The position numbers were made by a program, and so were the translations under genes. A model generated the notes under the pieces. That model had not been told where the DNA came from. It searched no databases and saw nothing but the letters and a program-made list of their open reading frames with translations. This document shows, one piece after another, positions 1 to 58,250 of a stretch of DNA of 58,250 bases (positions within the stretch are counted from its first letter, which is position 1; each line of letters begins with the position of its first letter). Source of the DNA: Nannochloropsis salina CCMP1776 (taxonomy: Eukaryota; Sar; Eustigmatophyceae; Eustigmatales; Monodopsidaceae); NCBI GenBank assembly GCA_004565275.1, contig SDOX01000166.1:72232-130481 (forward strand), given 5' to 3'.

Positions 1-902
1 GTATAATCCAGAGGCCCCCTCTCCTTCTCGGGGCTGGTTCCACGACCTCCCCCCTGCATACCGCGATCTGCACACCAACCTTGAACCTTCCCTCCCTCCC
101 TCCCTCCCTCCCTCAGTTGCACCGGGCAGACCCCCGTTCCTTCGTCTCCTCCTACCGGATGCGGCACGGACGTGCCTGTGAACGCTGCGGAATCCTGCGA
201 CGGGCCACCCACGGGTACTTGGGGGAGGGCATTTCTCGCTTTTGCGGGGAGTGCGCGGGCTCCACCCGGGGCTGCATCGACCTGAACAACTTCAAGTGCA
301 AACTCCAAGATTGCAACCGGATGGCTCGGTACATCGGGGAGGAAGGTTCGGGGCCCGAAGGCGGCGCGGGGCGCCTGGTCTTCCGGTGTTGGGCCCACAA
401 GCAGCCCGACATGAAAGAGGCCGGCGAGGGGTGGAAAGAGTTCTACCGCCTCTTCTGCCTCCGGACAGGGGTCACGGGGGTCATTCCCGTGCCCCCCATC
501 CCGACCTCCCTCCCGACCTCCCTCCCGCCCTCCCTCCCGGCCTCCCCCACAGCCTTGACCGGGGGTGCCTTTCCTCACCCTCCTCCCCTCCTGCCCGTCC
601 CGCCTGCGGCCTACGCGGGGATGGGGGGGGATGCGGAGGGAAGGGTGATGAGCGGGGAAGGGGGAAGGTTCGGGGAGGAGGAGGATGGAGGAGAGGGCGG
701 GGGAGAGGGCGGGGGCCGGGGGGTGGTCTTCGTGCCTCCCGGTGGATTGCCCGGGCCGCGTGTGGAGAAGAAGGAGGAGGAGGAGGAGGAGGAGGAGGAG
801 GAGGAGATGGTGATGGAGGAAGAGGAGGAGGGGGAGAGGGCGGCGGGGAAGGTAGAGGAGAACGGAGGTGTTGCGCCCTTGCTCGTGCACCGCGAGATTT
901 AG
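1..902 (+). CDS. EsV-1-7-like cysteine-rich protein (5' partial)
   Basis: The last exon appears to begin at 116, after a (CCCT)n tract ending in CAG, and runs to a TAG at 900-902. Bases 1-90 may hold the end of an earlier exon, but I cannot place its donor. Two cysteine modules are visible. The first has CERC, then RRATHG, then FCGEC. The second has CKLQDC, then RMARYIG, then a spacer, then FRCWAH. The second matches the EsV-1-7 pattern C-x4-C-x3-A-x-Y...C-x2-H, here with a longer spacer before the last Cys/His pair. EsV-1-7 motifs were named from an Ectocarpus virus and occur in brown-algal regulators such as IMMEDIATE UPRIGHT. The rest is low-complexity Pro-, Gly- and Glu-rich sequence ending near an HREI tail. 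Molecular role unknown. It could instead be an unrelated zinc-binding protein. Confidence 0.55.
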   Translation, partial: IIQRPPLLLGAGSTTSPLHTAICTPTLNLPSLPPSLPQLHRADPRSFVSSYRMRHGRACERCGILRRATHGYLGEGISRFCGECAGSTRGCIDLNNFKCKLQDCNRMARYIGEEGSGPEGGAGRLVFRCWAHKQPDMKEAGEGWKEFYRLFCLRTGVTGVIPVPPIPTSLPTSLPPSLPASPTALTGGAFPHPPPLLPVPPAAYAGMGGDAEGRVMSGEGGRFGEEEDGGEGGGEGGGRGVVFVPPGGLPGPRVEKKEEEEEEEEEEEMVMEEEEEGERAAGKVEENGGVAPLLVHREI

Positions 903-3009
903 GGAGGGAGGGAGGGAGGGGAGGAGGAAGGGAGGGAGGGAGGGAGGGTAAGCAACCTGTGGGAAGGGAGGTCGGATGAAGGAGGGAGGGAGGGAGGGAG
1001 GGCAAGGTAGGGAGGGAGGCATGCCCCAGGAAAAGGTCGGTGGGAGGTTGGGAGGGAAGGAGGAAGGGACGCGGGGGGAGGAGACGCTGGATAAAAGAGC
1101 CATTGACGTGGTTCATGCACCCTGGGAGCTCGGGCGAAAGGGGGGAGGAAAGGCCGGAAATGCCGCGGCAGGACCTAAGGTCGTGAAAGGAGGGAGCAGG
1201 GCGAGGAAGGGGGTATGAGGAGGCAAGGAGGGCGGGAGAAGGACCAGAAACGAATGATGGGAAAGGAGGAAAACCCGCGGGCTGGGGGAGAAGGGGGGAG
1301 GCAAGGCCAGGACGAGCAGAGACGGCGTCGGGGACCGGGGGCTTTCCTCCCTCGGTCCGGCCCCCCCGTGGGCGGTGACGAGCCGTTACAAACCGTTGCA
1401 TGAAAAACGGGACGTAACGGGCGGATGGAGTGGGGATTGGGTGGAAGAAGGAGGGCTGGGGCCCCGCGGAAGACACGAGTAACGGCATCCCAGGGCAGCT
1501 TTTGCCGTTGCTTTCTAGAAGATTCGATGGAGCAGATAGCGGCAACCTGGATACATCCCGGGTAGTATACTCCCAATCGCGGGGGACTCACGGGCGGGAT
1601 GAAGTTGTGAAGCTGTCCCTCCGTTGACAAGCAGGTGGGATGGAAGCGAGGAGTAAGGAGGGGAGGTGACGGGAAGGCAAGCGAATGAGAAAACTTATAA
1701 GAAAAGATCCCAAAAAAGAAGACCAGGAATGACAAGATGACACGAGAAGAGAAGGAAAATTGGAAGGAAAACGAGGCAGGATACTCGCGTGCAAGCAAGG
1801 GGAGCATGGGAGAGGAATGGACGAGGGCCCAACCCCGCTCTGCTTGTTGCGCTCTGGCACGGTCGATACGGAAACGACGGCTGTGTCGGAGGAAAAGCTC
1901 ACAAGAGAGAAAGGGCCCAAGGAGAGCGTTTCGTCTACTTCTAGGCAGGGCGGCTTAACCGTGCGTGGCATGGATCGCGCGAGTGGGAGGGGCTTTGAGA
2001 GGGCCAGCGTGGCCGTAGGCAAGGAAAGGTTCAAAAGAAGCGTCACTGCTGCCCGGTCCTGCATCGTAGTCCCCCCCCGCACGGGCACTCGGTGTTTCTT
2101 TCGCCATGGTTTCCGCCCTTTTGGTTTCCTTATACCGTCCTTCCTCCCATTTTGTGGCTCTACTCCGTGCCCCTCCTCTCCTCCCTTTCCCTCCGAGTCC
2201 CCCGCCGACGCATCGCACGGGTGACGACAGGGATAGCGAGGGCCTCTACGGTGGTGCATTGGGTATCTCTTCGTCTAGCACGGTATCAGGGGATGGCCAT
2301 GCCTGAGCCGGGCCGATGGTATGTCGCGAGACCCCTCGATTTCCCACCCACACCTGGCGGGATAGCTCGTTTTTCCACAAAACCCGAACCAAAAACAATC
2401 TTTCGGATAAAACCTAAAACAATTTTTCCACCATGGCTATTGTTTCCCGTCGACAAGAATGTTATAAAGAACTACGAAAGGCGGGAAAAAACAATCAAAC
2501 AAGAGCAAGCTCTGGGTCCGGGCACTCCGTCCACAGGACAAGGACACGAGGCTTTTAGGCTGCTCGAGGCCTCTTCTTTCTTAATCCAGGTCCGACCTCC
2601 CACCGGATGCTCTGACTATAATGATACGATTACGCATTGTTATGTTCTGGCGCCACACGCTTTTTACCCCGGCCTTGTCGACAGATCAGGATCCCTCCCT
2701 CTTTGTCTCGCCCCGGTCGACGACCGATCGTGTACCCCTCGCCTCGAATTCTTTCTGACCGAAAAGTCCCGACCTCCGGCCCTGGTCTTTCCGGCCAAAA
2801 GTCCCGCGGCTGGTCACAGACGGCTGCAAATGCACAAATTCAAAAATAAAGTCCCCGCGCCAACGTCCGGGTGCTACGCCCACCTTTAGCCTGCGGTTTC
2901 TTCCCGTCATCCTTCATTTCTTCTCCGTTCTCCTTCAGCATGTGGACCGGAGCGGACAACGCAGCTCCCCCCCCCCAGCGTCCACCCCTCCTCCACGGGG
3001 CGTCTCCCC
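903..3009. other. Gene-free stretch with GGGA arrays
   Basis: No gene is convincing here. Bases 901-1020 carry (GGGA)n arrays directly after the stop of the EsV-1-7-like gene. The part from about 2340 to 2880 is less GC-rich and contains an AATAAA-like hexamer near 2846. Long open frames on both strands are compositionally unlike neighbouring genes and match no family I know. Confidence 0.5.
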
Positions 3010-4666
3010 TTAGGCAATGACAATCTCGCTCACTTTGACGCCGCAGTAGTCCGTCGGTACCGCGAAGATGGACGGGAAGGTCTCACTCTCCAAGGCAGCG
3101 CGCAAAGTGTCTGAAGAAACGGGCGCATTGCCCGCCACCACCATGAAGGACGGCAGGCTCTCCATCACGCAAGTAGGTGGGTGGGGCATAGCCTCCAGGT
3201 CCTTCATGCCAGGGATGGCCTTCCCACGCAAGCGGTTCCCCGCACCCAGGGAGGCAATTTTCGCTGCCACCTCCCCTTGGTAGGTCTCTCCAACCTCCTC
3301 CAACAGGCTGTCCAGCAGGGCTTGGAAACGTTCCGCCACCAAGTTGGCGTCTTCTTCCGCCAATTTAGCGCTGCCCAACAAGACCAGGCGAACTTGCCAG
3401 GCGGCGTCCGACAAAGGGGAGGGGAAGAGGGTATCCAAAGGTGCAGGGATGGTGGGGAGAGGGGGGGGAGGGGGCAAGGTGGGGATGTCCCAATCGAACG
3501 AGCCGACGAAAGAACGTTCTTCTCCGACCCGGGTATCGCGGGGCGTGACGGCATCGCCCACAAAAGCCAGCTTGCGCTGGGGGGGCGAGGGGAGGGTGGA
3601 AAGGGCAGGGACCTCCGTGGTCGTCATGATCTCCGGCATAGAGGGAGTCTCCTCGATCGGGATCTCAGGCACCTCGGTCGATTCGGGCACCGCCGGGACC
3701 TCGGGGATCGCCGGAATCTCCGGGATCTCGGGAATCTCCGGGATCTCGGGGATCTCGGGGACAGCGGGGATCGCCGGAATCTCGGGGACTTCAACATCCT
3801 CCGTGGTCGTCATGGTCTCCGGCATGGAGGGAGTCTCCTCGATCGGGATCTCAGGCACCTCGGTCGATTCGGGCACCGCCGGGACCGCCGGGACCTCAGG
3901 GACGGCGGGGAGCTCCGGGACCTCGAGCGCCGCAGGAGTCTCCGGGGTAGGAACGTCTGGCGCCTCTGGGGTCGTCATCGCGGCCGGTTCCATCGGCATG
4001 GACGGCGTTTCTTCGATCGGCTGCTCCGGGATGAGGTCGGTCGACTCCGAATGGTGCCAGTCGAAGGAGACGTCGACGGTGCTGCCGGCATCTTTGCTGC
4101 CGTAGCTGTGATCCAATGCCCGCAACCAATCTCGGGGCATTGACAAGTCGCTGCCAAAAAGGCGGGCGATGGAGGAGCCTGAGGAGGGGGTGGACAAGGT
4201 AGGTATGAGAGATGGAATGCGCAAAAGAAGTGTTGTGCGTCGTAAGAGGAAATTTTCAGCCGTGCGAAACGACACAGCAGATAAGGTTCTAAAGCTATTG
4301 TTAGACACAGTGATGGCTTGATAATGGCTGAGGTTATGTGATGTGTGTCGTGGTGATCAGATCAGACGTTGATAGGGGTAAAATGTGAGACTGTACCGCC
4401 CAAATGAAAAGAGTGAGAAGTACATATCTAGAAACTCCCTTTAAATCGTGAAGGACACAACTTCTTCACGTTGATGCATGAAAAATGGTTCAGGACATGA
4501 GAGAGCAGGGCGTCCACGGCCGTATGAGAGCATGCAACGCGACGCATAATATGAATCGCAATCTTGTTGGATGAACCCCACTGAGTCTTTTGCTTTGGTA
4601 CTTACCAGCGGATGCTGAGACGGCAATGGGCGCTAGCAGCAACACAAATGAAATATAGAGACGCAT
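3010..4666 (-). CDS. Secreted PE(I/V)P-repeat protein
   Basis: Two exons are proposed: 4666-4606 and 4178-3010, with a GTAAGT donor and a CTCCTCAG acceptor. Reading phase is conserved across the junction, giving about 409 residues. The first exon encodes a clean signal peptide: MRLYISF, a run of Leu/Ala/Val, then VSASA. The open frame also runs upstream through intron sequence, but that version lacks a signal peptide, so I prefer the spliced start. Residues about 60-230 are built from short units such as PEIPEIPE and VPAVPE. A larger block with PIEETPSMPE and MTTTE is present twice and echoed a third time. The C-terminal 150 residues are non-repetitive, with an acidic helix and a conserved-looking end. 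No enzyme motif is seen. A cell-wall or extracellular-matrix role is only a guess from secretion and the rod-like repeats. Confidence 0.7.
3617..3886 (-). repeat. In-frame 186-bp tandem duplication in PE(I/V)P gene
   Basis: The block starting at 3617 on the plus strand recurs at 3803, nearly identical for about 80 bases, so the period is 186 bp or 62 codons. Between the two lie five or more PEI/PAI units. A third, diverged copy of the PIEETPSMP segment lies near 4000. The multiple-of-three period keeps the frame open. Confidence 0.8.
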
Positions 4667-5618
4667 TGTCGAAGTGTGTATTATCCTTTAGCTTTAACTA
4701 TCGTATGTGCCGCAATTGAAGGGATGATGAGAATGATGTCGAATTAAATACCTTAATGTCTAGCATCACTTTTCAAGCCCATCATCAGATGATGTTCATT
4801 TTGAGGTATGCGTGCCCTCATGCAGATGAAATACTTGACAAAGGTTGGGTCACTGCGTACTTTGACAGTGGTGTTACGGCTCGCATTAGCCTTAAAGGTA
4901 ATAACGATCTTAACACTCATGCGATATAGTATGCCAATTTTGCCTTCTCTTGTGTCCCAAAAATTGTTTCCCTCTCAAAACATGTGGGCGCGCGGGAGTG
5001 GGGGCAAATATTGTGAAACCGCCATGACCGTTATACACTAACGTAGTCGGTTTTTTTTTTCAAATTTGAACCCACTTTTCCCCTTCTTTGCACCTTGCAT
5101 CCGGTTATTCTTGTGCAACCCACTCGTCGTACAACTTAAGTTAGGATAGAAGAGACCCATGAAGATTTGATCGAAATTATTGACCGTTTACACATCTTGC
5201 AATGCTATTTCCCTGGCTACAAGTCATGTTTTCCTCCGACTCGTATTTTGCAATTCATGCGATGTATTCTGCAGCGTTGGACAGTAATAATATAATATAA
5301 AAAGGCAACAAAAGTCATTTTTTCCACACCTACACTAAGCATTTTCGTTGCTGTACGTAGCCACGTTTGCTGGCTAAAAACATGAATAAGAGAAACCAAA
5401 TTATATTACGAGAGGTGCTTTTCATTTCTATCTTTCTATCTTCTACGATTGATTGCAATACTTGGCGAAACAATGCACTTTCAGAGATTGTTTTGATGGA
5501 GTGGAGCTCTCTATACTACACATGCTGCTTTAATTCTGCCATGTACCACTCAATCCGGAAGACGATTTCGGGGTAGCCATCGTCCTTCTTCTCAACGTCT
5601 TCAGAAAACCTTCCTGCC
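4667..5618. other. AT-rich intergenic region
   Basis: This lies between the start of the secreted repeat protein and the stop of the RAD5-like gene, both on the minus strand. It is AT-rich, with a T-tract at about 5048-5059 and no coding signal I trust. It should contain the promoter of the secreted protein and the 3' end of the helicase transcript. Confidence 0.5.
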
Positions 5619-8600
5619 TCAAAAGAATCTGCGCAAATCATCCAAAGACAAGCGTCCTTCTTTCCCATCTTTGTCGCCTATTCCCGCGCAAGCTAGGGCG
5701 TTTCGCGCCACCCTCGCTTTTTTCTCTTGTACCACCAGCATTTGATCTTCGACAGTGTCCTTGACTTTGAAGCGGAGAATGTGCACAGTCTCCCGAGTCT
5801 GCCCCAGCCGATGGACTCGGTCGATGGCTTGATCCTCCACAGCAGGATTCCTGTAGTGATAATTGGGGGGGAAAGCGGTGATGAAAATGCAAGGGCATGC
5901 TGGCAGAACGCTAATCGCAGTCCTGGAAACGGGAGGACGACAGGGAAAAGACAGTCGACAATTCCCACGTCAATACCCTTCAGGGCATTATCTTGACTGA
6001 CCCCTTACCCAAGAATTCATCTCATACCACCTCCCTCCCCTTCTTCAACCCTTCCCTCCCCCCCCTCCCCCTTCTCACCACCAGGGATCCAACAGAATCA
6101 CCATGTTGGCTGCGGTAAGGTTCAGGCCTACCCCCCCCGCCCGGAGGCTCAGAACCATGACTCGCACCCGAGGGTTGCTGGCGAACTCCTGCAAGACTTC
6201 CCGTCGCTGGGCGTGGGACGTGCCTCCATCCAGCCGCACGTAGCCCCAGCCTCGCCCCTCCAACGCCGTCTCCACCAGGTCGAGCATGCCGGTCCACTGG
6301 GAGAAGATGACGGCTTTGGCGGGCGCCTCTTTCTGCCGTGCGCGCGGGTGTTTGTCCTGATTTGTCCCTTGCTGCACAGCCCCGCCCCCCTCTTGTCCCG
6401 TGGCCTCCTCCTTCTGTTTCTCCCCGCCTCCCTCCTCCTCCTCCTCCTCCGCCTCCCCTTTTCCCTCGTCCTCCCTCTCCTCCTCCTCCACCTCTTCCCA
6501 TCCTTCCCTTTCCTCCGCCTCCGCCTTCTTCCCTAGAGCTCTGCACCGGCGCCCTTCTGTCCCCGTTCGCCCATCATCTCCTTTTCCCCTTCCCCTCTCT
6601 CCCTCCCGTCCTCCCCTCTCTGTCCCGCCCCCCTCCCCCCCCCTCCCTCCCCGACAAGACCAAAGCCGGGCTCAACGACGGTTTCAGGAGCCAAAAACGA
6701 TTCCAATTCTTTGATCAAGCGTCGGAGTTTGGCGCTGCCGTTGACCAAACCAGCAAGGTCCGGGCGGGAGGGAGGTCGCGATCGAGGGCGGGCACGAGGG
6801 AGAAGGGTTCGGGCCGGGGGCTCCTCTTCCCTGCCCACGAAGTCGATGCCGCCTCCCCTCCCTCCCTCCTTCAAGACCATTCCTTCTTCTTCCTCCTCCT
6901 CTTCGCTGCCTTCCAGGTCTACCACCGCCCGCACTAAGGCCATGTCCGCCGGTGGTTTCCTGCCTTTTCCTCCTCCTCCTCCTCCTCCTCCTCCTCCTTT
7001 CTCTTCTTCTTCTCCTCCTCCTCCTCCTCCTCCTCCTTCTTCTTCTCGTTCTCGTCCTTCTTCTCCCTTCCCTTCTCGCACCCCTCCATCGCCTCCCTCT
7101 TCTTCCCCTCCTCCAGCGCCCTCCCCCCGATCCCCATGCCCTCCCTCCCTCCCTCCCTCCCTCCCATCCCTTCCCTCAAACCCTCCCTCCCTCACCGCAA
7201 ACTCCACCTTCATCACCTCCTCCTCCTTAATCGAGACCCGACACACAGGACACAAAAAGTCCGAGGACGGGCGGGTGGGAGGGCGGAAGGGAGGGAGGAA
7301 AGCGGGGAGGGAAGGAGGGGCAGACCCGGGAGGAGCGGCCCGAGGGCCAGGAAGGGCCGTGGGCGAGTAAGCGAGGAGCTCCTCAAAGCAGCCCTGGCAG
7401 AGGACGTGGCAGCAGGGAGTGACGACGGGCTCTACAGGAGGGGCGGCGAGACAGACGGGGCACTCCGAGAGGGGGGAGGACGGACCGGGGGAGGAGGAGG
7501 GGGAGGGAGGGAGGGAGGGCTGCAGTTGGCGGGCAACACGCCGGAAGTAGGCCGGGGTGGAGGGGGAGGTGATGGGGCGGGAAGGGAAGGCGCCCACGGG
7601 ATGGGAGGTTCCGTGGGTGCCAAAGGAGGAGGAAGGAGGAATCAAAGAGGCCCGATCCTCCTCTCTTTCTCCCTCCTGATCTTCCTGTGCCCCGTTTGTC
7701 GCCCCTGCCTCCCTCCCTCCCTCTACCCCTATCTCTATCCCTCCCTCTATCCCTCCCGCCTTCCTTTCCTCCGCCACTGGTAGTGCTAGTTGTTTGCGCA
7801 TGAAACGGGCGTAGAGCTCTTGAATGAAGGCATTCGTCACTGCGGAGGGGGCGGAGGAAGGGACAGAGGGAGGGACAGAGGGAGGGACAGGGGGAGGGAC
7901 AGAGGGAGGGAGGGAGGAGGTACCAGTGGACGGCACTGCACTGGCACCGGATGCCTCCCCCCCCTGCCGTCCTCCTCCCTTCTCTCCCCCACCTCCCTCG
8001 GCCCACCCTCCTTCCTCATCACCGCCACCCCGGCTTGACCGCCTTCCTTCCTCATCCATCTCTCCTCCTCCCCTTCCACGCCGTCCTCCCATCACCCCTC
8101 CCCTTGTTTCCCCTCCCTCCTCCCCTCCTCCTTTTCCCTCCCCCTCCTCCTCCTCCCCGCCCGCCCTCCCCCTCCTCCCCCCTCCCACCAACCAAGGATG
8201 GTCGCAGGCTTGTCTTAACCTAAGCAACAACACCAAGATCTGCGCGTATTTCTCCTGGTGCGTCCCTGCCCGGACGAAAGATTCAAATTCAAATTTGCTC
8301 TTCGCCCGTAACGCCTCGTAAAATGTCCGTTCCGGCTCGGAGAATTCCACCTCCACGATTCGAACCTCTCGTCGAGCCAGTTGCACGATTTTTCTTCCCT
8401 CCTCATCCCTGCTTTCCTTCGTCCGCCGCAACAGGACCGGCGCCAACACGTTCCGCAAACGTTCCAAGGCCGCCCCGCCCTCCCCCCCTTCTTCCTCCCC
8501 CTCCTTCCCGCCCTCCTTCCCGCCCTCCTTCCCGCCCTCCTTCCCGCCTGCCCGCCCTTGGAAGGGCTCCGCAATCACCTTCCGCCACCACACGGGATCA

Positions 8601-11575
8601 TCCCAAGGCTGGTGCCGGAGGAAGCGGAGCAGGGAAAAGACGTCGTCCAGCACGTTCTGGATGGGGGTGCCGGTCAACGCCCACCTTCTAGAAGCTTCCA
8701 GGGCGTAGGCGGCCCGGAAGGCCTCTGTGCCCTGGTTCTTGATGGTGTGCGCCTCGTCCAACACGACCCTACCCCACCGGACCCCAAACAGGCCCCCTCC
8801 CTCCCGCCCTCCCCCCCGCCCTCCCCCCCGCCCTCCTTCCCACCGCACGTGTTCCTGTTGGAGCGTGCCGTACGTGGTGAGTACCACGTCCCAGTCGGTC
8901 TTCCGAGGGACGGATGAGGCCATGGCAGTCAAGCCTCGCCCGCCTTTTCCGGCGGCGCCCCGATCCGAGCCGTAGTAGACGCACACGGAGAGGGCCTTGG
9001 GGGCGGAGAAGCGCAGGACTTCGTCGTGCCATTGGGAGAGGAGGGAAAGGGGGACCACGACCAGGGTCGGGCGGGGGTGAGGGCGGGGGGGAGAGCGGGC
9101 GAGGGCCCCTTCCTGGAGGGCCTTGGATTGGAGGATGAGCGCTAGGACCATCACCGTCTTCCCCATACCCTGCCAGAATGGGTGGAAGAGGCATGCGAGG
9201 GACGGTTGAGCACACCGAGGGAAGCAATCCGTGCATAGCCCCGACCAAGCCTTGCCCTCCCGCCCCTCCCTCCCTCCTTCCCTCCTTCCCTCCCTCCTCC
9301 TCACCATATCATCCGCCAAGATCCCGCCTGCACACGCCCGCGGGGGCGGGGGCCGTGTCCATTGGATGGCCTTCGTGAACGGGTTGGCGTAGAAGGGCTC
9401 CGGCGGGCCCAGACGAAAGCCGCCCTCCCCCCCGCCCTCCCCCGTGGCCTCCATCCCCGCCACGAAATGCCGGGACCAGAGAGGATGGTGCGATCCTTCC
9501 GTCCTCATCACGCTCTCTGAGACACGCAGCAGTCCTTCGCCCGTCCACACCCTCCCTCCTCCCTCTCCGCCCCCTCCTTCAGAGCCCCCCGACCTGACCC
9601 CTCCTTCCCCTTCGCCCCTCTTGCCCTTTTGCTCATGCCTCCCTTCCGCGTCCGTCCCTGCCTTACCCGCATTGTCCCCACCCACGTGCAAATGCATCCT
9701 TCCCCTACCCGTCCCCCCTCCTTCGCCCCCTCCTTCCCCCCCTCCTTTCCCCCCGCCCTCCTCCCGTTGCAGCATCCATGCCAGCGCCTGTCGTTGGTAC
9801 CTCCTCAGCTCCACCCCTTCCCGAAGGTGAGCCACGGGGCCCTCAAAAGCCTGTAGAGCGCGCGTCAGGACTTCGTTCACACGGTAGAAACGTTCCAGCT
9901 CGCTCTCGTTGATGGGCACGGCAGAGGTATCCTTGGTTAAGGTGTCTTCCTCTCCCGCCGCTTCACCGACGGCCGCAAGGGGGGCGCTTGCCTCCCTCCC
10001 CACGGAAGATAGGGGCATGGGGCCACGATTGGAAGAGGAAGAAGACGACGAGGACGACGATGAGGAGGAAGGAAGGGCGGTTGCGGCCACCATTCGCTGC
10101 GTCCTTCCCGCCTCCGACCCCTGCGAAGATGGTGAGGGATCCAGGCAGCCCGTATCCAGGAAGTGTAGGAGGTTAAGGGCAGCAAGGAGGGGAAGAGGTG
10201 GGGGGGCTGAGGCCGCTACGGAGGGAGGGGGGGTGAGGTGGTAGAAGGCAGAGGTGACGGAGATTTGGAGGCGGAGGGGAAGGAGGGTGAAGTAGTGGGT
10301 GAGGGGGAGGGAGTGACAGGCGGTAGCTTCCACCAGGATCGCCTCTCTCTCCAGGAGGGGGAGCAAAATTGAAGCCACCTTGACAGGAAGGCGGCCTTCC
10401 ACCCCTCCCCGCGAGGTCCGGAAACGTATGTGGGTGCCCGCCTTAACTTTTGGGCGGGAAAAATCGGATCCCCTGAGGCGTTCCTTTATCTCCTTCCGCC
10501 CCGGCTTATCTTTGCCCTGCCTCGACTTCTCACGCGTCTTGCTCTTCTTCCTCCTCTCCTCTTCCTCCTCCTCCTCCGCCTCCTCCTCCTCTTCTTCCTC
10601 CTCCTCCTCCTCTTCCTCCCCTCCATCCTCCTCCCCCTCCATGTGCATCAGGCTCCCCCCTCTTCTGGCCCTCCTGCCTGCCTTTTTACCCTCCCGTCCC
10701 GCATTTTCTCCCCCCCTCCACAAGCCCTTGTCCCCCACGGACATCCGCTCGCCCGCCATAATTTTTCTTCGCTTGCTGCTGCTGTTGAAAGGCCGGTGGC
10801 GGCTTCCTGGATACCCGGACTTATCCCCGACGCCGGGCGCGACTTCCAAAAAAATCGCCACCTTTTCCCCCATCCAGACGCGACCCCCCCGGGTCAGGCA
10901 ATAGCAGTCCTCCACGCGTCGGAGGCCGAGGAGCTTCGGCCAGGTCGGGAGGGGAGGAGAGGGCGGGGAAGGGGAAGCAGGAGGCGAGAAAGAAGGGGAA
11001 GCGGGACAACAGGGAAGGCAGCTGGCGCATTCGGGCCCAGCGCCGTGCACGCAACGGAGCTCGGCTCTGCCCCTCGACGTTTGGGACAGGGCCCCTTCCT
11101 GTTTAATCATCGCCCCAAAGGAATAGTCGTGGACCCCCCTGGCTTCCTCCCTCGCGACCTCCTTGCCTTCCGTCCCCGCCCACTCCCTTGAACAGTCCGG
11201 TTGCGAGTCGTCGCTTTCCTCCAAATCCACTACCTCCACAGCCTCGCACGTTTTTCCTCCTCCCTTGGCGTCCCTCCTTGACACCTGGTGACCCCCCCCT
11301 TCTCGCCTGAGACTGCGAAAACAGGAGGAGGGAGGGTGACGGGGAGGAGGTCCGGGGAGGGAGGAGGTTGAAGGTAGAGGACGCCGGTCGAAAAAATGGT
11401 TGATGGCCCGCTCCACATCATGATTGACGGCCTGCAACAGATGGGTGAGCGCTGCATCGTCTCCAGGAATGCCAAAGGCCCGAAGAGAAGCCAGGGTGTC
11501 TGGCGATGCCGCGCGAGCCCTGAGGGAGAGGGAGGGCCTCAAGGAGGGCAAGGAGGTGCACGTGTCGCGCCCCAT
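5619..11575 (-). CDS. RAD5: RAD5/HLTF-type SNF2 helicase with HIRAN and RING domains
   Basis: Likely a SWI/SNF2-family DNA translocase and E3 ubiquitin ligase for template-switch tolerance of replication damage, acting in the nucleus. Domains in order: a UBA-like N-terminus (ALTHLLQAVNHDVERAINHF); a HIRAN region (IRFRTSRGGVEGRLPVKVA), as in plant RAD5; helicase motif I (ILADDM then GMGKT, split by an intron at 9304-9170); motif II DEAH; ALTGTPIQN; a C3HC4 RING (CPVC, TPCCHVLCQGC, CPVC); the C-lobe with AVIFSQWTGMLDLVE and DPWW; and motif VI RVHRLGQTR. A final intron, 6078-5851, restores DPWWNPAVEDQA in phase. Long Gly/Glu-rich insertions interrupt the core, including between the two lobes. 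Around 6490-6540 the reading frame changes inside a purine tract. A short intron or a repeat-length difference could explain this and I cannot settle which. Start at 11575 is the first Met of the frame. Confidence 0.88.
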
Positions 11576-12589
11576 GAAGGTGATGTCTTGTGCCGGGTCA
11601 ACGGGGGGAGAAATTCATTGATTTTTGTGCGCGAAAATAAAAGTAAAGACGCTGTGAATGAGCGGCTTCACTTCATGAGGGCCTACGTGCGCGCCCGAGA
11701 CCTGAAGAGCTGGTTCTCCAGGTTGCAGACATCAGGGCCACAGCTGTGGAGGTTTAGTGGTGAAAATAGCGACGGGAAAGGGCCTGTCAGCAAGATGGCC
11801 CGAGCATGAAGCAAAGTTCAGCACGTTGTGAGAAAAAGACCTTTGGACGGAGTGGGTAAAGTCTCCTCGCGGTCGTCACAACGGGGAATACCACGGAAAG
11901 GAAACGAAGGAGAGCCAGGCTGTGTTGCCTGGTCAGACGAGAATATATCCCACCACAGCATATTCAAGCTGTATAACTCTCCTTCCCTAGTGAGACACAC
12001 CAGGAAACTTGCCACTGAAACCGCCCAATCATTTTTTGTCCTTGAGCCCTCGCCTTTCTAAGTCTCCTTCTTTACCCGCTTCGCGCTTTTTTCAAATTAA
12101 TGCCATTTCCTTTCATCACTGAGCGCACTTATTCCTGGTAAGCCACGGCTTGCGCTCTATCGGCGTTGCCATGACTCTAAGCGACTTCAAATTTGCCATT
12201 TTACTTGCATATTACCTGCCCTCTTCGCGTGAACAACAATGTCATTCTTAATTATTGGAATCCGGAGAGCCGTTACCCGATGGAAAAAGTAGGCACAGCA
12301 AACCGTTTCTCCTCACAACCATTCGAGCACCTACTCCAAGACTCAGGGGCTATCTACCGTAGCAGTTCTCGATGGGTAATTTTTGTACTAGCATTTCTCA
12401 TTTACATTTGCGCTTTTGCTCGTTGTGGCCGCCGCAATTAACTAAAAGCAGTGAAACCGAGGCGGGCGTCGGAGGCACCGATTTGATTCAACATGGGCCT
12501 ACCCCCCTTTCAGCCTCCTCGACATAGATGACGGAATTTCAACCCTCTCAACACCAACAGGCTATGGAAATTGCCATAAAATCCTTATA
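11576..12589. promoter_or_regulatory. Divergent intergenic region, RAD5-like / fucosyltransferase
   Basis: The two flanking genes point away from each other, so this 1.0-kb AT-richer stretch must carry both promoters. I see no gene in it. No TATA box or known factor site is clear enough to mark. Confidence 0.45.
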
Positions 12590-15500
12590 ATGTACCGCCA
12601 ACAGCCTCCTGTGCATCCAAGCGGCACAGGTAGTGAAAGGGTCGCAGAAGGCCACCCGCAAAAGGTGCCTGGCTCCTCCTCCTTTCCACGACAGCCCAAA
12701 CACCATGAGGAAGAGTACCACAGCGGACGGAGGGCCTCAGAGGCCGAGGGAAGGAGTGAAAGGGGAGGAAGAAGGCGCGTCCCTAAAATAAACATTATTT
12801 TGGTGGCTTTCGTGAGTGTCACTTTGCTAATGTTTGCCACCAGCGTGATGTACATGGAGTTCTCCTTAGGAGGGAAAGGTTTCGACCCCAGGCAATTTGT
12901 CGCCATCAGTCCCGCATCTCCGTCGGAAAAAGACGACGAGGTTAAATTCGGGGAAGGTAGGGGAACCACAGGTTTGGATGAGGCATGGCAAGGAAACGAC
13001 ATGGAGGGCGGGGAAATGAGCGCATCCAGACGTGATAGACGTCGGAGGATGAAGGGTAGTCGAAAGGAAGGGGGGAACGGAGAGGAAGACGACGATGACG
13101 ACCAAATTGAGGAAGAGGTCAAGATCAAAGGTGGAAAAGATGGGAAGGGCGAGGAAAGATCCGTAAATATACACGGGGGGAAGGAGGAGGAGACTCGGGA
13201 GGGAAAGGAAGGGGAGGAAGAGGAGGACGACGAAATGGACAGAACGGAGGATGTAGAAGCGGTAGGAATGGAAAAGGATGAGGAGGGGGACTTTACTAAG
13301 GAAGAGGAGGAGGAGGAGGAGGAGGAGGAGGAGGAGGAGGAAAGCGGTGGGGAAGAGACGGAGAGGATGGGAGAGGAAGCCAAGGATGACGACGACGTGA
13401 GGGTCGAGGCGAACGGGGTGGAAAGAAGAGGGGACGATGAGATGTTGGACGATGACCTGTGGGCAGCGCGGATGATAAAATTAGAGGCCCGGGAGGGCGG
13501 CCTAGGCTCAAAAGGGGAGGTCTCGGATGGCGAAGAGGCTGGGGCCCTGGCCGACAAAGGCAACGCAGGCGAAGAGGAGGGACAGCATCCGAGCATGATG
13601 GGAGGGGAGAGGAAGGATGGGAAAGGAAGACAGGAGGAAAAGGAGCGCACCGTGGAGGGTTCCCTGTCCGAGGAGAGGCGTGCGGAGGTGTCGGCAAGGG
13701 CAGGATCGGGAGAAAGGGGAGAAGGGAGAGGGAAAGATAGCCGGGGGGAGGAGACAGTGAGAGGCTTCTCACCCGACCAAAACCCAGGAGGGAGGGAAAG
13801 TGCAAGGGAGAAAGAAAAGCAGGCGTGGGCGGAAGAGGAGGCCGAGGAGGAGGAGGACGATGACGTCATGGACTTGGGTAGGGAAGGTCGGGGGGCAGGA
13901 GGCGGGGTCCGAGCCAAGGGAGGTGCGGGAAGAGAGGAAGGGGAGGAGGACGGGGCAGGTTGGGACGATGAAATGGGAAGGGAGCAGGCAGGGAGCGAGG
14001 AGGGGGAGGAGGAGGAGGAGGAGGAGGAGGAGGAGGAGGAGGAGGAAGAGGTGCGGAAGAAGAAAGCATCCGCGACAGCGATGCCATTGCCGGTTCCGGC
14101 CGCAGGAGAGTCCCCGAAAGCGGAACCGAACATGTCCGAGGCACCCCAGGAAAAGCCCGACCCGGCCGAAGAAAGCTCGGCGAATGCGTCGGCCGAGAGT
14201 GTCGAAGCAGCTGAGGGAGAAAGCTTGCCAAAGGGCAGGCAGAGGGACAGATTTACGTCCCCGGTTCACGACGAGAGAAAGATCCCAGAGTTGCAGGAGG
14301 GAGGCGGGAGAGCGAGAGGGAAGGAGGATGGAAAGGAGGGAGGGAAGGGGGGAGAGAAAGAAGTCGCGCCTGTCCCAACGGTGCCAAAGAGAAAGAAGTC
14401 ACCACCAGCCCCGATACCCACCGCTCCGATCGGCCAAACCTGCGAAGCCTTCCTGGAAACGGCGGACCGTTACACCCCCGCGAAAAGCCCGAGGGATTTC
14501 CAGGAAAACCCCGTCCGGGTCCACAAATTCGGGGAACACACGGAATATCCCAATTGCGACGTCCGGTGCCTGTTCGAGACCAACGACAATTACGGCGCGT
14601 ACGACGCCAGCTATGACAAGACATGGGAAGGGGTTCCTCGGATCAAGTGGACTATGGAGAGCTTCACCAACTACCCGGACACAGAAGTGAACCGGGCCCA
14701 TTCCAACGGCTTCGAGATCGTCATGACCCCCCGTTTGGACGCGGAGGTCTCCTGTGTATACTTCGGATGGTCCCCGAACGAGGTCTTTTTCAACCCTATG
14801 AAAGTTCCCCCTCTGCGGGCGGCGCAGAAGGAAAATGTCGCGGCCGCCTACATCAGGTAAGGGACCCGAGAGGGAAGAAAGGGGGGAAAAGACCGGCATG
14901 GTGGTTGTTGCGGGGACCGGGGGGTAGTTCGGATTGTCGTGGCAAGGGTGAGGCGTGCGCCTGGTCCTACCGTTTCATCGTGCTTGTCTGGGTCTTATGC
15001 GGGTTCAAGGGAACCCCTGTCGGCTTTTTCTGTGCGTTCCCCAGGCCCCCCTGCCAGCCGTCCTTGTCGTCGTCAAGACCATGTCCTGCATTTTCTCGGG
15101 GGTCCTCACCGCCTTCACCCGATTGCCCCCCCACTGTCGCCCTTTCTCCCCCCCTCCCCGCTTCCTCCTTCCTTTTCCCTCATCCCAGCAACTGCCATGC
15201 AAACTCCTTCCGGCTGGAAGCCATCTCCTTCTTCCAAAAAAAAAACGTCACGGTCCACTCCTACGGCCACTGCCTCAACAACCAGCCCGACATCCACAAG
15301 GACGACCGCCTGCCCCACGTGAAATTTTCCCTGGCGTTTGAAAACAGCGAGGAGGTGGACTATGTGACCGAGAAATACTTTCAAGCGCTGAATTTCGGTG
15401 CCGTCCCCGTCGTCATTGGCGCCCCCAACATCCTCGACTACGCGCCAAGCGAGAATTCCATCATCCACATCGAAAACCAAGCGGCCTTGCCCCGAGTCGC

Positions 15501-16128
15501 CGCCCAAATGCAGGCCTTGATGGCCGACGACCAAGCCTACGACGCCATGCTCGCTTGGAAAACCCAGGGGCCTTCCGATCAGTTCCTGGCCCTCATCGAC
15601 GTAGGCACCGTGGCCCCCGAATGCCGGCTTTGCTTGTACTTGGCGGACCGGGTCCGACGCGGGGAAGCATTCAAAGACCGGGGCAAGGCGAAAGAGGAGG
15701 GGTTCCGGCGGCCCTGCGCCTGTCGTCCCCAGGAGGAAGGAGGGGAGGGAGGGTCCAACGGGGTCATACACCACCTCTACGTACGCGAGCGGTTCACGTT
15801 CGAATACCGGTCGTTGTTTCTCACGGAACCGTTCACGGTGGCCAAGCTCCATGAGACCCTTCTGGCCTTGTACGGGAGCGAACACCGACCGGTGTGGACC
15901 CGAAAGCGCCCGAGCTACCGGAAAAAACGCCCCGATGGGTCGTGGGACATGGCGTACGTGCCGATCAAAATCCACAAGGTTTATCCTGCGGGAATCACTA
16001 CCAAGGAGGCCTTGTATGGCCAGATCCCGGACGCGTTTTCTGTCGTCGGAAACAGCACCATGGACCGAGCATTGCGGAGATGGGTGAAGCAAAATCCGTG
16101 CGGTGAAATCGAAGTCACCTTCGTGTAG
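12590..16128 (+). CDS. Core alpha-1,3-fucosyltransferase (GT10), type II Golgi protein
   Basis: Predicted to transfer fucose from GDP-fucose to the core GlcNAc of N-glycans in the Golgi. Two exons, 12590-14856 and 15189-16128, join in phase (GTAAGG donor, CCCAG acceptor) to give AAYISNCHANSFRLEA, the equivalent of the plant FucTA/FUT11 SNC-R-FRL segment; total about 1068 residues. A single membrane anchor lies near residues 68-88 (INIILVAFVSVTLLMFATSV). Residues about 100-620 are an extremely acidic stem with long Glu tracts. The catalytic part carries KWTMESFTNYPD, FEIVMTPRLDAEV, then FSLAFENSEEVDYVTEKYF and GAVPVVIGAPN, the GT10 donor-binding signature. A Cys-rich tail (CRLCLYLADRV, RPCACR) also resembles plant core fucosyltransferases. 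The stem is far longer than the usual few dozen residues. Confidence 0.88.
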
Positions 16129-16927
16129 TCGCACACTTGTGAGTTTAATGACCTGATGGGGGAATTAGAGAGCGACGCTGAGGTTGAAGGAGTGAGCACC
16201 CATTATAGGGCAGTGATGTCAATGGATCGTTGACACATTAATTGTTTAGGCAATGACATTGAGGAAATAGTGACATAAATCATCTCAGAAAGACGGTAGC
16301 ACCCAACAGTATCATTTTGTGATTTTCAGGAGTTTCCTTTTTTTATGATCATTTTCAATTAGAGATGGCAAGAGTGGCAACGGGATGGTTTCATCACGCT
16401 TGTGCTCTTTCCTTAACCAAGCAACAGATAGACCTGTCTTCTCTATCGATCCTTCCGAAAAACCGAACATTCGGCCGGATGTCAGGAATAATGGAATCGC
16501 ATTCAGCTTCATTTGAAATTTCTTATTCGTGGATAAGTTGATGAGAATTGCGAGACATATTTGGAATGCGACACACGCACTTCTCCATGTTTCCGGCGTC
16601 GGATAGCTGCTCTTTCAACCACTTTCAACATGAAACAGGACCAAAGACAAAAACACTGAGCCATCTTGGATCCCGCGAAAGAGTAACACAAATAAATCTA
16701 CTCTTGTGTCTTCCCATGACGAAACTCCTCCGCTCGGCTTTTTTTCCCAATCTGTTTTTGTTTTTCCCATGGGAGGGAGGAGGTTATCTCATGTGATACG
16801 AAAAGCTTATCGCCCGTGTCTTCAAATGAGGCGATGCTCCTCTGACGCGGTGTGCTAGCCCTTTCCTCGCCCTCCTTGCAACAAAACTCACTTTTCGCTC
16901 TATCTCACGACGCACACTTTCGAAGGA
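16129..16927. other. AT-rich intergenic region
   Basis: This spacer follows the fucosyltransferase stop and precedes the TraB gene, both on the plus strand. It is AT-rich with scattered short frames. I see no gene; the promoter of the TraB gene should lie here. Confidence 0.45.
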
Positions 16928-19169
16928 ATGGACAGTTGTCTCGCGGGAAAAGCTTTGCGCAACGGGAACGGCATGATAGGTGCACCTTTGGAAGGCACTA
17001 TGCCTCACGGCCAAAGTCGTCCAAGTCGCTCCATCCCTCGCTCAATCCCAGGCGCGCTCCTGTTCCTCTTCGTTGTTTCTCTCCTGCCCTGTGCGATTGT
17101 TGGTTTTTCTTCACAAGCTTGGGTGCGTGGTTGGCCTACGCTCCCCTTCTCAGTGAATGCAGCATCAGCCACTACCTCCGCCTTTCCCTCCTCCTCCTCC
17201 TCCTCCTCCTCCTCCTCCTCCCCTGCCTCCCCTTCCCCGTTCCCCTCCTCCGCTTCTTCTCTGTCGCCTTTTCCCTTTGCCCCCTCCCATCAATCAGCGC
17301 TGCCCGACCCCTCCATCCACCCTCCTGGTCACTCTTTACCGCCTCGCGTCCACACTTCGTCCTCCCTCCCTCCCTCCGTCCCCCTCCCACCCCACGCGGC
17401 CCGCCTCCAAGACCTGGTCGACGCCGGAGTCCTCACCGTCATCACCCGGCGACCCGATTACAAAGACCGACGAGGAGATGCATACCACGAACCGGAAGAG
17501 ATTTATCTAATCGGGACAGCGCACACCTCTCAGGACAGTGCCGCCGCGGTGGCGCGGGTCATCCGGGAGGTGCACCCCTGCAACGTGGTGCTGGAAATGT
17601 GCAAGAGTCGAAGCGGGCTGACCACTTTGAACGACTCCACCCTCCTTGACGACGTCTCTTTTCCCAACCTCCTGCGCTCGGCCTTTTTCGGGGCCCGCAC
17701 TCCCAGCACCGGAAGCGATGGAGGGCCGGACGCCTCGGTCGGCAGCACCGCTACCTCCCCCCCTTCCTCCTCCACCTCCTCCCCGCAGGCCCTGGCCCTT
17801 GACCGCTCCCTCCGCCTGGCAGGGGGTCGGGGTCCCCTTTTACTCCAGTACTGTCTAGTCAGTGCCGTCAAGCAATTGGGGAAGCTCCTCCGGCTCCAAT
17901 TTGGCGAGGTGGGCGTCCTCCCTACCCCCCGTGCCCTCCTTCCACATCCTTCCCCTCGGCGCCAGGGGGAGGGTGCACGCACTTTGCCTTTCTCGTCCTC
18001 CCTCCCTTCTTCCTCTCCTGCCTCCGTCTCCTCACGCTTGTCTTTTCCCCCCTCTGTCTCGCCTCCCCTGCCCGGTCTTCGCTGTTGACATCCCCTGTTC
18101 CCTCCCTCCCTCCCTCCCTCCTTCCCTCCTTCCTTCCTCCCCCAGGAATTTCGAGCGGCTCGGCAAGCCTCCGTAGAAGTGGGCGCCCAAGTCGTCCTTG
18201 GGGACCGACCGATTGAACTCACCTTAAGACGGGCATGGGCAGCGATGACGCGGGAAGAGAGAGGCGTCTTGATTTTGGCCATGGCTGCCCTGCTTCTGGG
18301 AGTGCGACCCAAAGGAGGAAGGGAGGGAGGGAGGGAAAGAGGGGGGGAGGGAGGGGCGGAGGAAGTAGTCTCTGCTGCGTGGTCCACCTTCTTAGACCCC
18401 TCCTTCCCCGGAGCCTCCCTCCCTCCCATGTTCACCCGAGCCTCTCCTCTGACCGGCAGTGCCACCCCTTCGGTCCTTACTTCCTCCTCCCCCTCCACCC
18501 CGCCCTCCACCGCACCCTCCCTCCCGCCCTCCTCTTCGGTGTCCGGGCTGGAAATCCGGGGCTTTCAAGGCGCCAGTGCCGAGCTCCTCGAATCCCTCCA
18601 ACGTTTCAGCGTCTACCTCCCCTCCTTGTACACAGCCCTTATCCAGGAGCGCGACCGGTGCGCTTTCCCTTCCATTCTTAATCTCCCCCTGTTTCCGTCA
18701 TCGATATGTCCGGGCCTCAACCCGCCCTCCCTCCCGCCCTCCCTCCAGGTATCTGGCCTGGGCGACGAAACGGAGCAAAGCCGTGAACCGGAGCAAGCGG
18801 GTGGTGGCGGTGATGGGGGCATTGCATGTACCGGGCGTGATTGCCGCCATCCACGCCGACAACGGTGGGGACACCTTAACTTTTTCCACGGTCGCCCGCT
18901 TGCCGGCCGTGGACAGGGAAAAGGGCGGGGGAAAAGGCGGAGTCGCGCTGACCAGGGAGTACCGTCAGGTGTTGGGTTGCTTGGTGTGGGCGTGGGGAAG
19001 AGAGGCAGGGCCAAAGATATTGCGGGACGTGGCCATCGGGGTAGTGACGGGGGAGATCATATCCATGGGGTGGAGGCTGTGGGGGGAGGAGGTGATGGCG
19101 TCGGTGGTCGCGTCCATCGGGCAGGTGGTGGGAGGGGCGACGGGCGGGGCAGTGCACCCTTTGTTGTGA
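16928..19169 (+). CDS. TraB-domain protein with probable plastid-targeting N-terminus
   Basis: Three exons, 16928-17908, 18146-18657 and 18749-19169, splice in phase to about 637 residues; both acceptors end CCTCC(C)CAG or CCTCCAG. The Met at 17000 is a likely alternative start because it sits just before an Arg-rich leader and a hydrophobic run, GALLFLFVVSLLPCAIVG, then FSSQ. A Phe right after a predicted signal-peptide cleavage site is the hallmark of heterokont plastid precursors. A Ser/Pro-rich stretch follows as possible transit peptide. TraB family motifs: IYLIGTAHTSQDS, VHPCNVVLEMCKSR, EFRAARQASVEVGAQVVLGDRP, RYLAWATKR, VVAVMGALHVPGV. The C-terminus (ILRDVAIGVVTGEIISMGW, then Gly/Ala-rich) looks membrane-associated. 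TraB proteins resemble TIKI/PrgY-type putative metalloproteases; the substrate here is unknown. Confidence 0.85.
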
Positions 19170-20215
19170 AAGATTTGGATGGGTGGCCCGTGAATGCAGT
19201 TGGTTGAAAACGTGCTTCGGGTTGGAGTGAGTGGGTGCTGCATGCGGATGGTGGAGGGGTCATGGTGGACATGGTGATGGCGAGAGAAATGTCGGCATGG
19301 AGCTCAAATGTAAATATGTATGCAAGGAAAAGGTACTAATAGGAAAGAACGAATCGTGGATTATTAATATTGAATCATATAGATGAAATTATGTGATGTT
19401 ATACTGTTTTCAGGTGCAGCTTGTGGCCGGTTCGCTGAAGGGAGGATAAGGCTTAAAGCCATGAATTTCTTTCCAAAGTCATTATTCATCATCCAACCAA
19501 GAAGCTTTATGGTATTTATTAGCGTAATGGACTAATTGTGGCCCAGGCTCGACTGATTGATACGCATTTAGAGATTCAAAAGACAAAGCTGACCGAGACC
19601 GGAGGCTTATTGATATCTTCATTCGATTTTTTCGATAGCAACATAAGCTGGGATCCTCCTTCAGATTTTATTTCCCAACAATCCTGAGAAGTCTCGCTGG
19701 TGTAGGAACAATTGAAGCACCGATTTCATTATATTTCTTGGATGCATCGTCCACTGTACGCACGGTAGGAGCGTATTCAAGAGGAGATGATTCTGGCACA
19801 TGTGGATGACGCCATCGTGACTCCCCGCATGTGTTCAGGCATTTGGGCCTAGCAAGGATTGGCAAGATCATTAAAAAGAAAGCAACTCGGGTGTCTTCGC
19901 CTCCTTGGCACAGCCCTCGATAACCACGCTCAACTAGCTCTAATACAGCTTCCTTTTCTTTCTGCGTCAGGTTTAAACAACGGAAACGTTACAGGAAGAC
20001 GAGTACTCTCAAAGAAGTCCTCAGCCCCCGGTGAGGAAGCTCCGGGTGGAAACACCCTTTTTAGGTGCATTTAAATGTTTGCTAGTTGTCTCGTTTGCTA
20101 AACACGTGAGTACGCGAAAATGTGCATCCTGCGTCTTATTTGACACAATTTTCACCCCAAAAGTCCCCACCAACCTTACAGAGGCTAACGCGCGATTTGA
20201 CAGGCGATTCTCACC
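19170..20215. other. AT-rich intergenic region
   Basis: About 1.0 kb without a convincing gene, clearly AT-richer than its neighbours. It should include the 3' end of the TraB transcript and the promoter of the desaturase-family gene, whose start codon sits in the context CTCACCATG. Confidence 0.45.
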
Positions 20216-21292
20216 ATGTCGACCACCAAGGTAGCCACAACTACCCAACCCGCGAACTGTACATCACGACCAGACAGTCGCTTGCATGATTCTTCTTCTA
20301 CTGAGGTCCGGGGGCATGACTCCGAGAGCAAAGCCCGCACGTGGAGGATTCTAACTCCAGCTCAGCGAATAGAGAAGCTAAATGGCATGGCGATGAAGCG
20401 GGCACAAGAGATGGAGAAGGTCCTTAACCCTTCTCATCCCGACTGGCCAATGTATGAGCTCGTACGAAGAGGCAACCCCGTGTTCAAGCATCGGTGGATG
20501 GTCCTTCTCTACGCGTACTGGGCCCTCACAGGGATGGGCTTGCTCCGATGTCCCTCCCTTGCCTTCGGAATGAGCGCGTTCATCATCACCTACCTGTATA
20601 TTGAGCTGTATGGCGCTATCTTGCATGTCAACCTTGATAACCCTTCCTTCTTGTCCATCCCAGTGTTGTGGGAGGCCTGTCTAGAATTCCAATATCATCA
20701 TGTCATACCCAGCGAAATTACGTTGCGTAGCTATCCTCAAATCGCCGCCGATTTGAATCTCATTGTTGCATTGCAATTTGTTGTATGCACAATTGTGTTC
20801 TATGCGCATGGTGGACTTTTTAATCCTTACATTCACGCCACAATGGCGTGCGGGCTGGTCAATGCTTACCTGTTAGAGTGGGCGCATAGACAGGCTCATT
20901 TTCCTCGAGGCAAACGCCATGCTTTCGCGCAATATCTTCAGGACCGAGGTTTTCTTGTTTCCGAAGCCTTGCATCGAAGGCATCATCAAACTTTTGATGT
21001 GGGGTTTCCCGTCCTTAGCGGACTGTCTGAGCCGGTGATAAACTTTGTGAGAGCCAAGGTATGCGCGAACCAGTGGGTCTGGCTGGCGGCTTTTATATTC
21101 ATGACGTTGGCAGGCTTGCCTTGCATTATTGCTGTCAATATGAGGCTTTGGGAATGGGGTGGAGAAGTTGTGTATGGAGGAGGGCAAGAATGCGATGTAT
21201 ACTTATATGTCGAAGAGATCTTGGGAATGGCGAGGGCCCTCTGTTTGGGTCTCTCATCTTCATGTATGCTCTTTATAGAAAGCAATTTTTGA
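20216..21292 (+). CDS. FAD4/TMEM189-family lipid desaturase
   Basis: A single frame of 358 residues. It carries the histidine pattern of the Kua/TMEM189/FAD4 lipid-desaturase domain: ILHVNLDNP, EFQYHHVIPSEIT, EWAHRQAH, and LQDRGFLVSEALHRRHH. These sit between hydrophobic segments (VLLYAYWALTGMGLL, AFIITYLYIELYG, LIVALQFVVCTIVFYA). Known members are plastid FAD4, which puts a delta-3-trans bond into phosphatidylglycerol 16:0, and animal PEDS1, which makes plasmalogens. The spacing of the last two boxes (LQD-G-LVS...H..HH) looks more like FAD4. The N-terminus has no obvious signal or transit peptide, so plastid placement is not supported. An extra hydrophobic segment (VWLAAFIFMTLAGLPCIIAV) follows the domain. 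The last 40 residues look atypical and might be a read-through of an unspliced intron. Confidence 0.78.
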   Translation: MSTTKVATTTQPANCTSRPDSRLHDSSSTEVRGHDSESKARTWRILTPAQRIEKLNGMAMKRAQEMEKVLNPSHPDWPMYELVRRGNPVFKHRWMVLLYAYWALTGMGLLRCPSLAFGMSAFIITYLYIELYGAILHVNLDNPSFLSIPVLWEACLEFQYHHVIPSEITLRSYPQIAADLNLIVALQFVVCTIVFYAHGGLFNPYIHATMACGLVNAYLLEWAHRQAHFPRGKRHAFAQYLQDRGFLVSEALHRRHHQTFDVGFPVLSGLSEPVINFVRAKVCANQWVWLAAFIFMTLAGLPCIIAVNMRLWEWGGEVVYGGGQECDVYLYVEEILGMARALCLGLSSSCMLFIESNF

Positions 21293-21850
21293 CAACATGT
21301 TTGAATAATTAAATCTGATTTTCCCAGTGGAAGAATAAATGGTTCCAAGAAACAATTACATTGCACACTCTATCAGTGGCAATGCAAGTGAGATTCTTCG
21401 TGAATTTGTACTCAAAGTCCTTGAGTGTAAGTGAGCTCAAAACCATCGATACACATTGATTTAAGGAAAAAGGCAACTGTAAGATATGACGACCCTATTT
21501 CTCCCGGTCATGAATTGGATGGGTGCTATTTGCAAGTATTTTGACTACATTCTTTCCTAAAATGGTTTTCCGTTTAACCTCCCCCCTTCGGCCGAAACGG
21601 TCGCTTGTCCGTCGGAATTTTGAAATTGCCCGACAGAAAGCTGCTTGAACAGGTACATGTGCATAGGGTTTTTTGCAGAAATGACCGCCAAAAATACACA
21701 CGGGACAATATTTCGTGTGCATCGTCTACACTCTTATGTAGGTGACACAGTCAAGTTTTGTCTGCGGTCGCAGAAGAGCTCTTCCGACCAACCTTCGCAA
21801 AGCTTGAGCGCTTGACCTTCTTTCATCCCCTGTCCGTCTAAAGCCCCAGG
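21293..21850. other. Spacer between desaturase and ethanolamine kinase genes
   Basis: A 558-bp AT-rich spacer between two genes on the same strand, with no gene in it. It is short enough that the kinase promoter must overlap the 3' end region of the desaturase transcript. Confidence 0.45.
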
Positions 21851-23389
21851 ATGTCTACCTCGACAACACGTACAACTCCGGCCTCCGACTCAATACCGCG
21901 CTCATCATATCTCGACAACGCTAGCTGCGTATTTCCCTACATCATTGATTACTCCGACCCCCAGCTTTTGAACCAAGGTCTCCGTGATGTGGCCCGTGAG
22001 ATTGTTCCTGGCTGGGCCGCCCTTATTTCCGTTCAACCTCCTTCCTCCGCCAGCAGCAACGCTGACATCACCATAACAGTCATAAGCGGTGGAATTACAA
22101 ATCTCCTTTACCGGCTTGCCCTGCCTTCCACGTGCACGCTTGCAAGCCCCCATACTCCTCGTGATGTGATAGTCCGCATATACGGCCGCAATACGGAAGT
22201 TATCATCGACCGTGAAAAGGAAAATCGACTATTCGCTGCTTTATCCGCCGTGCGATACGCTCCAAGATACTGGGGAAGATTCACCAATGGGCGAGTGGAA
22301 GGTTGGTTGGATGCACGCCCGTTGAACCCGGAGGAATTGGCTATGACGGGTCAAAGAAAAGGAAACGGCGGGACCCCAGTGAATTTTATGGGAATGATTG
22401 CACGGGAAATGGCCAGGCTGCATGCTTTGCAAATAGAGGTGGATGATGAAGGAGAACAGGCGAAGGAGGAGGAGGAAGAGGAGGAGGGAAAGAGGAAGAG
22501 GAACGGAGGGGGAGGAAGGAAAGCTGTGGTATGGGAGAAGATGGAAGAATGGGCGAGGCTGGCAAAAAGCATCTCATTCGAGGGTCCCGATGGACAGAAG
22601 GGAGGCACAGAAAAACAGATGCAATTGGAGGCGATTGGGTTGAACAATTTGGAGAAGGAAATGGAGTGGTTGAAGGACAAGCTGGTCGGGGAGGAAGGGG
22701 AGGGTGGACTGGAGATAGGAAGGGAGAGATCAGGGCAAGAAGCAGCCCGGTACTTCCTGGCAGAGCTGGTCTTTTCCCACCAGGATGTTTTGTGTGGGAA
22801 CATTTTGTACAATCCGATGTGGAGAAGACGCGAGGTGGAGGGAGTATGGGAAGGGACAAAAGGCGGCTCCGAGGGCCAGGATGGGGACGCGAGGAGCGGG
22901 ACGGGGAAGTCCGCACAGCAGGTATCAGCCCTTGAAGATGGAGGGGAAAGTGAGACAACTGGGGGTACCATCGTGGGTGAGGCCACAACCGGCCCGGCGG
23001 AGGAAGGGCGGGTCCAATTCATCGATTTTGAGTACGGCGGATGGAACCATCGGGGGTTTGATCTGGGCAATCACTTTTGTGAATATGCCGGGTACAACCC
23101 TGACTACGAGGCTAGTTACCCTTCTAGAGCGCAACAGGAGTGGTTCTTCAAGGCTTACCTCGACGCTTGCCGGTGGCAAGTAGGAAGCAAGGAAATGGAG
23201 GAGAAAGAGAAAAACGCTTTCCTAGAAGGATTGTACATTTGGGTGAACAGGTACGCCTGTGCCGCCCACCTTTTCTGGGGCTATTGGGCGATCATCCAGG
23301 CCAAATACTCTCCCATCGATTTCGATTTTTTGTCGTACGCCAGCCAGCGCTTGACCGGCTATGCTGCTTTTAAACAAAGGTTCTTTTGA
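21851..23389 (+). CDS. Ethanolamine kinase (choline/ethanolamine kinase family)
   Basis: Phosphorylates ethanolamine with ATP, the first step of the CDP-ethanolamine (Kennedy) route to phosphatidylethanolamine; expected in the cytosol. An intronless frame of 512 residues. N-lobe: TVISGGITNLLYRL (phosphate-binding loop), VIVRIYG, then DREKENRLFAAL. The catalytic Brenner-type motif FSHQDVLCGNILYNP lies near residue 307, and FIDFEYGGWNHRGFDLGNHF with the metal-binding Asp near 387. A C-terminal HLFWGYWAIIQAKYSPIDFDF matches ethanolamine kinases better than choline kinases in my recollection. Two Glu/Gly-rich insertions, at about 200-225 and 325-380, make it longer than the usual 350-450 residues. 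It follows a lipid desaturase gene on the same strand. Confidence 0.9.
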   Translation: MSTSTTRTTPASDSIPRSSYLDNASCVFPYIIDYSDPQLLNQGLRDVAREIVPGWAALISVQPPSSASSNADITITVISGGITNLLYRLALPSTCTLASPHTPRDVIVRIYGRNTEVIIDREKENRLFAALSAVRYAPRYWGRFTNGRVEGWLDARPLNPEELAMTGQRKGNGGTPVNFMGMIAREMARLHALQIEVDDEGEQAKEEEEEEEGKRKRNGGGGRKAVVWEKMEEWARLAKSISFEGPDGQKGGTEKQMQLEAIGLNNLEKEMEWLKDKLVGEEGEGGLEIGRERSGQEAARYFLAELVFSHQDVLCGNILYNPMWRRREVEGVWEGTKGGSEGQDGDARSGTGKSAQQVSALEDGGESETTGGTIVGEATTGPAEEGRVQFIDFEYGGWNHRGFDLGNHFCEYAGYNPDYEASYPSRAQQEWFFKAYLDACRWQVGSKEMEEKEKNAFLEGLYIWVNRYACAAHLFWGYWAIIQAKYSPIDFDFLSYASQRLTGYAAFKQRFF

Positions 23390-24146
23390 GCGGGCAACAG
23401 GCAACGGGCGGGGAGGCCTTGCGGGAGACCTGCCAGGCTTTGCAGGGGGGGGTCGAGGGAGGTATGCTCATGAAGATCGAAGACTACTGTGAGCTTTTGT
23501 GAGAATTCTTCCAAACCATAGTGATTCTTACCTTAATTATAGTAAATTTTATTTTTCATCGCTTAATCAGAGGATCATCAGATTCGATGACCAAACAGGA
23601 GTGTACGTGAAGAAACAATCAACAAAGGAAGAAAAATAAAAATTTACTATCACGGATCTCAAGGGAAATCTCTGGCACCCATACTTCGTGGGAAAAGTTT
23701 TTTTCTTCCACAAAACTTTCTATGCTCCTTTCCTGTCATACCACTTAATATCCATCTCCCCTCTTACGCGCTGCTGGCGGATCCCCTCCTCATTTACTCT
23801 GAAAGGCCCAACACGGAACTTAATTGGCACATCCTGTCCTCCCGCTCCACATCCGGCTGTCTCAATCGGATCAAAAAGCCAGCCCCATGCCCGTAGCCAC
23901 CTTGCAATCGCAGAGAGATCGCTTGTCGCTCCCAGGCACGGCACCACCTACAATCAGAGGACAGTGTCTCCTCTACACTTTTCTCGGTCGTGGCGTCTTC
24001 TTCACGTCACGGACAGACCGCGCGGCAAGAAGCCATCCACACCGTGCCGATGGACTACCCCACACGCGTGGCCCCGTGATGTCGATCCTATCTGAAGACG
24101 CAAGCATTGCCCCTTTTCGCCCCCTTCGTGACCACCGAGGACAAGC
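23390..24146. other. Convergent intergenic region
   Basis: The ethanolamine kinase (+) and S-formylglutathione hydrolase (-) genes end toward each other across 757 bp. No gene is seen. It holds the inverted-repeat element at 23539-23650. Confidence 0.5.
23539..23650. repeat. 112-bp element with 19/20-bp inverted terminal repeats
   Basis: The left arm 23539-23557 and the right arm 23631-23650 are reverse complements except for one extra base in an A/T run, separated by about 73 bases. Each arm begins with ATAGTAAATTT when read inward from its own end. No target-site duplication is clear at the borders. It could be a small MITE-like insertion or a stem-loop between two convergent genes. Confidence 0.6.
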
Positions 24147-25295
24147 TCACTCCCTCGGGAGACCCAAGGCGTTGGCGTGGAAATCGATGTGATCGGCCAT
24201 GAATGTACTGATGAAGAAGTAGGAGTGGTCGTAGCCGTCTTGCCGACGAATCGTCGCGTCCTGTCCTTTGCTCGCACAGGCCTTTTCCAAGGCCTCCGGC
24301 ATTAATTGTCCCTCCAAAAACGTGTCCGCCGTACCCTGGTCGACCAAGAGGGGGAAGGGAAAGGGCCCCTCTCTTTCCATGAGCAAGGTCGCGTCCCAGC
24401 CTTCCCCGGCATTGCCAGCCCCCTGGTCCCCCTCCAAATATCCGCCGAAGGCTTTCTGGCCCCACGGGCAGGCGGTGGGGTGCGCAATGGGGGCGAAGGC
24501 GGAGACGGATTTGTAGGGAGGACGGCCCTGCAAGAGGAAGGTTTTCATGGCACAGACCAAGGCACCGTGTCCTCCCATGGAATGCCCGCAGATGGACCGG
24601 GCGTCAGGAAGGAGGGCGGTGGGGAAATGACGGTGGAGGATGGCCGGAAGCTCCTGTGTGACGTACGTGAACATGTTGTAATGCCTGGAGGGAGTGGAGA
24701 GCGGGGAGGAGTCAGGGCAGGGAGGCTACGGGTATGTGGGGGCTGCGCGAGGGACGCTACTTGGAAGAGACGGTTTTTCCTCCCTCTGTACCGAACTGGA
24801 AACAAAGATCATCGTACATCCCATCACGTGGGTGTCCCCCTGTAACCAAACCTCGTCGGGTTCTGCGCACGGAGTCAGATCCCATGACCTCCAGGACCGC
24901 GAATATGCCACGTACCGAGACCATTTACTCGCCGTCGCATCCACGTAGAATCCTGCCCCTGTACCGAAGTCCCAGCTCTCGTCCTCGCCGTCCACACCGG
25001 CGCCTCTGGGGGAGGTATCCGGACACACCACCGCCAAACCCCTTTTCGCGGCTTGGGACTGGACAAATCCTTTCTGCACCACGTTCTCATCCGTACACGT
25101 CAGGCCGGATAGGTAATAGAGGACAGGCACAGGTTTATGGGTAGACTGAGGAGGAAAATAAACGGAAAACCGCATCGCGGTGTTGGTGCTGGAGCTCGGA
25201 TGGGTATATTGCTCAAAAAATCCGCCGCATGCTTTCCACCGGTTCAGGCGTGTAAGACCCTGCGCCGCCGAGTCCGAGGCGTCCACATTGGACAT
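24147..25295 (-). CDS. S-formylglutathione hydrolase (esterase D type)
   Basis: Hydrolyses S-formylglutathione to formate and glutathione, the last step of glutathione-dependent formaldehyde detoxification, normally cytosolic. Two exons, 25295-24916 and 24684-24147, join in phase (GTACGT donor, CCTCCAG acceptor) to rebuild KWSRHYNMFTYVTQELP, a strongly conserved stretch of the family; about 305 residues. Other conserved blocks: YYLSGLTCTDENV, CPDTSPRG, DESWDFGTGAGFYVDAT, the nucleophile elbow GHSMGGHGALV, AFAPIAHPT, CPWGQKAFGGYL, and GYDHSYFFI with the catalytic His. The frame stays open to a Met at 25343, but the start at 25295 gives the length usual for the family. Confidence 0.92.
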
Positions 25296-26852
25296 GAGAG
25301 CACAACCTACACGTTGATTATCTAGCAAGTATGTGCATGACATGAGTTGTGTACCTCAATGCCCTATGTGTGATTTTCGTGGAGACATTCGCTCTACCTT
25401 TCACCCTACCCACGCCACGCGTCGAATACCTACTAAACATCGAAATAATAAACAGGGTGGGCTATAGGGAAAGTTGGAGCACTATGAGGACAAAACATCG
25501 CGTCATGGGGTATTGATGGACTCCTGGGTGCTTTATTTGTAGTTGAGGACTTGTCTTTCCAATGTATCCTTCAGAATCACATGAATGACCTTCTAAAAAT
25601 AGTGATCAACGCCAACCACACTCCAAGACTGAGTCCGAGACCATGACCGATGGAATTTAAATTTTGACACGCGCTTTTTGAAGGGGAACGCTCAAGTCAG
25701 GCATGATTCTCGGTTCATGTAGTGGGTTTGGTCGCCTCCGTTGTGTTGCTTTCGGGCGAGAAAAAGGCGGCGGCGAGATCCCGGGGGTCGTAGGATGGGG
25801 GGGTACAAAACCTAAAAACCAAACCTTTGGAAAAACTGGTCTTAAATTATCATGGAGAGGGGGAGGAGGGACTGGGAGTCCCTGTCAAATCGTGTAGCAC
25901 CATAAGAAAAATGCGAGAAGCTCTATTACTGCCTCTGAGTGGCTTTGCCTTCGAGGCATAATAATAGGGGCAGGGCGTGGCTAGAGTGGAAGAAAGGGGG
26001 ACTAATTGCATGGGCACGTCCCGAGTAAAAAGTGATGCATTTCAATCGTCTGATGAGACAACAAGTGCTGTAAAGGATGCACACGATGCTCGCGCTCTGC
26101 TCGCTCGCTAGCTGCTCGCACCGAACCGTGTGAAGTTGTGAGACCTTTCCATGGGAAAATGAGTCTGTGCTAGCACTACCGCTTTGCTCATCCTGGTGCA
26201 TCTCACTTTCTCCCACCTTTGCGTCTAGCTCACAGAACTTCCATATCCTTCATCATTTCATTCTTGTAGCATGGAGAACTAACACCCCACATTCCACACT
26301 TTGAACATGAACATCCCCCACGAATTAAACACAGGGTTAGCGCCGCTTGGATTCAATACAAAGTGCTCCCGTATATGGCTCATGCGACATGGTGATTGAT
26401 GCGCACCGTCTCATATCACACAATAGTCTGGCGGAGCATTAGTCCATCACACGATACAAGAAAGAAATCGGGCGCGAATGCTCATGGGTGGTTTAAAGTG
26501 CCTTGGTTATTTTCTCTTTTTTTTGGAAAACTCCTAAGGTAGCCTCTTCACTGTAACCCTTCGCGCTCCAAAATGAAGAGAGTTTAGCGACGAATTCAAG
26601 GGCATCCTTCTTTTTATACTCATCTAAAACCGTGACTCCCCGTCCCGTCGTTATATTCTGAATGCGTGATGCGCCGCTCCCTCTCACTTGCCCTCCGTCC
26701 CGACCTGTGCCTCGCCTGCACGCCCTTCCCCACTTCTTCTTTTGGTTGCATCTTCCTTCTACCACTTCAACTGCCTTCATATCTCTTGCTTCCTGTGTTC
26801 TTGCCCATTGCCCATCCTTGATCTCCACCTCCAAACCGACCCTCCCTGCACC
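25296..26852. other. Intergenic region
   Basis: About 1.5 kb between the hydrolase start and the centrin stop, both on the minus strand. No gene is supported. Short frames at 25703-25897 and 26493-26834 look like chance. It should hold the hydrolase promoter. Confidence 0.45.
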
Positions 26853-28339
26853 TCAATAGTCGTCGTCGGAGTCAATGTCCTGCCAAGAAGCGTGCACAGG
26901 GGAGGAGTGCACGTGCGTGAGGAACAATAACGATCCAGGAAATTGACTGGCACTTTAATCAAGGCCCGCGCACGTCGGGAGATATACAGCCTTGCGGAAA
27001 ACGCGCGGACTGGCCCATCCTTTCATAGTTAATTACCGTCCCCACGCACTCACCCTTCCACTCCCTCTCCCTCCTTTACTCACATCCAAGGGCGCATTCC
27101 CTCGTTTTCGCATAACGCGGAAGAATTCCTCCTCGTTGATCACCCCGTCTTGGTCCCTGTCTGCTTCGTCTGATACACGAAGAGGGAGGGGAGGGGGAAA
27201 GGGTTAGGAAAAGATGAGCAGATGCCTCTTTTTACATGGCCTCCCTCCCGGAAACCCGCCAGACGACATTCTTCCCGTTTTGGAGGAGAAAAAGAAGCGA
27301 GGTGCGGCAGGGGAGGAAGCATATTGACGGGTTCCCATTACAGACACGTTTATATATATATATACATATATGTATATATATAGAGAGAGAGGGAGAGCCC
27401 ATCTCACACACAGAGGGCTGCCTCCTTACCAATCATTTCCTGCAGTTCCTCGTCTGTCAAGTTCTCTCCCAGCTCCGTGGCCACCCGTTTCAGGTTCCGG
27501 AAGGAAATCGCGCCCGTGCCATCGTCGTCAAAGAGGGCAAAAACCTGGAATGCGAGAAAATCGATCAGGACACATGAAAGGAGAGACTCGACGGCCCAGC
27601 CCGTGGGGCCCCCCAGGGTCGGATGGGCCCATGACCAAACCAAAGACAGGTCCCCGGGCCTCAGATCCCTCCGTTCCCCTCTTGCTGGGCGTCTCTCTCA
27701 CCTTTTGAATCTCTTCTCGTTCGTCTCGGTTGGCCACCTTGGGCGCAGCCATGTCCAAGAACTCATCGTAGGTGACCGTGGCCGCCATCTCTTTGTCGAT
27801 GGTTTGGAGAAAGGTGCGGATCTCTGCTTTTTTCACCTGCCGCATCGAGTGGGATGCCGTGGAAAGAAAAGCTTTGACTTTCACTTCCATGGCCTGCCAG
27901 ACCGACATCTATATCTCTTCCTCTTATTCCTGGGCTGTGCGTTTGGAACCCCTGCCCTCGTACCCCCTGTGCTTTTCACCCTCACTGTCCTTAACAACGC
28001 ACCTGGAATCCCAAGGCTCGGAAGGCGGCTTTCAATTCCCTGACGTCGATCGTGCCTTTCCCGTCACTGTCGAAGAGGTTAAAAGCCTCTCGGATCTCCT
28101 CCAGCTCTTCCTCGTCCAAGCCCTGTACAGACGTGGGAACCGAAAAGAACGCTCAGCACTACATTCTCAAACCATACTTTGACGTCGACTTCCTTTCTTT
28201 GTCGGTCATTCCTTTCAAACCCTTTTATTTTCACTTCGGACTATACCTTGCCCTTCGCCCCGGGCTTCGGCCTGCGAGAAGGGGGGCTGCCCAAACCCGC
28301 ACCCTGCCGGAATCGACTGCTGCTGATGCCAGAAGCCAT
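26853..28339 (-). CDS. Centrin (EF-hand protein)
   Basis: A calcium-binding protein of centrosomes, basal bodies and nuclear-pore or repair complexes. Six exons, 28339-28247, 28122-28003, 27836-27702, 27544-27430, 27169-27084 and 26879-26853, all join in phase to 191 residues. A short basic N-terminus precedes four EF-hands. EF1 ([12 protein letters not shown]) and EF4 ([12 protein letters not shown]) have canonical loops. EF2 ([12 protein letters not shown]) and EF3 ([12 protein letters not shown]) lack key ligands and probably bind calcium weakly or not at all. The phrase [20 protein letters not shown] is near-diagnostic for centrins. The last exon is only 27 bases and adds DIDSDDDY. An open extension before exon 3 is better explained as intron, since splicing at GCGGCAG restores the normal LGF-to-helix spacing. 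Confidence 0.92.
27350..27381. repeat. TA-rich palindrome in a centrin intron
   Basis: A run of TA dinucleotides centred on CATATATG reads almost the same on both strands and is followed by a GA run. It lies in the centrin intron between exons 4 and 5 and could form a hairpin. Probably a microsatellite. Confidence 0.7.
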
Positions 28340-29638
28340 GACGCCTGGCTCCTATGTGTCTGTGCACTTTTGGGGGCAGTTGTGAAAGAAGGGGAAGGGG
28401 GAAGCATTGCTTTACTAGGAGGTCTGGAGAAGAAAAGTGAATTTTGGGCGAGGGCGATGATTGCTCTGCGGTCGCTTTGCACATGACTTTTTTAACAGGC
28501 TGCCAACAAGACTTGCTCACAGCTTCGAATAGGTTTCTCAACAAACACAATAAAGGGTCGTGCGGCCACTAGAGACCCGATATGAAGCACCTATTGCGTC
28601 TGTATGGCTCATCGAAACTCCGCTATAATCAGCCCACCCTGATCATTTTCTGTGCACAAGTACTCTCGACAAATCTTTCCTATCAGTACACGCCCACTCC
28701 TTTGAACAACCAAAGTTTTTCTTACTGAATAAAAAAAATCGGAGAAGTTGTCCATGATTGCATGAACATGGGATAAGTGTCAAAATGTCGCGGCCGTAGC
28801 AAGTGTTGCGTTAGGCCATCGCCTTCAAGCGAGGGAGTCCTTAAGCACTACTCCGTGTGACAGAGACGACGATCTTTCCCATGTACGATGAGTGTTTCCC
28901 ACGGAATAACAAAGGGCATGGCAGAGATACCGCTTAGGCCGTGACAGGGTCGAGCTATGATTTATAGACGTGATTACGCATAGAGTTTGTTTCAAGAAGC
29001 ATCAGGAGTCTGTATCAACCTCCTCCCCCCCAAATACCCTACATTTAACCCAAAAGAAAAAGACAGGATCCATTCCAACTTTATCCAATCGTCTTCCATT
29101 TCCCCCCCAACATTGATAAACATTTTGGTCAGATGTTGTCTCCGAACATTCTTGCGTTGCATCTTTTTTGGGGGGGCCTGGACATACATATAACCCTGTC
29201 TCAACGCTCCCACCAACTCGTCCCTCTCTCTGTTTCTTGTTTCCTCCATTTTCCTTCGCCCTACCATCTACCTGCAATAATCCCTTAATCTACTCATCTT
29301 GCCCCCTCGCGGCCTCTTGAGATCCCCAGCAATCATCGTCCGTCGAAAAGCCAAAGACTCCAACGCCTAGTCATCTGAACCTTTTCCCCCCGCCTTCACG
29401 CCGCACTGAGTCGCCACTCTCTACCGCGGACAAGTCCAAACGATAGAAATGGAGTCGTAAAAACTAGGAGCCTTCCCTTCAAGCCGCATATTCCTGGCCG
29501 ATGGACACGCCCTCAGGTTCACATCGCCCCATACTCCAGCCCCATCACTTTCTCCGCCACTTCCCTTCGTTTTCCCGCGCTCGCCTCCTCTGAGCCCACC
29601 CTCGCCGATGGGGGCATGTCAGCGCTTAAGAAGATGCT
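28340..29638. other. Intergenic region
   Basis: About 1.3 kb between the centrin start and the acyl carrier protein stop, both on the minus strand. No coding sequence is supported. It should contain the centrin promoter. Confidence 0.45.
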
Positions 29639-31166
29639 TTACTTCGCCTGATCCAAGGAGGTACACCAATTTACCGGGATGAGCACAGGTGCAAGTGAGT
29701 TCTGAAAGCCACGTTACCAGTACGTCTCTGCCTTCCTATTGCTTTCCCCTATATTCATCTCTTTCTTCTTGCTCCCCTTCTCCTCCCAATACCATCTATT
29801 GCTTTCCCCTACATTCATCTCTCTCTTCTTGCTCCCCTTCTCCTCCCAATACCATCTATTGCTTTCCCCTACATTCATCTCTTTCTTCTTGGTCCCCTTC
29901 TCCTCCCAATACCATTACAAGGAAGAAGGGGGGCGAGGCCCACAAATAGCGAATCGGCGCGTGACTTATCCGAAGTCCCTTTCCCCCGCCCCATCGACGT
30001 ACCTGTGGATGCGATGCGATGTATTTCACTGCCTCCGCAATCGACCCGATCTTGTCGGCCTCATTGTCCGGAATTTCCAGGGCGAATTCTTCTTCGATCG
30101 CCATCACCACCTACCATAAAAGTGACAGGGAAGGATGGTACGAAACCATAAGCACGAAGATCGATCCAGTCAGGCGGCCCATACCCCTTCACACAAGGAA
30201 GAGACGAATCGACGAGTGGTCAAACGTGTCGACGCAGGCCTCTCCCTACCTCCTCCCCGCCCTCCCTCCCTCCCGCCCTCCCTCCTCGCGCCCCACGCAC
30301 CTCCACCACGTCCAAAGAATCCAGAGAAAGGTCTTCCTTGAATCGAGCCGCCGGCGTCACCTTCCCTGGCTCCACCTGAGGGGGGCATGTCGGGAGGGCG
30401 GCACCGGGAAGAATCTGCATGAGCAAGACGTCGGTGCCGAGCACACCTCTTTCCGCGTGGAAACGGGCTCACAGCGCGCACAAAGAGATTGCAATACGAG
30501 AGTGCATGGCATGGAAGGACGGCGTGGGGTCGGAGCCCCACGCGTACGAACCCCTCCCTGTTTCCTTCCCCCTCCTTCCTCGTCACCCCTCCCTCCTTCC
30601 CCCTTCCCCCCATGCTCCTGCCCGACCTTCTCGAAGTTCTTCACGACAGAGAGGACCCGCTCTGTCACCTCTTTCTCGTCCAAAAACGTCTGTGGGCGTG
30701 TCAGCGTCACCGTCAGGTGTGTGGTGGGGGTTAGTCAGTGATCAGCACATCCCGCCTCCCCTCCCCCCTCTCTCGTCTTCCGCCATTCCCCCTTCCTCAA
30801 TCCCATGCACTTGGCGCACTCCACTCATTACCCCTCTATACGCTTTATCCAGTGCCTTTTGGCAAGCATCGACTCTCTTGACGTACCTGCGCACTGAAGC
30901 TCCGGCCGCTCAATCCATTACAAACAGGCTGGGACAACAAGGCTTGCCGCTGTTGCAAACTTGTAACCAATGCAGGCATCCCCCGGCGCGCTATGGCATG
31001 CGATTGATGCACATCGTATGAGCAGGAGATAAAGGAAAGGGACAGAGGAAGGAAGGAAGAGAAAGGGAGGGGAGCGCTGGGACTCACCAACTGTCAGCAT
31101 CCCGCGCTGTTGTGCTTGGACACGTACTACACTGGTAGCAACCTTCAAAATTTGACGGAGGGCCAT
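29639..31166 (-). CDS. Mitochondrial acyl carrier protein
   Basis: Carries acyl chains on a phosphopantetheine arm for mitochondrial fatty-acid and lipoate synthesis, and as a subunit of respiratory complex I. Six exons: 31166-31088, about 30990-30887 (this acceptor is the least certain), 30689-30627, 30375-30301, 30110-30003 and 29647-29639. The phases agree throughout, giving about 145 residues. The N-terminus (MALRQILKVATSVVRVQAQQR) is a basic mitochondrial presequence. The mature domain has ERVLSVVKNFEKVEPGKVTP, then DLSLDSLDVVEVVMAIEEEF with the modified Ser of DSL, then IPDNEADKI and YIASHPQ. The last exon is nine bases and adds Ala-Lys-stop, the usual family ending. The donor after NFEK is GTCGGG, a non-consensus site. 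It is divergent from the IF1-like gene. Confidence 0.92.
29737..29915. repeat. Three-copy 60-bp minisatellite in ACP intron
   Basis: Three head-to-tail copies of a 60-bp unit start at 29737, 29797 and 29857. They differ from each other by only two or three bases. The array lies in the last intron of the mitochondrial ACP gene and is purine-rich on the sense strand. The near identity points to recent duplication. Confidence 0.88.
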
Positions 31167-31985
31167 GGCTCCTAGCTATCAACGTATCTATGAAATATTC
31201 GCAAGCGGGAAGGAGTGATTTACTGAGTAAAGGGAAGGAAAAGAGACCAACGGGGGGCATTCCTGGAGCCAGTGCTCCTCGTATCCTGATGAAGAATAAA
31301 GGGACACAATGCTGAACCGCCCCGCCGTGACCCTGACGCTCAAGCCTTCCACGTCAGCCAATACATCACTTGTGAAGCATCCTTCTCTCCAACCTGCATA
31401 CGCAAGCCTTGCCCCCACCCCTCGTCGGCATTAGGCTTGAGTCGTGGGGAAATGTGACGAGAGTGATACTGCGGCGCGGGCGAGATTCCTCTACTCAGAG
31501 GAGAAGAAATGGAAACGGACGCCACCAACGTATTCGCAAGTCAGGACAACTCGCTGTGGACAGGCCTTCACCTTGTCCACGTGATGCGTGGAAGATGTGT
31601 GGCACGTAGAGGGGAATACCAGGTTTGAGGCCTGTGGTCGCACGGTTTCAAGGAGACTCTTACAGGTGGTGGGGTCGACGGAGCGCTGAGCGAGTACAGT
31701 GCGCATTTCTCTTTCACTCTTTCACTTCTTCTTAAGGCCTTGGCCGCGCTCAACACATGGCAGTCACGCGCGCTTGTGCACGTGGCAATGACCGCGCGGA
31801 GGTGGCTTTGGGCTTTTACTTGTTTCGGTCGTTGGATTGCTTGTCAGGCAGAGGGACCGTTTGCTTGTTGTTCTCTTCCCCGCTTCTTGAAGCTACCCAC
31901 AGAGACTCCGCCCTTCCTCAAATTTCCTGCATACATCCATGCATGCACAGCCAAATACACACGCCATTGTGAATTTTTGGACACC
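31167..31985. promoter_or_regulatory. Divergent promoter region, mitochondrial ACP / IF1-like
   Basis: The two genes start 819 bp apart on opposite strands and both products look mitochondrial. No gene is convincing in between. This stretch must hold both promoters; I cannot mark a specific factor site. Confidence 0.5.
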
Positions 31986-32934
31986 ATGGCCCTCCGTCGT
32001 CTGATTTCTTCTTCCTCCGCGTCCATGCGGCCCACGCTGGCCGCCGCGGTGACCGTGCGCTCCGCCCCCGCTATGAGGATGTCTGGGAAGTCGTCTTTTG
32101 ACGATAAGGAGCACGCCATGGAGGATATGTACATCAGGGTACGTGGAGAAAGAGGCAATTCGAGGTGGAGAAGGGGTTTGGAAATCGGTCGATCTCCCAA
32201 TGGAAGTACAAGATTGGAAGAAGAAGGGAGAAACGGGACAAAGGGCCGCGGTCGCTTCGAATCTTTCCTTGATTTTCTCTTTTTGCCATCCTCCTCAAAT
32301 ACAGCAAGCGGAGGAAAAGATTTTGAAAAAGCTGCTCAAAAAGCTGAAGGAGGACGAAAAGCCAGCCTGTGACACAACGGCCAAGAAAGAACTCGAGAAG
32401 GTACGCCGGGCCTCCTCCTTTCCCTCCTTCCCTCCCTCCTTCCCTTCCTCCCTCCCTCCCTCCCTCCCTCCTTTTCTCCCTGCCTGCCTGCCTTGCATGC
32501 TCTTATCCTCCTGCTGCCCTCGTATACGTTTTGTTTGGACGCTGGATCGCGAATGCGTGTGATGATGGAGGTGGAGGGGAAGACAAAGGATTCGTTCTCT
32601 CCTTCCTCTTCAGTCTTCCCCCTTTCGAGCGAGCCTGTCTGAGACTTGATGCCCCAAACTCCTCCTCGCTCATGCTGGGAGTGCGATTTGGCAAGCGGGA
32701 AGGAATCCGGGCAGGGGCGCGTTAGTGTCCTCTCCTCGCCCTTGACAGCCTATTCTTTCCCCCGTATCTTCCCTCCCCCGAAAACTTTGTCTTCCTCCAC
32801 GTGTCCGTCGGCTCCATCCCTGGTAACACACCTTCTTCCTCCCTCGCCACCCCTCCCCCCTCCCTCAGATCATGGGCTCGGTCCCGGAAGATCTGGCCAA
32901 GAAGCTCATGGACTGGAAGAAGAGCAAGCACTGA
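31986..32934 (+). CDS. Small mitochondrial protein, ATPase-inhibitor IF1-like
   Basis: Three exons, 31986-32138, 32305-32400 and 32869-32934, all in phase zero, give 104 residues. The N-terminus (MALRRLISSSSASMRPTLAA) is a mitochondrial presequence with Arg, Ser and no acidic residues. The mature part contains FDDKEHAMEDMYIRQAEE followed by a Lys/Leu-rich helix (KILKKLLKKLK). This resembles the F..KE.A.E..Y.R..E core of the F1F0-ATPase inhibitor IF1. The tail, VPEDLAKKLMDWKKSKH, is not typical of IF1. The identity is suggested by the short helical motif only; a different small mitochondrial protein is possible. The start ATG sits in the good context CACCATGG. Confidence 0.6.
32401..32480 (+). 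repeat. CCCT/CCTT array at the 5' end of an intron
   Basis: Directly after the GTACGCC donor of the second intron of the IF1-like gene comes a run of CCTCC/CCCT repeats. It is one example of the arrays flanking many introns in this window. Confidence 0.7.
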
Positions 32935-34029
32935 GGCCCTGACGAGGGACGGGCATATGTCCCTGGGAGGCATGCACCTGTGGGCTGTATAGGCATCCTC
33001 AGGGGGGAGTAGGGTTGCCAGTGGACGCTTGGTGGGATGGTAGGTGTCCGGAGTAGCGGGTGGGAAAGCTCAGGAGGGTCAGGACTGGAAGTAGGAGAGC
33101 GGTCGGGGAGCATGCAGGCGGACGGGCGGAGGGAGCCGGTGGGGACAAGGGCGGTGTGAAAAAGAAGGGAAGAGGGAGGTGCCTGTGGAGTCCTCCGTGT
33201 CGTCTGGTCGCAGGGAAGGGGTTTGGAGATCACGACGACACCCTACCTCCGGGGCGCGGGTGGTGCACATGGGAAGAGTGTACCGGAGGGGATCGCGGGG
33301 AGGGGGGGGGCAAACGTGGAGATGAAAGGGCATTGGAGGGAGGAAGGGAGGGAAGGAAGGGATGAAATGGGAATATCAGGATGGAAAAGGTTCAAAAACG
33401 GAGTGCGATGAAAGCGTCCTGGCGAAGAATCGAACACAGGAGACTCAAACGAGGAACGCCCAGGAGGCTCATGGGTGGGGGTTGCCGTTATTCGCCTCCC
33501 TTGCTCGCCTCTTCTCCGCTCCTTTCCTTCCTTTCTAGCCCTCTCATCTTTCAATCCGCTTTTTTTCCTTCTTGCGTCCGTCTCCCTTCCCACCTGCGGA
33601 TAGGGGGGGCCAGGTCCTCCCCTTTCCCCGGTCCACATCTATCCAGCCTGGCGGCAGGGAGCATCGGCTTGTTGATATGCACGCGACATGAAAACAATCC
33701 CTCTCACTCTCTCTTTCTCCCCTTTATGCACAGCCCTTCCTTTCGCTCCCTTGTGCCCCCCTTTTTTTGCCTTGGGGCTCACCCTAGGCCTCTCTTGGTC
33801 CCCCCCACCTTCGGACCCGCCCTCTCCACCACAACTTCGAGAGAGAGAGTCACTCCTTCCCCCTCCCTTGACCTTTCCTTTCCCTGTCTCTTCTATCAAC
33901 GCGCCGTGTACCTAGCTTCCGCGACATGCCAACCCTCTCTTCTCTTTTCCTCCCCCACCACGACTCATGTTCCCCCTCTCTCCTTCCTTCCTCCTCCTCC
34001 TCCTTCTTTCTTCCCTTCCTCCGTCGCTT
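32935..34029. other. Convergent intergenic region
   Basis: The IF1-like gene (+) and the uncharacterised gene (-) end toward each other across 1.1 kb. The sequence is simple and purine- or pyrimidine-rich on alternating strands. I see no gene in it. Confidence 0.45.
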
Positions 34030-36133
34030 TCAAAACCCTCCATCCCCCCGCTTCAACTGGGCGAGAAAGCCAAGGATGATGCTCAAGAGTCCAAACCGGT
34101 CGGGGGTGCGGCAATTGGGAGGCCCGCGCTGACGAGAGGGAGGGAAGGAAGAGGGACGGTGTGAAATGATCGATGGGGCAAGTCAACGATGGAGGGAATG
34201 GTGTATCCGCTTCGTGGCTGCGTGCATGTGGCAGGGGAAAGGTTGAATGACAAGAAGGAAGGAGGGGGGGAAAGGAGGGAGGGAGGGAGCGAGGGAGGAA
34301 AGGAAAGGAAGGTGTCCTCCCTCTCACCATGAACTCCTGCCAATGCCCAAGACATTGTCGCGCCCACTCTCCCTTTCCCCCCTGCCCCGAGTCTCCTTCC
34401 CCCTCTAGCATCTGCCGATACAGGTCCGTGAGGAGAGGAAAGAGGGTCAGGGCCAGGCGCATCTCCGCCTCCTCGGGCTCATCGCTCTCCTCCACCAGAA
34501 GCAGCATCTCAGTCACCAACTCGCCCGCGCAGCGTTCCAGCCCTGGAGGGATGGCGGGAGGGAGAAAGGGAGGAAGGGGACCACGTTGCGCATTTTTCTT
34601 CAAGGCGCGTAACATATCCTATCTTCTCCTTCCGCATGGCCCTTTCCCTCCTCCCTCCCTCCCTCCCTCCCTCCCTCGTACCCATTAGGGCATCCCGTCT
34701 GAAGTTCATCTCAGTGTATTGCTCCCGTCCTCGGTACTTCGCTTCCCATACGCTCTTCCTCCCTAGATATGCTCGACGCGCCAGACTGTCCAGCGTCTTC
34801 AGGTCTGCGTCTGAGGCAGTCCAAAGGGAGGGAAGAGGGTGGGTGGGTGGGATGAAATAAGGGGACGGGGGATAAGAGGGATGGGAGGCGCGGGGGGGGT
34901 TGGCGAAAGAACCGGGAGACCAAAAGATTCCCCTCGTGGCTCAGACGCGATGGAATGAAAGAGGGTACTGGACAATACAGGGTTGGGAGGGAGGGCGAGA
35001 GGGAGGAAGGGAGGGAGGGATGGAAGGAGGGAAATAGGGAGGGAAAGGAGCGTGGTACCCGTAAACGGCAAGCGGGTCTCGGGCTCCTCGAATTTTCCCG
35101 TGGCCAACAAATAATCCACCAAGGAGGAAACTCGGTAGGAAACCGCCGAGCCGTTGGGACGTTGGTATCGGAAGATAGGGTCACGGTGGGCGGAGGACGA
35201 GGAGGAGGGAGTGGCGAGGGCCGTCAGGAGGATCGGATCGAGGGAAGGACGGGGGGAAGAACGGGGGGAAGGAGAAAGGGAAGCACGGGGAGGATCGCTT
35301 TTGATACTGGCTTCCCAGGCAGCTTTTTCGGCGGGGCTCATTTTACCGCCCCCGTCATGCTCGATGGGTGCGGGATGGGCCGCGTGGGAGGGTCGGGAAG
35401 AGGGAGAAGGGGAGGGATTTAAACCCCGCGCCCGCGAGGTAGACCACGCCGCCGTGAGCGGGGACAGGGACGATGAATGGCGGTACCGGCCTGTCGCATG
35501 TCTGGATCGGAGGCTTCGTTTAGTATCTACATCCGCAAGATCAGTAGAGAGGGAGGGCTCAGAAGAGAGCGCGGGCGTGCAGCTCCTGTCTCGGTGACTC
35601 CTACCCCTGCGGGCCGCGAATGCCGTCACCCGCTCCCTCGCCTCCGGCCCCTTTCCCTCTTCCGCCACCATTTTCTCCTGTGTGTCTTGGCAAATTCTTT
35701 TCTTCCTTCGTGGGCCCGGGGCTTGTGAGAACGTCTCTTTCCTCCGAAGGCGAGGTTCTTTCCCATCCTCCATCCTGGCCAAGTCTGTTTCCTCGCGACA
35801 AAGGGTGCTCTGGCCATTCTCGTTTTTCCTGCTATGCCTGCTATTGCTGCAACTGTTACTGCTGCTTCGTTTACTTCCTCTACTGAACTGAGTGCACGTG
35901 ATTTGGTCATTTTGCAGTCGCACACTTCGCGCTTCCTCTTCTTTGCCCTTCTTCCGTTCCTCTTTCCTTTCCGAGCGGGCTTGGATTCGTCGGAGTCGCT
36001 CAAAATCTGTGCTTTCCTTCAGGCGCTTGAACAGGAGAGATTTGGAAGTTAGGTGGAGGGATGCGGGGTCGAGGTGGGCAGCTCGGGCCAGATTAAGAAG
36101 TACAGACAGAGAGGGAGACGACCGAGTTTCCAT
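34030..36133 (-). CDS. Uncharacterised protein with basic linker and conserved core
   Basis: Four exons, 36133-35059, 34810-34682, 34542-34328 and 34128-34030, splice in phase to about 505 residues. I do not recognise the family. The first 240 residues are charged and Ser-rich, with Arg/Lys clusters (RRKETFSQAPGPRRKKR) suggesting a nuclear or nucleic-acid-associated protein. From about residue 300 the sequence becomes orderly: FRYQRPNGSAVSYRVSSLVDYLL, GKFEEPETRLPFTDADLKTLD, ARRAYLGRKSVWEAK, then a helical GLERCAGELVTEMLLLVEE. It ends with PDRFGLLSIILGFLAQL, a short hydrophobic helix. The last exon was chosen because it alone keeps phase; the other open frames there are simple sequence. The frame extends upstream to a Met at 36328 with a hydrophobic start, so a signal-anchor version is possible. 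Confidence 0.65.
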
Positions 36134-39100
36134 GCTTGAAAGGCTATGTAAATTGTGTTGGTGGGATGTGTGCCTGTGTGTAGATATTTGTGTCAGAGGT
36201 GGCGTTTTCTTGGCATAACAAAATGGCGCTGCGCTGTTTGCTATGCATTGAAGTGTCAAGATCAGAGACACAATAAACAAGAGGAAAATGCCCAATGAAG
36301 CAGGCAAAAGAAAGTTCATAAAATCCACACGATGATATGTATGCGTTTCCTAGGCATGTGATGGATCCTTGCGTGAGACGCGACCCGTGTCTATCACAAA
36401 GTGTACTCCGCGTTGCAGAGGGCTTCAAGCGCCTTCAAAGTGACCGACCCTCCGCGACTTTAATACTCTCCGCCACATCAGACATTGGTTCCGTTCTTAC
36501 GCATCCCGTCTTTTTAATGTTACAATCCAGCGGACAGGGCAAACGTACTGCGACGCCAGGGAAATGTCGCGAGGATTGGATGGGTCATGTGTTGAGGGAG
36601 TTTGTCCGAGGGCGAGGCAGCGACGACGGGTTTGAAAAAATAAGAGAAGAAAAACATCGGAAAAGAAGGAGAGAAGTAAATGACCTGAATAAACGGACCT
36701 ACGACGACTCCTCCAAAAATGAAGGAATTTACTGCCGGAGCTTTAATTTAATTAAATCAATAAGTGTCAGAGGTCGACCACACTTATTATTAGGAGCTAA
36801 TCCACGCTCTCACACTACGACGTCGTCCGCTTCGTAGTTGTAGCTAGTCATTCCATTTCGCAAGAAATCGTTTGCAGTTTCCAAATGCCTGGCTTGTGTA
36901 TTGACCTACTTCACGCGTTGCTGCTTGCTTCAAAGAGAAAGGACACTTTTGAGATCCTGCTATGTCATGCAGAAAATACACATCATGTGTCTTTCATAAG
37001 TAGCACCAGCCACGTCTCTCGCGCTGCAAAAAGAGAACTGTGTAGTTACCGCCACGCCCCCTTCACAGGTCCATGCTTGAAAAAGTTGAAAGAAAAATTG
37101 CCTTACCAAACAAAATCGATGGTTTTACCTACCCCCTCTCTCCTTCAATGCCTTCAGACTCGGCCAAGCAAGCAAGGAGCTCTGCCTCGTCCTCCTCGAT
37201 AGAGGTGGGATGTTTTCAATCGCTTTCTCTACTTCTAGCCTCTACAAAATTTGATAGCTTTCGTCATCATTCAAAAAGAATACACGTGATATGATGCATT
37301 TCCTTCCTCCTGCATATTTCAGTTGTCCAATCGTACCCTCCTTAAAAAAAAAGGAGCAGACACAGGTAGACATTCAGACACAGCACACACACACACATAT
37401 GTGCGTATCGACACATGCGAGACTAATATACAACACACAAATGACATCCATTCTTGTGGCTTTCGATGCATATATATATATATATATAGCTGAAGACGGC
37501 TAGACAACTCTTGCACTCAACACCATGCACGACAGTCCACGCGGATGCCTGACTCTGTCATGTTTTTCTACATGATGCACCAAACCATAGCCTGAGTCAC
37601 ATGCTTATACGATCACTATGGCTTCTTAGTGACTTAGCGTATTCAAAACTGCCTCTTCTTTGTCGCTTAGGTTTTCTTTGCAGTGACGCGCGTCAGCTGG
37701 ACGCAATGCACGTAAAATTTACACAATATTAGAGTACCAGGAAGCATGCGTCATTAAGTAGGCAATTCAGAATCACAGCCGCGTCATAATCGCTGTCAAC
37801 TCTTCTTCATACACTTTGCAGCAAGCTGCCTGAACAGTGCGCATGTCGCTGTTATACACCGTCGCATAGGGGCAATAACGAGGCAAGTGGCGTGGTGGCA
37901 TTAACCATCAGAGATGCAACGACCTTGCAAGGCTGCGGGGTGCCAAAAGCGTGATAGTCCAGGGCGCGAAACCATCGTCCCCCGTCGCGTTGGCAGCTTG
38001 CTTTACAGTATCTGGACAGGACCTGGGTTGCGTGGAACACCACATCTCCGACAATTGACAAAGTAAGTGTCAAGGGCTGCGTATCGGGAAAGCAAGGATT
38101 TCATAAGTTTGACTAGCTACCATAGCAAAGGGGGGAAGCATGATATCTCTTTTGAGATACTTACTACGTCCTGAAAGCTAATGTCCTGGGAACACAAATA
38201 TTCTGCCATCTTGACTTTAAAAACAGCTGTTCACCCGATTTAGGCTATCCAATACAGTCACTTCCGACAATGGGGTGTTGATTCTCCACGTAGTCTCCAT
38301 TGCTTGTGGTGCTGACCCATACCGATGCGACACTGTAATAGAACTATGCATCTTGGGGGGTATCGACAGCAAGTACGCTGGGATTGCCGCTGAGAGAGAC
38401 AGTTCCTCCTAAAAGGAGCACCAAATTTTGAGGCAAAAGCGAGGTCTCGTATAAATTAGGCACGTCTAAGTTTTGATCTTCTATGCAGATGTCGTTTGAT
38501 CGCTTACTTACCGTCATTTTTGTACCAATATGCCAATAGCAAAGTCAAGTGCTTATGGCAACGGTATTCCCATCCCTGCGAATAACTACATCAAGTGGAC
38601 TGTCGGCATGAGCAAAGAAAGACTTTGATACGTCTTCTTCCGCCCAAAGCTTCGGACCATGTATGCACTGCCCTCGTTATTGGTGTAGGAGGGGGATATC
38701 GCCACCAGCCTTTCACCCGCGTAACTCATGGCCAGCGTAATCCAAAAGTAAAGCTCGCCATCACTTCTTTGGATCTCAGCAGTGACTTTGTAAGACTCTT
38801 GACTGGGAGTATCAATGCAGATGTTGACATTTCTGCATAATCGTCCGACGAAGGGAATACATAATTTAACACAGCCTTACCGAGTTTGTCCTCATCCTGT
38901 AGGGTTCAGATACACAAGTAATGCAAGGAAAGTAGATGAAGGCTCTATTGGCGACTAACTTGTTACCGTACACCGTTCTTTTGGCAACACATCGATAAAC
39001 GAGGTAAAAGGAATTCAACACGCCCTTTTAGAAGCATACAATTTCCAGTGTTATTCTGTTTAAACTAAATGTATTACCCCCAATGTCATGTGGGGTCGTG

Positions 39101-39484
39101 ATGGGCCATAAACGGTGAAAGCGCTTCTCTGTAATGTCTTTCTACCATGCAACAAAATGTAACAACTCGGTAATTCATACATTGCATCTCACAAACAAAC
39201 ACGATATACACACATGGATTCATTTCGAGCCTTGAGAGCCTCAGTCCTCTTGGCTGTCTGTATATTGACTTAAAGTCGCTGACTGCGGCTTTGTATCCGA
39301 GCCTCATGTAGCGTTAGGACCCGATATGCACATATGGATTCATTTTGAGCCTTGAGAGCCTCGGTCTTTTGAGCTGTTTTACACTTGACTTGATGTCGCT
39401 GACTGCGGCTTTGTATCGGAGTCCTCATGTAGAGTTTGGACCCAAAGTTTGCTTCTTGACACATGTCCTTCAGATTTTTTGATT
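36134..39484. other. 3.3-kb gene-poor AT-rich gap
   Basis: The largest stretch without a supported gene. It lies between the start of the uncharacterised gene and the stop of the calcineurin fusion, both on the minus strand. It contains a TA run at 37468-37489 and the 120-bp tandem duplication at 39202-39441. On the minus strand at about 37.8-39.1 kb several medium-length open stretches with nearby GTAAG/CAG sites follow one another. Their lengths are within what chance gives at this base composition, so I do not call a gene. Confidence 0.4.
39202..39441. repeat. Two-copy 120-bp tandem repeat
   Basis: Copies begin at 39202 (CGATATACA...) and 39322 (CGATATGCA...). They share long identical blocks such as GCCTTGAGAGCCTC and GTCGCTGACTGCGGCTTTGTATC, with some 15-20% divergence overall. 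The pair ends about 45 bases beyond the stop of the calcineurin-type gene, so it probably lies in its 3' region. Confidence 0.82.
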
Positions 39485-42400
39485 TTATCGTACTTTCGCC
39501 CGGGATCTCCGCAAATCACTCAAGACCAAAGAGAACTCCTTCTTTCGGTGCAGTTCTTTCAAGCGAGCAGCAAAGCATATGAAGTCGAGCAAGCCGATTT
39601 TTCCATCTCCATCGCCGTCCAGTAGCCTCACGCATTCTTCCGCCTGGGTCCGGCTTGCCCCTCCGCCACCCACCTCCTCATCCTCTTCCGCGTACCTTTC
39701 CAGCTCCGAAGCTTCTAAAAAATCGTCGCCGTTGTCGTCAAAAAGGGCGAAAATAAGCCGTAAGGTCACAATCTCACCTGCCGTGAAAATGTCGTCGGGT
39801 GGGGCAGCGGAAGAAGCTGTATTGGGCGGGGGGAAAGGGGGTGAAGGAGCTCCGTGCTCCGGGGAGGGTGGACAGCAAAAAGACGATAAGGACAAGTCGG
39901 GCTTGGTCAATGTGTCGGTGCCAGGCGTGGAGGTAATGGGAGGAGGGGCCGGGTCCACCTTTGACCTGCTATTCCTTGACAGGCAGCTGCGTCCAGTATC
40001 CCCGACAACAAGGAGTTCGTCGGTGGTTGAGGAGGAGGTGGGCGAGGAGGGAGGGAAAGGCTTCGAAGGAGATGGCAAAAGGCCGGAAGAGGGGCCAGAG
40101 GCTGGTGGCGTGGGGGCTAGGTGCCTGGGACTACAGGCAGGGAGTGTAGCTTTCAGGGGAGAAAGGGAGGTAGACTCCAAAAATGTCGAAGGGGTCGCCT
40201 GGCATCTCTCCCGGAGCTTTGTCCCGGCCAGAGTGGTTTGATACTGTACATGAGCCTGGCTCCGGGCCTCGATACATTCCAGGAGGTACGAGACGGAGGT
40301 AGTCCCCGGGCGGAGGCTGTGTCGACGATCGGGAATATTCTTGACCGTGCTGTCGTCGTGTTCGGCCTTACCCGCTGGGCCAAAGTGGGCTTTTCTGCCG
40401 TTGATTTCTGGATCGCTGAGGACATTGCCTGGCCCTGTCTTTCTTCGCACTATTCCTGCTTCGCTTCCTCCCTGGTCCTGGCAGTGTCGAAGCACTCCCC
40501 GTTCGAGTCGCGCGCAGACTTCCGCAACCGAGTACGGACGGTGGGCGATTTCCTCCTCCAAAGCACCTGACCCACTGACAGGCCTTTCCCATTTCGCGCC
40601 CTTTTCCTTCCCCTCGTCAGGCATTTTCGCGGCCAAAGTTTCGAGGCAGCGGGCCACGACATCAGGGTGCATTTCATTGATGCCGTCCCGCCGTTGCGCC
40701 AGCCGATAGACAGACTCGCGTCGTGACATGCGCACAGGTCGAAGGGTGCTCCGTTTGATGATTTTCGTGGTGAGAGCCTCGCATTTCCCGGAATTCTCTT
40801 TTCCGCGGCGACATTCTTGCTCGACCTTGCCCGGACGAGCAGCGGCTGGCCCGGCCGTCCGTATTGGAAGGCAGGGGCTACCGGTGATGGTGCTCCTGCT
40901 GTCACTCGGAAGCGTGCTGTCCCTCCTAGGCCTGCGGGTGCTCGCACAGGTAGTATCCGTAGACGGCGACACCTCGTTCATAGCCTCCAGGCTACTGCGC
41001 ATTTTGTTGCGGCCCCGGGCGATTCGTTGGTCCCGATCACGGATTTTGCTGACGACGCTGGTGACATCCCCCCTAGGCTCCGGCACACCTCTGTTCGACA
41101 GAGTCCTTCGGCCTCGACTGTTGATGCCTGGCACGCCTTGGCTGTCGCTGGAAGCTCGCAAGGCGCTTGTTGGGTTTCTTACGAGCTGGTGGAAGGCAGA
41201 TGGCCTGGGCCAAGGACCTTCCGGGCTCGATCCACAACGGGCACCCGGGGCACTCCCCCGTTCTCCTTCCGGCCTGTCTCGGGCTGGCGAAAAGGCACTG
41301 TTGCGCGTGCCGAGTGCGTGGACTGCGATGCTCCTCCCTGGCTCGGAATCTCGGTGCTGCGGGCCCCTGGTATGGTTCTCGCTGCTGGTAATATTTACAG
41401 GAATCGTGGTACGGTTGCTGTCACGGAGGCTTGAGCAGTGGTGGTGCGTGGCTTTCCGTATGTGAGTGTTCTGGGTGCCGTGGACTGCAAAGGACTCGCT
41501 CTTTTCTGTACGTGTGGGGGCAGTCTCCCGGGGCTTCCCTTCCAGATTCCTTCTTTCCGGGATTGCAAACTTTTCACTCCTCTTGCGGCTGTCGACGACT
41601 CGATGGGGCCCAGGCTCGGTTCTCCCATCCACGTCCATCCCACGACCTCCAGTGGTTGACGCCTGGTGCATGATCGTGGCTGGGGTGTGGTGGGGCGTGA
41701 CGTTGCTGCGTCGCGCGACCGTCTTGTCGGGGTTGGAGATATCGTCACCAAAGCCTTCCACGCACTTGGGGCTGCTCCCGTTGACCCGGGTAGAAATGCC
41801 GGAGGCGGACTTTGGCCGGCGAAACATGGGGGGTTTCAAGGAAGGAAAAGCTGCATGGAAAGCGCCAAAGGGCGAACGCGACACGCGTGGCCAAAGATGG
41901 GGCGAGGCTTCGCGTTCGCGCGTGGCGATGTCGGGCTTGGCCTGCCCTACTACTGGATCCCGCGTCTTCCCGCCCCAAACTCTTCTAAACCAGGCGCTGT
42001 GGAACCCTGCGCCCTTTTTTTGCGCTGGTGGCTTGTTGATGCGATTTTGGCGGCTTTGGTCGTCGCTTCTCGGGCTCGGGCCCGCCGATGGGGCCAGGGT
42101 AGGAGGGTTCTCATTGCTCTGGGAACGTGAGGCGAGCTCGGTGAGCGGCGCGCCCGGACGGGCGTCGTTTCCGCGCCATTGCCATAACGAAGGTAGATAG
42201 GCAAGGGCGAGACAGCCAGAAGCTGAGCCATACCCTTCGAATAGCCTCGTTTCCACCATCTCCTCTGCTTCGCCTTCCTTCTCCACTGCGGCCTGCCCCG
42301 TCCCTCCCACGTTTCGCTTCTCTCTCACTTTCCCCTCTTTCTCCCCCGCGTCATCACCACACAAGGCTTTATTGTCTTCAACCGTCGTCCCATCAACGCG

Positions 42401-45307
42401 TGGGCCCGCTTCTTCTTTCCGTTCCCGCATCCTCTCTTCCCTTTCCTCCCCCTCCCCCCGTATTCCCCCGTCGGCAACCCCTCCAGCCCCCCTCCCACAT
42501 GCACCTTTAGGCTGCACACCGGCCTTGCCCACGGGAGCGGCGACGGACCTGTCCATGCTCGGATGATCCTGGTCGCTACCTTTGCTTTCGGTCCCGGTCC
42601 TTTTCATGGGGTGCTCACAGCGTCCTTTCCACAGCCCTCCCAGGGTCGTCCGCCTTGCCTCCTCGACATCGGACGCCTCGCTTCGAACCTCCCTGCAGGC
42701 ATGGCCTGGGTGCCTTGGATGGATGGCGCGGGACGCTTGAGTCGTGGGCGAGGCCGTCAATGATGATGGAGGGGATGTGATGGAATAGGGCCCCACGGGC
42801 TTCGGTATTTGGACGCTCAACTTGCTGCAAGAGGCGCCCGTATTGTTATCAGCCCAAGCGAGACGATCGTCCCTTCTTCCACTCCCGCCCTCGCCCTCTC
42901 CTCCCTCTCTTGCCTCAGGACTTGTTGCTGGAAGTGGAGATGGGTCAAGTGGGGGGGAGGAGGAGGAGGAGAACGAGGGGGAGGAAGAGGGGGAGGAGGC
43001 GCTGGTGGTGGCAGCTCCGCCGTCGCTGGCATCATCTCCTTCCTTCAAATCAACGACACTTTCGATCGAAGATTCCGACACGGAGGAGGCGAATCCCCTC
43101 TGTGAAGAGGAGGGCGACGCCCCCTCTTCATCCCTCTCTCCCTCCTGCCCTCTCTCCCGCCCTCCCTCCTTGGAGGCCAAGACCCCCAACTCGGAGGCCG
43201 CCCTCAGCAGTTCCCTGAACGTCGTCGGCATGTAGGGGCACGTATTCATGATGGCCAGGTGGTGCTCCTGGTGGCGTTGCAGGCGGGCCCAGGACGGGTG
43301 CGAGGAGGCGGTGGGAAGGGCCGAGACGCAGTCAAATTGATGGAAAGTGATTTGGTCGGGCGCGGTGGGGCCGACCTGGAGGAAGGCTCCCTTGTTGCCA
43401 TAGTGGTTGCAGTAGTTCGGGGCGCTGAAGATAGTCACGACGGGAGGCAGGACCCGAGGAGGCAGATGGGAGGCCAGAGGAGGGCAAGGCCGTTCAGGGT
43501 TCGAGGGAGCGGGTGGAGGAGCAATCCCCCTCCCAGGAATGGAGGGCGGGGAAGGAAAAGGCGGGGCCCCATCTCCGCCCGCGGCCGCCGCCTCGACGGA
43601 CCAGGAAAAGTGCTCCGAGTAGCCTTCCTCCTGCACTTGATGGGCTCGGATCAAACACAGGAGATGGTTGTCGTCCAAAAACCGCCGGATCGCCCGGTAC
43701 CCGAAATACACCGAGCAACCCCGCTCCCCGTTCGGTCGCCACTCCACGGCCAGGTACTCTTCCCATGCCCTGGCTACCTGCTCCTTGTCCGTTGCGTCCC
43801 CATTGATGCCGGGGTCCACTTTCTTCTCGTGCCAAGGGTCGGCCCACAGCAAATCGCAGAGGGAACCACTGGCCCCCGGTTCCACGAAACGGTCGATCCG
43901 TTGAATTTCCGCCAACGTCTGGATTTCTGGTGAGATGCCCCCATGGCAGGCAAACAGGCGCCCGTAGTCGGTTTCCACCACCGCACACAGGGGCAAGGAC
44001 TCGAAAACCAGCAAAAATCTGTAGTACACGGGCAGGCCGTATTTTGCCTTGCATTCCTCTTTGAAACCGAAGTAGGTCGTCGCCCCCCGAGTCTCGTGGT
44101 TGCCTCGCAACAAATGGATCAAGTCCGGGTACGCCACCTTCAGGGCCAAAAGGTACAGCAATACTTCACAAGAATAAGCACCGCGGTCTACATAGTCGCC
44201 CAGGAAGAGGAAACGGGATGGATTTGGGGAAAAGGAGCCGGGGGAGGCAGGGGGGAAGGGAGAGGCGTGCTCACGGGTACCCGGCGCTCCTCCAGCCCTG
44301 CCGAACAAATCTAACAGGTCAAAAAATTGTCCGTGCATGTCCCCGACACACGTGACAGGGGCTTGCAGCGTCAAAATGTTGGGTTCGGCCTTCAGTATGT
44401 CGCGTGCCCGGTCCAAAAGCTCAAAAATTTCCCCGAGCTCCATCAGTTGGTGGGAGCGAAAGCGGTCGGCCAAGGCAGGGGGATCCAGAGGTCCCCAGGG
44501 ACTGCGGCAGCTCTGAGGCATGACGGCGGTGCTAGTACTGACAGGAAAGGCAGTGGCGTGGTTTGTCGCTTCTTCTTTAGGTTGTGCTTCTTCGAGACTG
44601 CAGCTCTGGACGGGTTCCCCCTCCCTCGCCATTGCCCGCGGTTCTTTCTTGTTCGTCTCCTGCCCGATCGTACCTTCGCTCTCTTCCTCTTGGCCCACCC
44701 ACATGATCAGCGGATCCTCTCCCGCATGGGACGGGGACCGTAGGCTCAATCTGGAGAGTTTAGCTTGCTGCAGGCGCTTGTGCGCCCGACGAGTAGAAGG
44801 CGTTGCTATCAGGCTCGGGGGGGGGAGAGGTACTGTCAAAGAGCAAGGAACGGGCACGGTGGACGACGGGACGGATTTCAGGAAAGCATTCAAACGACCA
44901 GTGTCCGCACTGGCACGTCTGGGGCTTTTAAATCTGTTCACAGTCGGTAAAGAAGGTGACCCGATCGAAGCCGTGGCCTCCGCGTCTCGAGTAGCAAGGA
45001 CATTGTCGTCATTGCAGTTACTTCTATATTTGTCGGTTTGCGTGATCACCACAGGCGCTCCACCGGGCGGCTCTAAGATTGGTAGACTTGTGATGCCTTC
45101 GTCCAGCACGTGCGTTTGCAGACAGGTGGGGCAGACCAAAGAAAATTCTTTGTCACACAAAGAATCCTGGAGACAACCAGTGCAGCCAACACAACCGCAA
45201 GGGAGCTTACGGGGTGTCAAGAGTTTGACTTCTGATATTGTGTTGTGCGTGACATCCGTGGAAGTCACGGGCCAGGCGAATTCAACGAAGCATATCTCGC
45301 ATGCCAT
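39485..45307 (-). CDS. RING-like / calcineurin-A phosphatase / EF-hand fusion protein
   Basis: A single uninterrupted frame of 1940 residues. Residues 3-70 form a RING-like zinc finger (CEICFVEF, LPCGCVGCTGC, CPTC). About 280-700 is a PPP-family Ser/Thr phosphatase with the metal-binding motifs GDMHGQ, GDYVDRG, RGNHE and HGG. It is closest to calcineurin A: FFDLLDLF, FKEECKAKYG, RFVEP then CDLLWADP, RAHQVQEEGY, IFSAPNYCNHYGNKGAF. An insertion of about 40 Pro-rich residues precedes IFSAPN. A disordered, Ser/Arg-rich linker of about 1100 residues follows, with basophilic sites such as RRDST and RRESV. Near residues 1850-1910 there are two EF-hands (DDNGDDFLEASE and DGDGDGKIGLLD). Calcium control may thus be built in rather than supplied by a separate calcineurin B. 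PPEF/RdgC enzymes also end in EF-hands, but their catalytic domain differs. Confidence 0.88.
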   Translation of the reverse strand: MACEICFVEFAWPVTSTDVTHNTISEVKLLTPRKLPCGCVGCTGCLQDSLCDKEFSLVCPTCLQTHVLDEGITSLPILEPPGGAPVVITQTDKYRSNCNDDNVLATRDAEATASIGSPSLPTVNRFKSPRRASADTGRLNAFLKSVPSSTVPVPCSLTVPLPPPSLIATPSTRRAHKRLQQAKLSRLSLRSPSHAGEDPLIMWVGQEEESEGTIGQETNKKEPRAMAREGEPVQSCSLEEAQPKEEATNHATAFPVSTSTAVMPQSCRSPWGPLDPPALADRFRSHQLMELGEIFELLDRARDILKAEPNILTLQAPVTCVGDMHGQFFDLLDLFGRAGGAPGTREHASPFPPASPGSFSPNPSRFLFLGDYVDRGAYSCEVLLYLLALKVAYPDLIHLLRGNHETRGATTYFGFKEECKAKYGLPVYYRFLLVFESLPLCAVVETDYGRLFACHGGISPEIQTLAEIQRIDRFVEPGASGSLCDLLWADPWHEKKVDPGINGDATDKEQVARAWEEYLAVEWRPNGERGCSVYFGYRAIRRFLDDNHLLCLIRAHQVQEEGYSEHFSWSVEAAAAGGDGAPPFPSPPSIPGRGIAPPPAPSNPERPCPPLASHLPPRVLPPVVTIFSAPNYCNHYGNKGAFLQVGPTAPDQITFHQFDCVSALPTASSHPSWARLQRHQEHHLAIMNTCPYMPTTFRELLRAASELGVLASKEGGRERGQEGERDEEGASPSSSQRGFASSVSESSIESVVDLKEGDDASDGGAATTSASSPSSSPSFSSSSSPPLDPSPLPATSPEAREGGEGEGGSGRRDDRLAWADNNTGASCSKLSVQIPKPVGPYSITSPPSSLTASPTTQASRAIHPRHPGHACREVRSEASDVEEARRTTLGGLWKGRCEHPMKRTGTESKGSDQDHPSMDRSVAAPVGKAGVQPKGACGRGAGGVADGGIRGEGEEREERMRERKEEAGPRVDGTTVEDNKALCGDDAGEKEGKVREKRNVGGTGQAAVEKEGEAEEMVETRLFEGYGSASGCLALAYLPSLWQWRGNDARPGAPLTELASRSQSNENPPTLAPSAGPSPRSDDQSRQNRINKPPAQKKGAGFHSAWFRRVWGGKTRDPVVGQAKPDIATREREASPHLWPRVSRSPFGAFHAAFPSLKPPMFRRPKSASGISTRVNGSSPKCVEGFGDDISNPDKTVARRSNVTPHHTPATIMHQASTTGGRGMDVDGRTEPGPHRVVDSRKRSEKFAIPERRNLEGKPRETAPTRTEKSESFAVHGTQNTHIRKATHHHCSSLRDSNRTTIPVNITSSENHTRGPQHRDSEPGRSIAVHALGTRNSAFSPARDRPEGERGSAPGARCGSSPEGPWPRPSAFHQLVRNPTSALRASSDSQGVPGINSRGRRTLSNRGVPEPRGDVTSVVSKIRDRDQRIARGRNKMRSSLEAMNEVSPSTDTTCASTRRPRRDSTLPSDSRSTITGSPCLPIRTAGPAAARPGKVEQECRRGKENSGKCEALTTKIIKRSTLRPVRMSRRESVYRLAQRRDGINEMHPDVVARCLETLAAKMPDEGKEKGAKWERPVSGSGALEEEIAHRPYSVAEVCARLERGVLRHCQDQGGSEAGIVRRKTGPGNVLSDPEINGRKAHFGPAGKAEHDDSTVKNIPDRRHSLRPGTTSVSYLLECIEARSQAHVQYQTTLAGTKLRERCQATPSTFLESTSLSPLKATLPACSPRHLAPTPPASGPSSGLLPSPSKPFPPSSPTSSSTTDELLVVGDTGRSCLSRNSRSKVDPAPPPITSTPGTDTLTKPDLSLSSFCCPPSPEHGAPSPPFPPPNTASSAAPPDDIFTAGEIVTLRLIFALFDDNGDDFLEASELERYAEEDEEVGGGGASRTQAEECVRLLDGDGDGKIGLLDFICFAARLKELHRKKEFSLVLSDLRRSRAKVR

Positions 45308-47130
45308 CCAAAGCTTGATCGAAACACTACCTGAAGGAACGAATTTCCTTCGCTAACTTGCTATAGTCTTTCTATCCCTGCATGTCAAAGATACGAATAA
45401 ATGTTATACTTGTGTGGGAAGCAATGTAGAACCATGCATGACATTGGCCAGTCATTGTAAGGCAGTCGTCGTCGGGACCAAGAAATGCATGTGGTTGGTG
45501 GCGGAAAGTGTTCGCATACCATAGCTTGTCTGTTTCGCAAAAAGCCAGAAAAGGCCTTTCTAATCGGAAGAAAATCGCCACACGAATGAAAATAATGAAA
45601 TTAATAAGGACTTAAGGGCATAAAGGAATAACTTGATCTCAGTCGGAAAGTACTCGGATTCGCGAGGGAAAGAACGGTGTTGCTGAGTACATCGTATTCG
45701 AAATAACGGTCCGCAACGGTCGATGTAACGGTTTTCCTGCGTTTTGTTTTATTTTACTTTAGTTTTACATACAATCACCTCTGAAGGTTGATATACGAAG
45801 CTATTCAACTTCTAATTTAAGCGCTCATCACTTATGGCTTTTCCAGTCTGGCGATGAAGCCCTCCTACCGGGTGTCCCTGGACGGTGTTGGGCCCGTTGC
45901 GTCCGCCGACAGGACTTCGTGTTCTATCAATTGGTAGCTGCACGGAACAGTGGCAGTACTTCGGAGGCTCCCATATGGCATGCTGAGTGTTCCACCGCCT
46001 GCAGAATACAGCAGTCTAATCGCATCCTTTTCACAAGCAACGGCGAACAAAGAGATGGGCACGTGCGTGCACCATTCGTTTCAATCAAGCGATCAAAAAC
46101 ATCAAGATGTGTACTTTCTTTTTAGATTTCTTTCCATGCCCCCTTGAGCGGCGCTTGAGAGCGTTCCTGACCCAATCCAGCTCATAATATCACGCTTCAG
46201 CTCGTCTCCTCGCCATGAGAGGGCCGGTGCATCAGCCGCAGTAACCGAGCAAGGTCACTGATTCTTTTGTACCGCACAAGTCCCTGCCTGTCCCCACATT
46301 CCTTACGAGCCTGTCACCATGCACCTCGAACCGTTCAAGGAATGCGTCTGCTACAGACATGTATAACCTGCCTCCTCCATGAAGCACAATGCCGAGCGTC
46401 GTTTCGGCATAATCCTCTAGATTTCATGACACTTGTCGGCTTGTCACGATCGTGTCTTGAAAGCACTGTATTCTTGCTGCGTTTTATGCTTTCAGGAGCC
46501 CCGACTGGGGTAAGTCCCTAATTTGCCTAAATGTGCTTTCACCTGGTCGTTGCAAATACTGTCCGTTCTGGTAATCCTCCTGCTCCTGCTGTTTTCACTC
46601 CTTCCTATGCCCTCCTTGATGACTTCTACCCAGCTACTGGTCTCCTGCGCCCGATGGCTTTACTGTGCTTTCCTCGCCCGACGGGGTACACCATCTGTGC
46701 GTGTACCACTCCCCTTGTTTCCTACACACTCTATACCCACAACAACTCCAGTCTGACAAGCTTGTCACTCACGCGTGGATAATAGCTGGTCGGAGACAAG
46801 TGTCTCAACACCCCCCCCCCCCAACATGTCTTCTCACAACCCGATCCCTCCAATCCCCCCTTGCCCGCCTCGCCTTAACACCTCCTTTCGTTCCCCGCGG
46901 GACATATGACCGGCCGCACGGCTTCTCCCCTCCCTCCCCGTATCCTCGGTCGCTACCCCCGCCTTCCTTCCTACCCCCTACACACACACACAGACAAGGA
47001 CAAGGTGCTTTGCCAAAAGCGAGGATGAAAATAAAAGCGCCCATTATGTACAGGCCTCGCCGTCCCTACCCCCCGACTCTTGTGTCCTTCCTTCACGCTT
47101 TCTCCGTCTCCTCACTCGGCAAGTCCAAGC
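45308..47130. other. Intergenic region
   Basis: About 1.8 kb between the start of the calcineurin-type gene and the stop of the elongase, both on the minus strand. AT-richer on the left, C-rich on the right (46800-47000). No supported gene. It should contain the promoter of the phosphatase gene. Confidence 0.45.
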
Positions 47131-48784
47131 TTAAAGCGTCTTCGCCTTGGATTTCGCAGGGTAGAGGAAGCGTCGCACGAAGAATTCCGTGAACAGGTAG
47201 AGGTAGGACCCATACATGAGGGCCCCGGAGGTCACGTTCTCCCACTCCACCGCACAGGCAAGCCCGTCCTGCAGACGGGCGAGGAAGCAGAGAGGGAAAG
47301 AGGATGGGTTCTAGGACCGGACAAGTCGTCGTGCACCGGCAAGGGAGGAGGGAGGGAAAGAGGGAGGGAGGGAGGGAGGGAGGGAGGGAGGGAGGACGGG
47401 CTTCCCACCTTCTTGTAATAGTAGGAGGCGACGCACAGCGACGTCCCCACCACCATTTGCGAGATTTGCGCGACCGTAATGAGATGGGCCGGAATCCACT
47501 TGGGCCAAGCCTTGATGGCCATCTGGCCACGTGGGAGGGAGTGAGGGAGGAAGGGAAAGAGGGAGGGAGGGAGGGGAGGGACCGCGGAGGGCGGGGGTTC
47601 AAGCCAGTGAGTTTCTCTGGAGAGGGCGATGAATAGGAGACGTAAAAAGGGTAGGAAGGGAGGGAAGGAGGGAGGGAGGGAGGGAGGGAGGGAGGGAGGG
47701 TACGCACCAGGTAGTAGTAGCCGTACATAATGGCGTGGACCGAGTAGTTCATGGCCACGAAGTAGAGGCCGGTGGAGGACTCCGTGGCGTAGGAGTGCCA
47801 GCAGAAGAGGAGGACGGTGATGTGGTGGTACCAGTGGAGGAACTGAAGTACAAGGGCGTGCACATGGGAGAGAGGGGGGAAATTGACGGTGAGAGGGAGG
47901 GGAGAGGAGGGGGGTCGACGGGTGGAGGGGGAAGGCGAGAGGGATGGAGACAAAGAGGGAGGGGTACCTGAAGCTTGCTCTTGCGGAAAACGATGAAGAC
48001 AGTGTCCACCAGCTCGGGAATCTTGCTGAAAATGAAGAGCATGACCCAGAGGCCACAGGCTCCTTCGCCGTAGGCCTTGGCAGCGGACGTGCACACGGTC
48101 TCTCGGAAGCTCAGCGTCGTGATGTTGTTCAACAGGTGTGGCACGGTGCGGAGCATGCCGCAAAAGGAGAAGAGGGAGAGGCACAGGTTCCAGTACGCCA
48201 GCGGTCCACGCCAGTCGAAACGCTCTCTGAGGCAGGGAAGGGAGGAAGGGAGGGGGAAAGGAAGGGGAAGGACGGAGGGAGGGAAGGAGAGGGGGAGGAA
48301 TAGGTGGGCGTCCAGGGTCTGTCCATCTCCAACGGCGGCGCTTGCCCGCCCCCGTCTTCCTTCCCCCTTCTTCCCACATCTCCCTCGACATTTCTAAAAC
48401 AAACCTGTTCTTCATCACCCGCGAGCCCACAACGATCATGAGCGCGTAGAGCGTGCAGAGGGCGAGGGGGAGGGCGGGCCACGTCGCCTTGGCGAAGTTG
48501 ACGAAAGGCTCGGCGTGGAAGTTCTTCTCGAAAGGGAAATAGGTCCGTTCCAGGATGGGAAAGTGTTGGAAGAGCTGGGTGTAGTGCGTTTGCGCCGCCT
48601 GTGTGCGTGAAAGATACAGAGGGCGGATACCCGGAGGGGACCAAAGGAGGGATGTCAGAGTGACCATGTGCAACCTCGACGACTGCGACTTCTTTCCTCC
48701 ACGCCAAATTTTGACACCCTTTAAGCCTACCTCCGAGAAGTACGGCTTGATCTGGTCCGCCGGCGTGCGGATGAGGAAGGACAT
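47131..48784 (-). CDS. ELO-family fatty-acid elongase, probably saturated/monounsaturated type
   Basis: Condenses malonyl-CoA with acyl-CoA in the ER (3-ketoacyl-CoA synthase of the ELO type). Six exons, 48784-48731, 48598-48405, 48226-47968, 47842-47708, 47522-47409 and 47268-47131, splice in phase to 297 residues. The histidine box [18 protein letters not shown] sits near residue 171. Other ELO motifs are [15 protein letters not shown] before it and [19 protein letters not shown] after it. This box resembles ELOVL3/6 and the delta-0 elongases I recall from Nannochloropsis, whose N-terminus ([16 protein letters not shown]) is the same here, rather than polyunsaturated-acid elongases. At least five hydrophobic segments are seen. 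The C-terminus is basic (AKSKAKTL), a plausible ER-retention Lys signal. The frame runs upstream of this Met, but CACTCTCGCAG just before it may be a splice acceptor in the 5' leader. Confidence 0.93.
47340..47400 (-). repeat. (CCCT)n array in elongase intron 5
   Basis: On the sense strand of the elongase gene the intron following SYYYKK opens with GTGGGAAG and then about eleven CCCT/CCTC units. A second, longer array lies at 47650-47700 just after the donor of intron 4. Confidence 0.85.
47650..47700 (-). repeat. (CCCT)n array in elongase intron 4
   Basis: An array of CCCT units begins within ten bases of the GTGCGTA donor of intron 4 on the sense strand. The antisense strand is (GGGA)n and could form a G-quadruplex. 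Confidence 0.85.
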
Positions 48785-51447
48785 ACTGCGAGAGTGACAG
48801 ACGGGGGGTGCGGTCAAGCGGCTCTGTGGTGCCCCATACAGGGAGAAAAATTTAGACATATCGGTGAGTAGCTATAGATCATGGCCATGTTCCTGAGACC
48901 CAAGCGGGCGTCTGACAAAAGCCCTTCAACCTTCTTAATTGCCGCGCTGCTGTGAAGGCTACGGAAGAGGGGCTCCGCCCTCTGGCTCCGGGTGCGCAAA
49001 GGGCATCTCTAACAATGACCACGTTTCGTCATCCTGCACGCACACGTCTGTGTGACACACGCCACGACGGCACTCGGTGCCTATATTCTCGTCTCGATTT
49101 AACCCTGGATCGGGCATCTTGCGAGCTAAGGAGAACATGGAAGACGGAGGCACCAACAAGCCTCCCTGGCGACTCATCACGTAAATCCCCTTTTCACGCA
49201 TCAGAACAGACAACGTAGGCGACACATTCCATTGAACCACGCAGGTCGTCACGCATGCTCCCCATAAATTGGTAACGAGCCATGCATTGTTGGTAGAAAG
49301 TGCGAGTCCGTCGGTATCGTCGTGTTCCGACGTGGGAGAGACGGCAACGCGGACTGCAAAATTTCTTCCCCAAAAACCAGGCAGTGCGACCACTTGACAA
49401 GGATATAAAAATTATCGTGACGCTCACTTAATCTTTATGACTGTGGTTTGATATTTGTGTGTTTGCGAGATGCTTCTTGACGACGAAATAGCTGCTTTTC
49501 GTCTCGTGCTTCCACAGAAAAAAGGGAAGAATTTCAAACTTTTTTCTCAAGGGAGGAGGCACAAAGGCTCAAAATAAGGCCACAAATGTAGACAGTCGCA
49601 CAATCTTTCTCAGGTGCAAGTGTTTCACAACCAATGGCGTGAAGAGGGGCTGTCAACGACCTTGACACCCACTTCCAACATGAGGTCTGGAAATCCCTCC
49701 CTCTGTCGCGCCGTCTCGCCAAAGAGCAGACCTCACCGCGAAGTAAACCCTGCACCAAACAAAGCACCCATCCGAAGCAGCACACCACCGTCGACCAGTC
49801 ATGCCATTCAGCCGCCGGTTCCAAGTCTCCCCAAAGAGTGTTTTACTTTCCCTTTCTCGTTCCACTGCCTTGCTCGCCCCCTTTCCCCCCCCGCGACCGT
49901 GCCACACCAAACCGATCTTCTAAATACTTTATTTGCTTTGCATGACCGACTGCGCAAAATGAAAAATTGGGCCCATGGCTACTCGCGGGCCTGAGTGGGG
50001 TTGCGAAATGTGGAGAGACGAGGGGCTTTGGAGCGTGGGTGCAAGGAATGAAGATCAGTGGCCATGTTAAAATATCTTCATGTGCGGTATGGGTGTCGTG
50101 TCACGGCCTGCTGGATTAACGGGTGCCAACCACATGTTACATTGACACCACCAAGAAATTGCACTCCACAATCATGCCACGGGTACGCCGTCGCCCGGGA
50201 TACCTTCTCGATCCAAGTATCAATGGTTGTCAAGACCTCGATTCCAATGAATAGAGACGTGGTCTTTTGTGGTCGTACAAAACGTGTCGTCCAGGTGGTG
50301 ACATGCTACGCAGTGCTCGAGCATCCTGGACAGTGACGACGCCCGAGTCGCGGGACGTACACACGGACCGTGCAAGGCCACTGGGATACGTGCCTGCGCG
50401 TAAAGTTATCTCCGCATGGTGGTGGAAGCAGACTTCATCGGAAGATTGTCCCGAAATAAAAGGAAAATCATGGATACTTTTGTGTCAACGACCAAGTATA
50501 GACGTTTTTGCACCATTGGATTTTCACTTGTGAAGACACTTAAACGCAGGGCCATGGTAGCCAAGTGGCTTGCCTGCCAACCAGGAGGCTATATTTCAAC
50601 TTTACATGATCGTGCTTGAAGTCTTCTTTCACCTTAGACTAAACATATGTGTCTGTGAAGCTCGAAATTCGGCGTGTGTGCCTTTGAAGGGCATGGTTTA
50701 GCCAGTCGAGTCGTCCTACGGCCTAAGAAAGACACCCATTCCATGATTTATGCTTTCACATAGAGTGCAATGGAAGCACCTTTTCCCCCCACATTGCAAG
50801 AATCTTCTTTCAACGATGTGCGAGGGAAATAATCTGTATTTCAACGAGTGGATGGCAAAGGCGCATCACAGGTACCCAATACAACTTGAAAGAAGGACTG
50901 TGGGTACATTCTGACTTGGGAATCAGGGATACAGTCCATGTCTTTGTGTTGCGTTTGCTTTCCTGTCCATTCATATATTCTTTTATGGGAATGCAGGTAC
51001 ACAGTCCATGTTTTTCTCTTGCGTTTGCTTTTCTGTCCATTCCAAGACTTTTCATCACGGACCCATGCTCCCCGGGCCTTTACACATGGCGTACACGAAC
51101 TACTCTTACGATCAAGCCTCCGTCTTGTCCAATTTATTTATCATACAAACATTGTCAGAGAATTTTTTCCATGCTTTTTTCTGTATTCAGGCATTCATAT
51201 CCAACCCATGACGGTCTCTCCCCTCAATTTCGGCCTGCCCCCCCAGCGCCTGCACGTCTCGTCCCCGTCATTTTTCTTTCGCCCGACCTGCCCTCACTCC
51301 GCCTTCCCATCCCATCCTTCTTCCCCATCCCAGCACTCCTTCCCCCTCAGTCACGGCGCCCTTCCTGGCCCACTTCGTGGCCGCCCAGCGGCTCATATCC
51401 TCGTCACCACCCCGCTTCCTTCTCCTCCTCCCTCCCTTCCCTTCCCT
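48785..51447. other. Intergenic region
   Basis: About 2.7 kb between the elongase start and the PP2C stop, both on the minus strand. Base composition is near neutral and open frames are no longer than chance allows. It should contain the elongase promoter and holds a short direct repeat at 50917-51050. Confidence 0.45.
50917..51050. repeat. Two-copy direct repeat of about 69 bp
   Basis: Two tandem copies start at 50917 (TGGGAATCAGG...) and 50986 (TGGGAATGCAGG...). Both contain ACAGTCCATGT and TTGCGTTTGCTTT and end in CTGTCCATTC. A few substitutions and one indel separate them. Confidence 0.75.
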
Positions 51448-53545
51448 TCACCTCTTCCACCCGGGCAACAAGACCACCATCATAGTCATGTTGTCGCAGC
51501 CCACGCCGTCGCTGTCCCCGCCCATCTCCTTGTCGCAACACCGGTCGCAAACCGCCTCGCACACGGCGGAGAGTCGCCCCTCTTCCCCGCCTTCCCGGAG
51601 GCCCGTCCGCACCATGTCCACCACCTCCTGACTGCTCAACACATTCCAAATACCATCGCATGCCAGCACGAAAAATTCGTCCTCCCCCCTGCGCACGCTT
51701 TCAACCCGTACATCCGGGTCGGCGCTGATCATCTGCTTCTCGGCGGGGAGGCCTGCATGTTGTTTGTAGGTCAAGTCCCCAATGGCCCGGGACAAATTCA
51801 AATTCCCTTCCACCCGCCCGTCTTCCGACACGCTTCCCCCCGCCTCTTCGATGCGTGCCTTCTCCTCGGCATTTTCCGGCTTGTGGTCGCAAGACAGGTC
51901 CACGGCTTTCCCCTGGCGACTCAACACGCACCGGGAATCCCCCGCGTTCGCCACCACCAACCGCCCGCCCTCCCTCCCGCCCTCCTTCCCTTCCTCGTAG
52001 ACTACCACCACGGCCGTGCAGCCCGAATCATAACCTGGACGTTGTCGCAGCACCAAATCTTTCATCCGGTGAAAGTTAATGCTGCGGATCGCTTCCTCCT
52101 CCAGCATCATCTCCCCTTCCTCCTCCCCTTCCTCCTCCTCCTCCTCCTCCTCCTCTTCCTCTTCTTCCTCCTCATCTTTCAGCAGGGCCGCTGTCTCTAA
52201 ACTGCTGCTGCTACTCGTGCTACTATCGGCATATGAGGCCGTGACGGAGGCGTTCGCCATTTTGGCTGTCTCAGGGGGAGGGCCTGAGGACCCCTCTGCC
52301 GCTCGCTTCTTATTCATCATCCCTCCAGCCAGGTCAAATACCTCCTCCCCTCCCTTGCTACCCCCGTTCGACGCACATTCCTTCACACACATCCCTGCCT
52401 CCATGACTTCCCCTCCTCCTTCCCCCCGCCGACGCTTTTTCCTCCCTGCCGCCCCAACCGCGGGCGATGCCCGCTTCTCCTCCTCTCCCTGCTCCTCCAT
52501 CCCCTCCTCATTCGATAGGACCACCCCCTTTCTTCCTCCTCTTCGACCACAACCACCCCTTCCTCCTCCTCCTCCTCCTCCTCCTCGTCCACCTCCTCCT
52601 CCCCGCCCCGGCCTTTCTGCTCCCCTTCTTCCTCCTCCCTCCCCCCCTCCCCCTCCTCCTCCCCGCCCTCCTCTTCGTCCCCCGCCTGTCCCCTCCTCCA
52701 CGCTTCCTTGACGTAGGCCCGGATGGACCCCACCGATAATCCCGTCTGTACCGCTACCTCCTCCAGGCTCACCTCCGGCTCCGGCCTCTTCCCCCCTTCC
52801 CGCTCCTCCCGCAACATCTCCTGCAGCTCCTCCTGCCCTTCCTTCCCCGCCAGCATGCCGTCCAGCCGCAAGAAAGCCTCCTTCAAAGCCCCTTGGACGT
52901 CCCTCCCTCCCTTCCCTTCCTCCCGCTTCCCTCCTTTCCACGCCTGGGACGTGACCAAGACGTGCTCCAAGTGCTTCGCGCAATAATTCGCCACCTCCGA
53001 CCCCCCATGCCCGTCGAAGACCCCAAACAGGGCCGTCGGGCCTTTCCTCTCCTTCTCCCCCTCCTTCATCACCCGCTCCCCCTTCTCTTCCCTCCCATTC
53101 CTGTCCACTTGCCCCTCTTCCTCCTCTTCCTCGTCCTCCTCCAAGCAAACTCGGGCCAGGTGGGCATCTTCCATCTTCACCCGCCATCCTTGCATGGCCG
53201 TAACCCCGAAACGCAAGCCATTGGGACGCGGATTCTCCCCTGAGTAAGGAAACATTCGTGTCAAGGAGCGTGGGGAAGAAATGAGAGAGCATGGTAAACG
53301 AGGGGACGCGCACGAGCAACTAGCAAAAGCTACTGCCTCATAAAGCTGCAGGCTTTCGCCCGGTGCAACCCAAGCGTGCCCCGACATAAGGGTTGAAGAA
53401 CAACACGACATGAGAGGCACACTCCCTCCACGGAACGAGCCAGGTTATCGAAGAAAGGGAGAGGATGGTGCGTGGGCTGGGAGGAAGAGCACGCACCGTC
53501 TTGAGACTCTTTTTCCGTCACGGGCGCCGAAAGATAAGCACCCAT
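51448..53545 (-). CDS. PP2C-type protein phosphatase (PPM family)
   Basis: A metal-dependent Ser/Thr phosphatase. Exon 1, 53545-53497, encodes MGAYLSAPVTEKESQD. The Gly-2 and following residues look like an N-myristoylation site, so membrane attachment is likely. Exon 2 starts at 53239 and continues in phase with GENPRPNGLRFGVTAMQGWR. PP2C motifs: MQGWRVKMEDAH, LFGVFDGHGGSEVANY, GYDSGCTAVVVV, LVVANAGDSRCVLSR, LSCDHKP, LNLSRAIGDLTYK, DEFFVLACDGIWNVLS, and GCDNMTMMVVLL. Between VFDGHGG and GYDSGCTA is an acidic and Ser-rich insertion of over 200 residues. Within it, around 52490-52700, the frame changes inside a purine tract. A short intron or a repeat-length indel could do this; I cannot decide, so residue counts beyond it are uncertain. 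Confidence 0.87.
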
Positions 53546-54782
53546 TCAATCCAAGCGCACGACGCAAGTCTTGATGCTATGTCCAGAAGAATGTCACCTC
53601 TGATCACCGCCTTTGTGCGAAGAAGTTGTTTTTGATGTGTAAGTTAAGTCGTTTCGCTCGGTTCCAATGTCCTCCAGCTGCTAATTATGTCATCCGTTGC
53701 AGGTCTGAAAATGCAAATGCCTGCGCACGGAGCCTTGAAATCGATCGAAAATGAGAAATGAGAGAGTTTATTATGACTGTGGTTAAAACAATTATTACCA
53801 GGATGTCTAAAAGCATACAAGCCAACGTCACCGCGCCCCCCTAGCACGTCCATGCGATTGCCATGGGTGCCGGAATGAGAGGCACGTTTTACCACAAAGA
53901 CTCCATGACGCACCGCCGCACACACACATGCGCAAGTAGCAAATTCGTCCAGGCAACACGGTGAGCGTGGAAGGAAAAAGGGATATGTCTGCCAGTCATT
54001 ATGGCCGGGACAAGGCTTCTCTCCCTTTGCCATGGTTTCCGCTCCTTTCAACAGAGGCCAGCCAAGCCATCATCTCCGCCACCCACTAAAATCCATGCCA
54101 AAAGCCGGCACTGCACAAAACACATGGTAAATGTGATGATTAAATTGCATCGGCACACTACCTATGTGCAGGTTGAACGTGTCCGGAGGTTTCCGCCGTC
54201 CAACTTGCGTATGTGCGTGCGGCAACGTCTTCAAAATCAATCGGTGACTCTGAGGCTGGCTTCAAGTTCGGACTTGAAGATGAAATTAAAAACCAAAAAT
54301 AAAGTGACCGTCGACCGCGGCGTCTCCTTGGAGAGCCGCTGCATAAATAATGTGAAAAATAGCCTGTGGGAGCAATCTCATGCGCGGGACATAGTTAAAT
54401 GCTACGTGCGGGCACGCAAATTAAGAATGATTGTGTGTGTCAAGTAGATGACAGATTTTCCGATTTTTCTTGAATGAGCGAGGGGGAAATTGTGTTTTCA
54501 TGCTTCTTTCGAGCTGTAATTTATAGTAACATCTTCACCACAGCTATTTAAAAGTGACACACTTGACATTTTAAAATGAAAAGTGGCAAATACCAGGAAT
54601 GGAAGGGTATGACACGGATTAAGTGAAGGCCCCCCAGCACCCAATCCCGTCCTGCTTGCCATGCTGTACGAGAATGGATACGCCATGGAACAAAGAAAGC
54701 TTACTACCCTCAACGCCATTTGGCTTGTAACGAAAGTCTACGTCCCTTTGATTTTTAAGCTTATTTAATTACTACATTTACT
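53546..54782. other. Intergenic region
   Basis: About 1.2 kb between the PP2C start and the stop of the uncharacterised membrane protein, both on the minus strand. AT-rich with no supported gene. It should contain the PP2C promoter. Confidence 0.45.
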
Positions 54783-56571
54783 TTAGACCAATTTGAAAAG
54801 CTCAATGTATTGCAAAGCTGCAAATTTGAGCGTGTAAACATCTTCCCTCCTCAAGCCCGGCACGGCTCCTAGACTACAGTCAACTCTCGTCACTTGCAAA
54901 GCGACGTTTCCTTCCTGATCGCTTTCTGATCCTGCCTTGCCTCCTCCTCCACCTTTTGCGCTCACGGATCCCTCCTCCTTGGCTTCCCCCCCGTTCCCAC
55001 CCAACCTGTTCCCTTCTCGAGAAGGTCCTCCACCCTCTCCTCCCTCCTCCTCCCTCCCTTCCTCCTCCGTCTCCCTTCCTTCCTGCCCCATAAGGCACAT
55101 CTCCACGAATTCTGCCACAGCTTCCTCCGCTCGCGCCAGTGACATGTAGGCATCCGCGTACCGTACCTACCGGGAGGGCGAGGGTGAAGGAAGGGATTGC
55201 ATGACGCAGAGTGGGAGGGCAGCCGGCGCAGAAAAGGGGGACAAGGAGGAGTGTGTATTCCGCAGGGATAATGAAGAGGAGGTGGCCGGGGTGGGAGACG
55301 AAAGGAAGGAAAGGGAGGGAGATGAGGAGGGAAAGGGAGGCAGGGAAGGAGGCGGGAGACAGCTGAAGGGACGCAGGCGTCTACAAGCGGGGCCATGCCC
55401 CCATCTGGCGTCACAGGCCCCGATGCAAGGTCATGCCTCTACCCTCTCCCTCCCCTCCCCGTCCCCTCCCCCCCTCCCTCCCTCGCTGCTTGCCTTGACT
55501 TTTGCCGCCTGCAGGAGGATAGAGGAGGAAAGAAGCAGGAATATGATTTGCAGACTGTAGATTTCCCTCCCTCCCTCCCACCCTCCCGCCCTCCCTCCCT
55601 CTCTCTCTCCATCCCTCTCTCCGTCCATTTTTCCCTCCTTCCCTCCCTCACCAGCATGAACACCCTCCCGGGGGCCTCCGAGCTCTGCACCACAAACAGA
55701 CTCTGGGTCCCTCCGCCTTCTCCCTCCTCCTCCTTCCCGCCCTTTTGCTTCTTTCTCGCGGGCGGTCTCGCTCCTTCGCTCTCCTTCCTCCCTAAGGTCT
55801 GGTAGGCTACCGCCACTCGCCACGCCCGGGAGGGCCCGCCTGACATGGAAAAGACCTATCAGCTTTTTTTCTCCAAAGAACCTAGGCTCGAACCCCATGA
55901 TTCCTTCTTTGGCATGCACAGGCTCGGTGCAGTCGCTCGACGGCCAAGACTTGCCCGTCCCGCACCTCCCCGCTTGGTTTGGCCCGAAAGCCTTCCTTCC
56001 CCATCCTTTCCCCCCCTGCCTATCATCATTTTGCATGTACGCACTTTTGAGGGCTTCGAGTACTTTGGTGAGTTTTTGCATTCGGCCTGCGAGCTCGTGG
56101 AGGCCCCGCTTACTCTGCACCATGAAGAGACTTGGGGCAGAGGCACGAAGCGACGGTAGAAAGAGGTAGATATGGAGGGAGAGGAGAAGAAAAAAGCCGA
56201 GGAAAGTCATCGATGAGAGAAAACAGAAGAGGGATGTTGACATTGCAGTTGTAATGTCGGGATACAACCGTGCGGTCTGGAAGGCTAATAAATAAAAATT
56301 ATCAGAGCGGAGAAAGGGAAAAATAAAGAGGACCAAAAACAGCCTTTCCTACCGTGAAATGCCCTTTGGGGCCGACTCCCAGGTAGATGGTGCCATAACG
56401 GTTGCACGCAAGAGATGCTTTTGCTGTACTTGGTGGTTCGCTTGATTGGAAAGAAGACTCTCGAGTAAGAACGTCCTTCCGGCTGCGTACGATTTTAGGT
56501 AGTTTCCGTCGTATCGATGGTCTGCCGTCCGACGGGACCCAATCATCCACAAAAAAGGGATTGAGAACCAA
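54783..56571 (-). CDS. Uncharacterised single-pass membrane protein
   Basis: Four exons, 56571-56353, 56276-56045, 55839-55652 and 55166-54783, join in phase to about 340 residues. I do not recognise the family. The N-terminal 85 residues are soluble and moderately basic (NPFFVDDWVPSDGR, ACNRYGTIYLGVGPKGHFT). A strong hydrophobic segment follows (SLFCFLSSMTFLGFFLLLSL, about residues 87-106), then a predicted coiled coil (GLHELAGRMQKLTKVLEALK). The next exon has RAWRVAVAYQTLGR and SLFVVQSSEAPGRVFMLV. The last has RYADAYMSLARAEEAVAEF and ends LRREDVYTLKFAALQYIELF. A Glu/Gly-rich insertion splits the last exon. The divergent SR-like gene starts only about 200 bp away. Confidence 0.6.
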
Positions 56572-56778
56572 GATGTATGTGAACCATCGTAGCCACGAAT
56601 AGGTGAATCGTCGTGGCCACGAGGTAATAGAGAGTTTCTACTCTTTTTTCTCCCAAAAGAAAGTTAATCCCGTGCCAATAACCTCCCCCCCCCCTTCCCC
56701 CTGCCGCCTGAACTCGCTTCCCCTCCAAGCCCCATTTCCATACTTTTAACTCGTACACTACACATTTACAGTATCCGG
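56572..56778. promoter_or_regulatory. Compact divergent promoter with twin palindromes
   Basis: Only 207 bp separate the start codons of the membrane protein (-) and the SR-like protein (+). At 56611-56622 lies a perfect 12-bp palindrome, TCGTGGCCACGA. At 56587-56598 lies the same site with one mismatch, TCGTAGCCACGA. They are 24 bp apart start to start, close to two helical turns, as expected for two copies of a dimeric factor's site. They sit 16-51 bp upstream of the minus-strand ATG. That they bind a factor is inference. Confidence 0.45.
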
Positions 56779-58250
56779 ATGCCTTCCTCGTCTCGAAACC
56801 GGAGCAGGAGCGGCGAAAGACCATCCAATCGACGGTCGCTGTACCAGTCCTCCCCTCCCTCCTCTTCCCGTCCTCCCTCCCACCGTCGCCGCTCTTCCTC
56901 CTCCTCCTCTTCCTCTTCCTCCTCCTCCTCCTCCTCCTCCTCTTCCTCGTCGTCGTCCACCTCTTCCCGTCATGCCCCCTCACGACAACACCGGGCTTCC
57001 CACCGCTTCAGTCGCAGCCGGAGTCGCGGTCACTCGGAGTCTGGGTCTTTTCCTCGCGCCGTTCCTGAACGTGCGGCGCGGAGGCGAGAGGGCCGTGTAG
57101 ACGGAGACAATGACGGGGAGGTACATGGACTGTCGTCTTCCCGTCGGGCCTCATCGTTTTCCGACCGACGAGAAGGTGGAGGAAAGGGAGGGCAGGGGGG
57201 GGAAGGGAGGCGGTCGGCGACAAGACCGCATGGTGTGGACGGACAGCGCCGCTCTACTGATGAACCTGGAAAGGAGCCTTCGTCTTCGTCGTTTACCCAG
57301 TCCTCCGCGCAGGGCACAGTGTTTAAGAGAAGTGATGGGGTGGGAGGACGAGAGGAAGGCGGGAAGGAGGGCGGGCGGGAGGGCGGGAGGGAGGGACGGT
57401 CCTCGTCCCGTCGCTCCAGAAGCAGAAGTCGGGAGTATAGGAGGGATCGACGAGACAGAGGGGAGGGGAGAGAGGGGGGAAAATCAGGGAGGGAGGGAGG
57501 GAAGGAGGGAAGGAGGGAGGGAGGGAGAGAGGGAGGATGGGAGGGACCGGCAGAGGGGCCGGTCTAGAAGCAGGAGTCGCGACCGAGGAGGAGAGAGGGA
57601 AGGAGGGAGGGAGGGAGGGAGGGAGGGAAGGAGGGAAGAAAGGGAAAGAAGCAGAGGGACGGGGAGAATGCGGGAAAGAAGTGCCGACCGTGAAGGGGAC
57701 AGGAGAGGGGGAAAGGAGGGAGGGAAAGGGGGGGTGGCTGTCCCTCGGTGGGAGTCTGGACGGCGGGAGCCTCGGGGGGCGGGTCAGAGGCCCGTCACCA
57801 ACAAGATCAACAACAACAATCATGCTATCAATAATAATGCCGGGCTGGGGGAGCGGGGGGGAAAGCAGCACGAAAAGGAGCGGGATTACGGGGCCCTGGC
57901 GCGCGTGGAGGAGGGGGAGGGGCAGAGCGGGAGGGCGGGAGGGAGGGCGGGGAGGGAGGGAGGGAGGGAGGGGAGGCACACGAGGAGCGGGGCGCTCCCG
58001 AAGCCGGAGTCCCGGGCGAGGAGGAGAAAATGGGCCGAGTCAGACGCAGTCGGCGGCGCGGCCATTCCCTACACTGCCAGCCCAGCGCACCCCGACCGCC
58101 CCCGCCCCCGCCCCTCCCTCCTTTGGCCCCTCCACCCTCCTTCCCTCCAACTCTTTTTTCCAGCCGCCGTCCGGGCAAGGCCTGATGGGCGGGACACCTC
58201 AGGGGGGAGGCTGGGGGGAGGCGGGGGGTTGGCGGGGGGTTGGGTGGGGG
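56779..58250 (+). CDS. Arg/Ser-rich (SR-like) protein, 3' partial
   Basis: The frame opens at 56779 with MPSSSRNRSRSGERPSNRR, followed by a tract of over 20 consecutive Ser and further RS and RSR clusters (RRSRSRSREYRRDRRDR). This composition is typical of splicing-associated SR-related proteins. No RRM is visible in the part present, so it may be a scaffold-type SRRM-like protein or have its domains further on. The first frame closes at 57567, but RSRSRSRDRG resumes one frame over at about 57560. The switch falls within (GGGA)n repeats, so a spliced intron or a repeat-length change is likely. Downstream, QRPVTNKINNNNHAINNN near 57790 is still coding-like. TTTACAG just before the ATG may be a splice acceptor, so a 5' exon is possible. 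The gene runs off the window. Confidence 0.55.
57480..57645 (+). repeat. (GGGA)n arrays in SR-like gene
   Basis: Two blocks of GGGA/GGAA units at about 57487-57535 and 57600-57645 interrupt the SR-like reading frame. Units of four bases change the frame whenever the copy number varies. Confidence 0.75.

Follow-up and report, generated by a model that had tools for sequence, protein, structure and literature searches.

Among calcium-activated phosphatases, calcineurin is the textbook case, and its need for calcineurin B counts as a defining trait. Can a phosphatase of this catalytic type carry a calcium sensor in its own chain? The question is raised by a reading frame of Nannochloropsis salina CCMP1776, which lies at positions 39485..45307 on the minus strand of the window, that is, the whole stretch of 58,250 nucleotides that was analysed (contig SDOX01000166.1). 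The frame starts with an ATG at 45307 and encodes 1940 amino acids, in which a RING-like finger, a phosphatase domain, a long linker and a pair of EF-hands follow one another. In the initial annotation, the product was considered to be a self-contained calcium-regulated phosphatase that may also recruit ubiquitin machinery. The catalytic type, the in-frame EF-hands and the relation of the finger to RING domains are supported by the present analysis; the basophilic phosphorylation sites that accompanied that proposal are not. The domain anatomy of the protein is well supported, and from it we infer the mechanism of calcium control. The probability that the product is a single-chain phosphatase of calcineurin A type under the control of calcium, with built-in EF-hands in place of calcineurin B, is put at about 0.5.

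The single open frame claimed at the outset is real by the measure of chance, because it extends over 1955 codons from stop to stop, with no stop in the 1940 codons of the protein, and 200 Markov-1 sequences of equal length contained stop-free runs of 393 codons at most. Within residues 1101-1840 of the linker, where 16.2 stops are expected per frame (1000 simulations, minimum 5), this frame contains none. Codon preference favored the sense frame in 13 of the 20 segments of 100 codons into which the gene was divided, as it did in 44 of 65 segments from ten Pfam-supported control frames, each of which was scored with itself left out and one of which, the fucosyltransferase frame, was used after its first 300 bases had been dropped. 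An earlier, smaller test with three training genes placed the sense frame on top in 12 of 20 segments, and the overall codon score of the gene is near that of the control frames. The codon evidence is weak at residues 1101-1800 (sense frame best in two of seven segments), and preference for the sense frame is absent at residues 101-200. Since the best frame scores of 16 flank pieces, which are rough controls and possibly partly coding, range from -0.02 to +0.16 and overlap those of the weak coding segments, the score discriminates poorly and single segments prove little.

The catalytic domain occupies residues 289-664, approximately (43316..44443, minus strand). Pfam Metallophos matched the full protein at residues 317-559 (E 2e-31), and GDMHG (322), GDYVDRG (370), RGNHE (401), CHGG (454), RGCS (529), RAH (554) and SAPNY (628), which we take to be the PPP catalytic motifs, were all located, so that the set of metal and active-site motifs is complete. 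The top PDB matches are calcineurin A, at E about 1e-57 where the chain has a single domain, and PP1 follows from E 1.6e-47, approximately ten orders of magnitude behind. A complete PPP domain of calcineurin-A style, as originally described, is therefore present. It shares 136 of 283 aligned residues (48%) with human calcineurin A, and the same alignment reveals two inserts on the minus strand, one rich in Pro and Ser at about residues 344-363 (44219..44278) and one rich in Pro at about residues 576-617 (43457..43582), 60% of which is P, S, T, G or Q. AlphaFold2 run without an alignment gave a pLDDT of 41 for residues 1-80 and 35 for residues 262-740; because confidence is low even on the certain PPP domain, neither model counts for or against any reading.

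Phylogenetic analysis places the domain with calcineurin A and not with PPEF, in agreement with the initial annotation. The tree had 14 rows, namely the window protein, seven rows from its own genome (PP1, PP4, PP5, PP6, PPEF and two divergent PPPs) and six derived from PDB (PP1, PP2A, PP5, BSU1 and two calcineurin A); the PP2A (L048), second PP1 (L026) and third PP1 (L078) of the genome were left out. The labels PP2A, PP4, PP6 and third PP1 for genes of this genome, and "human" and "fungal" for PDB rows, are our own presumptive assignments, and the best PDB match of the L025 row is PP2A. Support for placing the window protein beside calcineurin A, which has two rows only, is 97/96, or 99/96 when the two divergent PPP rows are removed. 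The protein lies outside the calcineurin A pair on a long branch (0.94), one that was marked as long in the second tree. Approximately unbiased (AU) tests rejected its grouping with PPEF (p-AU 0.0005), with PP1 (p-AU 0.011) and, most mildly of the three, with PPEF and PP5 together (p-AU 0.033). Judged from these sequence comparisons, the catalytic domain is a member of the PP2B (calcineurin A) clade.

At the other end of the frame, the EF-hand pair covers residues 1849-1912 (39572..39763, minus strand), with loops at 1857-1868 and 1897-1908. EF-hand_7 matched this region in the full protein with E 4.8e-7 and 30.5 bits against a cut-off of 30, and in the C-terminal fragment alone with E 8.6e-9 and 36.1 bits; the last hundred residues matched calmodulin with E 1.2e-8. 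The two EF-hand loops predicted at the end of the frame are thus confirmed, in the same frame as the phosphatase. The loops are DDNGDDFLEASE and DGDGDGKIGLLD. By direct reading, the first is near canonical, and the second has Asp instead of Glu at position 12 and keeps its remaining ligands. Such an Asp closing an EF loop lowers calcium affinity. Calcium binding by the pair is likely.

The linker between phosphatase and EF-hands (residues 716-1840; 39788..43162, minus strand) is mostly of disordered composition and measures about 1130 residues up to the EF-hands, in line with the previous estimate of about 1100. The Uversky score, based on charge and hydropathy, is negative at residues 716-1650 and slightly positive at 1651-1840, and no Pfam family was matched in the linker at E<=5. 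The many basophilic phosphosites attributed to it were not found as an excess, the R-x-x-S/T pattern occurring 19 times against 21.9 in shuffles; R-R/K-x-S/T is mildly enriched (7 against 3.1, with 33 of 1000 shuffles reaching 7). The elements by which human calcineurin A is controlled, namely the B-binding helix, the calmodulin site and the autoinhibitor, were not significantly detected here. A candidate remnant of the calcineurin-B-binding helix at residues 690-707 (43187..43240, minus strand), which follows HPxW at residue 670, appears in global alignment only; in the local test, 121 of 2000 shuffles reached the score and only HPxW was picked. The human calmodulin-binding segment aligned to the linker was equaled by 318 of 2000 shuffles and the human autoinhibitory segment by 1562 of 2000, both tests having uncertain power as they used the human segment only; for the whole human calcineurin tail the count was 1317 of 2000. 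The stretch RRDGINEMHP near residue 1540, considered by eye as an autoinhibitor on account of LDRINERMPP, was rejected, as local alignment did not pick it.

The assembly of the same genome (26.5 Mb, 103 contigs) was searched for partners and paralogs. Metallophos has 23 matches in it, and the PPP genes that could be typed are the window gene, PPEF (L019), PP5 (L024), three PP1 (L023, L026 and L078), the PP2A group (L048, L025 and L020), the Bsu1-like L021 and the divergent L022. Human calcineurin A gave 32 matches at E<=1, among which the window gene ranked first, and no second gene of calcineurin A type was found by this search or among the typed PPP genes; L027 and L028, both from the Metallophos list, did not match calcineurin A. 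Outside the typed set are C1:591855 (calcineurin A match with E 0.002 and 31%), which is the sole Metallophos place beyond that set to match calcineurin A as well, C68:55746 (E 0.02) and a PP2A-type copy on C13. The PP2A-type matches C13:1192-1636 and C66:63357-63801 have equal scores and spacing, and represent a duplicate or an assembly overlap. The Bsu1-like PPP (L021:1-3149 on C42; nearest BSU1 at 85/84) is split over introns, and its first frame, in which the PPP begins, also matches a histidine phosphatase (E 6e-7) and has, by reading, an EF-like stretch, both of which may belong to one gene with the PPP. The divergent PPP (L022:2446-4080 on C70), also nearest to BSU1, has a weakly Sec2p-like start and a very long branch in the tree.

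Human calcineurin B gave 12 matches at E<=1 in the assembly, the best of which (47.8 bits, 31% identity) lies in a kinase frame. The three best are in kinase frames, two identified by reading and one by Pfam; two are in calmodulin, two in a calmodulin-like gene, two in PPEF, and the remaining three are weak and lie in untyped frames of 313, 862 and 3965 amino acids. Proteasome-family matches at approximately 22 places and chaperonin matches at approximately 11, by our own count, indicate that these families are well filled and speak against gross incompleteness of the assembly. The search supports, but does not prove, that the genome lacks calcineurin B, as the gene may lie in missed sequence or be very divergent. 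Calcipressin (PF04847) was not found in the genome either, an absence that carries no weight because its control gave no match anywhere. Because neither a separate calcineurin B nor a second calcineurin A was found, a self-contained enzyme is likelier than an extra copy, and the enzyme may have taken the calcium sensor into its own chain.

At the N-terminus, putative zinc ligands C3, C6, C37, C39, C42, C45, C59 and C62 define a RING-like finger at residues 3-62 (45122..45301, minus strand). The N-terminal RING-like finger of the initial annotation stands as to its Cys spacing, since the groups C-x2-C, C-x-C, C-x2-C and C-x2-C have the spacing of a RING and phmmer matched residues 1-75 to the TRIM2 RING (E 3.8e-4), and falls short as to the Pfam cut-offs: the RING models gave E 0.07-0.09 with the full protein, and the two best gave E 0.001-0.002 with residues 1-80, still below cut-off. 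Shuffling of residues 1-75 reproduced the eight-ligand pattern 30 times in 100,000 trials, and 2000 shuffles of the complete protein never did so. In the stretch aligned with TRIM2, the likeness reads PRKLPC..C..CLQ....CPTC.QT.L. Compared with TRIM-type RINGs, the finger has a first loop of 30 residues, has eight Cys instead of C3HC4, the usual His ligand being replaced by Cys, and lacks the linchpin Arg, with CPTCL in place of the CPVCR of TRIM2. The linchpin Arg follows the last ligand, and its loss weakens E2-ubiquitin activation. We read the finger as RING-related on the strength of this pattern, and the two departures, in the His ligand and the linchpin Arg, make ubiquitin ligase activity doubtful. 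The genome contains no further match to the finger at E<=1.

Several other explanations of the locus have to be weighed. Because a PPP domain followed by C-terminal EF-hands is the order found in PPEF, the protein could belong to PPEF/RdgC and have a catalytic domain that has diverged, but this identity is rejected by the tree and the AU test, and a true PPEF already exists in the genome (L019:2330-5296 on C2), with CAP-Gly (E 7e-15), a PPP domain and several EF-hands; it is accordingly so improbable that it can practically be set aside. The same PPEF bears on the unlikely case that the frame does not correspond to a single mature protein and that introns or alternative starts or ends split the finger, the phosphatase and the EF-hands from one another. 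Other PPP genes of this genome have introns, the codon preference lapses at residues 101-200 and weakens at 1101-1800, the first in-frame Met downstream of M1 is, by direct reading, residue 202, and GTRAG occurs eight times in the frame, all of which would suit a split gene. Yet GTRAGT does not occur on the sense strand of the frame, the lack of stops and the overall codon score speak for continuous coding, and PPEF likewise keeps its domains in one uninterrupted frame of 988 amino acids.

Acceptance of the frame as one protein leaves the role of its EF-hands to be considered. They may not control catalysis, serving instead as a structural or targeting module of low calcium affinity or with bound magnesium, and the phosphatase would then be constitutive, or its location, set by the finger and the linker, would control it; this is a serious alternative, although a minority one. 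The length of the linker that separates them from the phosphatase, the terminal Asp of loop 2 and the lack of a detectable autoinhibitor or a clear B-binding helix are consistent with it, and degenerate C-terminal EF-hands without calcium binding are described for kinetoplastid PPEF in the accessible part of PMC1885993. By contrast, loop 1 is near canonical and all ligands of loop 2 but the last are retained, and Plasmodium PP7, which also has C-terminal EF-hands, is reported as calcium-dependent in the accessible part of PMC11559042. It is rather improbable that calcium control is exerted in trans, with the EF-hands secondary, by calmodulin or an undetected, divergent calcineurin B that binds the post-catalytic region or the linker. 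The genome encodes calmodulin in two pieces, with 94% and 91% identity, and HPxW and a short helix-like stretch persist after the catalytic domain; on the other hand, the human calmodulin-binding segment is insignificant in the linker, and calcineurin B was not found in the assembly.

In the preferred reading, that of a single-chain phosphatase with its own sensor, calcium would bind the built-in EF-hand pair, which would reach back across the flexible linker and, once bound, relieve inhibition or stabilize the post-catalytic region. The pair would thus take on in cis what is elsewhere the task of calcineurin B in trans, and the RING-like finger and the linker may form a platform for docking or targeting, which is a safer reading of them than that of an active ubiquitin ligase. 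Against the cis model are the B-binding helix, which is at best weakly kept, the autoinhibitor that was not found, the Asp of EF loop 2, the weak codon stretches, the long branch in the tree and the representation of calcineurin A by two rows only. As to its origin, it is possible, and we propose it tentatively, that calcineurin B was lost, that calcium control passed to a short EF-hand pair joined to the C-terminal end of calcineurin A, and that the N-terminal RING-like finger couples the enzyme to ubiquitin or to other partners.

The protein can be compared with several known systems. With the calcineurin A/B holoenzyme it shares the catalytic type and clade and the RGCS and HPxW motifs, and it differs in having its EF-hands in cis, a RING-like N-terminus, two Pro-rich inserts and the long linker; in addition, the NIR stretch of calcineurin A, which we assume to be part of the PxIxIT groove, reads TFH. 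PPEF, RdgC and protist PP7 also have a PPP domain and then C-terminal EF-hands in one chain, but they belong to another catalytic clade and have no RING, and the PPEF of this genome has a shorter linker, CAP-Gly and several EF-hand pairs. CAP-Gly is reported on Toxoplasma PP7 in the accessible part of PMC8785970, and its presence on PPEF here is therefore not new. Bsu1-type phosphatases with EF-hands, including one in Nannochloropsis gaditana, and flexible accessory domains are described in the available portion of PMC8249667. These resemble the window gene as a PPP with EF-hands outside the PPEF clade in a stramenopile alga, but their catalytic clade is Bsu1 and not calcineurin A; by its description, the reported phosphatase probably corresponds to L021 and not to the window gene. 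The apicomplexan EFPP, compared by description only, is likewise a large PPP with an EF-hand motif, of 218 kDa in Toxoplasma, and the accessible part of PMC8785970 contains no RING or calcineurin-A assignment for it.

According to the accessible text of PMC7016017, calcineurin A was present in the eukaryote ancestor and was lost in green algae and land plants, and calcineurin B is of separate origin; in another stramenopile, Phytophthora infestans, nine genes are termed calcineurin (PMC5322657, in the part available). The window gene is not mentioned in the accessible part of PMC7554720, and searches of open-access papers turned up none that describes EF-hands or a RING attached to a catalytic domain of calcineurin-A type, which is weak evidence of novelty. 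In a collection of prokaryote contigs, the whole protein had 16 pattern matches, and in a collection of viral contigs, the catalytic domain had 6, none of which was confirmed in either case; as these collections hold prokaryotes and viruses, they do not address relatives in other algae. In architecture, we regard the gene as a new form of calcineurin A whose mechanism is unproven but testable; to PPEF and the Bsu1 phosphatases with EF-hands that are in print, it would add another PPP clade combined with such hands. Under the tentative origin given above, calcium control would have been independently re-invented on a PP2B catalytic domain. A catalytic chain with its own EF-hands, in a genome where the partner gene was not found, makes it testable whether two EF-hands in cis can replace a subunit with four, and which inhibitory element they would then act on.

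Three minor features of the window remain to be recorded. Directly beyond the stop codon of the phosphatase gene, at 39200-39440, two similar stretches of approximately 100 bases were noticed by eye. A PP2C phosphatase is encoded in two overlapping frames on the minus strand at 51451-53444, about 6 kb from the phosphatase gene, and a small calmodulin-like EF-hand gene lies in pieces on the minus strand at 27428-28101.
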